Shown: piece by piece, positions 1 to 52,295 of the stretch
Position numbering within the stretch: position 1 is the first letter of the stretch
Layout: every line of letters begins with the position of its first letter
Assembly: GCA_944388775.1 (NCBI GenBank)
Contig: CALXKC010000004.1
Span: 1-52,295 of the forward strand
Direction: 5' to 3'
From: an uncultured Clostridia bacterium
Lineage (GTDB): Bacteria > Bacillota > Clostridia > TANB77 > CAG-508
DNA: 52,295 nucleotides
Notes under the pieces: model-generated
Databases searched by the model: none
What the model was told of the DNA's origin: nothing
The model's input: the letters and a program-made list of their open reading frames with translations, nothing else
Made by a program: the position numbers and the translations under genes

Positions 1-77
1 GTTACTGGTATAACATTTCCTTTTTCATCAAATATTTGTGTCATACCAATTTTTCTTCCGATTATTCCTTTTTTCAT
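1..77 (-). CDS. rplC: 50S ribosomal protein L3 (N-terminus, cut by the window edge)
   Basis: Only the first 25 or so codons are present. They read [20 protein letters not shown], the conserved amino end of L3, a large-subunit protein that helps nucleate 23S rRNA folding near the peptidyl transferase centre. An AGGAGG ribosome site lies at 85-90, with good spacing to the ATG at 77. It follows rpsJ on the same strand, the usual S10-operon order. The 145-bp gap after rpsJ is unusually long for this operon and appears structured. Confidence 0.93.
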
Positions 78-101
78 GTTTTTTCCTCCTAACTATTGGC
101 T

Positions 102-200
102 GGCTTACCAATTATAAACTTCGTCTTGCGTCGTTAAACTTTGTTTGCCTAGCAATACTCGTTTGTAATTGCTAATCTATTCCAGCTTGGTTTTTAAGCC
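102..200 (-). promoter_or_regulatory. candidate structured RNA between rpsJ and rplC
   Basis: The rpsJ-rplC spacer can fold into a branched structure when transcribed on the minus strand. An outer helix pairs GGCTT and CCAA (187-200) with TTGG and AAGCC (102-111). An inner hairpin pairs TAGCAAT with ATTGCTA (150-156 with 168-174), and there is a weaker AAC/GTT stem between them. It ends just upstream of the rplC ribosome site. A role as an r-protein-binding or translation-control element is inference only. Confidence 0.4.
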
Positions 201-222
201 TTTTAAATTTTTAAAAAATTAA

Positions 223-543
223 TTAAAGTTTGATTTCTATATCAACACCAGCTGGTAATTCTAATTTCATTAGACTATCAACTGTTTTTTGTGTTGGGTA
301 AAGAATATCAATAACTCTTTTATGTGTTCTCATTTCAAATTGCTCTCTTGAGTCTTTGTAATTGTGTGGAGAACGTAAAATTGTTACTATTTCTTTTTGT
401 GTTGGTAATGGAATAGGACCTGAAACCTTTGCTCCTGTTTTTTTAGCAGTATCTACTATTTTTTCAGCAGACTGATCTAAAACTACATGGTCATATGCTT
501 TAAGTCTTATTCTTATTTTCTCACTTGTTGCTATGTTTGCCAT
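223..543 (-). CDS. rpsJ: 30S ribosomal protein S10
   Basis: A 106-residue protein matching S10 throughout, including [20 protein letters not shown] near the start, [19 protein letters not shown] in the middle and THKRVIDI before the end. S10 is a small-subunit head protein and, as NusE, also takes part in antitermination. The length is normal for the family. It is the first gene after a perfect sigma-A promoter and a roughly 230-nt leader, and is followed by rplC, so it starts the S10 operon. A GGAGG ribosome site precedes the ATG. Confidence 0.97.
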
Positions 544-774
544 TGTAATTTTCCCTCCTTTTTTGATTTTAATTACCGTGGCAAGTTAAAACGTACTCTG
601 GTGTTTTGTATCTCACCTATATAAAAGCCCAAAATATGCATGATAATTCTGGGATAAGTACATTTTTTATAAACTTACCGCCTGGTCTTTGCCATGACAT
701 ACTCCACCAAAGTTCCCTCCACCCTACATTTTTGTAGTGGTGTAGCCACATTTGGCTTCATCGCTCTTTCATGC
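544..774 (-). promoter_or_regulatory. long untranslated leader of the S10 operon
   Basis: The roughly 230 nt between the predicted start of transcription (about 774) and rpsJ contain no reading frame but several small inverted repeats: CTACA/TGTAG, GCCA/TGGC and CTTTG/CAAAG. S10-operon leaders are autogenously controlled by L4 in some bacteria. I see structure but cannot assign it to a known leader class. Confidence 0.45.
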
Positions 775-780
775 CCATAT

Positions 781-809
781 ATTATACAATGCTTTTAGGT
801 TATTGTCAA
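781..809 (-). promoter_or_regulatory. consensus sigma-A promoter of the S10 operon
   Basis: TTGACA (809-804) and TATAAT (786-781) are separated by exactly 17 bp, a perfect match to consensus, pointing toward rpsJ. Such a strong promoter suits a ribosomal protein operon. Confidence 0.85.
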
Positions 810-956
810 CACTTTTTTTAATTTTTTTCAGAGGATTTTCAACCCTGCTTTTCTCACTTCCACTATATCTACTTCTGCTATTAAATGTTCATTAGTCTAT
901 TTCTTTTTTATGATACCTCTCCCTACAAGCGACAAACAGATATCTACTCTATTGTA

Positions 957-1003
957 AATTTTTCAAAGCTGTTAACACAATTTGTGTCAACAGCTTTGAA
1001 AAT
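957..1003 (-). terminator. large hairpin terminator after the 1074-1955 gene
   Basis: A 20-bp near-perfect stem (one mismatch, loop of about 3 nt) built on TCAAAGCTGTT and its complement. It lies 70 bp past the stop of the minus-strand gene and is followed by AAATTT. The other strand could use it too. Between it and the S10 promoter (814-956) I see no gene or clear signal. Confidence 0.6.
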
Positions 1004-1073
1004 AGTATTACTTTTTCTATTTCTCAACGCGCTATTTCTGTAATCCATACATTCGACTTTTTATTTAACTTTT

Positions 1074-1955
1074 TTATTGATTATTTTCCCCTCTTCCCTC
1101 TGGAAGTGCATCTGAATAATCAAGTACGATTCTAATTTTTGTAATAGCTTTAATAGCTCTAACAAATTTGCTATTTTTAAATCTTTGCCATAGACTTGGT
1201 TTAGCTTCAAATGTTGTTTCTTGAACATATTGTTGTTCTTGTGCTTGTTGTTCTTCTGCTGCAACTGCTTGTTGTACTTGAACTTGTTCTTGTGGTTGTT
1301 CTTCAACAACTTCTTGTACTATTGGTTCTTCTATTGGTGTAGGTATTGATTTTAATGCATCTGCTACTTCAATTCCTATGTAACTTAATGCTTTTGATCT
1401 ATCTTCAATTCTTTCCATATCTATTTCTATATGTAAATTTGCTTCTAGGTTGTTTATTCTAGCATGTAATAATTTCATAGCATCTTTGTAGTCGTCTGAC
1501 TCTGTATCTTTTGCTTTTCCTACTATTGTTAGAGTTTCTATAATATCTTCTGAAAATACATCTTCTGCTTTTTTTAATTGATCTTTCCAATCTTTTTCTT
1601 TGTTTTCTACTACTTCTAATATTTCTTTTAATTGTCCTGCTGTAGCTATATTTTGTTCTCTTTGTCTAATTAATTCTTCTATTTTCTTTGTATTTTCTTC
1701 AAATTGATTTGTAGCATATTCAACTAGCCCATAAGCTGCTTTGTATACACTTGCTGGGAAGTTCTTCTTTTTTGGATATTCAATTAAATATGTTTTTACT
1801 GATTCAATTAAATCCTTGAAGTATGTATCATCTTCTAATTGAACAATTTGCTTTTTACTTTTTGGATTTATTAGTTTTTGGATTTTATCTATATTTGATA
1901 ATATTTTTTCTTCTGTGATAACCATTCTCACATTTACTATGCCAGATTTAGACAT
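1074..1955 (-). CDS. hypothetical coiled-coil protein with Gln-rich linker
   Basis: A 293-residue protein I do not recognise. Residues 1-210 are predicted mostly helical and charged, with coiled-coil character (for example ENTKKIEELIRQREQN). Residues about 212-245 form a Glu/Gln/Val-rich linker, and the last 45 residues are a basic patch (KPSLWQRFKNSKFVRAIK) followed by LPEGRGENNQ. There is no signal peptide or membrane segment. AGGAGGT at about 1964-1971 supports the ATG at 1955. It appears monocistronic. A scaffold or stress-type cytosolic role is possible but unsupported. Confidence 0.75.
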   Translation of the reverse strand: MSKSGIVNVRMVITEEKILSNIDKIQKLINPKSKKQIVQLEDDTYFKDLIESVKTYLIEYPKKKNFPASVYKAAYGLVEYATNQFEENTKKIEELIRQREQNIATAGQLKEILEVVENKEKDWKDQLKKAEDVFSEDIIETLTIVGKAKDTESDDYKDAMKLLHARINNLEANLHIEIDMERIEDRSKALSYIGIEVADALKSIPTPIEEPIVQEVVEEQPQEQVQVQQAVAAEEQQAQEQQYVQETTFEAKPSLWQRFKNSKFVRAIKAITKIRIVLDYSDALPEGRGENNQ

Positions 1956-2010
1956 TGTAATGTACCTCCTTTATCTTACGCGTGTTTGCTTTTTCGCTAT
2001 TTCAAATATA

Positions 2011-2039
2011 ATTATACATTAACTAAAGCCAAACTACAA
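2011..2039 (-). promoter_or_regulatory. possible promoter for the 1074-1955 gene
   Basis: TATAAT (2016-2011) has a weak TTGTAG 17 bp upstream (2039-2034). The -35 overlaps the hairpin described at 2025-2057. Moderate support only. Confidence 0.35.
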
Positions 2040-2057
2040 GTGTGTTTGGCTTTTTTT
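2025..2057 (+). terminator. rho-independent terminator facing the plus strand
   Basis: AAAGCCAAAC pairs with GTTTGGCTTT around a 9-nt loop, followed by a run of seven T on the plus strand. No plus-strand gene ends here. On the minus strand, downstream of the acyl-CoA synthetase, the stem is followed only by TTTAGTTAA. It could work as a weak bidirectional terminator. Confidence 0.55.
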
Positions 2058-2175
2058 ATTTTAAGTTTTCATTACAGAAATATTACAATTTTGTTACAAA
2101 TTCTTTTTTCTTTCGACATTTTGCTATTTTATTATACTTTCTATTCCCCTAAGTTTCAGCATATTTTGCAATTTT

Positions 2176-3900
2176 TTATTTATCATTAAGAACTGTCTTG
2201 ATTTCTTCAAATCTTTTAATTTTTTGAGTTGTTGTTTTTATTAGTTCTTTATCTGTTACTGTAATTTCTCTAATATATTTATATGCTGGCATTGTTTTGT
2301 TTACTTTTTTAACTTCTTGCCATAATATTTCTTTTAATTTTTCTGGATCTTCTGTATTGTATATGTCTCCTACTGTTTCTTTGTCATATACTATTTTTGC
2401 ATGAATTTTATAATCTCCGTCATCTTCTGGATAACCATATACGAAACTTTCTTTTACACCTTCTATTTTATTTAGTAATGCTTCTAATTCTTCTGGATAT
2501 ATGTTTTTTCCATTTTTTAATACTATGACGAATTTCTTTCTTCCAGAAATAAAGATATATCCATCTTTATCTATTCTTGCTAAGTCTCCTGTATGTAACC
2601 AACCATCTTCATCTATCGCTTCTTTTGTTGCTTCTTCATTATTGTAATACCCTAGCATGATTGATGGTCCTTTTGCAGCTAATTCTCCTACTCCTTCTTC
2701 ATTTGGATCAATTATCTTTACATCTAAACTTGGAAATGCTTTTCCAATAGATCCTAATCTTCTATATTTGTCATCTTCTGCTGCAATTACTGGTGAACTT
2801 TCTGTTAGTCCATATCCTTGATACATTGTAAATCCTAATTCATTAAATCCTTTTTCTGCTTCTGGATCTAATGCTGCTCCTCCTGCTACAAATAGTCTTA
2901 CTTTTCCTCCTAATGTATCATGTATTTCTTTAAATAATTTTTTTCTTATATCTATTCCAAATTTTAATAAGAATTGGCTTATTTTTATTCCTTTTTGTAC
3001 TGTTTTTAATTTTCCTTTTTTCTCTATGTTTTTCATTACTTTTTTATACATACTTTCAAAAAGGATTGGTACTGAAATCATTGCTGTTATTTGATAATCT
3101 TTTATATTTTCTGCTATATGTCTAATTCCTTCACAAAATGCAATTGATCCACCTGTTGATATTGGATATATAAATCCAACTGTACATTCAAATGTATGAT
3201 GTAATGGTAAAAATGATAAGAATCTGTCTTCTGGTGTTAGTTTTATGACTGCTGTTATGTCTTTTAAATTACTACATATATTTTTGTGTGATAACATTAC
3301 TGCTTTTGACATTGCCGTTGTTCCTGATGTAAATAGCATTATTGACATTTTTTCATTATCTATTTCTGCGTCTAAAAATTCTCTATTTCCTTCTTCTATT
3401 AATTTTTTACCTTGCTCAATTAATTCTTTTTCAGAGTAGATATCGTTTTCTTTCTTTTCTAAATCCATTGAAATAAAGTATTTTACTTTTGTTGTTTGTT
3501 TCTCTTTTATTTTTTTCATTACTTCATCATATTTTTTTGAATAGAATATTGCCTCTATTTCTGAACGAATCATTAAGTTTTCAATTTCATTATCAGGTAA
3601 TGCTTTGTCTAATGGTACTACAACTCCTGTACCTGTAACAACTGCAAAATATGCAACTCCCCATTCATATCTGTTTTCTGAAATGACTGCTATTCTTTTA
3701 TCTTTTAACCCTAGATTAATTAAGGCTGTTCCTAAATTATTTATTTCATTTCTAAATTGTTTGTGGGATATTTCTCTAAATTTTCCTTCTACTTCTGTTT
3801 TAAATATATATGCAGGTCTGTCTCCAAACTTTTCTCCTGTTTTTTGAAGCATTTCTTTTAAATTACTATACCCTTCGTTCTTGTAAATTTGTTCTCTCAT
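2176..3900 (-). CDS. long-chain acyl-CoA synthetase / AMP-binding ligase
   Basis: A 574-residue ANL-superfamily enzyme that adenylates a carboxylic acid, most likely a fatty acid, and transfers it to CoA. Visible motifs are the P-loop-like FTSGTTAMSKAVMLSH (about residues 191-206), YQGYGLTESSPV, GWLHTGDLARIDKDGYIFISGR and the C-terminal region ending KTTTQKIKRF with the catalytic-type lysine. FadD and long-chain synthetases share this layout; exact substrate is not visible. It lies 18 bp after a TetR regulator on the same strand, so regulator and enzyme are probably one operon controlled by an acyl-CoA or lipid signal. Confidence 0.88.
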   Translation of the reverse strand: MREQIYKNEGYSNLKEMLQKTGEKFGDRPAYIFKTEVEGKFREISHKQFRNEINNLGTALINLGLKDKRIAVISENRYEWGVAYFAVVTGTGVVVPLDKALPDNEIENLMIRSEIEAIFYSKKYDEVMKKIKEKQTTKVKYFISMDLEKKENDIYSEKELIEQGKKLIEEGNREFLDAEIDNEKMSIMLFTSGTTAMSKAVMLSHKNICSNLKDITAVIKLTPEDRFLSFLPLHHTFECTVGFIYPISTGGSIAFCEGIRHIAENIKDYQITAMISVPILFESMYKKVMKNIEKKGKLKTVQKGIKISQFLLKFGIDIRKKLFKEIHDTLGGKVRLFVAGGAALDPEAEKGFNELGFTMYQGYGLTESSPVIAAEDDKYRRLGSIGKAFPSLDVKIIDPNEEGVGELAAKGPSIMLGYYNNEEATKEAIDEDGWLHTGDLARIDKDGYIFISGRKKFVIVLKNGKNIYPEELEALLNKIEGVKESFVYGYPEDDGDYKIHAKIVYDKETVGDIYNTEDPEKLKEILWQEVKKVNKTMPAYKYIREITVTDKELIKTTTQKIKRFEEIKTVLNDK

Positions 3901-3918
3901 TTAACATCTAACCCCTTC

Positions 3919-4488
3919 TTATTTAATTTTTAGACCTTCTATTATTGTATTTTCAAATTCTTTATATAGTTTCATAATGTCAATTTGCCCATCATTTCTT
4001 ATTTTATATACTAAGCTTGAAGCTATAAGTCCATAAATTTCTGATGCTATTATTTGTGGATTTCCTTGCTTTATTTCTTTTTTCTCTATTCCTTGTCTTA
4101 CTATTTCTTCTATTTTGCTTATATATGTTAATATTTGTTCTTTACACATTTGGTTTCTTGCTTCATTTCCCCAAAATTGGCTTAATAGGATTGTAATTAT
4201 ATCTTCATATTTGTTCACTATTTTTATTTGTATTAATATTATTGCTTTTATTTTGTCTATATAGTTTGGGAATTTTGCAGTTTTTATATCGATACTGTTT
4301 TGTAATAATTTTATGCCTTCTTCGACTAAAAAATTAAATATTTCTTCTTTGCTAGAAAAATGATAATATAGTGTTCCTTTTGCTACTCCTACTGTTGCTG
4401 TTATTTCTTCTATACTTGTTGCTTCATATCCTTTTTTTGCAAATAGTTTCATCGATGTTTCAAATATCTTTCTTTTTGTCTTGTTCAT
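3919..4488 (-). CDS. TetR/AcrR-family transcriptional regulator
   Basis: A 189-residue regulator starting MNKTKRKIFETSMKLFAKKG. The N-terminal helix-turn-helix is typical (ATSIEEITATVGVAKGTLYYHF), and the C-terminal half is an all-helical ligand and dimer domain. An upstream in-frame ATG at 4539 would add 17 residues, but the ATG at 4488 has an AGAAGG ribosome site and the normal family length. Its position directly before the acyl-CoA synthetase suggests control of lipid metabolism. A palindrome in its own 5' region (4538-4551) may be its operator. Confidence 0.88.
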   Translation of the reverse strand: MNKTKRKIFETSMKLFAKKGYEATSIEEITATVGVAKGTLYYHFSSKEEIFNFLVEEGIKLLQNSIDIKTAKFPNYIDKIKAIILIQIKIVNKYEDIITILLSQFWGNEARNQMCKEQILTYISKIEEIVRQGIEKKEIKQGNPQIIASEIYGLIASSLVYKIRNDGQIDIMKLYKEFENTIIEGLKIK

Positions 4489-4537
4489 ATTTACCTTCTT
4501 TCCTCTCTTGGCATAAATATAATCAATTCCGAATATC

Positions 4538-4551
4538 ACAAATTAATTTGT
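4538..4551. promoter_or_regulatory. 14-bp palindrome, candidate TetR operator
   Basis: ACAAATTAATTTGT is a perfect dyad lying about 15 bp downstream of the -10 of the tetR promoter, where bound repressor would block elongation. Autoregulation is inferred from position. Confidence 0.5.
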
Positions 4552-4566
4552 TAAATCATTGTTCTT

Positions 4567-4595
4567 ATTATATACTTATATACTTATTTTTGCAA
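4567..4595 (-). promoter_or_regulatory. sigma-A promoter of the tetR/acyl-CoA synthetase operon
   Basis: TTGCAA (4595-4590) and TATAAT (4572-4567) with a 17-bp spacer. Confidence 0.75.
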
Positions 4596-4631
4596 TAGTT
4601 TTTCTTGCTTTTGACTCTTAGTTCGAATTAA

Positions 4632-4687
4632 AAAGAATCTCTATTTCTATCCTATCTTGTTTGGACATTTTAGAGATTCTTCGTCTT
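4632..4687 (-). terminator. terminator of the heptad-repeat gene
   Basis: AAGAATCTCT (4633-4642) pairs with AGAGATTCTT (4672-4681). On the minus strand the stem is followed by TTTTTAA. The plus strand also has T-rich sequence, so it may be bidirectional. Confidence 0.65.
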
Positions 4688-4711
4688 TTTATTCATATGT
4701 AATTTTGAAAA

Positions 4712-5497
4712 TTATTTAAGTAGCTTCAAATTTGGTGTATTTTTCTTATTTTTTGTTATGCTTTCATCACTTTGCTTATTTTCTTTGTTTTCTTTGAATA
4801 ATAATGCAAAAGTTTCATTTTGCTTTTCTAATATTTTTGCTATGTTTATTCCGTCTATTCTTTGCCTTTCTTTTATTGTTTCTATGTTTTCTATAATTGT
4901 CTCTTGTTGATTTTTCATTATATTTTGTTCTTTTTTCATTTGTTTCATTTCTTTTCTTAAAGATGTTTGGCCTTTTTGTAGTTTTTTAATGTCTTGTTTC
5001 ATTCCTTTTTGTTCTTCTTGAAGATTTTTGATATCTTGTTTCATTCCTACCATTTCTTGTTTTATTTCTGCTTGGCCTTCTTGCAAATCTTTAATGTCTT
5101 TCTTCATTTCTTTTTGCTCTTCTTGAAGATTTTTGATGTCTTGTTTCATTCCTGCCATTTCTTGTTTTATTTCTGTTTGGCCTTCTTGCAAATCTTTAAT
5201 GTCTTTCTTCATTTCTTTTTGCTCTTCTTGAAGATTTTTGATGTCTTGTTTCATTCCTGCCATTTCTTGTTTTATTTCTGCTTGGCCTTCTTGCAAATCT
5301 TTAATGTCTTTCTTCATTCCTTTTTGCTCTTTTTGGATGTTTTTGATATCTTGTTTCATCTCTTTTTGCTCTTCTTGGATGTTTTTGATATCTTGTTTCA
5401 TTTCAACTTGGTCTTCTTTGATTTCATTTACATCCTGTCTTACACCTTTAACTTCTGAATGAATATTTTCAAGTATTGATAAAATCTTTTCTTCCAT
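4712..5497 (-). CDS. heptad-repeat coiled-coil protein
   Basis: A 261-residue cytosolic protein almost wholly made of 7-residue units of the type MKQDIKNLQEEQ. About residues 58-160 consist of three near-identical 35-residue blocks (five heptads each), visible as 105-bp tandem repeats in the DNA at about 5010-5330. The protein should be a long, straight coiled coil. The C-terminal 60 residues are less regular (IERQ-type helix, then KNKKNTPNLKLLK). No catalytic motif is present. A GAGGTG ribosome site and a promoter with TTGACG support the start. Function unknown. Copy number of the repeat may vary between strains. Confidence 0.8.
   Translation of the reverse strand: MEEKILSILENIHSEVKGVRQDVNEIKEDQVEMKQDIKNIQEEQKEMKQDIKNIQKEQKGMKKDIKDLQEGQAEIKQEMAGMKQDIKNLQEEQKEMKKDIKDLQEGQTEIKQEMAGMKQDIKNLQEEQKEMKKDIKDLQEGQAEIKQEMVGMKQDIKNLQEEQKGMKQDIKKLQKGQTSLRKEMKQMKKEQNIMKNQQETIIENIETIKERQRIDGINIAKILEKQNETFALLFKENKENKQSDESITKNKKNTPNLKLLK
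5010..5330. repeat. 105-bp tandem repeat inside the coiled-coil gene
   Basis: Three adjacent units of 105 bp (35 codons), differing at only a few positions, encode KDIKDLQEGQ..EIKQEM..MKQDIKNLQEEQ. Identity at synonymous sites points to recent duplication or gene conversion. Confidence 0.8.
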
Positions 5498-5521
5498 ATA
5501 TTTATCACCTCACTTTCGGTT

Positions 5522-5550
5522 ATTTTACTATAAGTTAAATATTTCGTCAA
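5522..5550 (-). promoter_or_regulatory. sigma-A promoter of the coiled-coil gene
   Basis: TTGACG (5550-5545) and TAAAAT (5527-5522), 17-bp spacer, directed at the gene starting at 5497. Confidence 0.7.
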
Positions 5551-5817
5551 TAGTTTTTGAGTTTTTTTATTTTTTTCTTGGCGTTTGTTGCTTAAAAACT
5601 TGAAAGTTCAATGAATATCTGGAATACTAATTATTAGAATAAAATACATTGAATAAATTTTCGCATATGAATAAAAGCAGCATAATATTACCATATTTTT
5701 ACAATTATTGCAATATTTTTTACAATTTTTATTAATTATTTCTTTACTTTTTTTATTAAGTAATATAAAATAAACTCAAACTGGATATAATAGAAGAAAA
5801 ATGATTGGAGGAAACAA
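5551..5817. other. AT-rich divergent intergenic region
   Basis: No gene is visible. A TATAAT at 5786-5791 is placed suitably as the -10 of the downstream protease gene, but I see no good sigma-A -35, so the promoter could belong to another sigma factor. GGAGG just before 5818 is the ribosome site. Confidence 0.4.
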
Positions 5818-8214
5818 ATGAAAAATAGAAATGAATTATCATATAAAGATTTAAAAATGACTTGTAATACCGATTTATTCAAATTTGAAACTACTGAGGA
5901 ATTAGAATCAATACAAACAGGTATTGGTCAAGACCGTGGTATAAAAGCACTAGAATTTGGTTTACAAGTAGATGTGAAAGGATATAACTTATATTTAGAA
6001 GGTCCAAGTGGAGTTGGAAAAACTATGTACACTAAAAATTATTTGGACAAAATTTCTAAAAAGAGAAAAGTCCCTTCTGATTGGTGTTATATTTATAATT
6101 TTAATAATCCAAATGAGCCTATTGCTGTTTCTTTAACTGCTGGACAAGGCAAAGAGTTTAAAGAAGACATGGACGGCTTTATTAAGGAAATTAGAAAAGA
6201 TATTAAAAAGACATTTAATAATGATGATTTTGAAAAAGAAAAAGCATTAATTAAACAAGAATTTGAGGCAAAACGTTCAGCTTTATTAGACAAATTAAAT
6301 CAAGATGCTTCTAAATATAATTTTCAAGTAAAAGCTGCTCAAAATGGAATCTATATGATGCCTGTTTTTGAGGGTAGAGCTATTGAAGAAGAAGAATTTG
6401 AAAAATTAGATGAGAATATAAAACAAGAATATGAAGAAAAATCTGTATTGGTTCAAGAACAGATTATGAATGTTATTAGTCAAATAAAGGAAATAGAACG
6501 TCAATCTGATAAGAAGATTTCAGAATGGCAATCTAATGTAGCATTATTAACTGTTAATGTTCACATTAATTTCTTAAAATCAAAATATAAGAGAAATAAA
6601 AAGATAAATCAATTTTTAAATGATGTAAAACAAGATGTATTAAAAAATATTCCTGTTTTCTTAGAAGATGATACAAAGCAACCACAACCTGGCAGTCAAG
6701 GTCCTGCAGTTAGAAAACCTGATCCATGTTTGAATTATCGTGTAAATTTATTTGTTGATAATTCAAATCTTGAGGGTGCACCGGTTATTATGGATTCTAA
6801 CTATTCATATCATAATATTTTTGGTTCTTTGGAATATGAAAATTATTATGGTGCTTTAAAAACTGACCATACAATGCTAAAACCTGGATTACTTCAAAAA
6901 GCAAATGGTGGTTATATCATTTTTCAAGCTAAGGACTTACTCGCAAATGGTATGTGTTATGAGGCATTAAAAAAGGCTTTACGTATAAAAGAAATAAGTA
7001 TAGAAAATACTGCAGACCAACGTTCATCTTCAATGGTTCTTGTTTCATTAAAACCTGAGCCTATACCTTTAAATTTGAAGGTAATTTTAATAGGAAATGA
7101 GCAAATTTATCAGACTTTACTTGCAATGGATTCTGACTTTAGAAAATTGTTTAAAATAAAGGTTGAGTTTGAATCAGAAGCTCCAATTAATGCTGAAAAT
7201 TTAAATAAACTTGCTCAAATAATTCATGGATTTTGTGAACATGAAGAATTACCACATTTGGATAGAAGTGCAATGGGACGTTTGGTTGAATATGCATCCA
7301 AACTTGCTGGAAGTCATAAAAAAGTTTCTACTCGTTTTGATGATTTAATACAGGTCGTAGGCGAGGCTGCTACTTGGGCTAGAATTTCTAAATCTAAGGT
7401 GGTTACAGCAAAATTTATTGACAAGGCTTTAGAGCAAAGAACTAAAAGAGTTAAAAAATATGATACTAAGTATTTAGAGATGATAAAAGAAAATTCTCTT
7501 TTAATTAATACTTCTGGTTTTGAAGTTGGAGAATTAAATGGTTTAACTGTAATGAGTATTGGTGATTATACTTTTGGTAAACCTGCTAAAATTACTGTTA
7601 ATACTTATACTGGTAAAAATGGAGTTGTAAATATAGAAAGAGAAGTTGAGATTTCTGGTCCTTCTCATTCTAAAGGTGTATTGATACTTACTGGATATTT
7701 AGGAGAAATGTTTGCACAAGATATCCCTCTTTGTTTAACTGCTAGTATTTGTTTTGAACAATTGTATAACGGTGTAGATGGTGATAGTGCTTCTAGTACT
7801 GAATTGTATGGATTACTATCTAGTCTTTCTGGAATTCCTATAAATCAATCAATTGCTGTTACTGGTTCTGTTAATCAAAAAGGTCAAATACAACCAATCG
7901 GCGGTGTTAATGAAAAGATTGAGGGATTTTTCCAAATTTGTAAAATGAGAGGTTTGGATGGCTCTCATGGTGTTATGATTCCAATACAAAATATTGATAA
8001 TTTGCAATTATCAGATGAAATTGTAGAGGCTGTTAAAAATAAACAATTTCATATTTATTCTGTTTCTACTATTGAAGAGGGTATTGAGGTTTTAACTGGT
8101 GTCCCTGCTGGGAAGAAGGATAAGAATGGCAAGTTCCCTGCTGGTACTGTTAATTATTTGGTTTATGAGAAATTGAAAAAATATGCAGAAACAGTAAATG
8201 GAAAAGATGCCTAA
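5818..8214 (+). CDS. ATP-dependent Lon-type protease (LonB-like, COG1067)
   Basis: A 798-residue single-chain AAA+ protease. Walker A is GPSGVGKT at residues 62-69. Residues about 120-240 form a charged helical insertion. The C-terminal S16 protease domain carries the catalytic dyad: Ser657 in DGDSASSTE and Lys700 in GGVNEKIEGFF. The architecture matches the AAA_32 plus Lon_C family found in many Clostridia, distinct from classical LonA because the N-terminal substrate-binding domain is absent. It degrades or quality-controls cytosolic proteins. It is monocistronic, and its 3' end runs into the large hairpin element at 8220-8395. Confidence 0.9.
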   Translation: MKNRNELSYKDLKMTCNTDLFKFETTEELESIQTGIGQDRGIKALEFGLQVDVKGYNLYLEGPSGVGKTMYTKNYLDKISKKRKVPSDWCYIYNFNNPNEPIAVSLTAGQGKEFKEDMDGFIKEIRKDIKKTFNNDDFEKEKALIKQEFEAKRSALLDKLNQDASKYNFQVKAAQNGIYMMPVFEGRAIEEEEFEKLDENIKQEYEEKSVLVQEQIMNVISQIKEIERQSDKKISEWQSNVALLTVNVHINFLKSKYKRNKKINQFLNDVKQDVLKNIPVFLEDDTKQPQPGSQGPAVRKPDPCLNYRVNLFVDNSNLEGAPVIMDSNYSYHNIFGSLEYENYYGALKTDHTMLKPGLLQKANGGYIIFQAKDLLANGMCYEALKKALRIKEISIENTADQRSSSMVLVSLKPEPIPLNLKVILIGNEQIYQTLLAMDSDFRKLFKIKVEFESEAPINAENLNKLAQIIHGFCEHEELPHLDRSAMGRLVEYASKLAGSHKKVSTRFDDLIQVVGEAATWARISKSKVVTAKFIDKALEQRTKRVKKYDTKYLEMIKENSLLINTSGFEVGELNGLTVMSIGDYTFGKPAKITVNTYTGKNGVVNIEREVEISGPSHSKGVLILTGYLGEMFAQDIPLCLTASICFEQLYNGVDGDSASSTELYGLLSSLSGIPINQSIAVTGSVNQKGQIQPIGGVNEKIEGFFQICKMRGLDGSHGVMIPIQNIDNLQLSDEIVEAVKNKQFHIYSVSTIEEGIEVLTGVPAGKKDKNGKFPAGTVNYLVYEKLKKYAETVNGKDA

Positions 8215-8219
8215 AATAT

Positions 8220-8395
8220 GCAAAAAAAATAATAAAAATATTTTTTAATCTCGGCTACCTTTCGTGACGTAAAGAACTTCTAAAAATAAAACAATAGGTC
8301 CTCCCGAAAACAGGACCCACCATTGCTTTATTTTAAGAAGTTCTTTTACTACTACAGTCGCATTCGATTTTAAAAAAATATTTTTATTATTTAGT
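8220..8395 (+). repeat. 175-bp nested palindrome after the Lon gene
   Basis: An outer arm of about 22 bp (AATAATAAAAATATTTTTTAA type) encloses a second near-perfect stem (GTAAAGAACTTCT with AGAAGTTCTTTTAC) and an apical 25-nt segment beginning GGTCCTCC and ending CCCACC. The apical segment has the same length and ends as the motif in the hairpins at 16206, 21330 and 25664, so this may be a divergent member of that family. It lies between convergent genes and may also terminate both. Confidence 0.6.
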
Positions 8396-8425
8396 TTTAT
8401 CTGTATTTTTTCTATTTAATATTAT

Positions 8426-8821
8426 TTAAAATATGTTTTGTAAATTGAATTTATATTTATCTTCTATATGTTCAAGTAAGAAAACACTTTGGTCTAATCT
8501 ACTCATAACCTCTCCATATTCTCCACCTTCTATTTCTCCTTCTAATCCTGTTAAATTTGTTTCGACTTTTTCTAATTCGTCATGTTCAATATAAAAAGCT
8601 AATTTTTCATGTCTTTTTTCCCATTCTTCTTTTAAATTATCAATTTCACTCTTAAGGTTACTTATATCTATGTTCTCTTCATTTTCAGAAATTTCTGTTC
8701 TTATGTTGTTAAGTAAATTAACCATTTCGTCTACAGATTCTTTTGTGTATTTTTGAGTAACACCATTTCCAATAAAAATAGTTGTTACAATAGTTATACA
8801 AATAATTATTTCTTTTAACAT
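8426..8821 (-). CDS. DUF4363 family protein
   Basis: A 131-residue protein with an N-terminal membrane or signal-anchor segment (residues 4-20, EIIICITIVTTIFIGNG) and a helical extracytoplasmic domain rich in Glu/Lys. Length and pattern fit the DUF4363 family, which commonly lies next to DUF421 genes in spore-forming Clostridia. It follows the DUF421 gene by 12 bp on the same strand. Function is not established; the fixed pairing suggests that the two form a membrane complex. Confidence 0.75.
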   Translation of the reverse strand: MLKEIIICITIVTTIFIGNGVTQKYTKESVDEMVNLLNNIRTEISENEENIDISNLKSEIDNLKEEWEKRHEKLAFYIEHDELEKVETNLTGLEGEIEGGEYGEVMSRLDQSVFLLEHIEDKYKFNLQNIF

Positions 8822-8833
8822 ATTTTTAAGCTC

Positions 8834-9508
8834 CTATGCACTTTCTTTTTTTTGGCAAAAAATTTGACCTTTTCCATCAATTGTCACAACCAAGGCTTCT
8901 TCTGGTTTTATACCAAATTTTTCTACTTGTTTTTTTAACCAGTTATAATTTTTCCCAAGTAATTTTAAATTTTTATTCATTACTTTACCATCAATTACTA
9001 AATCATATGGTATTCCTTCATAATCAGGTTGTATATTAAAATCTTCTGGTATAGTTCCCCTTTTTTCTGGTTTTTGAATTACAGTTACATCTCCACTTGT
9101 TTCTAAAATTGCATATTCTACATCTCCTAAATTTACGATATTGTTGCTCCTCAATTTTTCTTGCAGTTCATTAATTGTAAATCTTTCTTTTTTTAGTGCT
9201 TTTGCATCAATTTTTCCTCTATATATTAAAATCCTTGGTTTTCCACAAATTATTTCCCTACCTTTTAAACTTTTTAAATTTATCATTGATATTATTAAAT
9301 GCATTAATAATAATCCTAAAATTGGAATTATTCCATTAAATATAGGTATTCCTGTTTCTGTCATTGGAATTGTTGCTAAGTCTGCTATCATTATTGATAT
9401 TGCAAGTTCAAATGGCTGTAATTGCCCTATTTCTCTTTTTCCCATTAATCTCATTACAATTAAAACTATGATGTATAACACTATTGATCTAAAAAATGTA
9501 ATTAACAT
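8834..9508 (-). CDS. DUF421 (YetF-like) membrane protein
   Basis: A 224-residue protein with three transmembrane helices in the first 80 residues (FFRSIVLYIIVLIVMRLMG with the characteristic MGKREIGQLQPFELAISIMIADLA) followed by a soluble domain with the ELQEKLRSNNIVNLGDVEYAI signature of the YetF/YrbG/DUF421 family. Relatives in Bacillus are spore-associated or forespore-expressed. AGGAG lies 8 bp before the ATG. First gene of a two-gene operon with the DUF4363 gene. Confidence 0.85.
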   Translation of the reverse strand: MLITFFRSIVLYIIVLIVMRLMGKREIGQLQPFELAISIMIADLATIPMTETGIPIFNGIIPILGLLLMHLIISMINLKSLKGREIICGKPRILIYRGKIDAKALKKERFTINELQEKLRSNNIVNLGDVEYAILETSGDVTVIQKPEKRGTIPEDFNIQPDYEGIPYDLVIDGKVMNKNLKLLGKNYNWLKKQVEKFGIKPEEALVVTIDGKGQIFCQKKESA

Positions 9509-9711
9509 TTTAATTCTCCTAACCTGCTTATTATTTTTCTTTTTAATTTAGTAAATAGTTTTCAATTTTTTTAAATTTCTTTTTTATTTTTTACAAATTT
9601 TAACTTTTTTATACGAATTTTTTTGAATAAATATATTTTTTTAGTTAATAATAATTGTAGAACCTTTTAAAAAAGTACATGATGAATTTTTAAACTAAGG
9701 AGGTTAGACTT

Positions 9712-10086
9712 ATGCAAGAAGCACAAGGAAGTCAATCAAAAGGTGGAGCTTCTACTGCTTGGCAGGTTATTGGTAGATTAGTTGCCGCTGCTGTAGTATT
9801 AGCTATTACTGCATTTTTCACACCTGGATTTACCATTAATAGTATTTGGACTTTAATTATAGCTGCTGTTGTTTTAACAGCCATAGATTATTTAATTGTT
9901 AAATTCACTGGACTACATGCTAGTCCATTTGGTAAAGGGTTTGTAGGATTTGCATTAGCAGCTATTACATTATATGTCACTCAATTCTTTGTAGCTGGAT
10001 ATTCAATTTCTTGGATTGCTGCTATTATTGGTGCTTTAATTTATGGTGTAGTTGATTACTTTATTCCTGGAAATCAACAAATGTAG
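9712..10086 (+). CDS. phage-holin-4 / YvlD-like four-helix membrane protein
   Basis: A 124-residue integral membrane protein with a short Gln/Ser-rich N-terminus and four hydrophobic helices (about residues 21-43, 46-63, 72-95, 98-117). The pattern of small residues and the VVDYFIPG end resemble the YvlD/Phage_holin_4_2 family, which is usually chromosomal and not lytic. Start is supported by AAGGAGG 8 bp upstream. Monocistronic with its own terminator. Role unknown. Confidence 0.7.
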   Translation: MQEAQGSQSKGGASTAWQVIGRLVAAAVVLAITAFFTPGFTINSIWTLIIAAVVLTAIDYLIVKFTGLHASPFGKGFVGFALAAITLYVTQFFVAGYSISWIAAIIGALIYGVVDYFIPGNQQM

Positions 10087-10091
10087 TTCAA

Positions 10092-10123
10092 AAAGCTCAC
10101 ACATAATTTGTGTGAGTTTTTTG
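10092..10123 (+). terminator. terminator of the YvlD-like gene
   Basis: CTCACACA (10096-10103) pairs with TGTGTGAG (10109-10116), followed by TTTTTTG, just after the stop codon. Confidence 0.8.
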
Positions 10124-10156
10124 TGACTTCCAATTTAATTAAACTATACTTTATAA

Positions 10157-10192
10157 AAAGAAACCTAGCTAAATAATAAAGTTAGGTTTCTT
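10157..10192 (-). terminator. terminator of the secreted-protein gene
   Basis: AAGAAACCTA(G/A)CT arms around an AT-rich loop; on the minus strand the stem is followed by TTTTTATAA. It lies 63 bp past the stop of the gene at 10255. Confidence 0.65.
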
Positions 10193-10254
10193 CTTATAAA
10201 GTTTTAATGAAAACTTTTACTTATTGATGGAATGCATGTTATTAATTAATAATA

Positions 10255-10668
10255 TTAAAGAGTTGCAATATCCATTCCAAATGCTGCCCAAACACTACCA
10301 TTTACCACCTTCAATGTATGGTAGCCAGCAGTTAGTGACCAAATTGTTACTCCTGTAGAATAGCCATTACTTGTAGCCACTTTTGCCCCATCAATGTAAA
10401 TGGTAACTGGTGCTGCTTGGTCACCTTCTTGTGCTGACGATGTGTAAACAACTTTAACAGCTAATGGTGCATTTGTATGAAATGTTTTTGACATTGAAGC
10501 ATATGGTTTCAGTTCTCCTGATAAATAAGTTACTTGAGTGGTTCTAGTCTCATGACTAGTATTGTCAGCAGCATTAGCTTTAGTCGCTGGAATAACCGTT
10601 CCGATTATACAGCAAAGTAAAGCCAATACAAAGAATTTCCGTCCTATATTGCTTATTGTTTTTTTCAT
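10255..10668 (-). CDS. secreted protein of unknown function, atypical composition
   Basis: A 137-residue protein with a classic signal peptide (KK at residues 2-3, hydrophobic core about 12-27, cleavage after ATKANA). The mature 100 residues look beta-rich (VTIYIDGAKVATSNGYSTG, WSLTAGYHTLKVV), as in small carbohydrate-binding or adhesion domains, but I recognise no family. Its composition is richer in G+C than its neighbours and it uses CGG for Arg10, which long housekeeping genes here avoid. Together with the adjacent insertion sequence this suggests acquisition. AGGAGG precedes the ATG. Confidence 0.75.
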   Translation of the reverse strand: MKKTISNIGRKFFVLALLCCIIGTVIPATKANAADNTSHETRTTQVTYLSGELKPYASMSKTFHTNAPLAVKVVYTSSAQEGDQAAPVTIYIDGAKVATSNGYSTGVTIWSLTAGYHTLKVVNGSVWAAFGMDIATL

Positions 10669-10700
10669 AGTCCATCCTCCTATAAATGCATTCCATCAAT

Positions 10701-10730
10701 ATTATATAGTAGGTTTTCCCACTATGAGTA
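10701..10730 (-). promoter_or_regulatory. promoter -10 overlapping a dyad
   Basis: TATAAT at 10706-10701 abuts the dyad ATAGTAGG-TTTT-CCCACTAT (10706-10725, one mismatch). No consensus -35 is seen, so activation or repression by a factor binding the dyad is plausible. Confidence 0.4.
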
Positions 10731-10765
10731 ATATTATATTCTTATTTTTTTTATTTGTCAATTAT

Positions 10766-10791
10766 TTTTCCAAAAATTAACATTGCCTTTT
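10766..10791. repeat. left copy of a 26-bp direct repeat flanking the insertion sequence
   Basis: TTTTCCAAAAATTAACATTG plus CCTTTT is identical to positions 11956-11981. The two copies touch both ends of the element exactly, as target-site duplications do. Confidence 0.85.
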
Positions 10792-11955
10792 GTTGTTGTG
10801 TCAATGATGTGAAACAAAATTATATAAAAATTTAATCTATATAATTAAATTGCACAATTAACCATACCATATTCTTCTAATTTAGCTCTTTTCTCTTTTG
10901 GTGTTAAATATCCTAATACTGCCATTGGTATATCATTTGACCTCTTAACATATCTTTTCCCTTGTTCTCTTAAATCTTCTAAACTATAGAACTTTAGATA
11001 ACTATAAAATCTTTCGTTATCATTTCTATGACTTCTTTCTACCTTTCCATTATGCTCTGGCGTCCTTGGTTGTATCTTATGATGCTTTATTCCTAACTCC
11101 TTTAACAATTTATCTAATGGATGTTCTTTCTTTATATCTGCTCTATTATATGTGAATTCTACCCCATTATCTGTTTGTATTTCTTTTGGTTTATATCCTA
11201 AATATCTTATTACTCTCTTTACGAAATCTACTGTATTTGTTGGCGTATGCTCTTCATACCAATATAAATATCTCTCCCTTGTTGCTTCATCTATATATGT
11301 ATATTGGTAAAACCTTTTATCTTCTGATAAGTTACTACTCTTACATTCATTTGGTACGTATTTTACGTCCATTTGTCCTTTTTCTCCTACATTCTCTGGT
11401 GTATGATATTTTTTATTATGTTTCTTCTTTGATGTGTTCTTTATATTCATTCCTTTGTAGAATTTTATGTTTAACCTTCTCATTACTCTATATAATGCTG
11501 TTATTGTTCTTGTATATCCTTTTTCTCTTTTTAGTTTTACCCATAACTCACATAATGTTATTCTTGGATTTCTTCTTACATAATTTCTTATCCTTCTTAT
11601 TTCTTTATTTGTATGTGCATTTGGATGTCTTGTTTTTGGTTTATGTGATTTATCTGTTATACTTTCTATTGTTCCATCATATTCTTTATTCCATCTCCAT
11701 AATGAAACCCTTGATATATGGTACTTTCTACACACATAATTTATATCCCCACAATTTCTATACATCTCTACTGCATATTTTCTTGTATTAATATCATGTG
11801 GTAGGTATCTTTTTTTATTTTTTTCTGTTATAATATTATTCATAAGTGATTCAAATCTCCTTTATATAATTTTTGTTTCGCAACTTAATTATATATGATT
11901 TGAATCACTTATTCAATTTTTATTATTTTTGTTTCACATCTATTGTAACACTACA
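10792..11955 (-). mobile_element. IS481-like insertion sequence, 1164 bp
   Basis: The element is bounded by inverted repeats that both begin TGT and share GATGTGAAACAAAA at the same distance from the tip (positions 16-29 inward). It holds a single intact transposase. Perfect 26-bp direct repeats flank it. TGT ends and a single-ORF DDE transposase fit the IS481 family, but that family usually makes shorter duplications. Confidence 0.85.
10845..11843 (-). CDS. IS481-family DDE transposase
   Basis: A 332-residue transposase. Residues 20-60 form a helix-turn-helix (YAVEMYRNCGDINYVCRKYH, then VSLWRW), with a second HTH at about 75-125. The integrase-core catalytic domain has Asp159 (GQMDVKYV), Asp225 (QTDNGVEF) and the glutamate in EHNGKVERSHR (E269 most likely). 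No frameshift or stop is present, so it may be active. It cuts and rejoins DNA at the element ends. The start at 11843 lies inside the right inverted-repeat region. Confidence 0.93.
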   Translation of the reverse strand: MNNIITEKNKKRYLPHDINTRKYAVEMYRNCGDINYVCRKYHISRVSLWRWNKEYDGTIESITDKSHKPKTRHPNAHTNKEIRRIRNYVRRNPRITLCELWVKLKREKGYTRTITALYRVMRRLNIKFYKGMNIKNTSKKKHNKKYHTPENVGEKGQMDVKYVPNECKSSNLSEDKRFYQYTYIDEATRERYLYWYEEHTPTNTVDFVKRVIRYLGYKPKEIQTDNGVEFTYNRADIKKEHPLDKLLKELGIKHHKIQPRTPEHNGKVERSHRNDNERFYSYLKFYSLEDLREQGKRYVKRSNDIPMAVLGYLTPKEKRAKLEEYGMVNCAI

Positions 11956-11981
11956 TTTTCCAAAAATTAACATTGCCTTTT
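11956..11981. repeat. right copy of the 26-bp direct repeat
   Basis: Identical to 10766-10791, immediately outside the right end of the insertion sequence. Confidence 0.85.
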
Positions 11982-12317
11982 TAATATTCTATTTCTTGTA
12001 TTGTATCTTTTTCTTTTTTTATTTACTCCATGTGCCACACAATTGTCGTTACATACTGTATGTAACCACTGTTAATTTCCACTAATTCTTACTCTTGCTT
12101 CATGTGAATCTACTAGTTTAGCTTTTCCTTTTCTTTTTTACTTTTCTTTGCCACTTCTTTTGTTTTATATTTAAAATTACTCCTTTGATTAATACTGTTT
12201 TATTATCTGTTATTTTTTTATAAATTTTAAACATTTATCTATTACTACATATTTCTTATTAACAAACATACTATCAAAAGCTTTTAAATCATTTCTATAA
12301 TGTGATAAATTTTTGAA

Positions 12318-12503
12318 TTATTTTAAAAACATACTTTTAATTTTTTGTCCTACTAATTTCATTTCTGTTTTTTCTCTACAATTATAAATTACTTTTTTAA
12401 ATTCGTCTGCTGAAGAAGATCTACTCGAATTTTAACTGTTTCTATTCAATCTCGATTTCAAATCTACAATTATGCTATCTTTTTGTTTCATCTGTTTTTC
12501 CAC
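12318..12503 (-). pseudogene. remnant of an IS66-family transposase
   Basis: Translation of the minus strand gives LKSRLNRNS, a stop, then NSSRSSSADEFKKVI and REKTEMKLVGQK. This matches the IS66 TnpC pattern of a coiled coil ending LNKNSSNSS, PSSxDxFKK, then NLREKSGKKPGGQKGHKG. The in-frame stop and loss of GHKG show decay. The rest of 11982-12814 is AT-rich with frequent stops in all frames, probably eroded mobile DNA. I see no intact gene there. Confidence 0.6.
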
Positions 12504-12814
12504 GTGCTCTTTTTGTATTCATTGCTATATCCTATTTTTTTATTTCTTTATATTCTTCGATTCTGTTTTTCTTGCTCAATTTATTTAATTACTCGTTCTG
12601 TATCTGCAATTTGTTGAGGTATATTTTTTAGTCTCTAAATCTTTTATTATATGCATCCAAAAAAGTTTATAACATCCATATTTTATTACTATTAAGGACA
12701 CTGTAACATTCTGTGGATAATTAATTTCTATTTTTTCATTTTGTGAATAACTCTTTTTCTCTCTGAATAGTCACTTATTTTCAAAATAAATAATATGTTC
12801 ACTTTTATATATAC

Positions 12815-15481
12815 TTAATTTTCAAACATTTTTATAATTCCTATCAAATTTTCATATTTAATCCTATTTTTAGAAATACTCATAGAGCCAAATACAATTA
12901 TAAATACAAATATTACACATAATGCTATGTTTTTCCAAGAAATATACATACTATACAAATAGTTATTATTTATTTCATATTCAATTTTATATATTAAAAT
13001 AAATATCAGTATACCTAATGTAATTCCAATAAGAAGTGCCTTTATACAATAATAAAAACATTCAAATCTAAGCATTTTATTTAATTGTCTTTTGGTCATT
13101 CCTAACGATTTCAAAATTGCAAAATTTCTTTTTCGTAATTGTATATTAGAATATATAATATTAAATATATTTAATATGCAAGATATCGCAATTAATCCAA
13201 TAAAACTATATAGAAACATTCCCATTATTAATCTTTTATTATTATTTGATTCTATTTGCTTTTGATAGTTTATACCTGATATTTCAGTTCTAGCATATTC
13301 ATTTATATACTCATCAATACCTGTTGGGTTACTAGAATTAATATATAATCTAATATCACTATTATTATCAAATCCATTATTTGTATTAAAAAAATCTCTT
13401 TGCTCAATTGTCATTTCATGGTTGATATTGTTTAAGGTATTTTTATTTACAAATATAGCTACTGGTGAATCATATAAATCAGTAATACTAGAATAATTAA
13501 AATATCCATAAAAGTCATCTTTCACTAATTTTATTTTTAAATCAATATTTTTTATGGCAGAATAATTATAATCAATATCTTTATCTATTACATCATTTAT
13601 TTCTTCATCTTGGAATTGTATGTCTTGATTTCCTAAATTAGTTATTGAAAGTGCTATATTATCTCCTTCTTTAAAATTTGTTACATGAAAATTTGCATAT
13701 TGTGGCAAATTAATATTATTCAATAATATACATTCTCCATCCTCTAATTTTTCAATTCCACAATTATCTAGAAAGTTGTTGTATATTTCATCTTCTATAA
13801 TTGTAAATATAGTACATGTAAGTAACGGTATTTCTGGATTACTTTCGTTATAAAATATATATTGATTACTTCCTTCTGTGTTCCAAAATTCTAATAATTC
13901 TTTATTTATATTCTCTAACTTTACATTTAAATTTAAAGTAGTTATATTTTCTCTCGTGTAATAATTGTTTATTAAATTTCTATCTTTTAAATTTTTAATT
14001 AATTCATCACTATTTTGCAAATTATTTACATATGCCAAGTAATTATAATTTTTATTTTCATTATATGCACGCGCATAAATATTTCCTATATAATTACTAC
14101 AAACTATAAACAAGACTATACAAATTACTAAAGACATTATTATTGATGAACTATTACCTCTACTCCTTTTTATGTATTTATACCCCAAAGATGATTCATA
14201 ACTCAATATTCTAGATAATAATAGTTTTTTATTTGTTTTCTTATTACTCACCTGTATTTCATTTATTTCTTTTATCGCTTCTATCGGTGAAATTTTGCTT
14301 ATTTTTACAACAGGTATAAGTGCTGATATGAAAACAGTTATAAATATAAATAATATGTCAGTTCCTAAATAGTTTAAAGAAAAATACATTTTTATAGGAA
14401 CTGTATTTCCTGCTATAAATATTGACTGGTCTTGTAATATCAAATTTGATACTAAGTTTTCAATTTTATATAATATGATATTTACTATTCCAACGCTAAT
14501 CAAAATAGAAATAGGTACGGCTATCAAAGTTATTATAAACATTTCTTTAAATATAATTTTTCTTATTTGCTTTTTTGTGTAACCTATACTACGTAATGTT
14601 CCAAATTCTTTTTTTCTAGAATTTAATGTTATACTTAATGTTGTAAAAATCAGTATAAATGATGCTATTACAATAATTAATATTAATGTTATTCCTACTA
14701 GGTAGAAAGAATTTTTAAATTCAGAATTAGATACTAAAGAGTAATTTAATAATTCTTCATTATATGAAATATTATCACTTGATATATTTAATGTTTTTGT
14801 TATCTCTTCTGCAGTATCATAAACATTTTGTATATGTGTGTTTGATACATATACATCTACTATGCTTTCATTAGTATTTTCACTTTCGTCCATATATGTT
14901 ATTGCACCATGTATACTTTCAGTAATAGAACTTTTGTCATATTTGCTTGAATTCAATATTCCAACAATAGTATATTCTTTTGAAAATTCTCCACTTTCAA
15001 ATATAAATTTGTCACCTATTTCATATGTTTCTTTAGCAAGATTTATATCTTCACTATCTATATTCATAGTAGATATAGCTATTTCATTTGAATTTTCAGG
15101 TAATCTTCCCGCTTTTATATTAGTTGCTAATAAATTCTGCATGCTATTTTCATCATATGAATATAATTCTACATAAATTGATGTAACACCAGTTGATGGA
15201 ATATTCATTAACCCTATATTATGTGTTTTTGAAATTTCTTTGATTTGATTAAAATTATTTAGTTGTTTGTAATCTTTATATGTAATATTTGATATTTTTG
15301 TATCCCAATTGTCTTTATGTCGTACAGAATTTATTAAATATTGTTGATAGCTAGATAAAAGTAGTAATATTGAAAATATTGCAACATTAACTATTACTAT
15401 CCCTAATAAAATTGATAATGTTCTTTTCTTATTTTTTAGTAAATTTCTACTAATTATTTTATTTAATACTTTAATTTGAAT
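12815..15481 (-). CDS. FtsX/MacB-type ABC transporter permease (non-ATG start)
   Basis: The reading frame stays open to a TAG just above 15481 and encodes 888 residues, but the first ATG is at 15208, in the middle of an extracytoplasmic domain. The 91 upstream codons are clearly coding: QIKVLNKIISRNLLKNKKRT and a first membrane helix (about residues 22-42), as in every FtsX-type permease. The only start available is ATT (15481 or 15475), 3-9 bp after AAAAGGGG. Further helices lie at about 260-400, 446-466 and 770-880. It works with the ATPase 30 bp upstream. Substrate unknown; peptides or lipoproteins are typical for the class. Confidence 0.85.
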   Translation of the reverse strand: MQIKVLNKIISRNLLKNKKRTLSILLGIVIVNVAIFSILLLLSSYQQYLINSVRHKDNWDTKISNITYKDYKQLNNFNQIKEISKTHNIGLMNIPSTGVTSIYVELYSYDENSMQNLLATNIKAGRLPENSNEIAISTMNIDSEDINLAKETYEIGDKFIFESGEFSKEYTIVGILNSSKYDKSSITESIHGAITYMDESENTNESIVDVYVSNTHIQNVYDTAEEITKTLNISSDNISYNEELLNYSLVSNSEFKNSFYLVGITLILIIVIASFILIFTTLSITLNSRKKEFGTLRSIGYTKKQIRKIIFKEMFIITLIAVPISILISVGIVNIILYKIENLVSNLILQDQSIFIAGNTVPIKMYFSLNYLGTDILFIFITVFISALIPVVKISKISPIEAIKEINEIQVSNKKTNKKLLLSRILSYESSLGYKYIKRSRGNSSSIIMSLVICIVLFIVCSNYIGNIYARAYNENKNYNYLAYVNNLQNSDELIKNLKDRNLINNYYTRENITTLNLNVKLENINKELLEFWNTEGSNQYIFYNESNPEIPLLTCTIFTIIEDEIYNNFLDNCGIEKLEDGECILLNNINLPQYANFHVTNFKEGDNIALSITNLGNQDIQFQDEEINDVIDKDIDYNYSAIKNIDLKIKLVKDDFYGYFNYSSITDLYDSPVAIFVNKNTLNNINHEMTIEQRDFFNTNNGFDNNSDIRLYINSSNPTGIDEYINEYARTEISGINYQKQIESNNNKRLIMGMFLYSFIGLIAISCILNIFNIIYSNIQLRKRNFAILKSLGMTKRQLNKMLRFECFYYCIKALLIGITLGILIFILIYKIEYEINNNYLYSMYISWKNIALCVIFVFIIVFGSMSISKNRIKYENLIGIIKMFEN

Positions 15482-15511
15482 CTACCCCTTTTATCATATG
15501 TTTCTATGTAT

Positions 15512-16183
15512 CTATGTTTCAGAAATGATTTTTCCATCTTTTAATTCTATTATTCTATCTGATTGTTTTGCTATTTCTAAATTATGTGTTACTATTACTA
15601 AAGTTTGTTTCAATTTCTTATTTAGGTTTTTTAGAAGATTAATAATGTTTTCAGAATTTTTACTATCTAGATTTCCAGTAGGTTCATCAGCTAATATAAT
15701 TGAAGGAGAATATATTAAACTTCTTCCAATTGCTACTCTTTGTTGTTGTCCTCCTGATAATTGATTTGGCAAAAAGTCTCTTCTGTCCTTTATATCTAAT
15801 ATTTCTAGGATATTATCTAATCTTTTTTTATTAACATTTTTATGGTCTAGCAAAATTGGCAATGTTATATTTTCTTCAACAGTTAATGTCGGAATTAAAT
15901 TGTAGAACTGATATATTATTCCTATTTTACTTCGTCTTATTCCTGCTAATTGATTATCTGTTAAATTTGCCAAATTAATGTTTTCTAACCATACTTGTCC
16001 CGAAGTTGGTTTGTCTATCCCTCCTAAAATATGTAATAATGTTGACTTTCCAGAACCTGATGCACCAATGATTGAAATAAATTCTCCTTGATTTATTGTG
16101 AATGAAATATTATCTAACGCTTTGACTGAATTATTGTTTGAGCCATAAATTTTTGAAATGTTTTCCACTTTTAAAATTTCCAT
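15512..16183 (-). CDS. ABC transporter ATP-binding protein (LolD/MacB type)
   Basis: A 223-residue ATPase with Walker A GASGSGKST (about 38-46), signature LSGGQQQRVAIGRSL, Walker B ILADEPTGNLDS and the switch His in VTHN. It powers the FtsX-type permease encoded directly downstream (30 bp). No two-component system or resistance gene is adjacent, so the usual bacitracin/bacteriocin-export setting is not shown. TAAGGAG precedes the ATG. Confidence 0.92.
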   Translation of the reverse strand: MEILKVENISKIYGSNNNSVKALDNISFTINQGEFISIIGASGSGKSTLLHILGGIDKPTSGQVWLENINLANLTDNQLAGIRRSKIGIIYQFYNLIPTLTVEENITLPILLDHKNVNKKRLDNILEILDIKDRRDFLPNQLSGGQQQRVAIGRSLIYSPSIILADEPTGNLDSKNSENIINLLKNLNKKLKQTLVIVTHNLEIAKQSDRIIELKDGKIISET

Positions 16184-16205
16184 ATATGTTCTCCTTAGTA
16201 TCTAT

Positions 16206-16282
16206 TAAGAAACTATTGATTATAAATGATTGGTGGATATCCTTAAAAAGGAAACCGATTTTTTATAATCAATAGTTTCTTA
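16206..16282 (-). repeat. long hairpin with conserved apical motif (member 1)
   Basis: Perfect 21-bp inverted repeats (16206-16226 and 16262-16282) flank a core that on the minus strand starts GGTTTCC and ends AAGGATATCCACC. It lies 15 bp past the stop of the acyltransferase gene. The same core, with different stems, recurs at 21330 and 25664. Confidence 0.85.
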
Positions 16283-16297
16283 TAAATATTAGTATTT

Positions 16298-16963
16298 TTA
16301 TCTCTTTTCAACTATTTCATTTTGATTTTTATAAATACTTTTCTCTGGTACAACACCTCTAACAGAAGATAAAGGATAAATATTAGTATTTTTTCCAATA
16401 ACTGTTCCTGGATTTAATACACTACCACATCCTACTTCAACTTCATCACCTAACATTGCACCAAATTTTTTCAATCCTGTTTCTATTTTTTCTTTTCCAT
16501 TTTTTACAATAACTAATTTTTTGTCTGACTTTACATTTGAAGTAATTGAGCCTGCCCCCATATGTGATTTGTATCCTAGAATTGAATCTCCTACATAATT
16601 ATAATGTGGTACTTGAACTTTATTAAATAAAATTACATTTTTCAATTCAGTTGAATTTCCAACAACTGCTCCTTCTCCTACAATTGCTTTTCCTCTAATA
16701 AAAGCACAATGTCTTATTTCTGCATTTTCTCCGATAATTGCTGGTCCATGTATGTATGCAGTTGGTGCTACTTTAGCACTTTTAGCAATCCATACATCTT
16801 CTCCCACTTTTTCATATTTTGCTTCATCTAGTTTATTTCCTAATTCTATAATGAAGTCACTTATTTCAGGCAATACTTCCCATGGATAATCATGTTTTTC
16901 TAGTAATTCTTTTGCAATTGTTTCTTCTAAATTATATAAATTTTTTATTTTACATTCTTCCAC
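16298..16963 (-). CDS. left-handed beta-helix (hexapeptide) acyltransferase, GlmU C-terminal-like
   Basis: A 221-residue protein with a helical N-terminus (1-55) and hexapeptide repeats from about 60 to 210 (VWIAKSAKVAPTAYIHGPAIIGENAEIRH, VGNSTELKNV). YNYVGDSILGYKSHMGAG resembles the GlmU acetyltransferase active site (NYxGDxxxG). It probably acetylates glucosamine-1-phosphate or a related sugar phosphate. It lacks the GlmU uridylyltransferase domain. The neighbouring UDPGP-type pyrophosphorylase, 190 bp upstream on the same strand, could supply that step. Confidence 0.8.
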   Translation of the reverse strand: MEECKIKNLYNLEETIAKELLEKHDYPWEVLPEISDFIIELGNKLDEAKYEKVGEDVWIAKSAKVAPTAYIHGPAIIGENAEIRHCAFIRGKAIVGEGAVVGNSTELKNVILFNKVQVPHYNYVGDSILGYKSHMGAGSITSNVKSDKKLVIVKNGKEKIETGLKKFGAMLGDEVEVGCGSVLNPGTVIGKNTNIYPLSSVRGVVPEKSIYKNQNEIVEKR

Positions 16964-16980
16964 TTTTTTTCCTCCTCTTG

Positions 16981-17034
16981 TGGTCAGTCAGGTTCGGACT
17001 GACCATTTTTGGCTACTTTTGGGACGGCACTTTT
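16981..17034. repeat. REP-like palindrome (GGTTCGGACTGACC type)
   Basis: TGGTCAGTC and GACTGACCA form a 9-bp perfect stem around AGGTTCG, followed by TTTTGGGACGGCAC. The same GGTTCGGACTGACC block occurs at the end of uvrC (32797-32820). Confidence 0.65.
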
Positions 17035-17104
17035 TTAATGGTCATCTTTATTCAAAGTTTAAATTCTATTGGATTAGTTATAAATATATCATTTTAATTA
17101 TTTT

Positions 17105-17162
17105 GAGGTCCGTCCCTAAATCCCTAAAATCAGGGATTTTTAGGACCGTCCCCTAATCCCTG
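17105..17162. repeat. REP-like palindrome (GGGGACGGTCCT type)
   Basis: Paired blocks of GGTCCGTCCCTAAATCCCT and its complement around a short centre. The TAG inside GGGATTAGGGG is the stop codon of the pyrophosphorylase gene (17155-17153). Confidence 0.75.
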
Positions 17163-18415
17163 TTTCTGTTCCAGAACTTTTCATACAACTCTTTTGCTGT
17201 TCTTGGACTGTCTACACCATCTTTATTTTTTACTGGTGCAAAATCATCTTCTCTTTTTCCTCTTAATATTGCTATGTCATCAAAAAATTCAAATGCATCA
17301 AATATGAATGATTCAAATTTATATGAATTTGGTTCTTCTGGTATTACTTCTTTGCCTTCTTCATCTATATATGAATTTTTCTTGAATGCGCTATGATACA
17401 TTAATGTTTCTTTACTAATTTTTTCTATTGCATCTATTGTATATAGGTTACACATTATATGTGATTCTCCATATTTAAGTTCTCCATTTTCGTCCACTTC
17501 TTCTGCCATTTTTTCTGGTAACTCTGCATATTCTATTACTTTTGGGTGTCCATTCATTTTACAAAATACTCCTACTTTTTCATGAGGGTTTGCTTTTACT
17601 ACTGATTTTGATGCTATTTGTACTCCTTTTTTTATTGCCATTCCTAAAAGCACAGTATCTGCCATTTTTAATAGAACATTATCTACTCCACCAATGAATA
17701 CCCATTTAACTCCTCTTTCTTTCATGTCTGCTAAACTTCCACTTGCTCTTAATGAAGAATATGTACCACCATTGCCATCAGATGCTTCTTTTATTTTCAT
17801 ATCTTTATTGATTAAAAGTTTTCCTTCTGTATCTACTAATGGTAATTCACTTTGTGTGAATATCATCACATCATCTTTGTTATATCCAAAGTAATTATTT
17901 TTCTCTAAAAATTCTACTGTTTGTTTGTTATTCTCTTTACTTGTCATAATATACCATGGAATACTTACATTGTATTTTTTATTTGCTTCTTTTAAATTTT
18001 CTGCTAATATTTCGAATAAATATTTTCCTTTACCATATACATCTAATTTAAATGTTCCTTTTGGACCTGAATGTCCTAATCTTGTTCCTTGACCTCCTGC
18101 CATTGTTACAACTGCATATTGATTTTTTTCTATAACTGCTTCTCCTAATTTTTCGAATTCATCTTTTTGCTCTGGTGTTAGTTTTGCTTTATCTAAATAT
18201 GGTAATGGTTCTATTTTATTTTCTTTTATTTCAATTTCTTTTTTTGTATTATCATATAATTCCATTATTTGATGAAAATCTATATGGTTTATTTGTTCTA
18301 TTAATTCTGCTTTTTGTTCTTCATCTAATTTTTCTAATAATTTTATAATATGTTCTTGATTGTACATTTTTAAAATGTCAATTGCATCTTGTACTTTATC
18401 CATCCTCTTTTTCAT
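17153..18415 (-). CDS. UDPGP type 1 family pyrophosphorylase (UAP1/AGX-like)
   Basis: A 420-residue nucleotidyltransferase with the signature VTMAGGQGTRLGHSGPKGTF (about residues 103-122), then a GGVDNVLLKMAD segment and an HSAFKKNSYID region typical of eukaryotic-type UDP-N-acetylhexosamine pyrophosphorylases. It makes UDP-sugar from UTP and sugar-1-phosphate; UDP-GlcNAc is the likeliest product. The first 80 residues are helical. The last residues NRNRD and the stop lie in a REP-like palindrome. Together with the downstream acyltransferase it may form a split substitute for GlmU. Confidence 0.85.
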   Translation of the reverse strand: MKKRMDKVQDAIDILKMYNQEHIIKLLEKLDEEQKAELIEQINHIDFHQIMELYDNTKKEIEIKENKIEPLPYLDKAKLTPEQKDEFEKLGEAVIEKNQYAVVTMAGGQGTRLGHSGPKGTFKLDVYGKGKYLFEILAENLKEANKKYNVSIPWYIMTSKENNKQTVEFLEKNNYFGYNKDDVMIFTQSELPLVDTEGKLLINKDMKIKEASDGNGGTYSSLRASGSLADMKERGVKWVFIGGVDNVLLKMADTVLLGMAIKKGVQIASKSVVKANPHEKVGVFCKMNGHPKVIEYAELPEKMAEEVDENGELKYGESHIMCNLYTIDAIEKISKETLMYHSAFKKNSYIDEEGKEVIPEEPNSYKFESFIFDAFEFFDDIAILRGKREDDFAPVKNKDGVDSPRTAKELYEKFWNRNRD

Positions 18416-18614
18416 CCTTTCAGTACTATATTATATTCAATCTATACTAATGGTGCTATTTTATCACATATTTTTTTTATTATCAAGTTTTTTAATCAAA
18501 CTTGTCATATTACGGAAAAATGCTCAATATATATTAACTAAAGTAATTTGTACAAACATTTTTACTGTTCAAAATACAGTAATTAAGTTACACGAATTTT
18601 AAGGAGGTAAATAG

Positions 18615-20093
18615 ATGGAAAATACTAGTTTGTATCAAGACATCGCAAAAAGAACAGATGGTGATATTTATGTAGGGGTGGTAGGTCCTGTTCGTACTGG
18701 TAAATCTACTTTTATAAAGAAGTTTATGGATTTATTAGTAATTCCAAACATAGAAAATAACTACAAAAAAGAACGTGCAAAAGATGAATTGCCACAAAGT
18801 GCTGGTGGCAAAACAATAATGACAACAGAGCCTAAATTTGTTCCAAATGAGGCTGTTGAAATAACTTTAGATAATAATCTAAAATTTAGAACTAGATTAG
18901 TTGACTGTGTTGGTTATTTAGTTGATAACGCTATTGGTTATTTAGAAGATGATATGCCAAGAATGGTTAAAACACCTTGGTCTGATGAGGAAATTCCTTT
19001 TGAAACTGCTGCTGAAATTGGAACTAAAAAAGTTATTGAAGAACATTCAACTATTGGGATTTTGATAACAACTGATGGTAGCATTACAGATATTCCAAGA
19101 GATGATTATATTAAGGCTGAGGAAAGAGTTGTATCTGAATTAAAGGCATTAAACAAACCTTTTGTAATTTTGCTAAATTCATATTCTCCTGAATCTGATT
19201 ATGCAAAAGAATTGGCCCAAAACTTAAGCGAAAAATATCAAACAACAGTTATTCCAATTAATTGTGAGTATCTAACAATTGATGATATTAATGAAATATT
19301 TTCAAAAATTTTATATGAATTTCCAGCTAGTCAAATTCGTATAAAATTTCCTAAATGGATTGACGGTTTAGATTTTAGCCACCCATTAAAGGCTGAATTA
19401 TATAAAGAAATTAAAGATGCTTTTTCAGATATTAGAGTTTTGAAAGATGTTTCTAATTGTGTAAATAAAATATCAACTACTCAAATAATTTCACAAACTA
19501 AAATATCTAATATCCAACTAGGTTCTGGTAATGTAAATATTGATATTACTCTAAAAGAAGAATTATTTTATCAAGTGTTATCAGAAATTACAGAAGTTCC
19601 TGTTTCTAATGAAGGTGACTTATTTAGCATAATTTCAGAACTTTCTAAAACCAAGAAAAAATATGACAGAATATCTTATGCATTGGATGAAGTTGAACGT
19701 AAGGGCTATGGTATTGTTACTCCTTCAATTGATGATTTAGTTTTAGAAGAACCTGAGATGATTAAACAAGGTTCAAGGTTTGGTGTAAAATTAAAAGCAA
19801 CTGCTCCTTCTATTCATTTAATAAAAACAAATGTAGAAACTGAAGTTTCACCTATTGTCGGCTCAGAAAAGCAATCAGAAGAATTGGTGAATTACTTATT
19901 ATCTGAATTTGAAAGTAATCCAAAAGAAATTTGGGAATCTAATATCTTTGGAAAGAGTTTGCATGAACTTGTAAATGAAGGCTTACAAACTAAACTTGCT
20001 AAAATGCCAGAAGAAGCACAAATCAAACTTCAAGAGACTTTAGAGAGAATTGTTAATGAAGGTAGTGGTGGATTAATTTGTATTATCCTTTAG
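18615..20093 (+). CDS. spoIVA: stage IV sporulation protein A
   Basis: A 492-residue coat morphogenetic ATPase. Walker A is GPVRTGKS (residues 24-31), followed by the SpoIVA-specific stretches LPQSAGGKTIMTTEPKFVP and VDCVGYLVDNAIGY. The C-terminus ends GGLICIIL, the short tail that binds SpoVM and the forespore membrane. Made in the mother cell, SpoIVA polymerises into the basal layer of the spore coat. Full length. AAGGAGG lies 9 bp before the ATG. I could not identify a convincing sigma-E promoter by eye. This gene is strong evidence of an endospore former. Confidence 0.97.
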   Translation: MENTSLYQDIAKRTDGDIYVGVVGPVRTGKSTFIKKFMDLLVIPNIENNYKKERAKDELPQSAGGKTIMTTEPKFVPNEAVEITLDNNLKFRTRLVDCVGYLVDNAIGYLEDDMPRMVKTPWSDEEIPFETAAEIGTKKVIEEHSTIGILITTDGSITDIPRDDYIKAEERVVSELKALNKPFVILLNSYSPESDYAKELAQNLSEKYQTTVIPINCEYLTIDDINEIFSKILYEFPASQIRIKFPKWIDGLDFSHPLKAELYKEIKDAFSDIRVLKDVSNCVNKISTTQIISQTKISNIQLGSGNVNIDITLKEELFYQVLSEITEVPVSNEGDLFSIISELSKTKKKYDRISYALDEVERKGYGIVTPSIDDLVLEEPEMIKQGSRFGVKLKATAPSIHLIKTNVETEVSPIVGSEKQSEELVNYLLSEFESNPKEIWESNIFGKSLHELVNEGLQTKLAKMPEEAQIKLQETLERIVNEGSGGLICIIL

Positions 20094-20163
20094 GAGGGAT
20101 TTAGGGGACGGTCCTAAAAGTCCCTCCTTTTAGGGATTTTTAGGACCGTCCCCCTAGTCCCTG
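20094..20163. repeat. REP-like palindrome between spoIVA and the transglutaminase gene
   Basis: A GGGGACGGTCCTAAAA arm is repeated in inverse order around CCCTCC. It starts at the base after the spoIVA stop and forms the last 17 codons and the stop of the convergent transglutaminase gene. Confidence 0.8.
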
Positions 20164-21277
20164 ATAATGTAGGATAACTAAAGACTTTTCCACCCTCTGT
20201 AAATTGTCCACTTGGTGTGTGGTCTTGCATAAATTCACTTGAGCCTTTTAAGAAATATCTATATCTTGAACTTTGGCTAACATATCCAGTTGATGATACT
20301 GGATCATCCCATGTACAATCTATCGCATACCAATTTCCATTTAATTGTACATAATTCCAAGCATGGTTTTCTGTTTGTCCTTGTGAATTTGTTCCTGTTC
20401 CAATAACTAATGTACAAGGTATTCCTAATTCATCCATTAGATATTTAAAACTTCTTGCATAACCTTCACAAACCGCTCTCCCATTTACTAATGCTCCATA
20501 AACATTGTATATATTACTTTGAGATACTGTTGTATCATATTCTATATTTTCTACTAAATAATCATGTACCATTTTTATATCATCATATACATTTCCACTT
20601 CTATTTTGTAATATTTGATTTTTTACTTGTTCTATTTGACTAATTGCATTTTCTACTTGTGCTTGTGATGTAAATTCATCTATAAAATAATTATTTTCAT
20701 TACCGTTATTTATATACACATTATATGTAATACTATTTCCAAGAGTTGTAGTTTCAATATTTAGATACATTTTATTTGGACTCAAATAAAATATCTCCGG
20801 ATTATCATATGTATATGCTTCAATTGCGGATTGATAATATTTTCCTAACAAATCACTACCATTTGCTTGATTTAATATATCTGAAAAGCTATTTCCTAGG
20901 TCAATTCTATAAGTTCCACTTTTCATGTTTTCTTTATTACTTTCAAATGCTTTATAAATTGTTTGTGATGGTTCTTCTAGTTGATTATAAAAATATTTGT
21001 CTACTGTTACATTACTATAATCAACATTGACAGCAGTACTTTGCCCGCTATCTTGTATTTGGTCAAATGGATTTTCTATGATTTCTGGTGTTTTTATATC
21101 TTGGTCTATTGTATTTCTATTTTGATTTTCAGAAATTACTGTTTGCACACCTTCAACTTCTGCCCCTGCTTGAAGATCTTTAAATTCTTGCCAAAAAATC
21201 ATTCCGAAAAGTGCAAATACAGCTATTATCAAAATTGTTACAATAGATATAATAAATGTTGCAAGTCTACTTCTCAT
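20114..21277 (-). CDS. membrane-anchored transglutaminase-like protein
   Basis: A 387-residue protein with an N-terminal membrane anchor (about residues 7-28), a variable linker, and a transglutaminase/protease-like core in the C-terminal third. The Cys-His-Asp triad is visible in GRAVCEGYARSF, ENHAWNYV and AIDCTWDDP. It most likely acts outside the membrane on protein or peptidoglycan-linked peptides. The final residues (LSGTRGTVLKIPKRRDF) are encoded by a REP-like palindrome and are probably not part of the fold. Between spoIVA and ger genes, so a spore-envelope role is possible. Confidence 0.83.
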   Translation of the reverse strand: MRSRLATFIISIVTILIIAVFALFGMIFWQEFKDLQAGAEVEGVQTVISENQNRNTIDQDIKTPEIIENPFDQIQDSGQSTAVNVDYSNVTVDKYFYNQLEEPSQTIYKAFESNKENMKSGTYRIDLGNSFSDILNQANGSDLLGKYYQSAIEAYTYDNPEIFYLSPNKMYLNIETTTLGNSITYNVYINNGNENNYFIDEFTSQAQVENAISQIEQVKNQILQNRSGNVYDDIKMVHDYLVENIEYDTTVSQSNIYNVYGALVNGRAVCEGYARSFKYLMDELGIPCTLVIGTGTNSQGQTENHAWNYVQLNGNWYAIDCTWDDPVSSTGYVSQSSRYRYFLKGSSEFMQDHTPSGQFTEGGKVFSYPTLSGTRGTVLKIPKRRDF

Positions 21278-21329
21278 ATCTTTTGTTCCCTTCTTTTTTT
21301 GTTATCATTGATTTTTATAATATCTATTG

Positions 21330-21404
21330 GTTGATAATTGATTTCAAAAAAATTGGTGGATATCCTTAAAAGGGGGACCAATTTTTTTGAAATCAATTAT
21401 CAAC
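21330..21404 (-). repeat. long hairpin with conserved apical motif (member 2)
   Basis: Perfect 27-bp inverted repeats (21330-21356 and 21378-21404). The minus-strand core reads GGTCCCCCTTTT then AAGGATATCCACC. It lies in the divergent space between the transglutaminase and gerAA genes, so it cannot be a simple terminator of either. Confidence 0.85.
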
Positions 21405-21523
21405 ATAAATACTATTTAAAATCACCTTTCTATTTTATTATATCATTTTTTTATAACAATTAATAGTATATTTTCCTATATTTTTGAAATACTAATTAAA
21501 AATATATTTTTAAGGAAGTGGCT

Positions 21524-23219
21524 ATGCAAATTAAAGATTTATGGCAAAAATATTTTGCCTATACACCAGTTCAAGAATATGAATTTAATTTAACATCAGA
21601 TCCTGAACAAAATTCTCAAGCACAATCAGATAATGTAGAAAATCCACAAAAACAAATTGAGAACATTTTTCCTAGTTTATCTGTTAATTTAGAATACATG
21701 AAAACAAGATATAATTTAATGATAAACAGTGATGTTGTATTAAGAGAATTTACATTAAATGCTAGAGGAAAACAATATAATGCTTTTCTATTCTACATTG
21801 ATGGCATGGTAGATTCTAACATATTAGATGATTTTGTTTTGAAGCCATTAATGTTACGTAATAAAAGTAATATTTATGACGGTAGCCAACATAAGGTTGT
21901 TTCTGAAGCAGTTGCTAATAATATCACCGTTAGAAAAGTGAAAAAATTTGATTTATCATCATATATCATGAGTTGTCTAATGCCTCAAAATAATGTAAAA
22001 ACACAAAATAAATTTTCTGATATTATATCTGGAATTAATTCTCGGAAATTGTGCATTATTTATTGATACATTATCAGTTGCTTTTGATATTGAAGTTAAG
22101 GGTTTTAAACAACGTAGTGTTGATAAACCATCAAATGAAATTGTTGTAAAAGGCCCTCATGAAGCATTTGTAGAAAATATTCGTACAAATACATCTTTAC
22201 TTAGACGAATAGTAAATTCAGAAGATTTAGTAATAGAAAATGTAGAAGTTGGAAATCTTACAAAAACAAAATGTGCAATATGTTATTTATCTGATATAAC
22301 TAATGACGATTTAATCGCTGAAGTTAAATATAGAATTAATAATTTGGATATAGCTTCTTTACTTTCTTCTGGTCAATTAGAACAACTAATTTCTGACAAG
22401 AGTTCTTTAAATGTTCCTCAAATGTTAGCAACCGAAAGGCCTGATAAGGCTAGTAGCTATCTATTAAATGGAAGAGTTGTAGTTTTAGTAAATGGATCTC
22501 CATATGCATTAATTATGCCAGCAGTTTTAAATGATTTTTTAAGTTCACCTGATGATATGAATGAAAAACCTCTTTTTGCAAATTTTCTAAAATTTATCAG
22601 AGGTTTTGCAACATTTTTGACCTTGCTACTACCTGGTCTTTATATTGCAATAACAAGTTTTCATCAAGAATTATTGCCAACAGAATTGTTGTTTTCTATT
22701 TTAGCATCTAGAGAGAATGTACCTTTTCCAAGTTTTGTTGAAATTTTCTTATTAGAAATTTCATTTGAATTAATACGTGAAGCTGGACTTCGTGTTCCTT
22801 CTCCTCTTGGACCTACTATTGGAATTGTTGGAGCCTTAGTGTTGGGACAAGCTGCAGTTTCTGCTGGTGTTGTTAGCCCAATTTTAGTTATTGTTGTTGC
22901 AATTACAGGAATTTCATCTTTTGCTATACCAGATTATTCATTTGGATTACATGTACGTATAACTCGTTTTATATTCATATTTTTAGGATATTTATGCGGA
23001 TTTCTTGGAATTGCATTAGGGTTATTTGTATATTTATCAATGATGGCTGGAACAACATCATTTGGAGTTCCATATATGACTGGTGTTTCTCCATTGGAAA
23101 AAGTAAAAGGAAATACTTATATTCTTCCACCTATTTGGAAAAGAGAATATCGTTCAACTTTCCTTCGTTCTAAAAAGGAAAAGAAACAAGCTAACATTTC
23201 AATGAAATGGAGAGATTGA
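21524..23219 (+). CDS. gerAA: GerA-family spore germination protein (A subunit), frame-shifted
   Basis: Nutrient-receptor A subunit. The first frame runs from 21524 to a TGA at 22066 and carries the N-terminal soluble domain. The correct sequence continues from 22044 in the +1 frame (GNCALFIDTLSVAFDIEVKG) through the membrane half (GLRVPSPLGPTIGIVGALVLGQAAV) to 23219. The shift lies in the conserved GINSGN motif: TCT-CGG-AAA instead of TCT-GGA-AAT, one extra C at 22043. The rest is intact. Start at ATG 21524 (AAGGA spacing), not GTG 21518. Either a mutation, a sequencing error or recoding. Confidence 0.9.
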
Positions 23220-23267
23220 AAAATAATTACAATCAAATTTGTTACTTAGAAAGGATTAATAGTAAAA

Positions 23268-24401
23268 ATGAATAATTCAAGGATTTCAGTTCCAGAAGCT
23301 ATTAGTGTAATTTTAATTGTTTTTGTTGCACACACTTTGGTTTCTTTACCTAAAAGTCTTTTAAATGTTACAAGTTCTGCAACTATTATTAACTTATTAT
23401 ATGTTGGTATTATCATGTTTTTTCTTGTTCTTTTAATAGTAAAACTTTTTAAAGGGTTTGCAGGTCAAGATATTATTGATATTTCCAGCTTTCTTGGTGG
23501 ACCTGTTTTTCAAAAGATTGTAGGTATGATTTTTATATTGTATTTTATTTTTAGTAGTAGCATTTTGCTTAGAAATTTTTGCGAGTGTTTAAAAACAGTG
23601 TATTATCCAATGACTAGCCTTTTCTTTATACTTCTTACTTTTATTATTGCACTTTGTATTTCTAATAACTTTAGTTTTTCTGTTACTGCTAAGATTAATT
23701 TGATTATTTTGCCTATAATTTTTATTAGTATATTATTTATATTTTTTGCTAATAACCAGAATTTATCTTTTGAAAATATGACACCTATACTTGGTAATGG
23801 CCTTTTTGATACTTTTGTTACTGGGCTTGGTAACTTAGGTGCTTTTGGCGGAATTGTGTTTTTATATTTTATTTCTCCATATTTAAAAGAGCCTAAAAAA
23901 TTCAAAAGAATAGCAATGATTTCAATTGGACTTTCTATTATTTATCTTATAATTTGTGTTGCTATAATTCTTTTGACATTTACATTTTTGTTAAAAGTTG
24001 ATGAAATTATGCCTCTGTATTCTGCTGCAAGATATATTGAATTTGGCTCATTCTTCCAAAGGTTAGAATCTATCCTTTTATTGATATGGATTATTGGTAT
24101 GGCTTGTTATTTTAGTATTACTCTTCACATTACTATGAATATCTTTAAGAACATTACTAATATTAGAAACTCAAAACCGCTTCTTGTTCCTTTTGCTTTA
24201 TTGATGCTTTCTATTAGCTTATTACCTTCTAATTATAGTATTTCTAAGTATCTGGAGACTGATATATATCCTCGTCTTGTTATTTGGATTGGGCTTGTTC
24301 TTAGTACATTAATTTTATTACTTGCTTATTTGAAAAAACGTATTGGAAAATTTTCTAGTAGTTTAAAAAATGGAAATGTTTCTGTAAATGTTTCTAAGTA
24401 A
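23268..24401 (+). CDS. gerAB: GerB-family spore germination permease (B subunit)
   Basis: A 377-residue polytopic protein of the amino acid/polyamine/organocation superfamily, with about ten helices. The N-terminus NNSRISVPEAISVILIVFVA and the mid-protein GNLGAFGGIVFLYFI block are typical of spore germination B subunits, which form the germinant-binding channel. It lies 48 bp after gerAA and 26 bp before gerAC. AAAGGATT is the ribosome site. Confidence 0.92.
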   Translation: MNNSRISVPEAISVILIVFVAHTLVSLPKSLLNVTSSATIINLLYVGIIMFFLVLLIVKLFKGFAGQDIIDISSFLGGPVFQKIVGMIFILYFIFSSSILLRNFCECLKTVYYPMTSLFFILLTFIIALCISNNFSFSVTAKINLIILPIIFISILFIFFANNQNLSFENMTPILGNGLFDTFVTGLGNLGAFGGIVFLYFISPYLKEPKKFKRIAMISIGLSIIYLIICVAIILLTFTFLLKVDEIMPLYSAARYIEFGSFFQRLESILLLIWIIGMACYFSITLHITMNIFKNITNIRNSKPLLVPFALLMLSISLLPSNYSISKYLETDIYPRLVIWIGLVLSTLILLLAYLKKRIGKFSSSLKNGNVSVNVSK

Positions 24402-24427
24402 TATTTTAAAAAAATGGAGTTTTAAAA

Positions 24428-25651
24428 ATGAAAGTATGGATTAGACGTCTATTTATTTTAATTATAATGATAATATTTTTAGTAGCTTTTTCTGGCTCTT
24501 ATTCTGCTTTAAGTATCGACAATTTGTCAACTGTTGTTGCAATAGCAATAGATACTTCTGATACTAATCAATTACGAATGAGTTTCCAGTTTACTAATGC
24601 CTCTTCTGTTTCAGAATCTGGCTCAACAGAACAATCTCCTTCAATTATTTATAGTATTGATTGTTCTTCAATTAGCAATGGCATTAACTTAATGAATACT
24701 TATATAGGAAAAGAACTTAATTTATCACATTGTAAGATAATTGCTTTTTCAGAAGAATTGGCGATGAGTGGAATTTCTGAAGAAGTTTATACTTTATTTA
24801 ATAATGCTCAAATTAGACCATCTACAAATGTTGTTATTACCAAGTGTACTGCAAAATATTATTTAGAAAATTCTAAGCCTTTGGCTGAAAATTTATTAAC
24901 AAAGCATTATGAAATCTTTGCTAATTCTAGTAAATCAACAGGTTATACAGTTAATGCTACTCTTGGAGAATTTTTTAGTAGCCTTATTTGTGATTCTTGC
25001 GAAGGATATGCGATTTTAGGTGGTGTTAGTTCTGAAGATAATGAAACAACTACAAGTATCGATTCTCAAAAAGATTCTTCTAACAAAGCAAATTCTTCTT
25101 CTTTAACGGGTAAAGCTACAAGTGAAAATATAGGTATGGCTGTTTTTAAAGGAGATATGTTAGTGGGAGAATTAAATTCTATTGAAACTTTGTCTTTTTT
25201 AGCAACAAGAAACGAAATTTCTAGCTTCTTAGTTTCTGTTCCAGATCCTAATGATAGTAATTCATATATAGATATTTATCTAACTCCTATTATTGATTCT
25301 AAAGTGGATGTAGATATTGTCAATGGTTCTCCATATATAAAAGTCTCTTATTCTTTTACTGGGCGTATTTATTCAATGAAAGCAGATTCTAATTATTTAG
25401 ATGATGATGTACTAGATAAAATTTCTGATTCTTGTGCAAATTATTTGGAAGCTGTTTTTTCAAACTACTTATACAAGACTTCAAAAGATTTAGAATCTGA
25501 TATTAATGGTTTTGGCAAAAATGCTAGAAGTAAGTTTTTAACGACTCAAGATTTTGAGAATTATGATTGGCTTGAACATTATTCTGATAGTTTCTTTGAT
25601 GTGTCTGTTGATGTTTCTATTCGTTCAAGTTATCTACTAACTGAAACCTAA
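24428..25651 (+). CDS. gerAC: GerC-family spore germination protein (C subunit) without lipobox cysteine
   Basis: A 407-residue protein with the GerAC fold: hydrophobic N-terminus (residues 8-21), then SIDNLSTVVAIAIDTS and the C-terminal domain ending in FDVSVDVSIRSSYLLTET. In this family the signal peptide normally ends in a lipobox Gly-Cys-Trp; here the positions read Gly23-Ser24-Tyr25 with no Cys nearby, so it would be membrane-anchored by an uncleaved helix or secreted. It is the third gene of the gerA-type operon. Confidence 0.9.
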   Translation: MKVWIRRLFILIIMIIFLVAFSGSYSALSIDNLSTVVAIAIDTSDTNQLRMSFQFTNASSVSESGSTEQSPSIIYSIDCSSISNGINLMNTYIGKELNLSHCKIIAFSEELAMSGISEEVYTLFNNAQIRPSTNVVITKCTAKYYLENSKPLAENLLTKHYEIFANSSKSTGYTVNATLGEFFSSLICDSCEGYAILGGVSSEDNETTTSIDSQKDSSNKANSSSLTGKATSENIGMAVFKGDMLVGELNSIETLSFLATRNEISSFLVSVPDPNDSNSYIDIYLTPIIDSKVDVDIVNGSPYIKVSYSFTGRIYSMKADSNYLDDDVLDKISDSCANYLEAVFSNYLYKTSKDLESDINGFGKNARSKFLTTQDFENYDWLEHYSDSFFDVSVDVSIRSSYLLTET

Positions 25652-25663
25652 ATAAAACTTTTA

Positions 25664-25735
25664 TTCTAAAAATTGTTTCAAAAAATCGGTCCCCCTTTTA
25701 AGGATATCCACCAATTTTTTGAAATCAATTTTTAG
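25664..25735 (+). repeat. long hairpin with conserved apical motif (member 3)
   Basis: Inverted arms 25664-25689 and 25709-25735 (one bulge, one T-C change) enclose the core GGTCCCCCTTTT AAGGATATCCACC in sense orientation, 13 bp after the gerAC stop codon. Confidence 0.85.
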
Positions 25736-25770
25736 ACTTATAAACTTAATCTTAATGTTTGGAGGTTTTT

Positions 25771-25950
25771 ATGTTTGATTCTTTACAATTTATTTTATTT
25801 ATTATTGTTATAGTATTTATTTTTCTAAAGGTTGTAGCTTATGGTTTATATGAGATAAAGCAAGAAAATAACAAGTTTGGCGGGATTACTGTTATTGTGT
25901 TTTCTTTGGCAGTTTCAATACTTAGTATAGTTTCACTATTTTCAATTTAA
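25771..25950 (+). CDS. small two-helix membrane protein after the ger operon
   Basis: A 59-residue protein with two transmembrane segments (about 5-25 and 40-57) joined by a charged loop (YEIKQENNKFGG). GGAGG lies 5 bp before the ATG. Its place downstream of gerA-B-C and its size recall the small D subunits reported beside some Bacillus ger operons, but I see no diagnostic motif. Confidence 0.65.
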   Translation: MFDSLQFILFIIVIVFIFLKVVAYGLYEIKQENNKFGGITVIVFSLAVSILSIVSLFSI

Positions 25951-25978
25951 TGATTTTGGGACGGAGAAAAAATTATTG

Positions 25979-28099
25979 TCAAATAATCTCAAAATCAATC
26001 TGTTTCAGAATCTTGCTAGCTTTCTTTACTCTAATTTTAACCTTATCACCAATTTTGTATACTTTATTTGAATGTTCACCAATTAGCTGTTTTCTATCTT
26101 CATCATAAATAAAATATTCGTCACCTAAATCATCAAAACGAATTAATCCTTCAATTGTGTTTTCAAGTTCTACAAACATTCCAAATGAAGTAATTGAAGA
26201 TACAATACCTTCATATTCTTCACCAATTCTTGATTCCATGTATTCAGCCTTTTTCAAATCTTCGGCTTCTCTTTCAACTTTAGTTGCAATCTTTTCTCTT
26301 TCTGATGACTGTTTTGCTTTATCTTCTGCTTGTTTTTGATGTTCTTCTATCCAGTTTTCTTTTACATCATAATTTTCTTCTAAATATTTTGATATTACTC
26401 TATGAATAAATAAATCTGGATATCTTCTGATTGGTGATGTGAAGTGGCAATAATATTTACTTGCTATTCCAAAATGTCCTTTATTTTCTGCCTCATATCT
26501 TGCAAGCTTAAGTGTTCTTAACACTAAGTTTGATACTACTTTTTCTTCTTCTTTTCCTTTTGTTTCTTCCAAAATTTTTGCAAATTCTTTTGGATATATA
26601 TTATCTTTATTTGCCTTTATTTTTAATCCAAAATTAATTAAAAATTTATTTAATTCTTGAATTTTTTCTATGTCTGGTTTTTCATGTACTCTATATATAA
26701 ATGGAGCTTGTAACCAATAAAATTTCTCTGCAATTGTTTCATTTGCAGATAGCATAAATTGTTCAATAATTTCATTTGCAAAACTTGTTTCATATTTTCC
26801 AACAGAAACTACTTTACCATCTATATCTAAACCAATTTTGCTTTCCGGAATATCTAAATTTAAATATCCTTGTTCCATTCTTCTATTTTTTAGAATTATT
26901 GCTAGTTCTTCCATATTTTTAAATTCTTGTATATATGGTTTATAGTGGTTTATTACTGTTTCATTCCCATCTAAAATTGCTTGAACATCATTATAGCTCA
27001 TTCTTTTAGTTACTTTTATTATTCCTTTTACTACCTCACCTGAAACTACATTTCCCTTTTGGTCAATTTCCATTATACATGAAAGAGTAAATCTATCTTC
27101 ACCTTCATTCAAGCTACAAAGACCATTTGAAAGTTCTCTTGGAAGCATTGGTATAACTCTACCTAGCATATATATACTTGTTCCTCTAATTAGTGCTTCT
27201 CTATCTAACAAACTATTTTCTTTTACATAGTGACTAACATCTGCTATATGGACTTCTAACTTATAGTTTCCATTATCTAACTTCTCTACTCTTACTGCAT
27301 CATCTAAATCTTTTGCATCTTCTCCGTCAATTGTAAAAATCTCTCTATCCCTAAAATCTACTCTGTTTGGTATGTCTTTTTCATCAATAGTATTACCAAA
27401 CTTTTTAGCCTCTTGCACAACTTCTTCTGGAAAAGTTGAAGGCAAATTATATTCCTTAATTAATGAAAGCATATCTACACCTGCTTCATTAACATTTCCC
27501 AGTACTTCTATTATCTTACCTTCTGCATTTTTTCCGTTTTGAGGATATTTAGTGATTTTAACTAAAACTTTGTGGTTGTCTCTTGCTTTTCCAAAATTCT
27601 TTTTTGAGATAAATATATCAGTACCAAAACTTCTATCATCTGGTACAACAAATCCAAAACTCTTGTTATTTTGGAAAATACCAACAACTGTATCTTTCTC
27701 ATGTTTTAAAATTCTAACAACTTTTCCCTCTGCACTTTTAACTTTATTACTTTCTTCTAAAATCTCAATTAAAACCCTATCTCCATTTAGGGCATTTAAA
27801 GAGTTTTCTTTTGAAATATATATTTCATCTTCTTGGTCTTCTAAACGCACAAAACCAAAACCTTTTTGGTTTTTCCTATAAATACCGTCATAATATGTCT
27901 TTTCTACTAATCTATATCGATTCTTTCTATTCTTTTGAATCTTCATCTCTAACTCTAAATTTCCAAGCACCTCTAAAAAATCACCATATTCATTTTTAGG
28001 CACTCTCATAATCATGGCTAATTCCTTAGCCTTCATCGGCACATAATCATCATCTTTCATTAAATCTAAAATCTTTTGCTGTTGCTCTTCCAATTTCAT
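25979..28099 (-). CDS. rnr: ribonuclease R
   Basis: A 706-residue processive 3'-5' exoribonuclease of the RNase II/RNB family. Order of domains: N-terminal helix-turn-helix (1-60), two cold-shock domains (about 70-215), the RNB core with TIDGEDAKDLDDAV carrying the metal-binding aspartates (about 262-275), and a C-terminal S1 domain (about 625-705). It degrades structured RNA and works with tmRNA in rescue. It is shorter than the E. coli enzyme because the basic tail is missing. It follows secG as in many Firmicutes. AGGAAAG precedes the ATG. Confidence 0.95.
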   Translation of the reverse strand: MKLEEQQQKILDLMKDDDYVPMKAKELAMIMRVPKNEYGDFLEVLGNLELEMKIQKNRKNRYRLVEKTYYDGIYRKNQKGFGFVRLEDQEDEIYISKENSLNALNGDRVLIEILEESNKVKSAEGKVVRILKHEKDTVVGIFQNNKSFGFVVPDDRSFGTDIFISKKNFGKARDNHKVLVKITKYPQNGKNAEGKIIEVLGNVNEAGVDMLSLIKEYNLPSTFPEEVVQEAKKFGNTIDEKDIPNRVDFRDREIFTIDGEDAKDLDDAVRVEKLDNGNYKLEVHIADVSHYVKENSLLDREALIRGTSIYMLGRVIPMLPRELSNGLCSLNEGEDRFTLSCIMEIDQKGNVVSGEVVKGIIKVTKRMSYNDVQAILDGNETVINHYKPYIQEFKNMEELAIILKNRRMEQGYLNLDIPESKIGLDIDGKVVSVGKYETSFANEIIEQFMLSANETIAEKFYWLQAPFIYRVHEKPDIEKIQELNKFLINFGLKIKANKDNIYPKEFAKILEETKGKEEEKVVSNLVLRTLKLARYEAENKGHFGIASKYYCHFTSPIRRYPDLFIHRVISKYLEENYDVKENWIEEHQKQAEDKAKQSSEREKIATKVEREAEDLKKAEYMESRIGEEYEGIVSSITSFGMFVELENTIEGLIRFDDLGDEYFIYDEDRKQLIGEHSNKVYKIGDKVKIRVKKASKILKQIDFEII

Positions 28100-28111
28100 C
28101 TTTCCTTCCTA

Positions 28112-28168
28112 CAGGGATTTAGGGACGGTCCTTAAAATCCCTGTTTTTAGGGATTTTGGGACACTCCT
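28112..28168. repeat. REP-like palindrome between rnr and secG
   Basis: CAGGGATTTAGGGACGGTCC and the inverse block TTTTTAGGGATTTTGGGACAC, the same family as 17105 and 20094. Confidence 0.7.
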
Positions 28169-28187
28169 TTAACTTTCTATTATTCAC

Positions 28188-28225
28188 AAAAAAGGGCAGT
28201 TACTTTTTGAAACCGCCCCTTTTTA
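28188..28225 (-). terminator. terminator after secG
   Basis: AAAAGGGGCGGTT pairs with AACTGCCCTTTT, followed by TTTTTTG on the minus strand, between secG and rnr. It should reduce read-through into rnr. Confidence 0.75.
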
Positions 28226-28231
28226 CTTATA

Positions 28232-28480
28232 CTATGCCATATATAATATTCCCAATACAATTGTTAGTATGGCAAATACAATTCCTAATATTACTGTCCA
28301 TCTTTTTTGTTTTCCTTCTTTTGTTCTTGCTTTGTTTTTTTCAAAGAAGTTATTTGTTGATGAACCTGTGATTGTTGAAGATAGTCCTGCATCTTCTTTT
28401 GATTGTATTAATGTTAATATTATTAATGCTAGTGCTATTAAAAAGTATATTACAATCAATATTCCTTTTGCTATTTCCAT
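28232..28480 (-). CDS. secG: preprotein translocase subunit SecG
   Basis: An 82-residue protein with two membrane helices (5-22 and 62-80) and the SecG loop LIQSKEDAGLSSTITGSS. It aids SecA-driven protein export through SecYEG. The order secG-rnr is conserved in Firmicutes. AGGAGG precedes the ATG; an extended -10 promoter lies upstream. Confidence 0.92.
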   Translation of the reverse strand: MEIAKGILIVIYFLIALALIILTLIQSKEDAGLSSTITGSSTNNFFEKNKARTKEGKQKRWTVILGIVFAILTIVLGILYMA

Positions 28481-28524
28481 TTATATTCATTCCTCCTAAC
28501 GGTTTCTCTCGTTGATACTTGAAT

Positions 28525-28553
28525 ATTGTAGCATATATTTTTGTAAATTGCAA
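28525..28553 (-). promoter_or_regulatory. sigma-A promoter of secG
   Basis: TTGCAA (28553-28548), 17-bp spacer, TACAAT (28530-28525) with an extended TGC. Confidence 0.75.
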
Positions 28554-28575
28554 TTGTTTTTCATAAATTTTTCCT

Positions 28576-29327
28576 CTATTTTCTCAACTTTTCTATTTCT
28601 TCTTTAGTTAAGTTAGTTAATTCCATTATTAACTTAATATCCATATTTTTCTTTAACATTTCTTTTGCTATTTTTTCTTTTTCATTTCTTGAGCCTTTCT
28701 CAAAGCCTTGTTCAATGCCTTGTTCAATACCTTGTTCAATGCCTTGTTCAATACCTTGAGCTAGGCCTTTTTTTGTTGCATAATCTATTGCTGATATTTC
28801 ATCTAATATGGCTTTTCTTCTAAATTCATAATTATTTCTTTCTTCTCTGCTCAAACTCATTGATGCTAATTTTTTATCTATTTTTTCTATTTCTTTGTTC
28901 TTCTTACCAATTCTTCTCATCTTTTCCTCTTCACCTCCAACAAATAGCCATAGCCATTGCTCTAACTTAGTATCTATTTTTGGATTTTTCTTTTTAAATT
29001 TTTGCAATTCTATAATATGCATTTCTATATAATCTGTTGTATACTTCTTTGTTCAATATTATGCTGATTTTGCACCTGCATTTCAACATTAACAATTATT
29101 TGATTATCAAGCGTCACCTTTAAATCTAGCATTCCATATTTACTATCATAAAAATCTTTTGGTAATTCAGGGTTATTTATTTCAATTTTTTCTAAGTTTA
29201 TCTTTAGTATACTTTCTAAAAAATCTTTTAATGCTTCTTTATTTTCTTCTTGTCCAAATATTCTTTTAAATACATAATCACTTGTTAATGGTAATTTTTT
29301 TATGCTTGTTCCTTGTTCATTTATCAT
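28576..29327 (-). pseudogene. Rpn-family PD-(D/E)XK nuclease, internally deleted
   Basis: The N-terminal piece (29327-29025, 100 residues) has LTSDYVFKRIFGQEEN and the PD-(D/E)XK core residues (MLDLKVTLDNQIIVNVEMQVQ). The C-terminal piece (29022-28576) begins HIIELQKFKK and ends with the family's GIEQGIEQG repeat helix. Roughly 80-90 codons that normally join them (from RSIYYxSKLY to the HxIELPKF region) are missing and the frame changes at about 29025. Rpn proteins are recombination-promoting nucleases related to transposases. The gene has a good AAGGAGG site but is probably dead. Confidence 0.8.
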
Positions 29328-29618
29328 ATATTACTTTCCTCCTTATGGTATCATATTTCTTTTGGTTTTTCAATATTTTTAATGTAATTTTAAATTTAAT
29401 ATTTACTTATTGGTAATCCAAAGAATGAGTTTTATTAGAAACTAATTTTAAATTTACGTAAAATACATTAATATTTCTTTTGAAAAATTTTGATTTAAAT
29501 TTTTGAATATTAATATTTAGAATATAAATATTTTTTTAATTTAATAATTGCAATTAGAAAATTTTAAATATGATATCATAGTATTTTTGAAAAGTTTGTC
29601 GAAACTTGCGATTAGCAT
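29328..29618. other. AT-rich intergenic region
   Basis: No reading frame, repeat or promoter that I would defend. Composition is above 80% A+T. Confidence 0.5.
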
Positions 29619-29650
29619 AAAAAAACACAATTTTTAGATTGTGTTTTTTA
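29619..29650. terminator. bidirectional hairpin terminator
   Basis: AAAAAACACAA (29620-29630) pairs with TTGTGTTTTTT (29639-29649). It serves the pseudouridine synthase gene ending at 29733 on the minus strand. Confidence 0.65.
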
Positions 29651-29732
29651 TATATTATGCATTTATAATAATTAAGTCAATATTTTTTTCTTATTTTTTA
29701 TTCAATTTTTATTTTTGGACATTTTTTGCATT

Positions 29733-30422
29733 TTACAATTGCCCTACATCTTTTAAAATACACCAAGTTCCAATTGGTTCTGGCAAATCTTTAAAAGTTA
29801 GCATCTCTTTGGTTGTTGGATGTTCTATTGTAAGTTCATATGCCCATAAAGCAATTTGTTTTCCTTGTCCACGTTTTCCATACTTTTGGTCACCAAAAAT
29901 GCTATGACCTGCATTTGCAAGTTGTACTCTTATTTGATGATGCCTTCCTGTATGTAGATTTATCTCTAAAAGACTTAAGTTTTTTACTTGATTATACGCT
30001 AATTCTTTGTAATCTAATTTTGCAAGTTTTGCATTTTTCTTGTCTTTGTTTACAACTTTGCTAATATTATTTCTTTCATCTTTATATAAATAATCCTCTA
30101 ATGAGCCTTCTTTTTCTTTGAATCTTCCATCTACTACTGCTAGATATTTTTTCTTAAAAACTTTTTCTCTAACTTGATTACTTAATCTTGATGCAGCTTT
30201 AGAAGTTTTTGCAAATATCATTACTCCACCAACTGGTCTATCTAATCTATGTACTAATCCTAAATATACATTTCCTGGTTTTTGGTATTTTTCTTTTATA
30301 TATTGCTTAACTAAAGTTAGCATGTCCATATCTCCAGTTTTATCAGATTGTGATGGAATGTTTGGCTTTTTTTCAACTACTATAATATGATTATCTTCAA
30401 AAATTATTTTTAATTTTCCCAT
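29733..30422 (-). CDS. RluA-family pseudouridine synthase
   Basis: A 229-residue enzyme that isomerises uridine to pseudouridine in rRNA or tRNA. The catalytic motif is HRLDRPVGGVMIFAKT (about 58-73), with the Asp as nucleophile, and the second motif is LHTGRHHQIRVQLANAGHSIFGDQKYG. There is no S4 domain, as in the short RluA/RluE-like forms. Its start overlaps the end of the methyltransferase gene by 13 bp, so the two RNA-modification genes are co-translated. Confidence 0.9.
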   Translation of the reverse strand: MGKLKIIFEDNHIIVVEKKPNIPSQSDKTGDMDMLTLVKQYIKEKYQKPGNVYLGLVHRLDRPVGGVMIFAKTSKAASRLSNQVREKVFKKKYLAVVDGRFKEKEGSLEDYLYKDERNNISKVVNKDKKNAKLAKLDYKELAYNQVKNLSLLEINLHTGRHHQIRVQLANAGHSIFGDQKYGKRGQGKQIALWAYELTIEHPTTKEMLTFKDLPEPIGTWCILKDVGQL

Positions 30423-31279
30423 CTACCATAAATACCACAAGGCAATACAAGTTTCGAATTCTCCATTGGTAATCCAATTTCTCCCGCTTCTATCTTTCCC
30501 TTGTGTTTCCTTTCTACTGTTAATTCTAAAATATCTTTCAAAACTTGACTTGATATACCTGTTGTATATGAATTAATTAAGAAAAATATTGGTTTATCTG
30601 ACAAAACTTCTGTGCATAGCTCAACTAAATCATATATATTGTTCTCAAATTGCCAAACTTCACCTTTTGCACCTCTTCCATAAGATGGTGGATCCATTAT
30701 TATTGCATCATATTTATTTCCTCTTCTAATTTCTCTATTCACAAATTTTACAACATCATCTATTATATATCTAACTGGTCTTTTTTCTAAGCCTGATGAT
30801 ATAACATTTTCTTTTGCCCAAGTTGTCATTCCTTTAGAACTATCAACATGACAAACTGAAGCTCCCGCAGATAAACATGCTACTGTTGCTCCTCCAGTAT
30901 ATGCAAATAAGTTTAAAACTTTTATTTCTCTATTCTTTTTTTCATTTTTTATTTTATTTATCATCCAGTCCCAATTTACTGCTTGTTCTGGGAATAATCC
31001 TGTATGTTTAAATCCCATTGGCTTTATATTAAAAGTTAGATTTTTATAGTGTATTTGCCACTGGTTTGGCATTTTCTTTTTGAACTCCCAGCTTCCTCCT
31101 CCTGTTTTGCTTCTATGGTATTCTCCATTTATTTCTTTCCATTTGTTTGGAAATGTTTTTTCTTTCCATATGATTTGTGGGTCTGGTCTTGATAATATTA
31201 CGTTTCCCCATTTTTCTAGTTTTTGTCCTTTTGCCATGTCTAGTATTTTGTATTCTTTCCATTCGTTCGCTATTTTCAT
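30410..31279 (-). CDS. SAM-dependent RNA methyltransferase (RlmI/COG1092-like)
   Basis: A 289-residue class I methyltransferase. The N-terminal part (1-100) is beta-rich. Motif I is NLFAYTGGATVACLSAGASV (about 141-160), motif II CHVDSSKG, and motif IV DPPSYGRG. COG1092 enzymes methylate 23S rRNA, but the exact target is not visible. It overlaps the downstream pseudouridine synthase gene. The ribosome site (AAAGAG) is weak. Confidence 0.82.
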   Translation of the reverse strand: MKIANEWKEYKILDMAKGQKLEKWGNVILSRPDPQIIWKEKTFPNKWKEINGEYHRSKTGGGSWEFKKKMPNQWQIHYKNLTFNIKPMGFKHTGLFPEQAVNWDWMINKIKNEKKNREIKVLNLFAYTGGATVACLSAGASVCHVDSSKGMTTWAKENVISSGLEKRPVRYIIDDVVKFVNREIRRGNKYDAIIMDPPSYGRGAKGEVWQFENNIYDLVELCTEVLSDKPIFFLINSYTTGISSQVLKDILELTVERKHKGKIEAGEIGLPMENSKLVLPCGIYGRWEN

Positions 31280-31425
31280 ATCTCTTTTGGTAGTTTAATA
31301 ACTACTATCCTCCTATACTTAGAATAGTATTATTTTACCATATTTTATTGATTTTTCCAAGTGGGTTTATGAGATTTGTAATTTTAATTTGATTTAAACT
31401 ATTTTTGATTTTTAATATTTTAGGA

Positions 31426-31509
31426 TTACAAATTTTTTAAAAATTCTTCTAATTCAATGTCAGCTTGTTCTAGGATGCTAGGCGGTAGTACTGGATACTT
31501 TGAACTCAC
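31426..31509 (-). pseudogene. collapsed hicA toxin gene (27 codons)
   Basis: A GTG-started frame overlapping the hicB stop by GTGA reads VSSKYPVLPPS and then ILEQADIELEEFLKNL. The first part resembles the N-terminus of HicA and the second its C-terminus (typical ILRQAGISVEEFL). The catalytic middle, with GSH, is missing. This looks like an in-frame internal deletion that destroyed the mRNA interferase. Confidence 0.6.
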
Positions 31510-31709
31510 ACTACCACCTCCAAAGTTGTAAAAAAAGTTTCTTTTTGTTGTATTGTTTTTTCATCTTGTGCATATAATTCTAATGCTTCTTTTAAATTCT
31601 TCATAGCTTCTTCAATTGTTTTTCCTTGTGATGCAACATTATTGTCTAAGCACTTTGCTACATACCAATTTTCTTCTTTTTGTACCATAACATTATACTT
31701 TATACTCAT
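31506..31709 (-). CDS. HicB-family antitoxin-like protein
   Basis: A 67-residue protein from MSIKYNVMVQ with the HicB RNase-H-like fold (WYVAKCLDNNVASQGKTIEEAMKNLKEALELY). An alternative ATG at 31733 adds 8 residues; GGAGC spacing favours 31709. Such proteins bind and neutralise HicA toxins. It has no DNA-binding domain, and the partner toxin seems deleted. Confidence 0.8.
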   Translation of the reverse strand: MSIKYNVMVQKEENWYVAKCLDNNVASQGKTIEEAMKNLKEALELYAQDEKTIQQKETFFTTLEVVV

Positions 31710-31760
31710 ATTTATTGCTCCTTTCTTTGCCATATATTATACTTCTTTTTTGTTCTAAAT

Positions 31761-31970
31761 TCAAACATTTTGTAAAATTTCCATGAAATTGTAAATCATT
31801 ATAATATTTGCTGTTGAAAATGTTATTAGTGCTATTATTATTGTGGTAAGTAACTTGTGCCTTTTAATTTTTTTATGTATTTTGCTTGTCCAACTTTCAC
31901 TCCCTATCTGTAATCTGTTTAGTTTAGTATTGTATCTTATCTGAAAAATTTCGTCTTTTGCGTATTCCAT
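31761..31970 (-). CDS. small single-pass membrane protein
   Basis: A 69-residue protein with a charged N-terminus (MEYAKDEIFQIRYNTKLNRL), basic KIHKKIKRHK, and one transmembrane helix (about 41-62). AGGGGG lies upstream of the ATG. No family recognised. Confidence 0.55.
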   Translation of the reverse strand: MEYAKDEIFQIRYNTKLNRLQIGSESWTSKIHKKIKRHKLLTTIIIALITFSTANIIMIYNFMEILQNV

Positions 31971-32038
31971 AAATAATTTCCCCCTATATTTTTATTTATT
32001 ATATGTATATGCTAAAAATTCTGAATTATTCCAAATTT

Positions 32039-32073
32039 AAAAAAAGATGTGCACTTTTTCTCGTACACATCTC
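32039..32073 (-). terminator. terminator of the two-helix membrane protein gene
   Basis: GAGATGTGTAC pairs with GTGCACATCT, followed by TTTTTTT on the minus strand, 8 bp past the stop. Confidence 0.8.
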
Positions 32074-32080
32074 AATGAGG

Positions 32081-32416
32081 TTATTTCTTTTCCTCATTTT
32101 TAGCAGCTTGTTCTTTTGCTTGTTCCTGAATTTGTTTTTTCTTTCTTTCCGCTGCTTGTTGTTCAGCTAATTTTTTTCTTTTTTTAGCTGCTCTTATTTT
32201 TCTATATCTCACATAATAACTGTGGATATAGATTCCCATTGTTACTCCTATTACGAGCAACCAAATAGCCATTTCTTCCGAGAATTGAAAATAAAAATCA
32301 ATGAAGATTTTTTTCATTTCATCAAACCGAAAGATTGTTGCTCCTAAGATTATCATTCCAAGAGCAAGAGCTATTCCCCTAAACAAAATCTTTAATGCTG
32401 TTGTCACCCTTTTCAT
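32081..32416 (-). CDS. two-helix membrane protein with charged C-terminal tail
   Basis: A 111-residue protein from MKRVTTALKILFRG, preceded by AAGGGAG. Two transmembrane helices (about 8-27 and 47-66) are followed by a cytoplasmic tail of alternating Lys/Arg/Glu/Gln (AAKKRKKLAEQQAAERKKKQ), likely a helix that binds RNA, acidic lipid or a partner. A longer start at 32464 is possible but lacks a ribosome site. It uses one CGG codon (TTT-CGG-TTT). Function unknown. Confidence 0.65.
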   Translation of the reverse strand: MKRVTTALKILFRGIALALGMIILGATIFRFDEMKKIFIDFYFQFSEEMAIWLLVIGVTMGIYIHSYYVRYRKIRAAKKRKKLAEQQAAERKKKQIQEQAKEQAAKNEEKK

Positions 32417-32526
32417 ATTGTATACTCCCTTCTTTAAAGATTTTTTCATCCTCATGGATGACATAATATTATTATACTCTTTTTTTCTAATATTTTCAAG
32501 TTTTTTGTTTTTTCAATTTTTAAATA

Positions 32527-32555
32527 TTGCCGTAAATTCTTGATTGTGTTATACT
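32527..32555 (+). promoter_or_regulatory. extended -10 promoter of the 52-residue protein gene
   Basis: TTGCCG (32527-32532), 17-bp spacer, TATACT (32550-32555) with TGT in front. AAGGAATATTCCTT, a 14-bp palindrome, follows in the leader at 32573-32586. Confidence 0.65.
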
Positions 32556-32615
32556 TAACTAGAAACTATAAACAAGGAATATTCCTTAGCTTTCAATTCC
32601 CGAAGGAGGGATTAC

Positions 32616-32774
32616 ATGAAGAAATCACTTGTAGTTTTGTTTAGCTTAATTCTTGGATATTTAATATTTGATATCTATGAAGTTAAGCAATTTAGGAAGC
32701 ATCATTTTCCTGGTGCTTACAAAACTCTTTCCGATATTGCAAAACATCGGAAATGGATAAAAGTGGAGCGGTGA
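32616..32774 (+). CDS. small membrane-anchored protein, 52 residues
   Basis: Reads MKKSLVVLFSLILGYLIFDI, then YEVKQFRKHHFPGAYKTLSD and a basic end. One N-terminal membrane helix (3-20) with a short basic cytoplasmic tail. AAGGAGGG ribosome site 6 bp upstream, a strong promoter, and a terminator whose stem overlaps the stop codon make this a complete transcription unit. It contains two in-frame CGG codons. No family recognised. Confidence 0.6.
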   Translation: MKKSLVVLFSLILGYLIFDIYEVKQFRKHHFPGAYKTLSDIAKHRKWIKVER

Positions 32775-32792
32775 TACCTCTCCACTTTTTAA
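32761..32792 (+). terminator. terminator overlapping the end of the 52-residue gene
   Basis: AAGTGGAG (32761-32768) pairs with CTCCACTT (32780-32787), followed by TTTAA; the TGA stop lies in the loop. Confidence 0.7.
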
Positions 32793-32796
32793 CTTA

Positions 32797-32820
32797 TGGT
32801 CAGTCCGAACCTGTCCCCAA
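32797..32820. repeat. REP-like block forming the end of uvrC
   Basis: TTGGGGACAGGTTCGGACTG ACCA on the minus strand shares GGTTCGGACTGACC with 16981-17005 and the GGGGAC head with the other members. It codes for the last residues LGTGSD and the TGA of uvrC. Confidence 0.65.
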
Positions 32821-34632
32821 ACTAACCACAATTTTTTCTGCTAGTTCTTTGGTTATGCCTTTTACTTGCATTAATTCTTGGACACTTGCTTTTTTGATTT
32901 TTTCAACACTTCCGAAGTGCTTTAATAGTGCTTGTTTTTTTACCTTTCCAATTCCATTTATTTCATCTAATTCTGATTTTGTTATGTCCTTATCTCTTAG
33001 TTTTCTATGATATGTTATTGCAGTATCATGTACTGTATCTTGGAATCTTGTAATTAGATGCATTAAGTTTTCAGATATTTTTAGTTCTTTTCTATTTTCG
33101 TCCATTAATGCTCTTGTTTGATGCTTATCATTTTTTACCATTCCAAATACTTTGATGCTTAATATATCATTTTTTTCTTTTCCTTCATATTCATTTGCTA
33201 CTTTTTCAATTGCTTTTTTAGTTGCTCTTATTTGTGTTATTCCACCATCTGCAAAGATTACATCTGGTAATTTTCCAAATCCTCCATTTGGATTTTCTAT
33301 TGAATGTCTTAATCTTCTAGTAATTACTTCTTCCATACATCTTGGGTCATCTTGTCCAAATACTGTTTTTATTCTAAATCTTCTTGATAAATTCTTTTTT
33401 ATAACTCCATCTTGCAATACACACATTGCTGCTACCATGTATTCTCCTGATATATTTGATATATCATATGTTTCTATTTTTCTTGGTAATTTATCCATTT
33501 TTAGAACTTCTTTTATCTCCATTAGGATTTCACTTTTGTCTTTTTCTTTGTTCTCTAATGTTACTTTTGCATTATTTTCTGCCATTTCTACAAATCTTAA
33601 TTTTTCGCCTTTTTTAGGGCTTTTTATTTCCACTTTTCTTCCTAGCATTGTGGATAACCACTGTTCTAGGGCTTCTTTTTCTTCTAGTTCTTCTCTTATC
33701 ATTATTTTATTTGGTATGTTTGGATTGTCTAAATAGTATTGTTTTATAAAACCTGATAAGATTTCGCTATCTTCCATATCTTTTAAGTCATTATAGAAAT
33801 AGTGCTCTCTTCCTATCATCTTGCTTCCACGTACAAAAAATATTTCTATACATATTTCTAATTCTGATTTTGCTATTCCTATTACATCTATGTTATTTTC
33901 TGATATATTTGATACTTTTTGTTTTTCTGATACTCTTTCAATTGCTTGTATTCTATCTCTTAAGTATGCTGCTTGTTCAAAGTCTAATTTTTCTGACGCA
34001 TTTTTCATTTCTTTTTCTAGTTCTTTTATTACTTTTTCTGTTTTTCCATCTAATAAGTCTATTATTTCATCAATTTGTTTTCTATATTCTTCTTTTGTTA
34101 CATACCCCATGCATGGTGCTAAACATCTATTTATGTGGTAATTTAGACATGGTCTTGTTCTTTCTTTTAATGTTCTACATTGTCTTATTTTATATTTTTG
34201 TTTTATAAAGTCTACCATCTCTCTTGCTGCTCCGGGATTGGCATATGGTCCAAAATATTTTGAACCGTCATTTATTACTCTTCTTGTTATAAATACTCCT
34301 GGATAGTCTGATTTCAAATCTATTTTTATATATGGATATGTTTTGTCATCTTTTAATAAGACATTAAATTTTGGTCTGTTCTTTTTTATTAAGTTACATT
34401 CCAAAATTAATGCCTCTGCTTCATTATCTACTACGATATATTCAAAGTGGTCAATTAGGCTAATCATCTTTTCTATTCTTGCTGTTCTGTCTTTTTTTCT
34501 AAAGTATTGTCTTACTCTATTTCTTAGAGATACTGCTTTTCCTACATATATGATATTATCATCCTTATCTCTCATTACATATACGCCTGGTTTATTAGGC
34601 AATTTTTTTAGTTCTTCTTCAATATTAAACAT
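32800..34632 (-). CDS. uvrC: excinuclease ABC subunit C
   Basis: A 610-residue nucleotide-excision-repair nuclease that makes both incisions around a lesion handed over by UvrAB. Domains in order: GIY-YIG N-terminal nuclease (PGVYVMRDKDDNIIYVGKA, residues 15-33), Cys-rich region (CRTLKERTRPCLNYHINRC), UVR helix pair (about 200-235), RNase-H-like C-terminal nuclease (YDISNISGEYMVAAMCV, DGGITQ) and tandem helix-hairpin-helix (about 555-605). Length is normal. The last six residues come from a REP-like block. Confidence 0.96.
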   Translation of the reverse strand: MFNIEEELKKLPNKPGVYVMRDKDDNIIYVGKAVSLRNRVRQYFRKKDRTARIEKMISLIDHFEYIVVDNEAEALILECNLIKKNRPKFNVLLKDDKTYPYIKIDLKSDYPGVFITRRVINDGSKYFGPYANPGAAREMVDFIKQKYKIRQCRTLKERTRPCLNYHINRCLAPCMGYVTKEEYRKQIDEIIDLLDGKTEKVIKELEKEMKNASEKLDFEQAAYLRDRIQAIERVSEKQKVSNISENNIDVIGIAKSELEICIEIFFVRGSKMIGREHYFYNDLKDMEDSEILSGFIKQYYLDNPNIPNKIMIREELEEKEALEQWLSTMLGRKVEIKSPKKGEKLRFVEMAENNAKVTLENKEKDKSEILMEIKEVLKMDKLPRKIETYDISNISGEYMVAAMCVLQDGVIKKNLSRRFRIKTVFGQDDPRCMEEVITRRLRHSIENPNGGFGKLPDVIFADGGITQIRATKKAIEKVANEYEGKEKNDILSIKVFGMVKNDKHQTRALMDENRKELKISENLMHLITRFQDTVHDTAITYHRKLRDKDITKSELDEINGIGKVKKQALLKHFGSVEKIKKASVQELMQVKGITKELAEKIVVSLGTGSD

Positions 34633-34737
34633 TTTTCTTTCCTCTTAAATAAATGTTTTTTGAATATTGTAAATATTCCACGATTATAATTATACTAGAT
34701 TTTTTTATTTTTTTCAATTAAATTTTTTTCATAAAAC

Positions 34738-34766
34738 TTGACAAATCTGCAAATACTATGTAAAAT
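34738..34766 (+). promoter_or_regulatory. sigma-A promoter of aspS
   Basis: TTGACA (34738-34743), 17-bp spacer, TAAAAT (34761-34766). Confidence 0.8.
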
Positions 34767-34799
34767 AGAATATGTGAAAATTAAATATTAATTGCGTTT

Positions 34800-35011
34800 G
34801 TACAATGCAAAGCTTCTAGAAGTTACTTTTAGAGAATAAGGGTCATTGGCTGTAAACCCTTTAAGATCAACCTAGAAAAGTGAAACACATTGGAGCAAAT
34901 TTTGATAAAGTGGAAAGCTAATTTAATGATTCAATTTTAAATTATTTTAGTTTTCAAGTTGGGTGGTACCGCGGAAATTATTTCGTCCCTGCATTTGCAT
35001 GGACGTTTTTT
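34800..35011 (+). promoter_or_regulatory. T-box riboswitch leader of aspS
   Basis: The T-box core TGGGTGGTACCGCGG lies at 34960-34974 and is followed by a terminator stem CGTCC/GGACG with six T (34984-35011). Stem I is closed by TTCTAG/CTAGAA, with an AGAGAA AG-box, an AAGGGT/ACCCTT upper helix and a GCTG apical element. The 3' side of the specifier loop reads GATCAACC: AAC (Asn) at 34869-34871 is the best-placed triplet; GAT (Asp) at 34865-34867 is the alternative. Uncharged tRNA pairs with the specifier and the T-box bulge, preventing termination. Confidence 0.9.
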
Positions 35012-35049
35012 GTTGCTTAAAATTGTGAAGATGAAAGGAATGATTTAAA

Positions 35050-36807
35050 ATGATTAAAAACAAGTATAGGACTCATACTTGTAATGAAATTTCTTTAGAA
35101 GATGTTGGAAAAAAAGTAAGAATTGCAGGATTTGTTGAAACAATCCGTGATTTAGGAGGTCTTGTATTCCTTGATATTAGAGATATGTATGGAATAACAC
35201 AAGTTGTAACTTCAGGAGAATCAGAAGATGTTGATTTTGCATCTCATATTCCAATTGAATCTTCTGTTACTGTATATGGAGAAGTTAAAAAAAGAGATGA
35301 AGAAACAATTAACCCTAAATTAAAAACTGGTCTTGTAGAAATTCGTATTGAAGAAATTGAGGTCTTAGGTAAAAGAACAAAAAATTTACCATTCGAAATT
35401 AATGCAGACCAAGATGTTAGAGAAGATTTACGACTTCAATACAGATTTTTGGATTTAAGAAATTCTAGATTAAAAGATAATTTAATATTACGTGCAAAAG
35501 TAATTCAATTTTTAAGAAATGAAATGATAAATCAAGGTTTTTTGGAAGTGCAAACTCCTATTTTAACAAGTTCTTCACCGGAAGGTGCAAGAGACTATCT
35601 TGTTCCTAGTAGATTGCATCCAGGAAAATTTTATGCATTACCTCAAGCTCCACAACAATTTAAACAATTGTTAATGGTTTCTGGTATTGATAAATATTTT
35701 CAAATTGCTCCTTGTTTTAGAGATGAGGACGCAAGAGCTGATAGAGCTCCTGGTGAATTTTATCAATTAGATATGGAAATGTCATACGCAACTCAAGAGG
35801 ATGTTTTTAGTGTTATAGAACCTGTAATGTATAATACTTTTAAGACTTTTTCTAATAAAAAAGTTTTGGAATATCCTTTCCCTAGAATTCCATATAAAGA
35901 AGCAATGCTTAAATATGGTACTGATAAACCAGATTTGAGAAATCCTTTATGTATTATTGATTTATCTGAATTCTTTAATAAATGTACATTTAAACCATTT
36001 ATTGGTAGAACTGTAAGAGCAATCAAAGTTGAAAAACATTTATCTAAAGGTTTTCATGAAAAATTATTACAATATGCTTTATCTATTGGTATGGGTGGTC
36101 TTGGATATTTAGAAGTTCAAGAAGATTTAAGTTTTAAAGGTCCTATTGATAAGTTTATCCCTGAAGAATTGAAAAAGACTTTACTTGAACTTGCTGATTT
36201 AAAGAAAGATGATACAATTTTCTTTATTGCTGATAGTGAAAAAAGAGCAACTGAGCTTGCTGGTCAAATTAGAACAGAACTTGGAAATCGTTTAGATTTA
36301 ATTGATAAAGATGTATTTGCTTTTGCTTGGATTATTGATTTTCCAATGTTTGAATTAGATGACCAAGGAAAATTATCATTTAGCCATAATCCATTTTCTA
36401 TGCCTCAAGGTGGCTTAGAGGCTTTAGATACTAAAAATCCATTAGATATTTTAGCATATCAATATGATATTGTTTGTAATGGTGTTGAGCTTTCTTCTGG
36501 AGCTGTTAGAAATCATGATATTAATATAATGTTAAAAGCATTTACTATGGCAGGTTACACAGAAGATGAAGTAAAATCTAAATTTGGTGCGTTATACAAT
36601 GCTTTTCAATATGGAGCTCCTCCACATGCTGGTGTTGCTCCTGGTATTGATAGGATGCTTATGCTTCTTACTGATTCTGATAGTATTAGGGAAGTTATTG
36701 CTTTTCCTTTGAATAGTAAGGCTCAGGATTTAATGATGGGTGCTCCAAGTAATGTTAAACGTGAACAATTAAGAGATGTACGCATACAATTAGATATAAA
36801 AAAATAG
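35050..36807 (+). CDS. aspS: aspartyl-tRNA synthetase
   Basis: A 585-residue class II synthetase of the bacterial AspRS type: N-terminal OB-fold anticodon-binding domain (1-105), motif 2 FRDEDARADRAPGEFYQLDMEMSY region (about 217-240), the bacterial GAD insertion (about 295-410), and motif 3 GAPPHAGVAPGIDRMLML. It charges tRNA-Asp. Bacteria with GatCAB, as here, often have a non-discriminating enzyme that also makes Asp-tRNA(Asn). Controlled by the T-box upstream; AAGGAATG is its ribosome site. Confidence 0.96.
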   Translation: MIKNKYRTHTCNEISLEDVGKKVRIAGFVETIRDLGGLVFLDIRDMYGITQVVTSGESEDVDFASHIPIESSVTVYGEVKKRDEETINPKLKTGLVEIRIEEIEVLGKRTKNLPFEINADQDVREDLRLQYRFLDLRNSRLKDNLILRAKVIQFLRNEMINQGFLEVQTPILTSSSPEGARDYLVPSRLHPGKFYALPQAPQQFKQLLMVSGIDKYFQIAPCFRDEDARADRAPGEFYQLDMEMSYATQEDVFSVIEPVMYNTFKTFSNKKVLEYPFPRIPYKEAMLKYGTDKPDLRNPLCIIDLSEFFNKCTFKPFIGRTVRAIKVEKHLSKGFHEKLLQYALSIGMGGLGYLEVQEDLSFKGPIDKFIPEELKKTLLELADLKKDDTIFFIADSEKRATELAGQIRTELGNRLDLIDKDVFAFAWIIDFPMFELDDQGKLSFSHNPFSMPQGGLEALDTKNPLDILAYQYDIVCNGVELSSGAVRNHDINIMLKAFTMAGYTEDEVKSKFGALYNAFQYGAPPHAGVAPGIDRMLMLLTDSDSIREVIAFPLNSKAQDLMMGAPSNVKREQLRDVRIQLDIKK

Positions 36808-36812
36808 AACAT

Positions 36813-36848
36813 AAAAAGGCGATAGAAATATAATCTATCGTCTTTTAG
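36813..36848 (+). terminator. terminator of aspS
   Basis: GGCGATAGA pairs with TCTATCGTC (one G-T), followed by TTTTAGGTTTTT. Confidence 0.75.
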
Positions 36849-36858
36849 GTTTTTCTTT

Positions 36859-37086
36859 TCATGACTTTTTCTTGTACACCTTTATTTCTTTTTTACTTAA
36901 AGGTTGCAAAGTGAACTTTTCACATTTTTCATTGATTTCTTTTAAAAGTCTTTTTATTCTTTCATACTCTCTTTTAGAATATGGAATTATTAGGCTTGTT
37001 AATTCTTTATCCCTTTGTTCTTCAGACTTTTTAAAATTAGATGCTACTTCTTCAATGATTTTCCGTATAAACCGCTCATCTGTCAT
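36859..37086 (-). CDS. hypothetical charged protein, 75 residues
   Basis: Starts MTDERFIRKIIEEVASNFKK at 37086, after GGAGGG; an upstream ATG at 37128 has no ribosome site. Helical, rich in Lys/Glu/Arg, no Cys motif or membrane segment. It has two in-frame CGG codons within the first eight residues. No family recognised. It lies downstream of the IbrB-like gene but with an 80-bp gap. Confidence 0.55.
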   Translation of the reverse strand: MTDERFIRKIIEEVASNFKKSEEQRDKELTSLIIPYSKREYERIKRLLKEINEKCEKFTLQPLSKKEIKVYKKKS

Positions 37087-37167
37087 AATTTTACCCTCCA
37101 TATAGTCTTTGTATTTACTGTTGCACATTAATTATAGTGTGTCTTTATTTAGTTGTCAATCTTTTTT

Positions 37168-37782
37168 CTATTTTTTTTGTTTCATTTCAAATTCTTCCCA
37201 AGATTTACTAAATACATGATTTGCGAAAGAATCTCTTAATCCTGTAATTTGTTTTAATCTAATAATTTCATCAAGTTCCATTCCTAAGTGTTTTGAAATT
37301 TCTTGCTCTGTCCAACCATTTTGTGTTAGAGTAATTACTATATGTGACATATCTATTATTTGATGTGTTCCTCTTGCTCTATTGTGTCTTATAGTACTTG
37401 CCATTCTATTTTCTAAATCTTTATCAATTGTAACTATTGGAATTTGTTTTAGATGGAAATATTCTTTAGCACATCTATATCTATGGAATCCATCTACTAC
37501 TATGTATATGTCTTGGTCCTTATCATAGTATGTTACTATTGGTTGTGTATAACCATCTTCTTCAATTGAATGTTTTAAAAGTCTCATTTCAGGTGGTGCA
37601 ACTTTGTTTGGGTTGTAATCATTTGCCACTACCTTGTCTATATCTACCATTTTTACATTTAATACTGGAAATTCTATGTTACATGGATTATCTTTGTCTT
37701 TTTTAGTTTTTTTCTTATTGTCTTTTTTTGGGCTAATTTTATCTTCTACTTTTTCTTCCTCTTTACTTTTTTTTCTAGGCAT
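37168..37782 (-). CDS. ParB/sulfiredoxin-fold protein, IbrB-like
   Basis: A 204-residue protein with a lysine-rich N-terminus (1-32), then a ParB-type nucleotide-binding domain: NDYNPNKVAPPEMRLL (54-69), EEDGYTQPIV (74-83), VDGFHRYR (96-103) and NRARGTH (134-140). A C-terminal helix-turn-helix-like part follows (WTEQEISKHLGMELDEIIRLKQ). The sequence is the IbrB type, which is found next to IbrA-like PAPS-reductase-fold proteins as here. The pair was described as a regulator of immunoglobulin-binding proteins in E. coli; its biochemistry is not settled. Third gene of a three-gene cassette. Confidence 0.8.
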   Translation of the reverse strand: MPRKKSKEEEKVEDKISPKKDNKKKTKKDKDNPCNIEFPVLNVKMVDIDKVVANDYNPNKVAPPEMRLLKHSIEEDGYTQPIVTYYDKDQDIYIVVDGFHRYRCAKEYFHLKQIPIVTIDKDLENRMASTIRHNRARGTHQIIDMSHIVITLTQNGWTEQEISKHLGMELDEIIRLKQITGLRDSFANHVFSKSWEEFEMKQKK

Positions 37783-37857
37783 TTTGCAATCTTCCTTCCT
37801 TTTGTCGCACTTAAATAAGTTACGTCTTTTTGTTAAATTATTACTTTCTTATTATCT

Positions 37858-38244
37858 TTAGCTCAATTTTTTCTCTTCATTCTGTTCAGAATAAATTGTA
37901 ACAAAATTTTTAAAGCTATCATTATTGTTTAAAATAAATCCACATCTCTCATATAATTCTTTATATGTGTTTGTTACAATGCTTGTTGTTATTTTGTTTT
38001 CTTTCTTTACTCTTTCTAACAATTTTTCTAGATATTCTTGTTTAGTTGTATAAATATTTTTTATGGTATTTTTTTGTATTGATACAAATGCTACTATTTT
38101 TTCTCCATCTTTATATATGTACCACAATTTATCTGGATCATCATAAATTCTATCATTTGTCTGTCTTTGAACTAATCTAGACCCAAAGAATTTCCCCATA
38201 TATTCATAAAATTTTTCATCTTTATTTGTAAGTTTTAATATCAT
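37858..38244 (-). CDS. GNAT-like acetyltransferase
   Basis: A 128-residue protein whose order of elements fits a short GNAT fold: DPDKLWYIYKDGEKIVAFVSIQK (beta strands 2-4), IKNIYTTKQEYLEKLLERV (helix), and ITTSIVTNTYKELYERCGFILNN, ending in the typical YERCGF turn. The acetyl-CoA loop is not clear. It lies between the IbrA-like and IbrB-like genes, so the three probably act together. Confidence 0.65.
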   Translation of the reverse strand: MILKLTNKDEKFYEYMGKFFGSRLVQRQTNDRIYDDPDKLWYIYKDGEKIVAFVSIQKNTIKNIYTTKQEYLEKLLERVKKENKITTSIVTNTYKELYERCGFILNNNDSFKNFVTIYSEQNEEKKLS

Positions 38245-38300
38245 ACTATTCTTTCCTTTCTTCTAAATTTACTCTTTATGTTATAATGTGTTAGCTTTAA

Positions 38301-39590
38301 TCATCCTGTTTGTTCTTGAATTATTTTTTGCAATGTTTTGTCATCTGTTCTTGTATTTTTGTTTAATAGATTATCCCATTTATGAATTAATCTATATAGT
38401 TCTTGGTCATCATTTTTCGTTTGTGCAAATGATAATCTTCTTAGATAAAAATCATTCTTTTCTATCGCCCTTGCTATTCTTCGCCATGATATAGCTTTTC
38501 TTTGGTTTTCTAATTTTAAATCTGCTGTATCTGGTATATCTTTTATTTCTATTCCATATTTTGTTTTATGCCACATCATAAATTTCTTTATTTTTTTGTA
38601 ATAATGTCTCATTAAGTCATTATTGTATATTCCAATGCTTTCTAATAAAAATACTGTATATTCTTGCCAAGACATAAAATCGGGCTTGCATGATTTTATA
38701 TTTCCTAATGCAGTTGTTTTGCAATAGATATTACCAAAATTCACTCCATTTACTCTATTTAAGACCTTTCCCCATGTTTCATATTCTAATGCTTTAAATT
38801 GGTCTAATCCATTTTTTTGGTCATCTCCGTATGGTTGGCACAATCTTTGCTCATATATGCTTACTCCATTTTTATACATCAATTCATATATATAGTTGAA
38901 TTCTAAATTTAGTTTACTGACAGCTCCCCAAATGTCCTCTGTTCTCCAATCATATATTGGATAAAAATTGTATGCCTCTGTATGTTTTTCATTGTGTTTT
39001 ATTTGCGTTGTCCATTGGTAATTATTAAATGTTGCTTTTCTATCTTTAAATACAATTGTTCTAAACCTGTTTAAACTTTCGTCTGTTCTTATTCCTACTC
39101 CACAAGCTATTTTACCATTGTATTTTTCTTGATACCATTCTGCAAATTGTACCATGAATTCCTCGAATTCTTCTCCTTTTTTGAACCAGGGAAATGGGCA
39201 ATTATCGATATTTATTGCATCTTTCGGCATATCTCTTACCCAAAGATGTTTGCTTTCTTCTTCCCAGCATATCCATTTTGGTTGTAATACTGAAATTGCG
39301 TTTCTTAAAGCTATTGGTAATGCAATATGATAAAAATCTCTGATTTGTGATAATTTTTTTAATTCTTCAACATGTTCGATTGTATATTTGTATTGAGCTT
39401 CTAAATCTATGTATAGGACATCAAATTTTTTATTCAATTTTTTCGCTACCATATTAGCTAATTGAACCATTACTGAACTATCTTTTCCACCACTGACACT
39501 AAAATATATATTATCGAAATTGTTAAACATTATTTCTAATCTTTCAAATGCTGCGTCTAATACGTTTTTTTCTAAGTAAACTTTTGCCAT
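38301..39590 (-). CDS. PAPS-reductase-fold protein, IbrA-like (DUF3440)
   Basis: A 429-residue N-type ATP pyrophosphatase. The PP-loop is SGGKDS at residues 33-38. WRTEDIWGAV and CQPYGDDQKNGLDQFKALE are typical of the phosphoadenosine phosphosulfate reductase-like family with a DUF3440 C-terminus. It should adenylate a substrate using ATP; the same fold is used in sulfate reduction, DNA phosphorothioation (DndC) and tRNA thiolation. No sulfate-assimilation genes are nearby. It is the first gene of the cassette, behind a strong promoter. Confidence 0.85.
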   Translation of the reverse strand: MAKVYLEKNVLDAAFERLEIMFNNFDNIYFSVSGGKDSSVMVQLANMVAKKLNKKFDVLYIDLEAQYKYTIEHVEELKKLSQIRDFYHIALPIALRNAISVLQPKWICWEEESKHLWVRDMPKDAINIDNCPFPWFKKGEEFEEFMVQFAEWYQEKYNGKIACGVGIRTDESLNRFRTIVFKDRKATFNNYQWTTQIKHNEKHTEAYNFYPIYDWRTEDIWGAVSKLNLEFNYIYELMYKNGVSIYEQRLCQPYGDDQKNGLDQFKALEYETWGKVLNRVNGVNFGNIYCKTTALGNIKSCKPDFMSWQEYTVFLLESIGIYNNDLMRHYYKKIKKFMMWHKTKYGIEIKDIPDTADLKLENQRKAISWRRIARAIEKNDFYLRRLSFAQTKNDDQELYRLIHKWDNLLNKNTRTDDKTLQKIIQEQTG

Positions 39591-39620
39591 GATTTCAGTC
39601 CTTCTTTCTTTTCTTTCGAA

Positions 39621-39649
39621 ATTATAACAAATTTGAAATATTTTAGCAA
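39621..39649 (-). promoter_or_regulatory. sigma-A promoter of the IbrA-like cassette
   Basis: TTGCTA (39649-39644), 17-bp spacer, TATAAT (39626-39621) preceded by TGT (extended -10). Confidence 0.8.
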
Positions 39650-39682
39650 GTTTTGTCTAAGAAAAAAATTGAGTAGTGGAAA

Positions 39683-39707
39683 ACAGGGATTAGGGGACGC
39701 TCCTAAA
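39683..39707. repeat. partial REP-like block
   Basis: ACAGGGATTAGGGGACGCTC matches one arm of the GGGGACGGTCCT palindromes, without its partner arm. Confidence 0.55.
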
Positions 39708-39732
39708 AAAAAGAGACTATTTCTAGTCTCTT
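39703..39732 (-). terminator. terminator of the HU gene
   Basis: AAGAGACTA and TAGTCTCTT around a 4-nt loop, followed by eight T on the minus strand. Confidence 0.85.
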
Positions 39733-39766
39733 CCTATGAATTCATATATTTATATGGTTTTTAAAC

Positions 39767-40045
39767 TTATTTTTTGTTTACTAAATCTTTTAATGCTTTA
39801 CCAGCTTTGAATACTGGAGCTTTAGATGCAGGTATTTTGATTTCTTCTTTAGTTTGTGGGTTTCTACCTTTTCTAGCTGCTCTTTTTCTTACTTCAAAAG
39901 ATCCAAATCCAACTAATTGAACTTTGTCTCCTTTTTTAAGTGCTTCTGTTACAACGTCAACGAAAGCGTTTACTGATGCTTCAGCTGCTTTTTTTGTTTC
40001 ACCTGTTTTTGCAGCTACTGCTGCGATTAATTCAGCTTTGTTCAT
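39767..40045 (-). CDS. hup: DNA-binding protein HU
   Basis: A 92-residue HU/IHF protein: [20 protein letters not shown] helix pair, [20 protein letters not shown] beta arm with the conserved RxGRNP, and [15 protein letters not shown] at the end. It bends and compacts DNA as a homodimer. AGGAGGT precedes the ATG. Monocistronic. Confidence 0.96.
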
Positions 40046-40165
40046 TTTTTATACCTCCTATAAGAATTAAGTTTATGTACTTTTATCACAAAATTGTAAT
40101 AAATGTACTACTAATTAAATAAATTCGCCAAAAATACTGAAAATCCTTCTTTTTTTCCTATTTTT

Positions 40166-41806
40166 TTAATATATTTTTAATTTTTCCAATATTTTGCAAA
40201 ATTTGTTTCCGTATGGCAACATCAATAGTTCTTCTTTTGAAAATACTTTTAAAGCTATGATTGATATTCCATATATAATAACTGCTGAGATTATTGCTAT
40301 TATTGTAGCCAAATTTTGAATTATTATTCCATATAATGTTGTATAAATAAAATATGAGCAAATTCCCATTATTGCAACAGCTATTATTGGTTTAATTACA
40401 AATTGTGAAAATGTTAAATTCAATTTTATATTTTTTCTTAATGCTGTTATTGCTATGCTAAATGCCACTGCATGACATGCCACAGATGCCCACGCTGCTC
40501 CATTTACTCCAATCTCAGGAATTGGCACTAATATTAGATTCAATATTAGTTTTACAATTACTCCGGCATCCGCAGAGATATTGCTGGTATTGCTAATTTT
40601 CCATAACCTTGTAGTGCTCCATTTATTGTTTGATCTAAAATTGTAAATATTATTGTTAAAGAACTAATTTGTAGTACCGTTGCTCCTGCACTAGCATTTG
40701 GAAATAGCAAGTTTAGGATTGGTCCTGCAAATACACACATTCCTACTGTGCATGGTAATCCTATTAACATTGATGTTAATAATGAAAAAGATGTTTTTTG
40801 TGTAATTGTTTTTTTATCTTTTTTAGCTTTAGCAGCTGATATTGCTGGCACTAATGCTGTTGAAAATGCTACATTTATTGATAGTGGTAAACTGGTTAGA
40901 GTATCAACTTTTCCTCCTAAAATACCATATTGTGCAACTGCCATTTCATCTGACATAAATTCTTTTAGGCTTCTTACAACTGTGAATGAATCTATGTTTT
41001 TATTTAGTGATGACATTATTGCTGTTAGTGCAATTGGTATTGATACTAATAGTATTTTCTTTATTATTGTTCTTATTCTTTCATATTTAAAATTAACTGT
41101 TGATTTTATTTCTGTTGCTATTTCTCTTCTTTTTGTTTTATAGTATAAATACAAATATCCAAAACCTGCAAATGTTGCAAGTGTTGTTGCAAGTGTTGCT
41201 CCTCCTGCCATCCATTCTGTTGAAACATTTGAGATAATTGCTACAATTTCTACTAATATAATTGTTAGAGCTGTTTTAAATATTTGCTCTAAAGTTTGAG
41301 ACCTTGCTGTTGCTTTTATTTCTTGTCTTGCATTAAAATATCCTCTCATAACTGATGATATAGCAACAAAGAAAATTGCAGGTGATAATGCAACTAATGT
41401 CATTTCCGCTTCTGGTATTTGTAACCAATAATTTGCTATCATATGTGCACCAAAAAATAGCATCAAACTTCCTACTATACCAATCATTGCAAATGTTGCA
41501 AAAGCTATTTTGAAAATCCTATGTGCACCTTTATGATCTCCGTAATGCAATTCTTTCTGATACTAATTTTGAAATCGCATTAGGTACTCCTATTGATGAA
41601 ATTGTTAATAACATTGCATATATTTGGTATCCTGCTGCAACAATTCCATTTCCTCTATCTCCAAATCCTTCCCTATTTGTCAAGTAAAGAGAATATACTA
41701 ATCCTAATACTTTAATTAACAACTGTGAGAATATTAATGTTATTACACCCTGCATAAAGGTTTCTTTTTTTGCTCCGTCTTTTTTCTTAGCTGTTCGTTT
41801 TACCAT
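40166..41806 (-). CDS. YtgP/SpoVB-family lipid flippase, broken into three frames
   Basis: A MATE-like (MOP superfamily) flippase of about 545 residues and 14 helices, the family of lipid II and wall-precursor flippases YtgP and SpoVB. Piece 1 (41806-41531) has LTNREGFGDRGNG and ISSIGVPNAISKLVSE. Piece 2 (41550-40558) and piece 3 (40543-40166) continue it. At 41540 the frame reads TTA-CGG-AGA where TTA-GGA-GAT restores ALGDHKGAHR. At about 40562-40575 CTG-CGG-ATG-CCG-GAG restores to LGCGVIVKLILN if two C are skipped. Apart from these three extra C bases the gene is intact. Confidence 0.87.
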
Positions 41807-41905
41807 TTACCCCATCCTTCCTTACTTATACCTTCTCTTTAATTCTACTTCCTTATTATAAATTTAATAACTAAATTATGCAAGTGTTTTTGAAAAGATG
41901 TCGCG

Positions 41906-41956
41906 TTGGGGACGTTTCTTAATGAGACAAAATGTCTCAAAAGGAAACGTCCCCAA
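41906..41956. repeat. 51-bp palindrome with GGGGAC head
   Basis: TTGGGGACGTTTC..GAGACA and its complement around AAA, almost perfect. It shares the GGGGAC head with the REP-like family but has a different body (TGAGACA). It lies between the flippase and pyrophosphatase genes. Confidence 0.7.
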
Positions 41957-41967
41957 TGAGACATTAA

Positions 41968-42004
41968 AAAAGGGCATCAAAAAAAACTGACATCCCCTTT
42001 TTCA
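41968..42004 (-). terminator. terminator of the pyrophosphatase gene
   Basis: GGGGATGTCA pairs with TGATGCCC around an oligo-T loop, then TTTTTTAATG on the minus strand, a few bases past the stop. Confidence 0.7.
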
Positions 42005-42007
42005 TTC

Positions 42008-42934
42008 TTATATATTTTTATCTATATTAGGTAAAAGTTGTTTCTTTCTTGAAACCACACCTTCTAAAAATGCCCTATTATTTTCTAAAGTTTTTTCAAA
42101 AGCTGGTTCAATTACATTTGATTTTTCACCTAATGCAATTATTTCAGAATTGCTGTTTAATATATCTGTAATTGCAAATACAAATAAACTTAACCCTTTT
42201 TCTTCAATTGCTTTTTTCATTTCTTTTTCAATTTCTTCTTGTCTTTTTAAAACATCATCTATACTTACAGTATTAACTTGTGCTATTACAAATTTAGTTC
42301 CTTCTTTATCTAAACTTTTTGCATCTAAATTAATTAATTGTTCTGCTGTAAAGTCATCTAAATCTGTTCCTGCTTTTAGCATTTCTAGGCCATATTCTTT
42401 TATATCTATTCCTGCTATTTTTTCTAATTCTTCTAATGCTTTTACATCATGATTAGTTGTTGTTGGTGATTTTAATAATAATGTATCTGATATAATTGCG
42501 CTTGCCATTAAAATTGCTTCTTCTTTACTGATTTCTAATCCTCTTTGTTTATATTCTTTATATAATATTGTACATGTACATCCATATGGTCTTGCATTGT
42601 AATATAAAGGTTCTGATGTTTCAAAGTTCGCTATTCTGTGATGGTCTATAACTCCTATTACTTTTGCTTTTTCGATTCCTTCTACACTCTGATTAAACTC
42701 ATTGTGGTCTACTAATATTACTTCTTGTCCTTCTTCTACCTTTTCTAATAGTTCAGGTGCTTCTATTCCTAAATAGTTTAAAACATATTGTGTTTCTTTG
42801 TTAAGGTTTCCTAATCTTCTTGCAACACATTTTTCATATCCTAATTTTCTGTTAAATCTTTCTTTTACTAATGCTGAACATATTGAATCTGTATCTGGAT
42901 TTTTATGTCCAAAAATATAAATTTTTTCTTCCAT
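42008..42934 (-). CDS. ppaC: manganese-dependent inorganic pyrophosphatase
   Basis: A 308-residue family II pyrophosphatase from MEEKIYIFGHKNPDTDSICS. Metal ligands are visible in GHKNPDTDS, VDHNE and the DHH motif VIDHHRIANF, and the C-terminal DHHA2 domain contains the SRKKQ phosphate-binding motif (EGVVSRKKQLLP). It hydrolyses pyrophosphate to drive biosynthesis. The start at 42934 has a better AGGAG spacing than 42940. It lies 17 bp after hslO. Confidence 0.94.
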   Translation of the reverse strand: MEEKIYIFGHKNPDTDSICSALVKERFNRKLGYEKCVARRLGNLNKETQYVLNYLGIEAPELLEKVEEGQEVILVDHNEFNQSVEGIEKAKVIGVIDHHRIANFETSEPLYYNARPYGCTCTILYKEYKQRGLEISKEEAILMASAIISDTLLLKSPTTTNHDVKALEELEKIAGIDIKEYGLEMLKAGTDLDDFTAEQLINLDAKSLDKEGTKFVIAQVNTVSIDDVLKRQEEIEKEMKKAIEEKGLSLFVFAITDILNSNSEIIALGEKSNVIEPAFEKTLENNRAFLEGVVSRKKQLLPNIDKNI

Positions 42935-42950
42935 TTTCATCTACTCCTTT

Positions 42951-43829
42951 TTAAATTTCTAATATCATCTCTTCTAATTCTTCTTTTGTAAATGTATATT
43001 TTTTATTGCAAAAGTGACACATTAATTCCGCTTTTCCATCTTCTTTTAAAATTTCTTCTAAATCTTTTTTTCCTATACTAATCAAAGCATCTTTCATGTG
43101 TTCCTTTGAACAATCACATTTGTATTCTGGTGTAATATTATCTTCTAATATTTCTATATCTTCATCACTAGTTACTTTTTTAGCAATCTCTTCTAATGAT
43201 AAGTTTTCATCTAGCATTTTTGACATTGCTCCTGCATTAAATATTGCTTGTTCCACTTTACTGATTTCTTCTTCTGTTGCATCTGGCATTGGTGTTATCA
43301 GATATCCTCCTGCTGATTTTACACCATTTCTATCTACTAAAACTCCCAAAGCTACTGCTGCTTGTCTTTGTTCTGAATTTACAAAATAATTTGCAAAATC
43401 TTCTGCAATTTCTCCAGATACTAATGGTGAAACTCCTATATATGGTTCTTTAAGCCCTATATCTTTAATTACATTTATAAATCCTTCATGTCCTATTGCT
43501 TCTCTGACATCTAATTTTCCAAATTCATTTAATGGCAAATCCACATGCGCATCTCCTACATATCCTTTGACTTGTGGAATATTATTTGCTGTTACTAACA
43601 TTGTTCCAATTGGTCCGTTTCCTTTTATTTGTATAGTCATCTTGTCATTTTGATTTTTCATTTCATTTCCCATTATTGAAGCTATTGTAAGTAACCTTCC
43701 AAATGCTGCTGTTGCAACAGGACTTAAGTCATGTATTTTTCTTGCTTCTTCTACTAATTTTGTTGTGTTTGCACATGTAATTGATATTTTCCCATTATGT
43801 GCTAATGCTTTTATTATTTTGTCTTCCAT
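42951..43829 (-). CDS. hslO: Hsp33 redox-regulated chaperone
   Basis: A 292-residue chaperone. The N-terminal domain (SVxPxxSGEIAEDFANYF-type, here SPLVSGEIAEDFANYFVNSEQ) and the C-terminal zinc switch with CxC (CDCSKEHM) and CxxC (CHFCNKKY) are all present. It is activated by oxidants that release zinc. First gene of an operon with ppaC. The ribosome site before the ATG is weak; a palindrome lies upstream (43841-43867). Confidence 0.94.
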   Translation of the reverse strand: MEDKIIKALAHNGKISITCANTTKLVEEARKIHDLSPVATAAFGRLLTIASIMGNEMKNQNDKMTIQIKGNGPIGTMLVTANNIPQVKGYVGDAHVDLPLNEFGKLDVREAIGHEGFINVIKDIGLKEPYIGVSPLVSGEIAEDFANYFVNSEQRQAAVALGVLVDRNGVKSAGGYLITPMPDATEEEISKVEQAIFNAGAMSKMLDENLSLEEIAKKVTSDEDIEILEDNITPEYKCDCSKEHMKDALISIGKKDLEEILKEDGKAELMCHFCNKKYTFTKEELEEMILEI

Positions 43830-43840
43830 CTTAATTTTTT

Positions 43841-43867
43841 CGTATAATGTAAGTAACTTATTATACG
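43841..43867 (-). promoter_or_regulatory. palindrome in the 5' region of hslO
   Basis: CGTATAATAAG and CTTACATTATACG form an almost complete 27-bp dyad located between an AAAGGAG sequence (about 43871-43877) and the hslO start. In RNA it would loop out between the possible ribosome site and the ATG. It could be an operator or a translational (temperature-sensitive) hairpin. Confidence 0.4.
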
Positions 43868-43969
43868 ATTTCTCCTTTCTAACCTATATTTTTTAATTAA
43901 GTTATATATTTTCCTAGTAATTATATTAGTAAACTACTATTTTGTCAATCTTTTCTTTACTTTCCTGAT

Positions 43970-43998
43970 TTGTATTTTTATGTAAAATATGTTATACT
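43970..43998 (+). promoter_or_regulatory. promoter of the 72-residue protein gene
   Basis: TTGTAT (43970-43975), 17-bp spacer, TATACT (43993-43998) with TGT in front. Confidence 0.7.
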
Positions 43999-44043
43999 TA
44001 ATGTATAGTTACTTTATATTTATTTTTTGAAAGGAGACAAACT

Positions 44044-44262
44044 ATGACAGCACCAGAAGTAATAAATGGCAAGAATAAAGTTTTTGAGGAGACATTTGTA
44101 TCTCCTTTTCAAAGAGAAACTGAGGGCGATGCTCTCCGGGTATTAGACGCTATTCGTTCAGATCATCCTTCATTCTATGGATGGGTAGAATTTGCAGGTT
44201 ATGCAGAACAGCTTCCGAACGGCAAATGGCGGGCAGTTCGTCATCATGCTAAGTACGAATAA
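44044..44262 (+). CDS. hypothetical 72-residue protein, atypical composition
   Basis: Sequence MTAPEVINGKNKVFEETFVS then FQRETEGDALRVLDAIRSDH and YGWVEFAGYAEQLPNGKWRA. No signal or membrane segment; probably a small alpha/beta domain. It has clearly higher G+C than its neighbours and uses CGG twice for Arg, both signs of transfer. It is a complete unit with promoter, AAAGGAG ribosome site and terminator. No family recognised. Confidence 0.7.
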   Translation: MTAPEVINGKNKVFEETFVSPFQRETEGDALRVLDAIRSDHPSFYGWVEFAGYAEQLPNGKWRAVRHHAKYE

Positions 44263-44267
44263 TACCC

Positions 44268-44320
44268 AAAAGAAAAGACTTTGAATGATACATATCTTCT
44301 TAGTCTTTTCTTTTATTTTT
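44268..44320 (+). terminator. terminator of the 72-residue protein gene
   Basis: AAAAGAAAAGACT pairs with AGTCTTTTCTTTT, followed by ATTTTT; it also faces the convergent glycosyltransferase gene. Confidence 0.75.
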
Positions 44321-44324
44321 ATAT

Positions 44325-45560
44325 TTATTGATGTATTTGGAACATTTCTTTTCCTTCTCCACATACTGGGCATACCCAGTCATCTGGTAAATCGTCAAAT
44401 TCTGTTCCAGGTTTTATTCCTGCTTTTTCATTTCCGAATTTTGGGTTATATATATATTTACATTCCAAACATTCATATTGTTGGTGTTTTTCCCCTTTTT
44501 CTGTTTGGAAGTTTTTATATCCTAATCCTAAAGCTACTATTACCATTAATAAAAATGATAATGCTTTCCAAATTCCGCTATCTAATAATATTACTGCAAA
44601 TATTCCAAAGGTTGCTCCAATTCCATATAGTATTAATACTGCTTGTTTTTGGCTGAATCCTTTTGCTACAATTCTATGATGTAAATGGCCTTTATCTGCC
44701 TTGAATATTGCTTTTATTGATTTTCCTTTTATTAATCTTCTGATTATTGCCCATATTGTATCAAATATTGGAAGTCCTAATGCAATTAATGGTAATACTA
44801 TTACTGCTGCTGTGTATGTTTTTGCAACTCCTAATATTGATATTATTGATAATGAAAATCCCAAAAAGTTTGAGCCTGTGTCTCCTATAAATGTTCTTGC
44901 TGGTGCAAAATTGAATGGTAAGAATCCAACTAATGCTCCTGCTAATGCAGTTATTAATACTATCGCAATCATTGGCGAACCATTTAATACAAATATTATT
45001 AGTAAAGATATTGCAGATATAACTGATATTCCAGATGATAATCCATCTAATCCATCAATTAAGTTAATTGCATTTGTTACTCCTACTATCCATAATATTG
45101 TAACCAATATTGAAAATGCTTCTTGCCATTCTGGTGTTAAGAAGGATAATTGGATTTCATCAATTCTTATTCCAAAAGCTACTGCAACTATCGCTGCTAA
45201 TACTTGACCTGTTAATTTTGTCAATGGTTTGATTGATTTTATATCATCTATTATGCATGTTATTGATATTATTATTATTCCTAGCAACATTCCCAATAAT
45301 TTTTTTCCATATTCGTCTTGGTCAAATAGGTTTATTGTATGTTCCATACTCATTACTATTAATAAGTATATAACTGATACTAGAAATCCTAATATTACTG
45401 CTGGTCCACCTAATTTTGGTATCGCTCTTTTATGCATTCTTCTTTGATCTTTTGGTACATCTACTGCTCCTACTTTTTTGGCTATTTTCATTGTATATGG
45501 TGTAGCCATAAATGCCACAATAAATGCCAGTAGGAAAGCAATTGCTATATCTCCCCACAT
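44325..45560 (-). CDS. WecA/TagO-type glycosyl-1-phosphate transferase fused to rubredoxin
   Basis: A 411-residue protein. Residues 1-345 are a polytopic undecaprenyl-phosphate N-acetylhexosamine-1-phosphate transferase of the MraY/WecA family: [20 protein letters not shown] (36-55), [15 protein letters not shown] and [12 protein letters not shown] with metal-binding aspartates, and [12 protein letters not shown]. It should load a sugar phosphate onto the lipid carrier for teichoic acid or polysaccharide. Residues 362-411 are a complete rubredoxin: Cys364 and Cys367 ([12 protein letters not shown]), [10 protein letters not shown] with Cys397 and Cys400. No stop or start separates them. I do not know this fusion from the family. 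Confidence 0.9.
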
Positions 45561-45599
45561 ATATTGAATGCCCCCTTATTTCTATGAATAAAACCATTT

Positions 45600-46046
45600 C
45601 TATTTCATATTTTCATTTTCTATTTCTGTAATTAAATCTAATCTTTCTTGATGTCTTCCACCTTCAAATTCTGTTGCAAGCCACATTCTTAATATGCATA
45701 TTGCTTCATTAACTGTAACATCATCTGCTCCAATTGCTAATATGTTACTGTTGTTGTGTAATTTTGCGTATTTTGCTGTATATTCGTTATGGCATGGTGT
45801 ACAACGTATTCCTTTGAATTTGTTTGCTACTATGCTCATTCCTAATCCTGAACGGCATATTAGTATTCCTGTTTCACATTCTTTTGATTGTACAGCTTTT
45901 GCTACTTCTTTTGCTATATTTGGATAATCTACACTTTCTTCATTCATGCATCCATAGTCTTTATATTCTATTTCTTTTTCATCTAAATATTTTTTTATTT
46001 CTTCTTTTAATCTATATCCTCCATGGTCACTTCCGATTGCTATCAT
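45600..46046 (-). CDS. rpiB: ribose-5-phosphate isomerase B
   Basis: A 148-residue isomerase from MIAIGSDHGGYRLKEEIKKY. The family motifs SDHGG, DYPNIA, ICRSGLGMSIVANK (catalytic Cys; GTG of many relatives is RSG here) and NILAIGAD are present. It interconverts ribose-5- and ribulose-5-phosphate in the pentose phosphate pathway. The start at 46046 has AGGAAG; the longer frame to 46097 adds 17 basic residues without a ribosome site. Confidence 0.92.
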   Translation of the reverse strand: MIAIGSDHGGYRLKEEIKKYLDEKEIEYKDYGCMNEESVDYPNIAKEVAKAVQSKECETGILICRSGLGMSIVANKFKGIRCTPCHNEYTAKYAKLHNNSNILAIGADDVTVNEAICILRMWLATEFEGGRHQERLDLITEIENENMK

Positions 46047-46135
46047 TTTACATCTTCCTTTCTTTTGATTTTTTACTCTTCTTTTCAAATATATCATAAA
46101 ACCTTTGGTATTACAATAATTATTTTGAATTTTAC

Positions 46136-46164
46136 TTGCTTTTTATGAAAAAATGTGGTAAAAT
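46136..46164 (+). promoter_or_regulatory. promoter of rpsT
   Basis: TTGCTT (46136-46141), 17-bp spacer, TAAAAT (46159-46164) with TGG in front (extended -10). Confidence 0.7.
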
Positions 46165-46211
46165 ATCAAATGTTATAGTTTATTATTGACTAAGAGGAGG
46201 TGCAAAAGGAA

Positions 46212-46478
46212 ATGCCAAATATTAAATCAGCTAAGAAAAGAGTTAAAGTAATTGAAAAGAAAACTTTAAGAAATAATATGATAAAATCTGCATATAAAAC
46301 AGCTGTTAGAAAATTTGAAGAAGCTGTAAACGCTGGTAATGTTGAGGAAGCTAAAGTTTTATTCTCTGAGGCTACTAAAAAAATTGACCAAGCATGCAGT
46401 AAAGGTGTTATCGTAAAAAATACAGCAGCTAGAAAAAAATCTAGTTTGTCAAAAAAATTAAATGCAGCTATGGCTTAA
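46212..46478 (+). CDS. rpsT: 30S ribosomal protein S20
   Basis: An 88-residue protein from [20 protein letters not shown], the invariant S20 start, all helical and basic, ending [14 protein letters not shown]. It binds the 5' domain of 16S rRNA. AGGAGGTG is 10 bp upstream of the ATG; the GTG at 46200 inside the ribosome site is not the start. Confidence 0.96.
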
Positions 46479-46510
46479 GCAAAATAAAGATTATGCATAG
46501 TTTTTATTTA

Positions 46511-46548
46511 AGAAGGTTTCATATTATATATGAGGTCTTCTCTTTTTT
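46511..46548 (+). terminator. terminator of rpsT
   Basis: AGAAGG..TTCATAT pairs with ATATGA..CTTCT, followed by TTTTTTG. Confidence 0.75.
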
Positions 46549-46637
46549 GTCTGCCTAAAACTTCCATTGTTTTTGTTATCATTTCATGTTACTATTATAT
46601 CGTAATAGATAATATATTTTATTTATAGAGGTGGATT

Positions 46638-46889
46638 ATGATTAAGAATTTAATAAATAGTTTTAAAAGTTTTGATAAGGTCACTCATAGGATTTTAAAA
46701 TATGGTTTAGAATTTTGTTTTGCTTTAAGTATGATTTCTGTTATTATTTTACTTACATATAATTTAATATTTGCAACTCCATCTTTATACTACATAGGTA
46801 TTTCTTTATTTAAGTTAAGTCTTGTTTTCGGTATTGAATTTATTATATGTAGTATTGTTGTGGATGGTATAAAAAAGCAAATGGTTTAA
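46638..46889 (+). CDS. two-helix membrane protein, 83 residues
   Basis: A short amphipathic N-terminus (INSFKSFDKVTHRILKYGLE) is followed by two transmembrane helices (about 25-45 and 52-76). GAGGTGG precedes the ATG. Similar small proteins are common near rpsT in Clostridia, but I cannot name a family. Confidence 0.65.
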   Translation: MIKNLINSFKSFDKVTHRILKYGLEFCFALSMISVIILLTYNLIFATPSLYYIGISLFKLSLVFGIEFIICSIVVDGIKKQMV

Positions 46890-46895
46890 ATTAAA

Positions 46896-46959
46896 GGATT
46901 CTAATTTTAATAATGTATCGATATCAATCAATATTTTGTCAAAATTAGAATCCCTTTTT
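46896..46959. terminator. bidirectional terminator
   Basis: GGATTCTAATTTT (46896-46908) pairs with AAAATTAGAATCC (46941-46953), then CTTTTT on the plus strand and TTTAATTT on the minus strand, between convergent genes. Confidence 0.7.
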
Positions 46960-46979
46960 ACATATATTATTATGTTTTT

Positions 46980-47705
46980 TCATTTTTCTTCTAACTCTTT
47001 ATTCTTAGTTAAGCTTTTTAATACTTCTGTTAAATTGAGTGAACAATCCACTATAAAATCTTCAATTTTTCCTTGATATGAATCTGTCTTAATCAATTTG
47101 TATGCAGAAGCAATTCTCCTGATATTGTTTTGTTCACTTAAAAATTTTTCATTATATGTGTTAAGTGACTGTACATTTACAAATTTTCCTGGTCTTCCTT
47201 TTCTTTCTATACTTAGTTCTGGGGTTGTATAAAATCCATATACTATTGGTTTATATCTTTCTCTTATTGTTTTTAAATCATATAATCTTTTTATTGCTTC
47301 CCAATCACTTTCAGCTATACTTCCATCTTGAACTGCAAGATTTAACCAAGCTATTCTATCTATTATACCTCTATCATATATAATTATTTTTCCTTTTCCA
47401 TTTTCTATATCTTCTATTAAATTTTTAAACAATTCTAATATCATCCATAAATTATAAGATTCAGCTTCTTTAGATATTGGATTATATTCTGCAGTTTCTC
47501 TTCTTATATCTATATCTATTTCAGATTTTTCAAACAATTTTTTTAAACTTTTAGTCAATGTTGTTTTTCCGCTTTTAGGTGTTCCCATTAATTCAATAAA
47601 TATAGGTGTATTATTTTCTTTAAGATTTTCTTTTATTTGTTTAGTGTTTTTCTGTATAAAATTCATCTTTTGTTGCATTTTTGTTGCTTCAGCTTTATTA
47701 TCCAT
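46980..47705 (-). CDS. P-loop nucleotide kinase-like protein
   Basis: A 241-residue P-loop protein: Walker A GTPKSGKTT (about 41-49) and the kinase-type motif IIIYDRGIIDRIAW (about 107-120), which resembles the DR motif of deoxynucleoside and thymidylate kinases. A lid-like ERKGRPGKF follows. It probably phosphorylates a nucleoside, nucleotide or similar small molecule. It lies downstream of an HD-domain hydrolase (20 bp), suggesting nucleotide metabolism or alarmone control. Confidence 0.75.
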   Translation of the reverse strand: MDNKAEATKMQQKMNFIQKNTKQIKENLKENNTPIFIELMGTPKSGKTTLTKSLKKLFEKSEIDIDIRRETAEYNPISKEAESYNLWMILELFKNLIEDIENGKGKIIIYDRGIIDRIAWLNLAVQDGSIAESDWEAIKRLYDLKTIRERYKPIVYGFYTTPELSIERKGRPGKFVNVQSLNTYNEKFLSEQNNIRRIASAYKLIKTDSYQGKIEDFIVDCSLNLTEVLKSLTKNKELEEK

Positions 47706-47725
47706 ATTTTATCTTACCTTCCATT

Positions 47726-48262
47726 TTAGTTAAATACTTTATCTAATATCACCTTATATCTTTTGCATAAATTATTAAATTCTATATTTTTTATAATTGC
47801 TTCATACATTTTTGTATAGTACCACTTTTGATCTATAAATGGTTTATTAAAACTTTTCCAAACTTCTTTTCCTTTAACTTGTAACAAATCATATAAAGTT
47901 TCTAAATTATTTATTTTATCTGCACATTCTACCATTTTTCCTTCAAAACTTGCTAATTTTATTTTTTCTATTGCTTCTATTTTTCTTTCTTTCCATTCCT
48001 TTTTTTTATTTTCACTAACTTCTTCAACTATACTCTTTACTTTTTTTCCAAATAACGTTTCTATATCATGTAATGTATAACTTGTATCTTCCACAACATC
48101 ATGTAATATTCCCGCAATTACAGTTTCATCTGACATTCCTTCTCTTTGTAATATCATTCCAACTGTAAACGGGTGGAATATCATATCTACATCATCTGTT
48201 TTTCTTCTTTGACCATCATGTGCTTTTGTCGCAAACAAAATTGCATAATCCAGTTTTTCCAT
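47726..48262 (-). CDS. HD-domain hydrolase (MESH1/SpoT-HD-like)
   Basis: A 178-residue protein with the layout of the SpoT hydrolase domain: KAHDGQRRKTDDVDMIFHPF (H-box, metal-binding His), GILHDVVEDTSYT (HD plus ED) and VECADKINNL (metal-binding Asp, KINN). Proteins of this size remove pyrophosphate from (p)ppGpp or related nucleotides. It lies between gatB and the P-loop kinase-like gene on one strand. Confidence 0.82.
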   Translation of the reverse strand: MEKLDYAILFATKAHDGQRRKTDDVDMIFHPFTVGMILQREGMSDETVIAGILHDVVEDTSYTLHDIETLFGKKVKSIVEEVSENKKKEWKERKIEAIEKIKLASFEGKMVECADKINNLETLYDLLQVKGKEVWKSFNKPFIDQKWYYTKMYEAIIKNIEFNNLCKRYKVILDKVFN

Positions 48263-48288
48263 ATTTTTTCACCATCACTCTACTATTT

Positions 48289-49728
48289 TTATTTTTTCAA
48301 TTCTTCCAAGAACATTTTGTTTAACATTTGTGGGTTTGCTTTTCCTCTTGTTTCTTTCATAGCTTGTCCTACTAAATATCCTAATGCTTTGTCTTTTCCA
48401 CCTTTATAGTCTGCAACTGATTGTGGATTTGCTTCTAATACTTTTAATACCACATCTTTTATTGCTCCTTCATCAGAAATCTGTACCCATCCTTTTTCAT
48501 CTATTATATCTTCGGGGTCTCTTGGGTGTTCAAACATTTCTACTAATACTTTTTTAGCAATGCTGGAACTAATTGTTCCTTTATCTATTAGCATTACCAA
48601 TTTAGCTAATTGTTTGCTATCAAATGGTATCTCTATTGGTTCCATCTCTGTTTCATTTAGTATTCTAGATATGTCTGATATAATCCAGTTATTTACTGCT
48701 TTTGGATTATTGCATATTTTTATTGCTCCCTCAAATAAGTCTGATAGGTATTTTGATGATGTAATTATATTTGCATCTTTTTCCGATAATTTATATTCTT
48801 CTAAATATCTTTGTTTTCTACTTTCAGGTAATTCTGGTAATGATTTTTTAATATTTTCTATGTATTCTTCTGAAAGTTTTATCGCAACTAAATCTGGATC
48901 TGGGAAATATCTATAATCTTGTGCATCTTCTTTATCTCTCATTGGAAATGTTTTTCCAGACACGTCATCCCATCTCAAAGTTTCTTGTTCTATTATTCCG
49001 CCATCTTCAAGTACATCTATTTGTCTATCTACTTCATATTCTATTGCTCTTGTGATACTTTTAAATGAATTCATATTTTTCATTTCTGTACGAGTTCCAA
49101 GTTTTGTATCTCCTTTTTTTCTTACTGATACATTTACATCTGCTCTTAGTGAACCTTCTTGCATTTTACAATCTGAAACTTCAATATATTCTAATATTGA
49201 TTTTAATTTTCTTAAATATTTTTCCGCTTCTTCACTACTTCTAATATCAGGCTCTGATACTATTTCTATAAGTGGAACGCCTGCTCTATTTAAATCAACT
49301 AAACTTCCACCACCAAAGTCATCATGGTTTAACTTTCCTGCATCTTCTTCAATGTGGATTCTTGTTAGTCTGATTTTTTTCTTTCCTTCTTCTGTGTCAA
49401 TTTCTACATAACCATGTTCACATAGTGGTTTATCAAATTGAGAAATTTGATATGCTTTTGGTAGGTCTGGGTAGAAATAGTTTTTTCTATCATTTTTACT
49501 GTCTCTTGATATTTCACAATTTGTTGCAAGTCCTGCTTTTACTGCATATTCTACAACTTTTTCGTTTAATACTGGTAGTGTTCCTGGCATTGCCATGCAT
49601 ATTGGACATACATGTGTGTTTGGTGCTGCTCCAAATTCTGTTGGACATGAACAAAATATTTTTGTTTTAGTTGAAAGTTCTGCATGTACTTCTAGTCCTA
49701 TTATTACTTCATAGTTATCTCTTGACAT
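48289..49728 (-). CDS. gatB: Asp/Glu-tRNA amidotransferase subunit B
   Basis: A 479-residue GatB from MSRDNYEVIIGLEVHAELST. It contains CPICMAMPGTLPVLN, KNYFYPDLPKAYQISQFD and IEEDAGKLNHD, and the C-terminal YqeY-like tail ending KANPQMLNKMFLEELKK. GatB binds tRNA and activates Asp/Glu-tRNA with ATP, receiving ammonia from GatA. The start is set by AGGAGG 7 bp before 49728; the ATG at 49734 is too close. It begins 11 bp after gatA. Confidence 0.96.
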   Translation of the reverse strand: MSRDNYEVIIGLEVHAELSTKTKIFCSCPTEFGAAPNTHVCPICMAMPGTLPVLNEKVVEYAVKAGLATNCEISRDSKNDRKNYFYPDLPKAYQISQFDKPLCEHGYVEIDTEEGKKKIRLTRIHIEEDAGKLNHDDFGGGSLVDLNRAGVPLIEIVSEPDIRSSEEAEKYLRKLKSILEYIEVSDCKMQEGSLRADVNVSVRKKGDTKLGTRTEMKNMNSFKSITRAIEYEVDRQIDVLEDGGIIEQETLRWDDVSGKTFPMRDKEDAQDYRYFPDPDLVAIKLSEEYIENIKKSLPELPESRKQRYLEEYKLSEKDANIITSSKYLSDLFEGAIKICNNPKAVNNWIISDISRILNETEMEPIEIPFDSKQLAKLVMLIDKGTISSSIAKKVLVEMFEHPRDPEDIIDEKGWVQISDEGAIKDVVLKVLEANPQSVADYKGGKDKALGYLVGQAMKETRGKANPQMLNKMFLEELKK

Positions 49729-49739
49729 TTTCATTCCTC

Positions 49740-51209
49740 CTATCTCTTAAATTCTGGTTTATGATTTTCTCTAAATTTAATTTTTTGTTCAAATGTATAT
49801 GCTGCATTTAATATTGTCTCTTCACAGAATTTATTTCCTATTAACTGCATTCCTACTGGCATGCCTTCTTTATCCACACCACAAGGGATTGAAATTCCTG
49901 GTAGACCTGCGATATTAATTGAAACAGTACATATGTCTGCTAAGTACATTTCTAGCGGATTATTTGATTTTGAGCCTATATCAAATGCTACTGTTGGTGA
50001 AGTTGGTGTTAATATAACATCATATTTTTCAAATCCTTTATTAAATTCATTCATAACTAATGTACGTACTTGTTGTGCTTTTTTGTAATATGCATCATAA
50101 TATCCTGATGAAAGCACATATGTTCCAAGGATTATTCTTCTTTTTACTTCTGGTCCAAATCCTTCACTTCTTGATTTTTTGTATATTTCTTTTAGGCTTT
50201 TGAATTCTTTTGTTCTATATGTATATCTGATTCCATCAAATCTTCCTAAGTTTGAACTTGCTTCAGCACATGCAATGATGTAATAAGTTGCTAATGCATA
50301 TTGTGCAATATCTAATGAGAATTCTTCAACTTCTGCTCCTAATTCTTTGTATGTTTCAATTGCTTTTTGCAATTGTTCTTTTACTTCTTCATTTATTCCT
50401 TCTCCGAAGAATTCTTTTGGAACTCCAATCTTTAATCCTTTTACATCATTTTTCAATGCTTTTGTATAATCTACTTTTGGTCTATCAGTTGATGTTGTAT
50501 CTTTTTTATCATGTCCTGCAATTATATTTAATAACATTGCTGCATCTTGCACATCTTTTGTTATTGGCCCTATTTGGTCAAGTGATGATGCAAATGCTAC
50601 TAACCCATATCTTGATACTAATCCATATGTTGGTTTTAGTCCTACTACTCCACAAAAACTTGCTGGTTCTCTTATTGAACCACCTGTATCGCTTCCTAAT
50701 GCCCATGGTACCATGTTGCTTGCGACAGCTGCAGCGCTTCCTCCTGATGATCCTCCTGGTACTTTGTTTAGATTCCATGGATTTCTTGTTGGATGAAAAT
50801 ATGAATATTCTGTTGAACCTCCCATTGCAAATTCATCCATGTTCAATTTTCCTAAATCTATCATGTTTTCATTATTTATTTTTTCCATTACTGTTGCATC
50901 ATATGGTGATACAAAGTTTTCTAACATTCTTGAACTACATGTAGTTTTTATTCCTTTAGTGCAAATGTTATCTTTTATTCCTATTGGAATGCCTGCAAAT
51001 TCTCCTGTTATCTCTCCATTTTCTACTTTACTTTGTATTTCTTCAGCACTTTTTTTAGCTTCGTCTGTTAACTCAGTTACAAATGCTTGTACATCTTTTT
51101 CTTTTTCATTTATTCTATTTATATATGCTTCTGTTATTTCTTTTATTGTTAATTCTTTGTTTTTTAATTTTTCTTGTAATTCATGTACTGTTAATTCTGT
51201 AATATCCAT
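49740..51209 (-). CDS. gatA: Asp/Glu-tRNA amidotransferase subunit A
   Basis: A 489-residue amidase-signature enzyme that releases ammonia from glutamine for GatB. The Ser-Ser-Lys region is clear: [13 protein letters not shown] with the catalytic Lys, and [15 protein letters not shown] followed by [17 protein letters not shown]. Full length. It starts 3 bp after the HAD nucleotidase gene inserted between gatC and gatA; AGGAGG lies at the end of that gene. Confidence 0.97.
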
Positions 51210-51212
51210 TAG

Positions 51213-51812
51213 TCATGCCTCCTTTTTATATTTTTCTATTTCTTGATATAAATGAATCCAAGAATATACTCTTTCTAATTTGTCATATTCTAAATTTTCA
51301 TTTATTCGAGTATCAAATATATATGTCTTTATTCCTGCATCTGATAGCTCTTGGCAATTTTTAAAACTATCATCAATAAAAATATCTACATTATTTTCTT
51401 TAGATATTTTTGCTTTATTATCACTATTTAAGAAAAGTTTATCATATTTTATTCCATATTTTTCTAACCATTTTTGGGTGGTTTCTTCTACATTAAATTT
51501 ATCACTGTTAAATCTTGCTGTTATGATATAAATATTATTATTTTCTTCTTTTAGTTTATTAATTACTTCTACTGAATATCTTTTTGGTCTTACTTCATTT
51601 AAAATAGTTTCATAATATTTATCTAAAAAGTCTTTTTCTTCCTCTTTTGTCCAATTGTGCAATGTTGTACAATACATATGTGTATATAATTTTCCATTTC
51701 TATTTATTTTTCCACTTCTTTTTAAATCTTCTATAGTATATTTTTGTGCATAATTAAATAGGCTTTCATATGTATCTGAAATTGTATCATCTATGTCTAT
51801 TCCGATATTCAT
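51213..51812 (-). CDS. HAD-superfamily 5'-nucleotidase-like phosphatase (NT5C type)
   Basis: A 199-residue HAD phosphatase. Motif I is GIDIDDTISDTYESL (residues 4-18), motif II YIITARFNSD (about 96-105), and motif IV DIFIDDSFKNCQEL (about 147-160). The pattern matches the NT5C/YorS-like 5'(3')-deoxyribonucleotidase group. It sits inside the gat operon, 10 bp after gatC and 3 bp before gatA, so it is co-expressed with the transamidosome genes. Confidence 0.82.
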   Translation of the reverse strand: MNIGIDIDDTISDTYESLFNYAQKYTIEDLKRSGKINRNGKLYTHMYCTTLHNWTKEEEKDFLDKYYETILNEVRPKRYSVEVINKLKEENNNIYIITARFNSDKFNVEETTQKWLEKYGIKYDKLFLNSDNKAKISKENNVDIFIDDSFKNCQELSDAGIKTYIFDTRINENLEYDKLERVYSWIHLYQEIEKYKKEA

Positions 51813-51822
51813 GTTATACCTC

Positions 51823-52110
51823 CTAATTTATTACTTTAGGTATTTTAAACATATGTTGTTCTTGCTCTGGTGCATTTTGTAATAAAGCATCATTATCTTT
51901 AAATATTTCTACTTCATCTTTTCTAAATACATTTTTTGCTTCATTCGCTCCTATTGTAATGTCTAAATTTTCTACTGGTGCATTATTTACTATATTTGCA
52001 AAATTCAAAATTTCTTCTAAGTTTTCTACATAGTTGTCAATTTCATTTTCTTCTAGTGTTAAATTTGCTAAATTTGCAATATGCAAAATTTCTTCTTTGC
52101 TTACCTTCAT
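51823..52110 (-). CDS. gatC: Asp/Glu-tRNA amidotransferase subunit C
   Basis: A 95-residue GatC from MKVSKEEILHIANLANLTLEE, with LEEILNFANIVNNAPVENLD and the LRKDEV-like FRKDEVEIF segment. It wraps around and stabilises the GatA-GatB complex. AAAGGG is 9 bp before the ATG at 52110; the ATG at 52119 would leave no spacing. First gene of the gat operon. Confidence 0.93.
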   Translation of the reverse strand: MKVSKEEILHIANLANLTLEENEIDNYVENLEEILNFANIVNNAPVENLDITIGANEAKNVFRKDEVEIFKDNDALLQNAPEQEQHMFKIPKVIN

Positions 52111-52148
52111 AGTAATCATCCCTTTCTATGCAAATTTCCTATATAATA

Positions 52149-52161
52149 AGGAAATTTTCCT
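52149..52161. promoter_or_regulatory. 13-bp palindrome in the gat leader
   Basis: AGGAAATTTTCCT type dyad with a second AGGAAATTT half-site about 14 bp closer to gatC; possible operator or leader hairpin. Confidence 0.3.
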
Positions 52162-52174
52162 AAATATGTTTTAT

Positions 52175-52203
52175 ATTATATACTTTTTTTTACAAAAAAA
52201 CAA
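52175..52203 (-). promoter_or_regulatory. promoter of the gat operon
   Basis: TTGTTT (52203-52198), 17-bp spacer, TATAAT (52180-52175). The -35 overlaps the upstream terminator tail. Confidence 0.55.
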
Positions 52204-52222
52204 GCCTAAATTGGCTTGTTTA
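52191..52222 (-). terminator. terminator of the gene beyond the right edge
   Basis: AAACAAGCC pairs with GGCTTGTTT around AATTTA, then seven T on the minus strand. Confidence 0.75.
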
Positions 52223-52240
52223 ACTCTAAAGATTAAATAG

Positions 52241-52295
52241 TTATACTTTTTGATTATAATTTGAGATTTTATTTTTTTGAATTTTTGTACTAAAA
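52241..52295 (-). CDS. possible 3' end of a gene cut by the window edge
   Basis: One minus-strand frame is open from the edge to a TAA at 52243-52241 (ending KISNYNQKV), placed correctly before the terminator at 52191-52222. Only 17 codons are visible, so no product can be named. Confidence 0.3.
   Translation of the reverse strand, partial: FSTKIQKNKISNYNQKV

Follow-up and report, generated by a model that had tools for sequence, protein, structure and literature searches.

Hairpin repeats with a constant tip in an uncultured Clostridia bacterium as probable relics of an IS66-type MITE

Several bacterial MITEs have hairpin bodies, including RUP, BOX, and Correia/NEMIS, which are short, non-coding, intergenic, multi-copy, foldable, and moved in trans. 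The element described here is likewise short, non-coding, intergenic, multi-copy, and foldable, with putative mobilization in trans, but it differs from them in its parent family and in carrying locus-specific, covarying arms on a constant apex. With IS66-family insertion sequences (IS; PF03050) it shares GTTACTNNTCAG-type terminal inverted repeats (TIRs), 8-bp target duplications, and a 17-bp TIR match between a MITE of one related genome (G008) and an IS of another (G005); unlike these IS, it has no transposase gene, is only 140–205 bp long, and consists over its whole body of a hairpin. REP elements of the RAYT kind are also palindromic and intergenic, and in one genome (G091) the element is nested inside such palindromes, but it has DDE-type termini of its own, with duplications, and does not track the presence of RAYT. 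Finally, template switching between inverted repeats has been described to yield arm homogenization and spacer inversion (PMC8604942, PMC8794818). The quasipalindromes corrected in this way resemble the element in arm homogenization, exact indel repair, and loop inversion, whereas here it is a mobile element that shows them, in natural bacterial genomes and at several loci.

Hairpins of the window and their family membership

The window, a 52,295-nt stretch of DNA from an uncultured Clostridia bacterium with a 1.42-Mb draft genome (G000), contains the following features:

8222..8397 (+): two-tier hairpin, judged to lie outside the family; apex motif at 8297–8321
12658..12774 (strand not assigned): decayed end of an IS66-type IS; 102 nt at 77% to an IS of G068 (E 6e-16)
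16206..16282 (−): putative element relic; core at 16232–16256; arms of 29 nt at 90%
21313..21421 (−): putative element relic; core at 21355–21379; 45-nt arms, 82% complementary
25664..25736 (+): putative element relic; core at 25688–25712; arms of 21–23 nt at 83–86%

The 25-nt core reads GGTTTCCTTTTTAAGGATATCCACC in the 16206 hairpin and GGTCCCCCTTTTAAGGATATCCACC in the other two, and all three hairpins fold strongly and well beyond chance expectation (z-scores of −8.8, −10.4, and −6.9 for 16206, 21330, and 25664, respectively). The original prediction had described these three hairpins and their shared core, and it was borne out in coordinates, folds, and matches to a covariance model (R1). 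R1 answers the covariance-model search that the prediction had proposed; built from 15 sequences, none of them from G000, it recovers four copies in this genome (E 2.8e-13, 1.4e-11, 1.9e-8, and 5.1e-7), and a reversed-pattern control for the core gave no match in G000. The fourth copy lies on another contig (G000:C61:2463-2487) and retains a decayed internal-loop module. Further copies thus exist in G000 as well as in other genomes, a point on which the proposed family had depended. The inner arm and core of the window copies match those of full-length elements in G008, G075, and G212; no exact TIR or target duplication was found on the window copies themselves, the ends being decayed or lost. 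Judged from homology of body and core, they are best classified as relics without ends.

By contrast, the hairpin at 8222–8397, which had been taken for a divergent member (8220–8395), does not belong to the family. Its sequence is as originally read and its fold is strong (z −8.5), but the motif at 8297–8321 has no second copy at up to 3 mismatches in the 98 genus genomes, and in G075 the orthologue differs in apex and in build; in G068, a plain terminator-like hairpin occupies the orthologous place. The flanking genes of the window hairpin and its G075 orthologue (L175) are ~93% identical, and the arms and apex are almost wholly different, each hairpin being well paired, which represents an unusually fast palindrome turnover. 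Separately, REP-type palindromes, probably of the RAYT kind, occur in the window at 20081–20176 (GGGGACGGTCC) and 41898–41964 (GGGGACGTTTC).

Close relatives are 92–97% identical to the window over most of this region, and in them we found the empty sites by which the original prediction had proposed to assess mobility. At 21330, G075 has the copy, and G068, G002, and G062 lack it. A 6.1-kb segment (~10123–16290), with the 16206 copy at its right edge, is missing from G068, G075, G002, and G062; among its genes are those for an ABC transporter ATPase and for an FtsX/MacB-like permease, and the decayed IS66 end also lies within it. The 25664 copy, located 12 nt past the stop codon of a Ger(x)C family gene, is absent from G038 and G002, half deleted in G075, and present with an inverted core in G068, for which a pair of insertions in opposite orientations is a less likely source than an inversion.

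The intact element and its IS66 parentage

In related genomes, the intact element is a nested hairpin of 140–205 bp with the core at its tip. Its outer stem, the outermost part of which is formed by the terminal repeats (GTTACTNNTCAG..), leads through a conserved internal loop (CCTGTTTAACCG / CTGACGCGG) to an inner stem that is capped by the 25-nt core. Inverted-repeat ends such as GTTACTAGTCAGC or GTTACTGTTCAGACT were identified in G008, G075, G078, and G212, directly flanked by 8-bp duplications (e.g., AACTATTT, AAGGAAAA, TATAAATA, and AAAATTAT). GT[TA]AC-type TIRs bound 19 elements, including two full-length IS; in 12 of these elements (63%) the flanking bases match at 7 or more of 8 positions, and in 10 at all 8, compared with 0.9% of shuffled flank pairings that reach at least 7 of 8. 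In addition, near-identical copies occur at several sites in G008 with differing target duplications. No target duplication was identified in G091, in which the insertion boundaries lie inside REP palindromes.

Three full insertion sequences (1823, 1732, and 1672 bp) share this end type and code for IS66-family transposases, two of them with the Pfam domain PF03050 DDE_Tnp_IS66 (E 3.8e-23 and 1.6e-27). The IS of G052 and G068 have the same TIR type and perfect 8-bp duplications, and that of G005 (L266; target duplication ATAAAATC) has a 17-bp TIR, GTTACTGTTCAGACTAG, in common with the right end of a G008 MITE. Given the TIRs, the 8-bp duplications, and this 17-bp match, the element is a non-autonomous MITE of the IS66 type, which, together with the empty sites in sister genomes, supports one of the readings offered originally, that of a hairpin mobile element. 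Such ends suggest that IS66-family transposases of several related genomes would move the element in trans, leaving 8-bp target duplications, and the hairpins would need no function for the host. IS66 transposases were found in 5 of the 12 genomes that carry the element, as compared to 21 of 98 genomes overall, a contrast too slight to carry an argument, and none was detected in the G000 draft; draft assemblies often miss IS. The decayed IS end at 12658–12774, which terminates in the TIR-like GTGACTATTCAG (minus strand), suggests that IS66 elements were once present in G000.

The distribution of the element is patchy within the genus. At up to 3 mismatches, and with reversed-pattern controls near zero, the core was found in 10 of 98 genus genomes, including 33 copies of a variant, GGTACCCCCTTTAGGGATACCCACC, in G091. 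Matches to R1 extend to 12 of the 98, with 37 in G091 and 6 in G008 and with more divergent copies added in G052, G107, and G078. When 287 genomes of the order were searched for exact matches to the internal-loop module, 5 contained it, all from this genus, with no match in 44 other genera. Core matches in a named genome collection were all to MAGs of uncultured Clostridia, and the exact core had no match in a viral collection; the 30 matches of a gapped internal-loop pattern in the latter are at a roughly estimated chance level for the size of the collection and were set aside unread. Overall, this MITE family of the IS66 type is new as a family and ordinary in kind, and all carriers found here belong to a single genus of uncultured Clostridia. 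Separately, G078 contains some 75 TIR matches per strand, and two related elements in this genome (at L088 and L099) show a whole apex gained or lost, one having a large extra apical hairpin and the other being reduced to a bare perfect palindrome.

Changing arms, constant tip, and alternative explanations

The original prediction held that the stems are unrelated and that pairing, not sequence, is kept. The pairing stands; the stems, by contrast, are related in their inner 13–17 nt, with the consensus TTG(A)TTTCAAAAAAATT / AATTTTTTTGAAATCAA, which is common to the 21330, 25664, and C61 copies and to full-length elements elsewhere and appears in a diverged form in the 16206 copy. Only the outer part of the stem is locus-specific. 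In an alignment of 15 elements, 96% of cells pair, and changes in the arms are two-sided in 69 cells (transversion-type in 33) as opposed to one-sided in 5, a covariation that exceeds all shuffles. A single bulged T (TTG-TTTC / GAAATCAA) is also shared across the family, by copies of G000, G008, G075, and G212, and its repair can be followed at two loci: at 21330, G000 gained exactly the missing A and the G075 orthologue did not, and at 25664, a one-base insertion repaired the bulge in G068 and not in G000.

These two-sided changes and exact bulge repairs, together with the core inversion at 25664, lead us to infer template switching. During replication, template switching would copy one hairpin arm onto the other, so that the arms change yet stay complementary, and would now and then invert the loop. 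This offers the simplest explanation for a tip that stays constant on stems that change and yet always match themselves. Among seven elements of five genomes, identity is 97% in the core and 92–95% in the internal loop, as opposed to 68–76% in the inner arms and 53–54% in the outer arms, and such conservation of core and internal loop against drifting arms is not predicted by template switching alone. Tentatively, and with low confidence, we suggest that core and internal loop act as a recognition signal bound unpaired in folded single-stranded DNA (or RNA), with the arms free to drift if paired. Recognition of this kind would be by structure, and to our knowledge no substrate recognition by structure has been described for IS66 elements.

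The same conservation of core and internal loop, along with the pairing of 96% of cells, could also reflect selection on a DNA hairpin or cruciform bound by a transposase or host protein, which would then drive the stem covariation in place of template switching. We regard this as possible but rather unlikely, since the ratio of 5 one-sided to 69 two-sided cells, the exact one-base repairs, and the loop inversion typify template switching; the two processes are, moreover, not mutually exclusive. The pairing might instead come from outside the element, if the outer locus-specific stems were terminators or palindromes that existed beforehand and received the core hairpin at their centers. Copies within REP palindromes in G091 and one G068 MITE copy that lies between the arms of a GGGGACGGAG palindrome are consistent with this scenario. 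However, relatives without the element at L036 and L018 also lack these arms, and the outer stem of full-length elements is their own TIR region, making such an origin improbable. Insertion into terminators, tried at these two loci, found no support at either. As a side observation, L018 and L010 (both in G038) have the same core on perfect ~47-bp arms that hold GC-rich blocks, unlike each other and unlike MITE arms, and may be new stems from one template-switch event.

REP biology itself offers another possible route, in which the element would be of the REP type and a RAYT (Y1 transposase) would move it. The recognition hairpin would then be the core, which has CACC at its 3' end and so reads as GGTG plus hairpin on the opposite strand, a layout resembling that of REP elements. 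Of 29 tested genomes, 28 have RAYT-like Y1 genes, among them G000 with four matches, and most G091 copies lie inside GGGACCGGGT-type palindromes. The Y1 genes are, however, equally frequent in genomes with and without the element, and both the element's own termini and its 8-bp target duplications are as expected for a DDE transposase, so that mobilization by RAYT appears very improbable. In G091 itself (L031–L057), most of the 33 copies are within GGGACCGGGTAYTTTTTT / AAAAAARTACCCGGTCCC palindromes whose REP sequence varies by copy, a MITE hairpin nested within REP hairpins.

A structured RNA had been another reading of these hairpins, with core and internal loop conserved on a covarying stem at the 3' end of an mRNA or in a small RNA, possibly spread as a domesticated repeat. 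The strong folds in the window, covariation above all shuffles, a core and internal loop far better conserved than the arms, and the position of two window copies 12–15 nt past stop codons would all fit it. The initial observation, that three of four hairpins lie just past the stop codon of a co-oriented gene, is true of the window; it does not extend to the family, in which the upstream gene is co-oriented with 30 and opposed to 27 of 58 copies (downstream gene: 25 and 32), and none of the 58 lies inside an ORF. Such random orientation argues against a strand-specific RNA, as do the inverted core at one orthologous locus, the absence of copies at orthologous sites in close relatives, the restriction of carriers to just 12 of 98 genus genomes, and a stem covariation with almost no one-sided intermediates. 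In agreement with the original statement that no named motif was known to fit, the whole window had no Rfam match at the gathering threshold; at 20 related loci (E ≤ 5), the only element matches were to miRNA-precursor models far below their gathering scores, and none was credible. We rejected these as long-hairpin artifacts. Other Rfam matches, such as a near-threshold T-box in L011, fall outside the elements, and for a further candidate, the "skipping-rope" RNA motif, the literature searched contained no relevant paper. A structured RNA is therefore quite improbable, and the hairpins are most likely not strand-specific RNAs.

Taken together, the best explanation, and in our judgment a likely one, is that the window hairpins are relics of an IS66-type MITE moved in trans, with arms kept paired by template switching. 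What appeared to be an orphan RNA motif is thus accounted for as a mobile element, which cautions against taking strong stem covariation among intergenic repeats of bacteria as proof of a functional RNA. The contrast between a conserved core and loop and drifting arms is the remaining puzzle and the main interest of the family. With many copies, and with orthologues in species that are a few per cent apart, the family provides natural replicates, which could allow rates of template-switch repair and loop inversion to be measured against selection for pairing.
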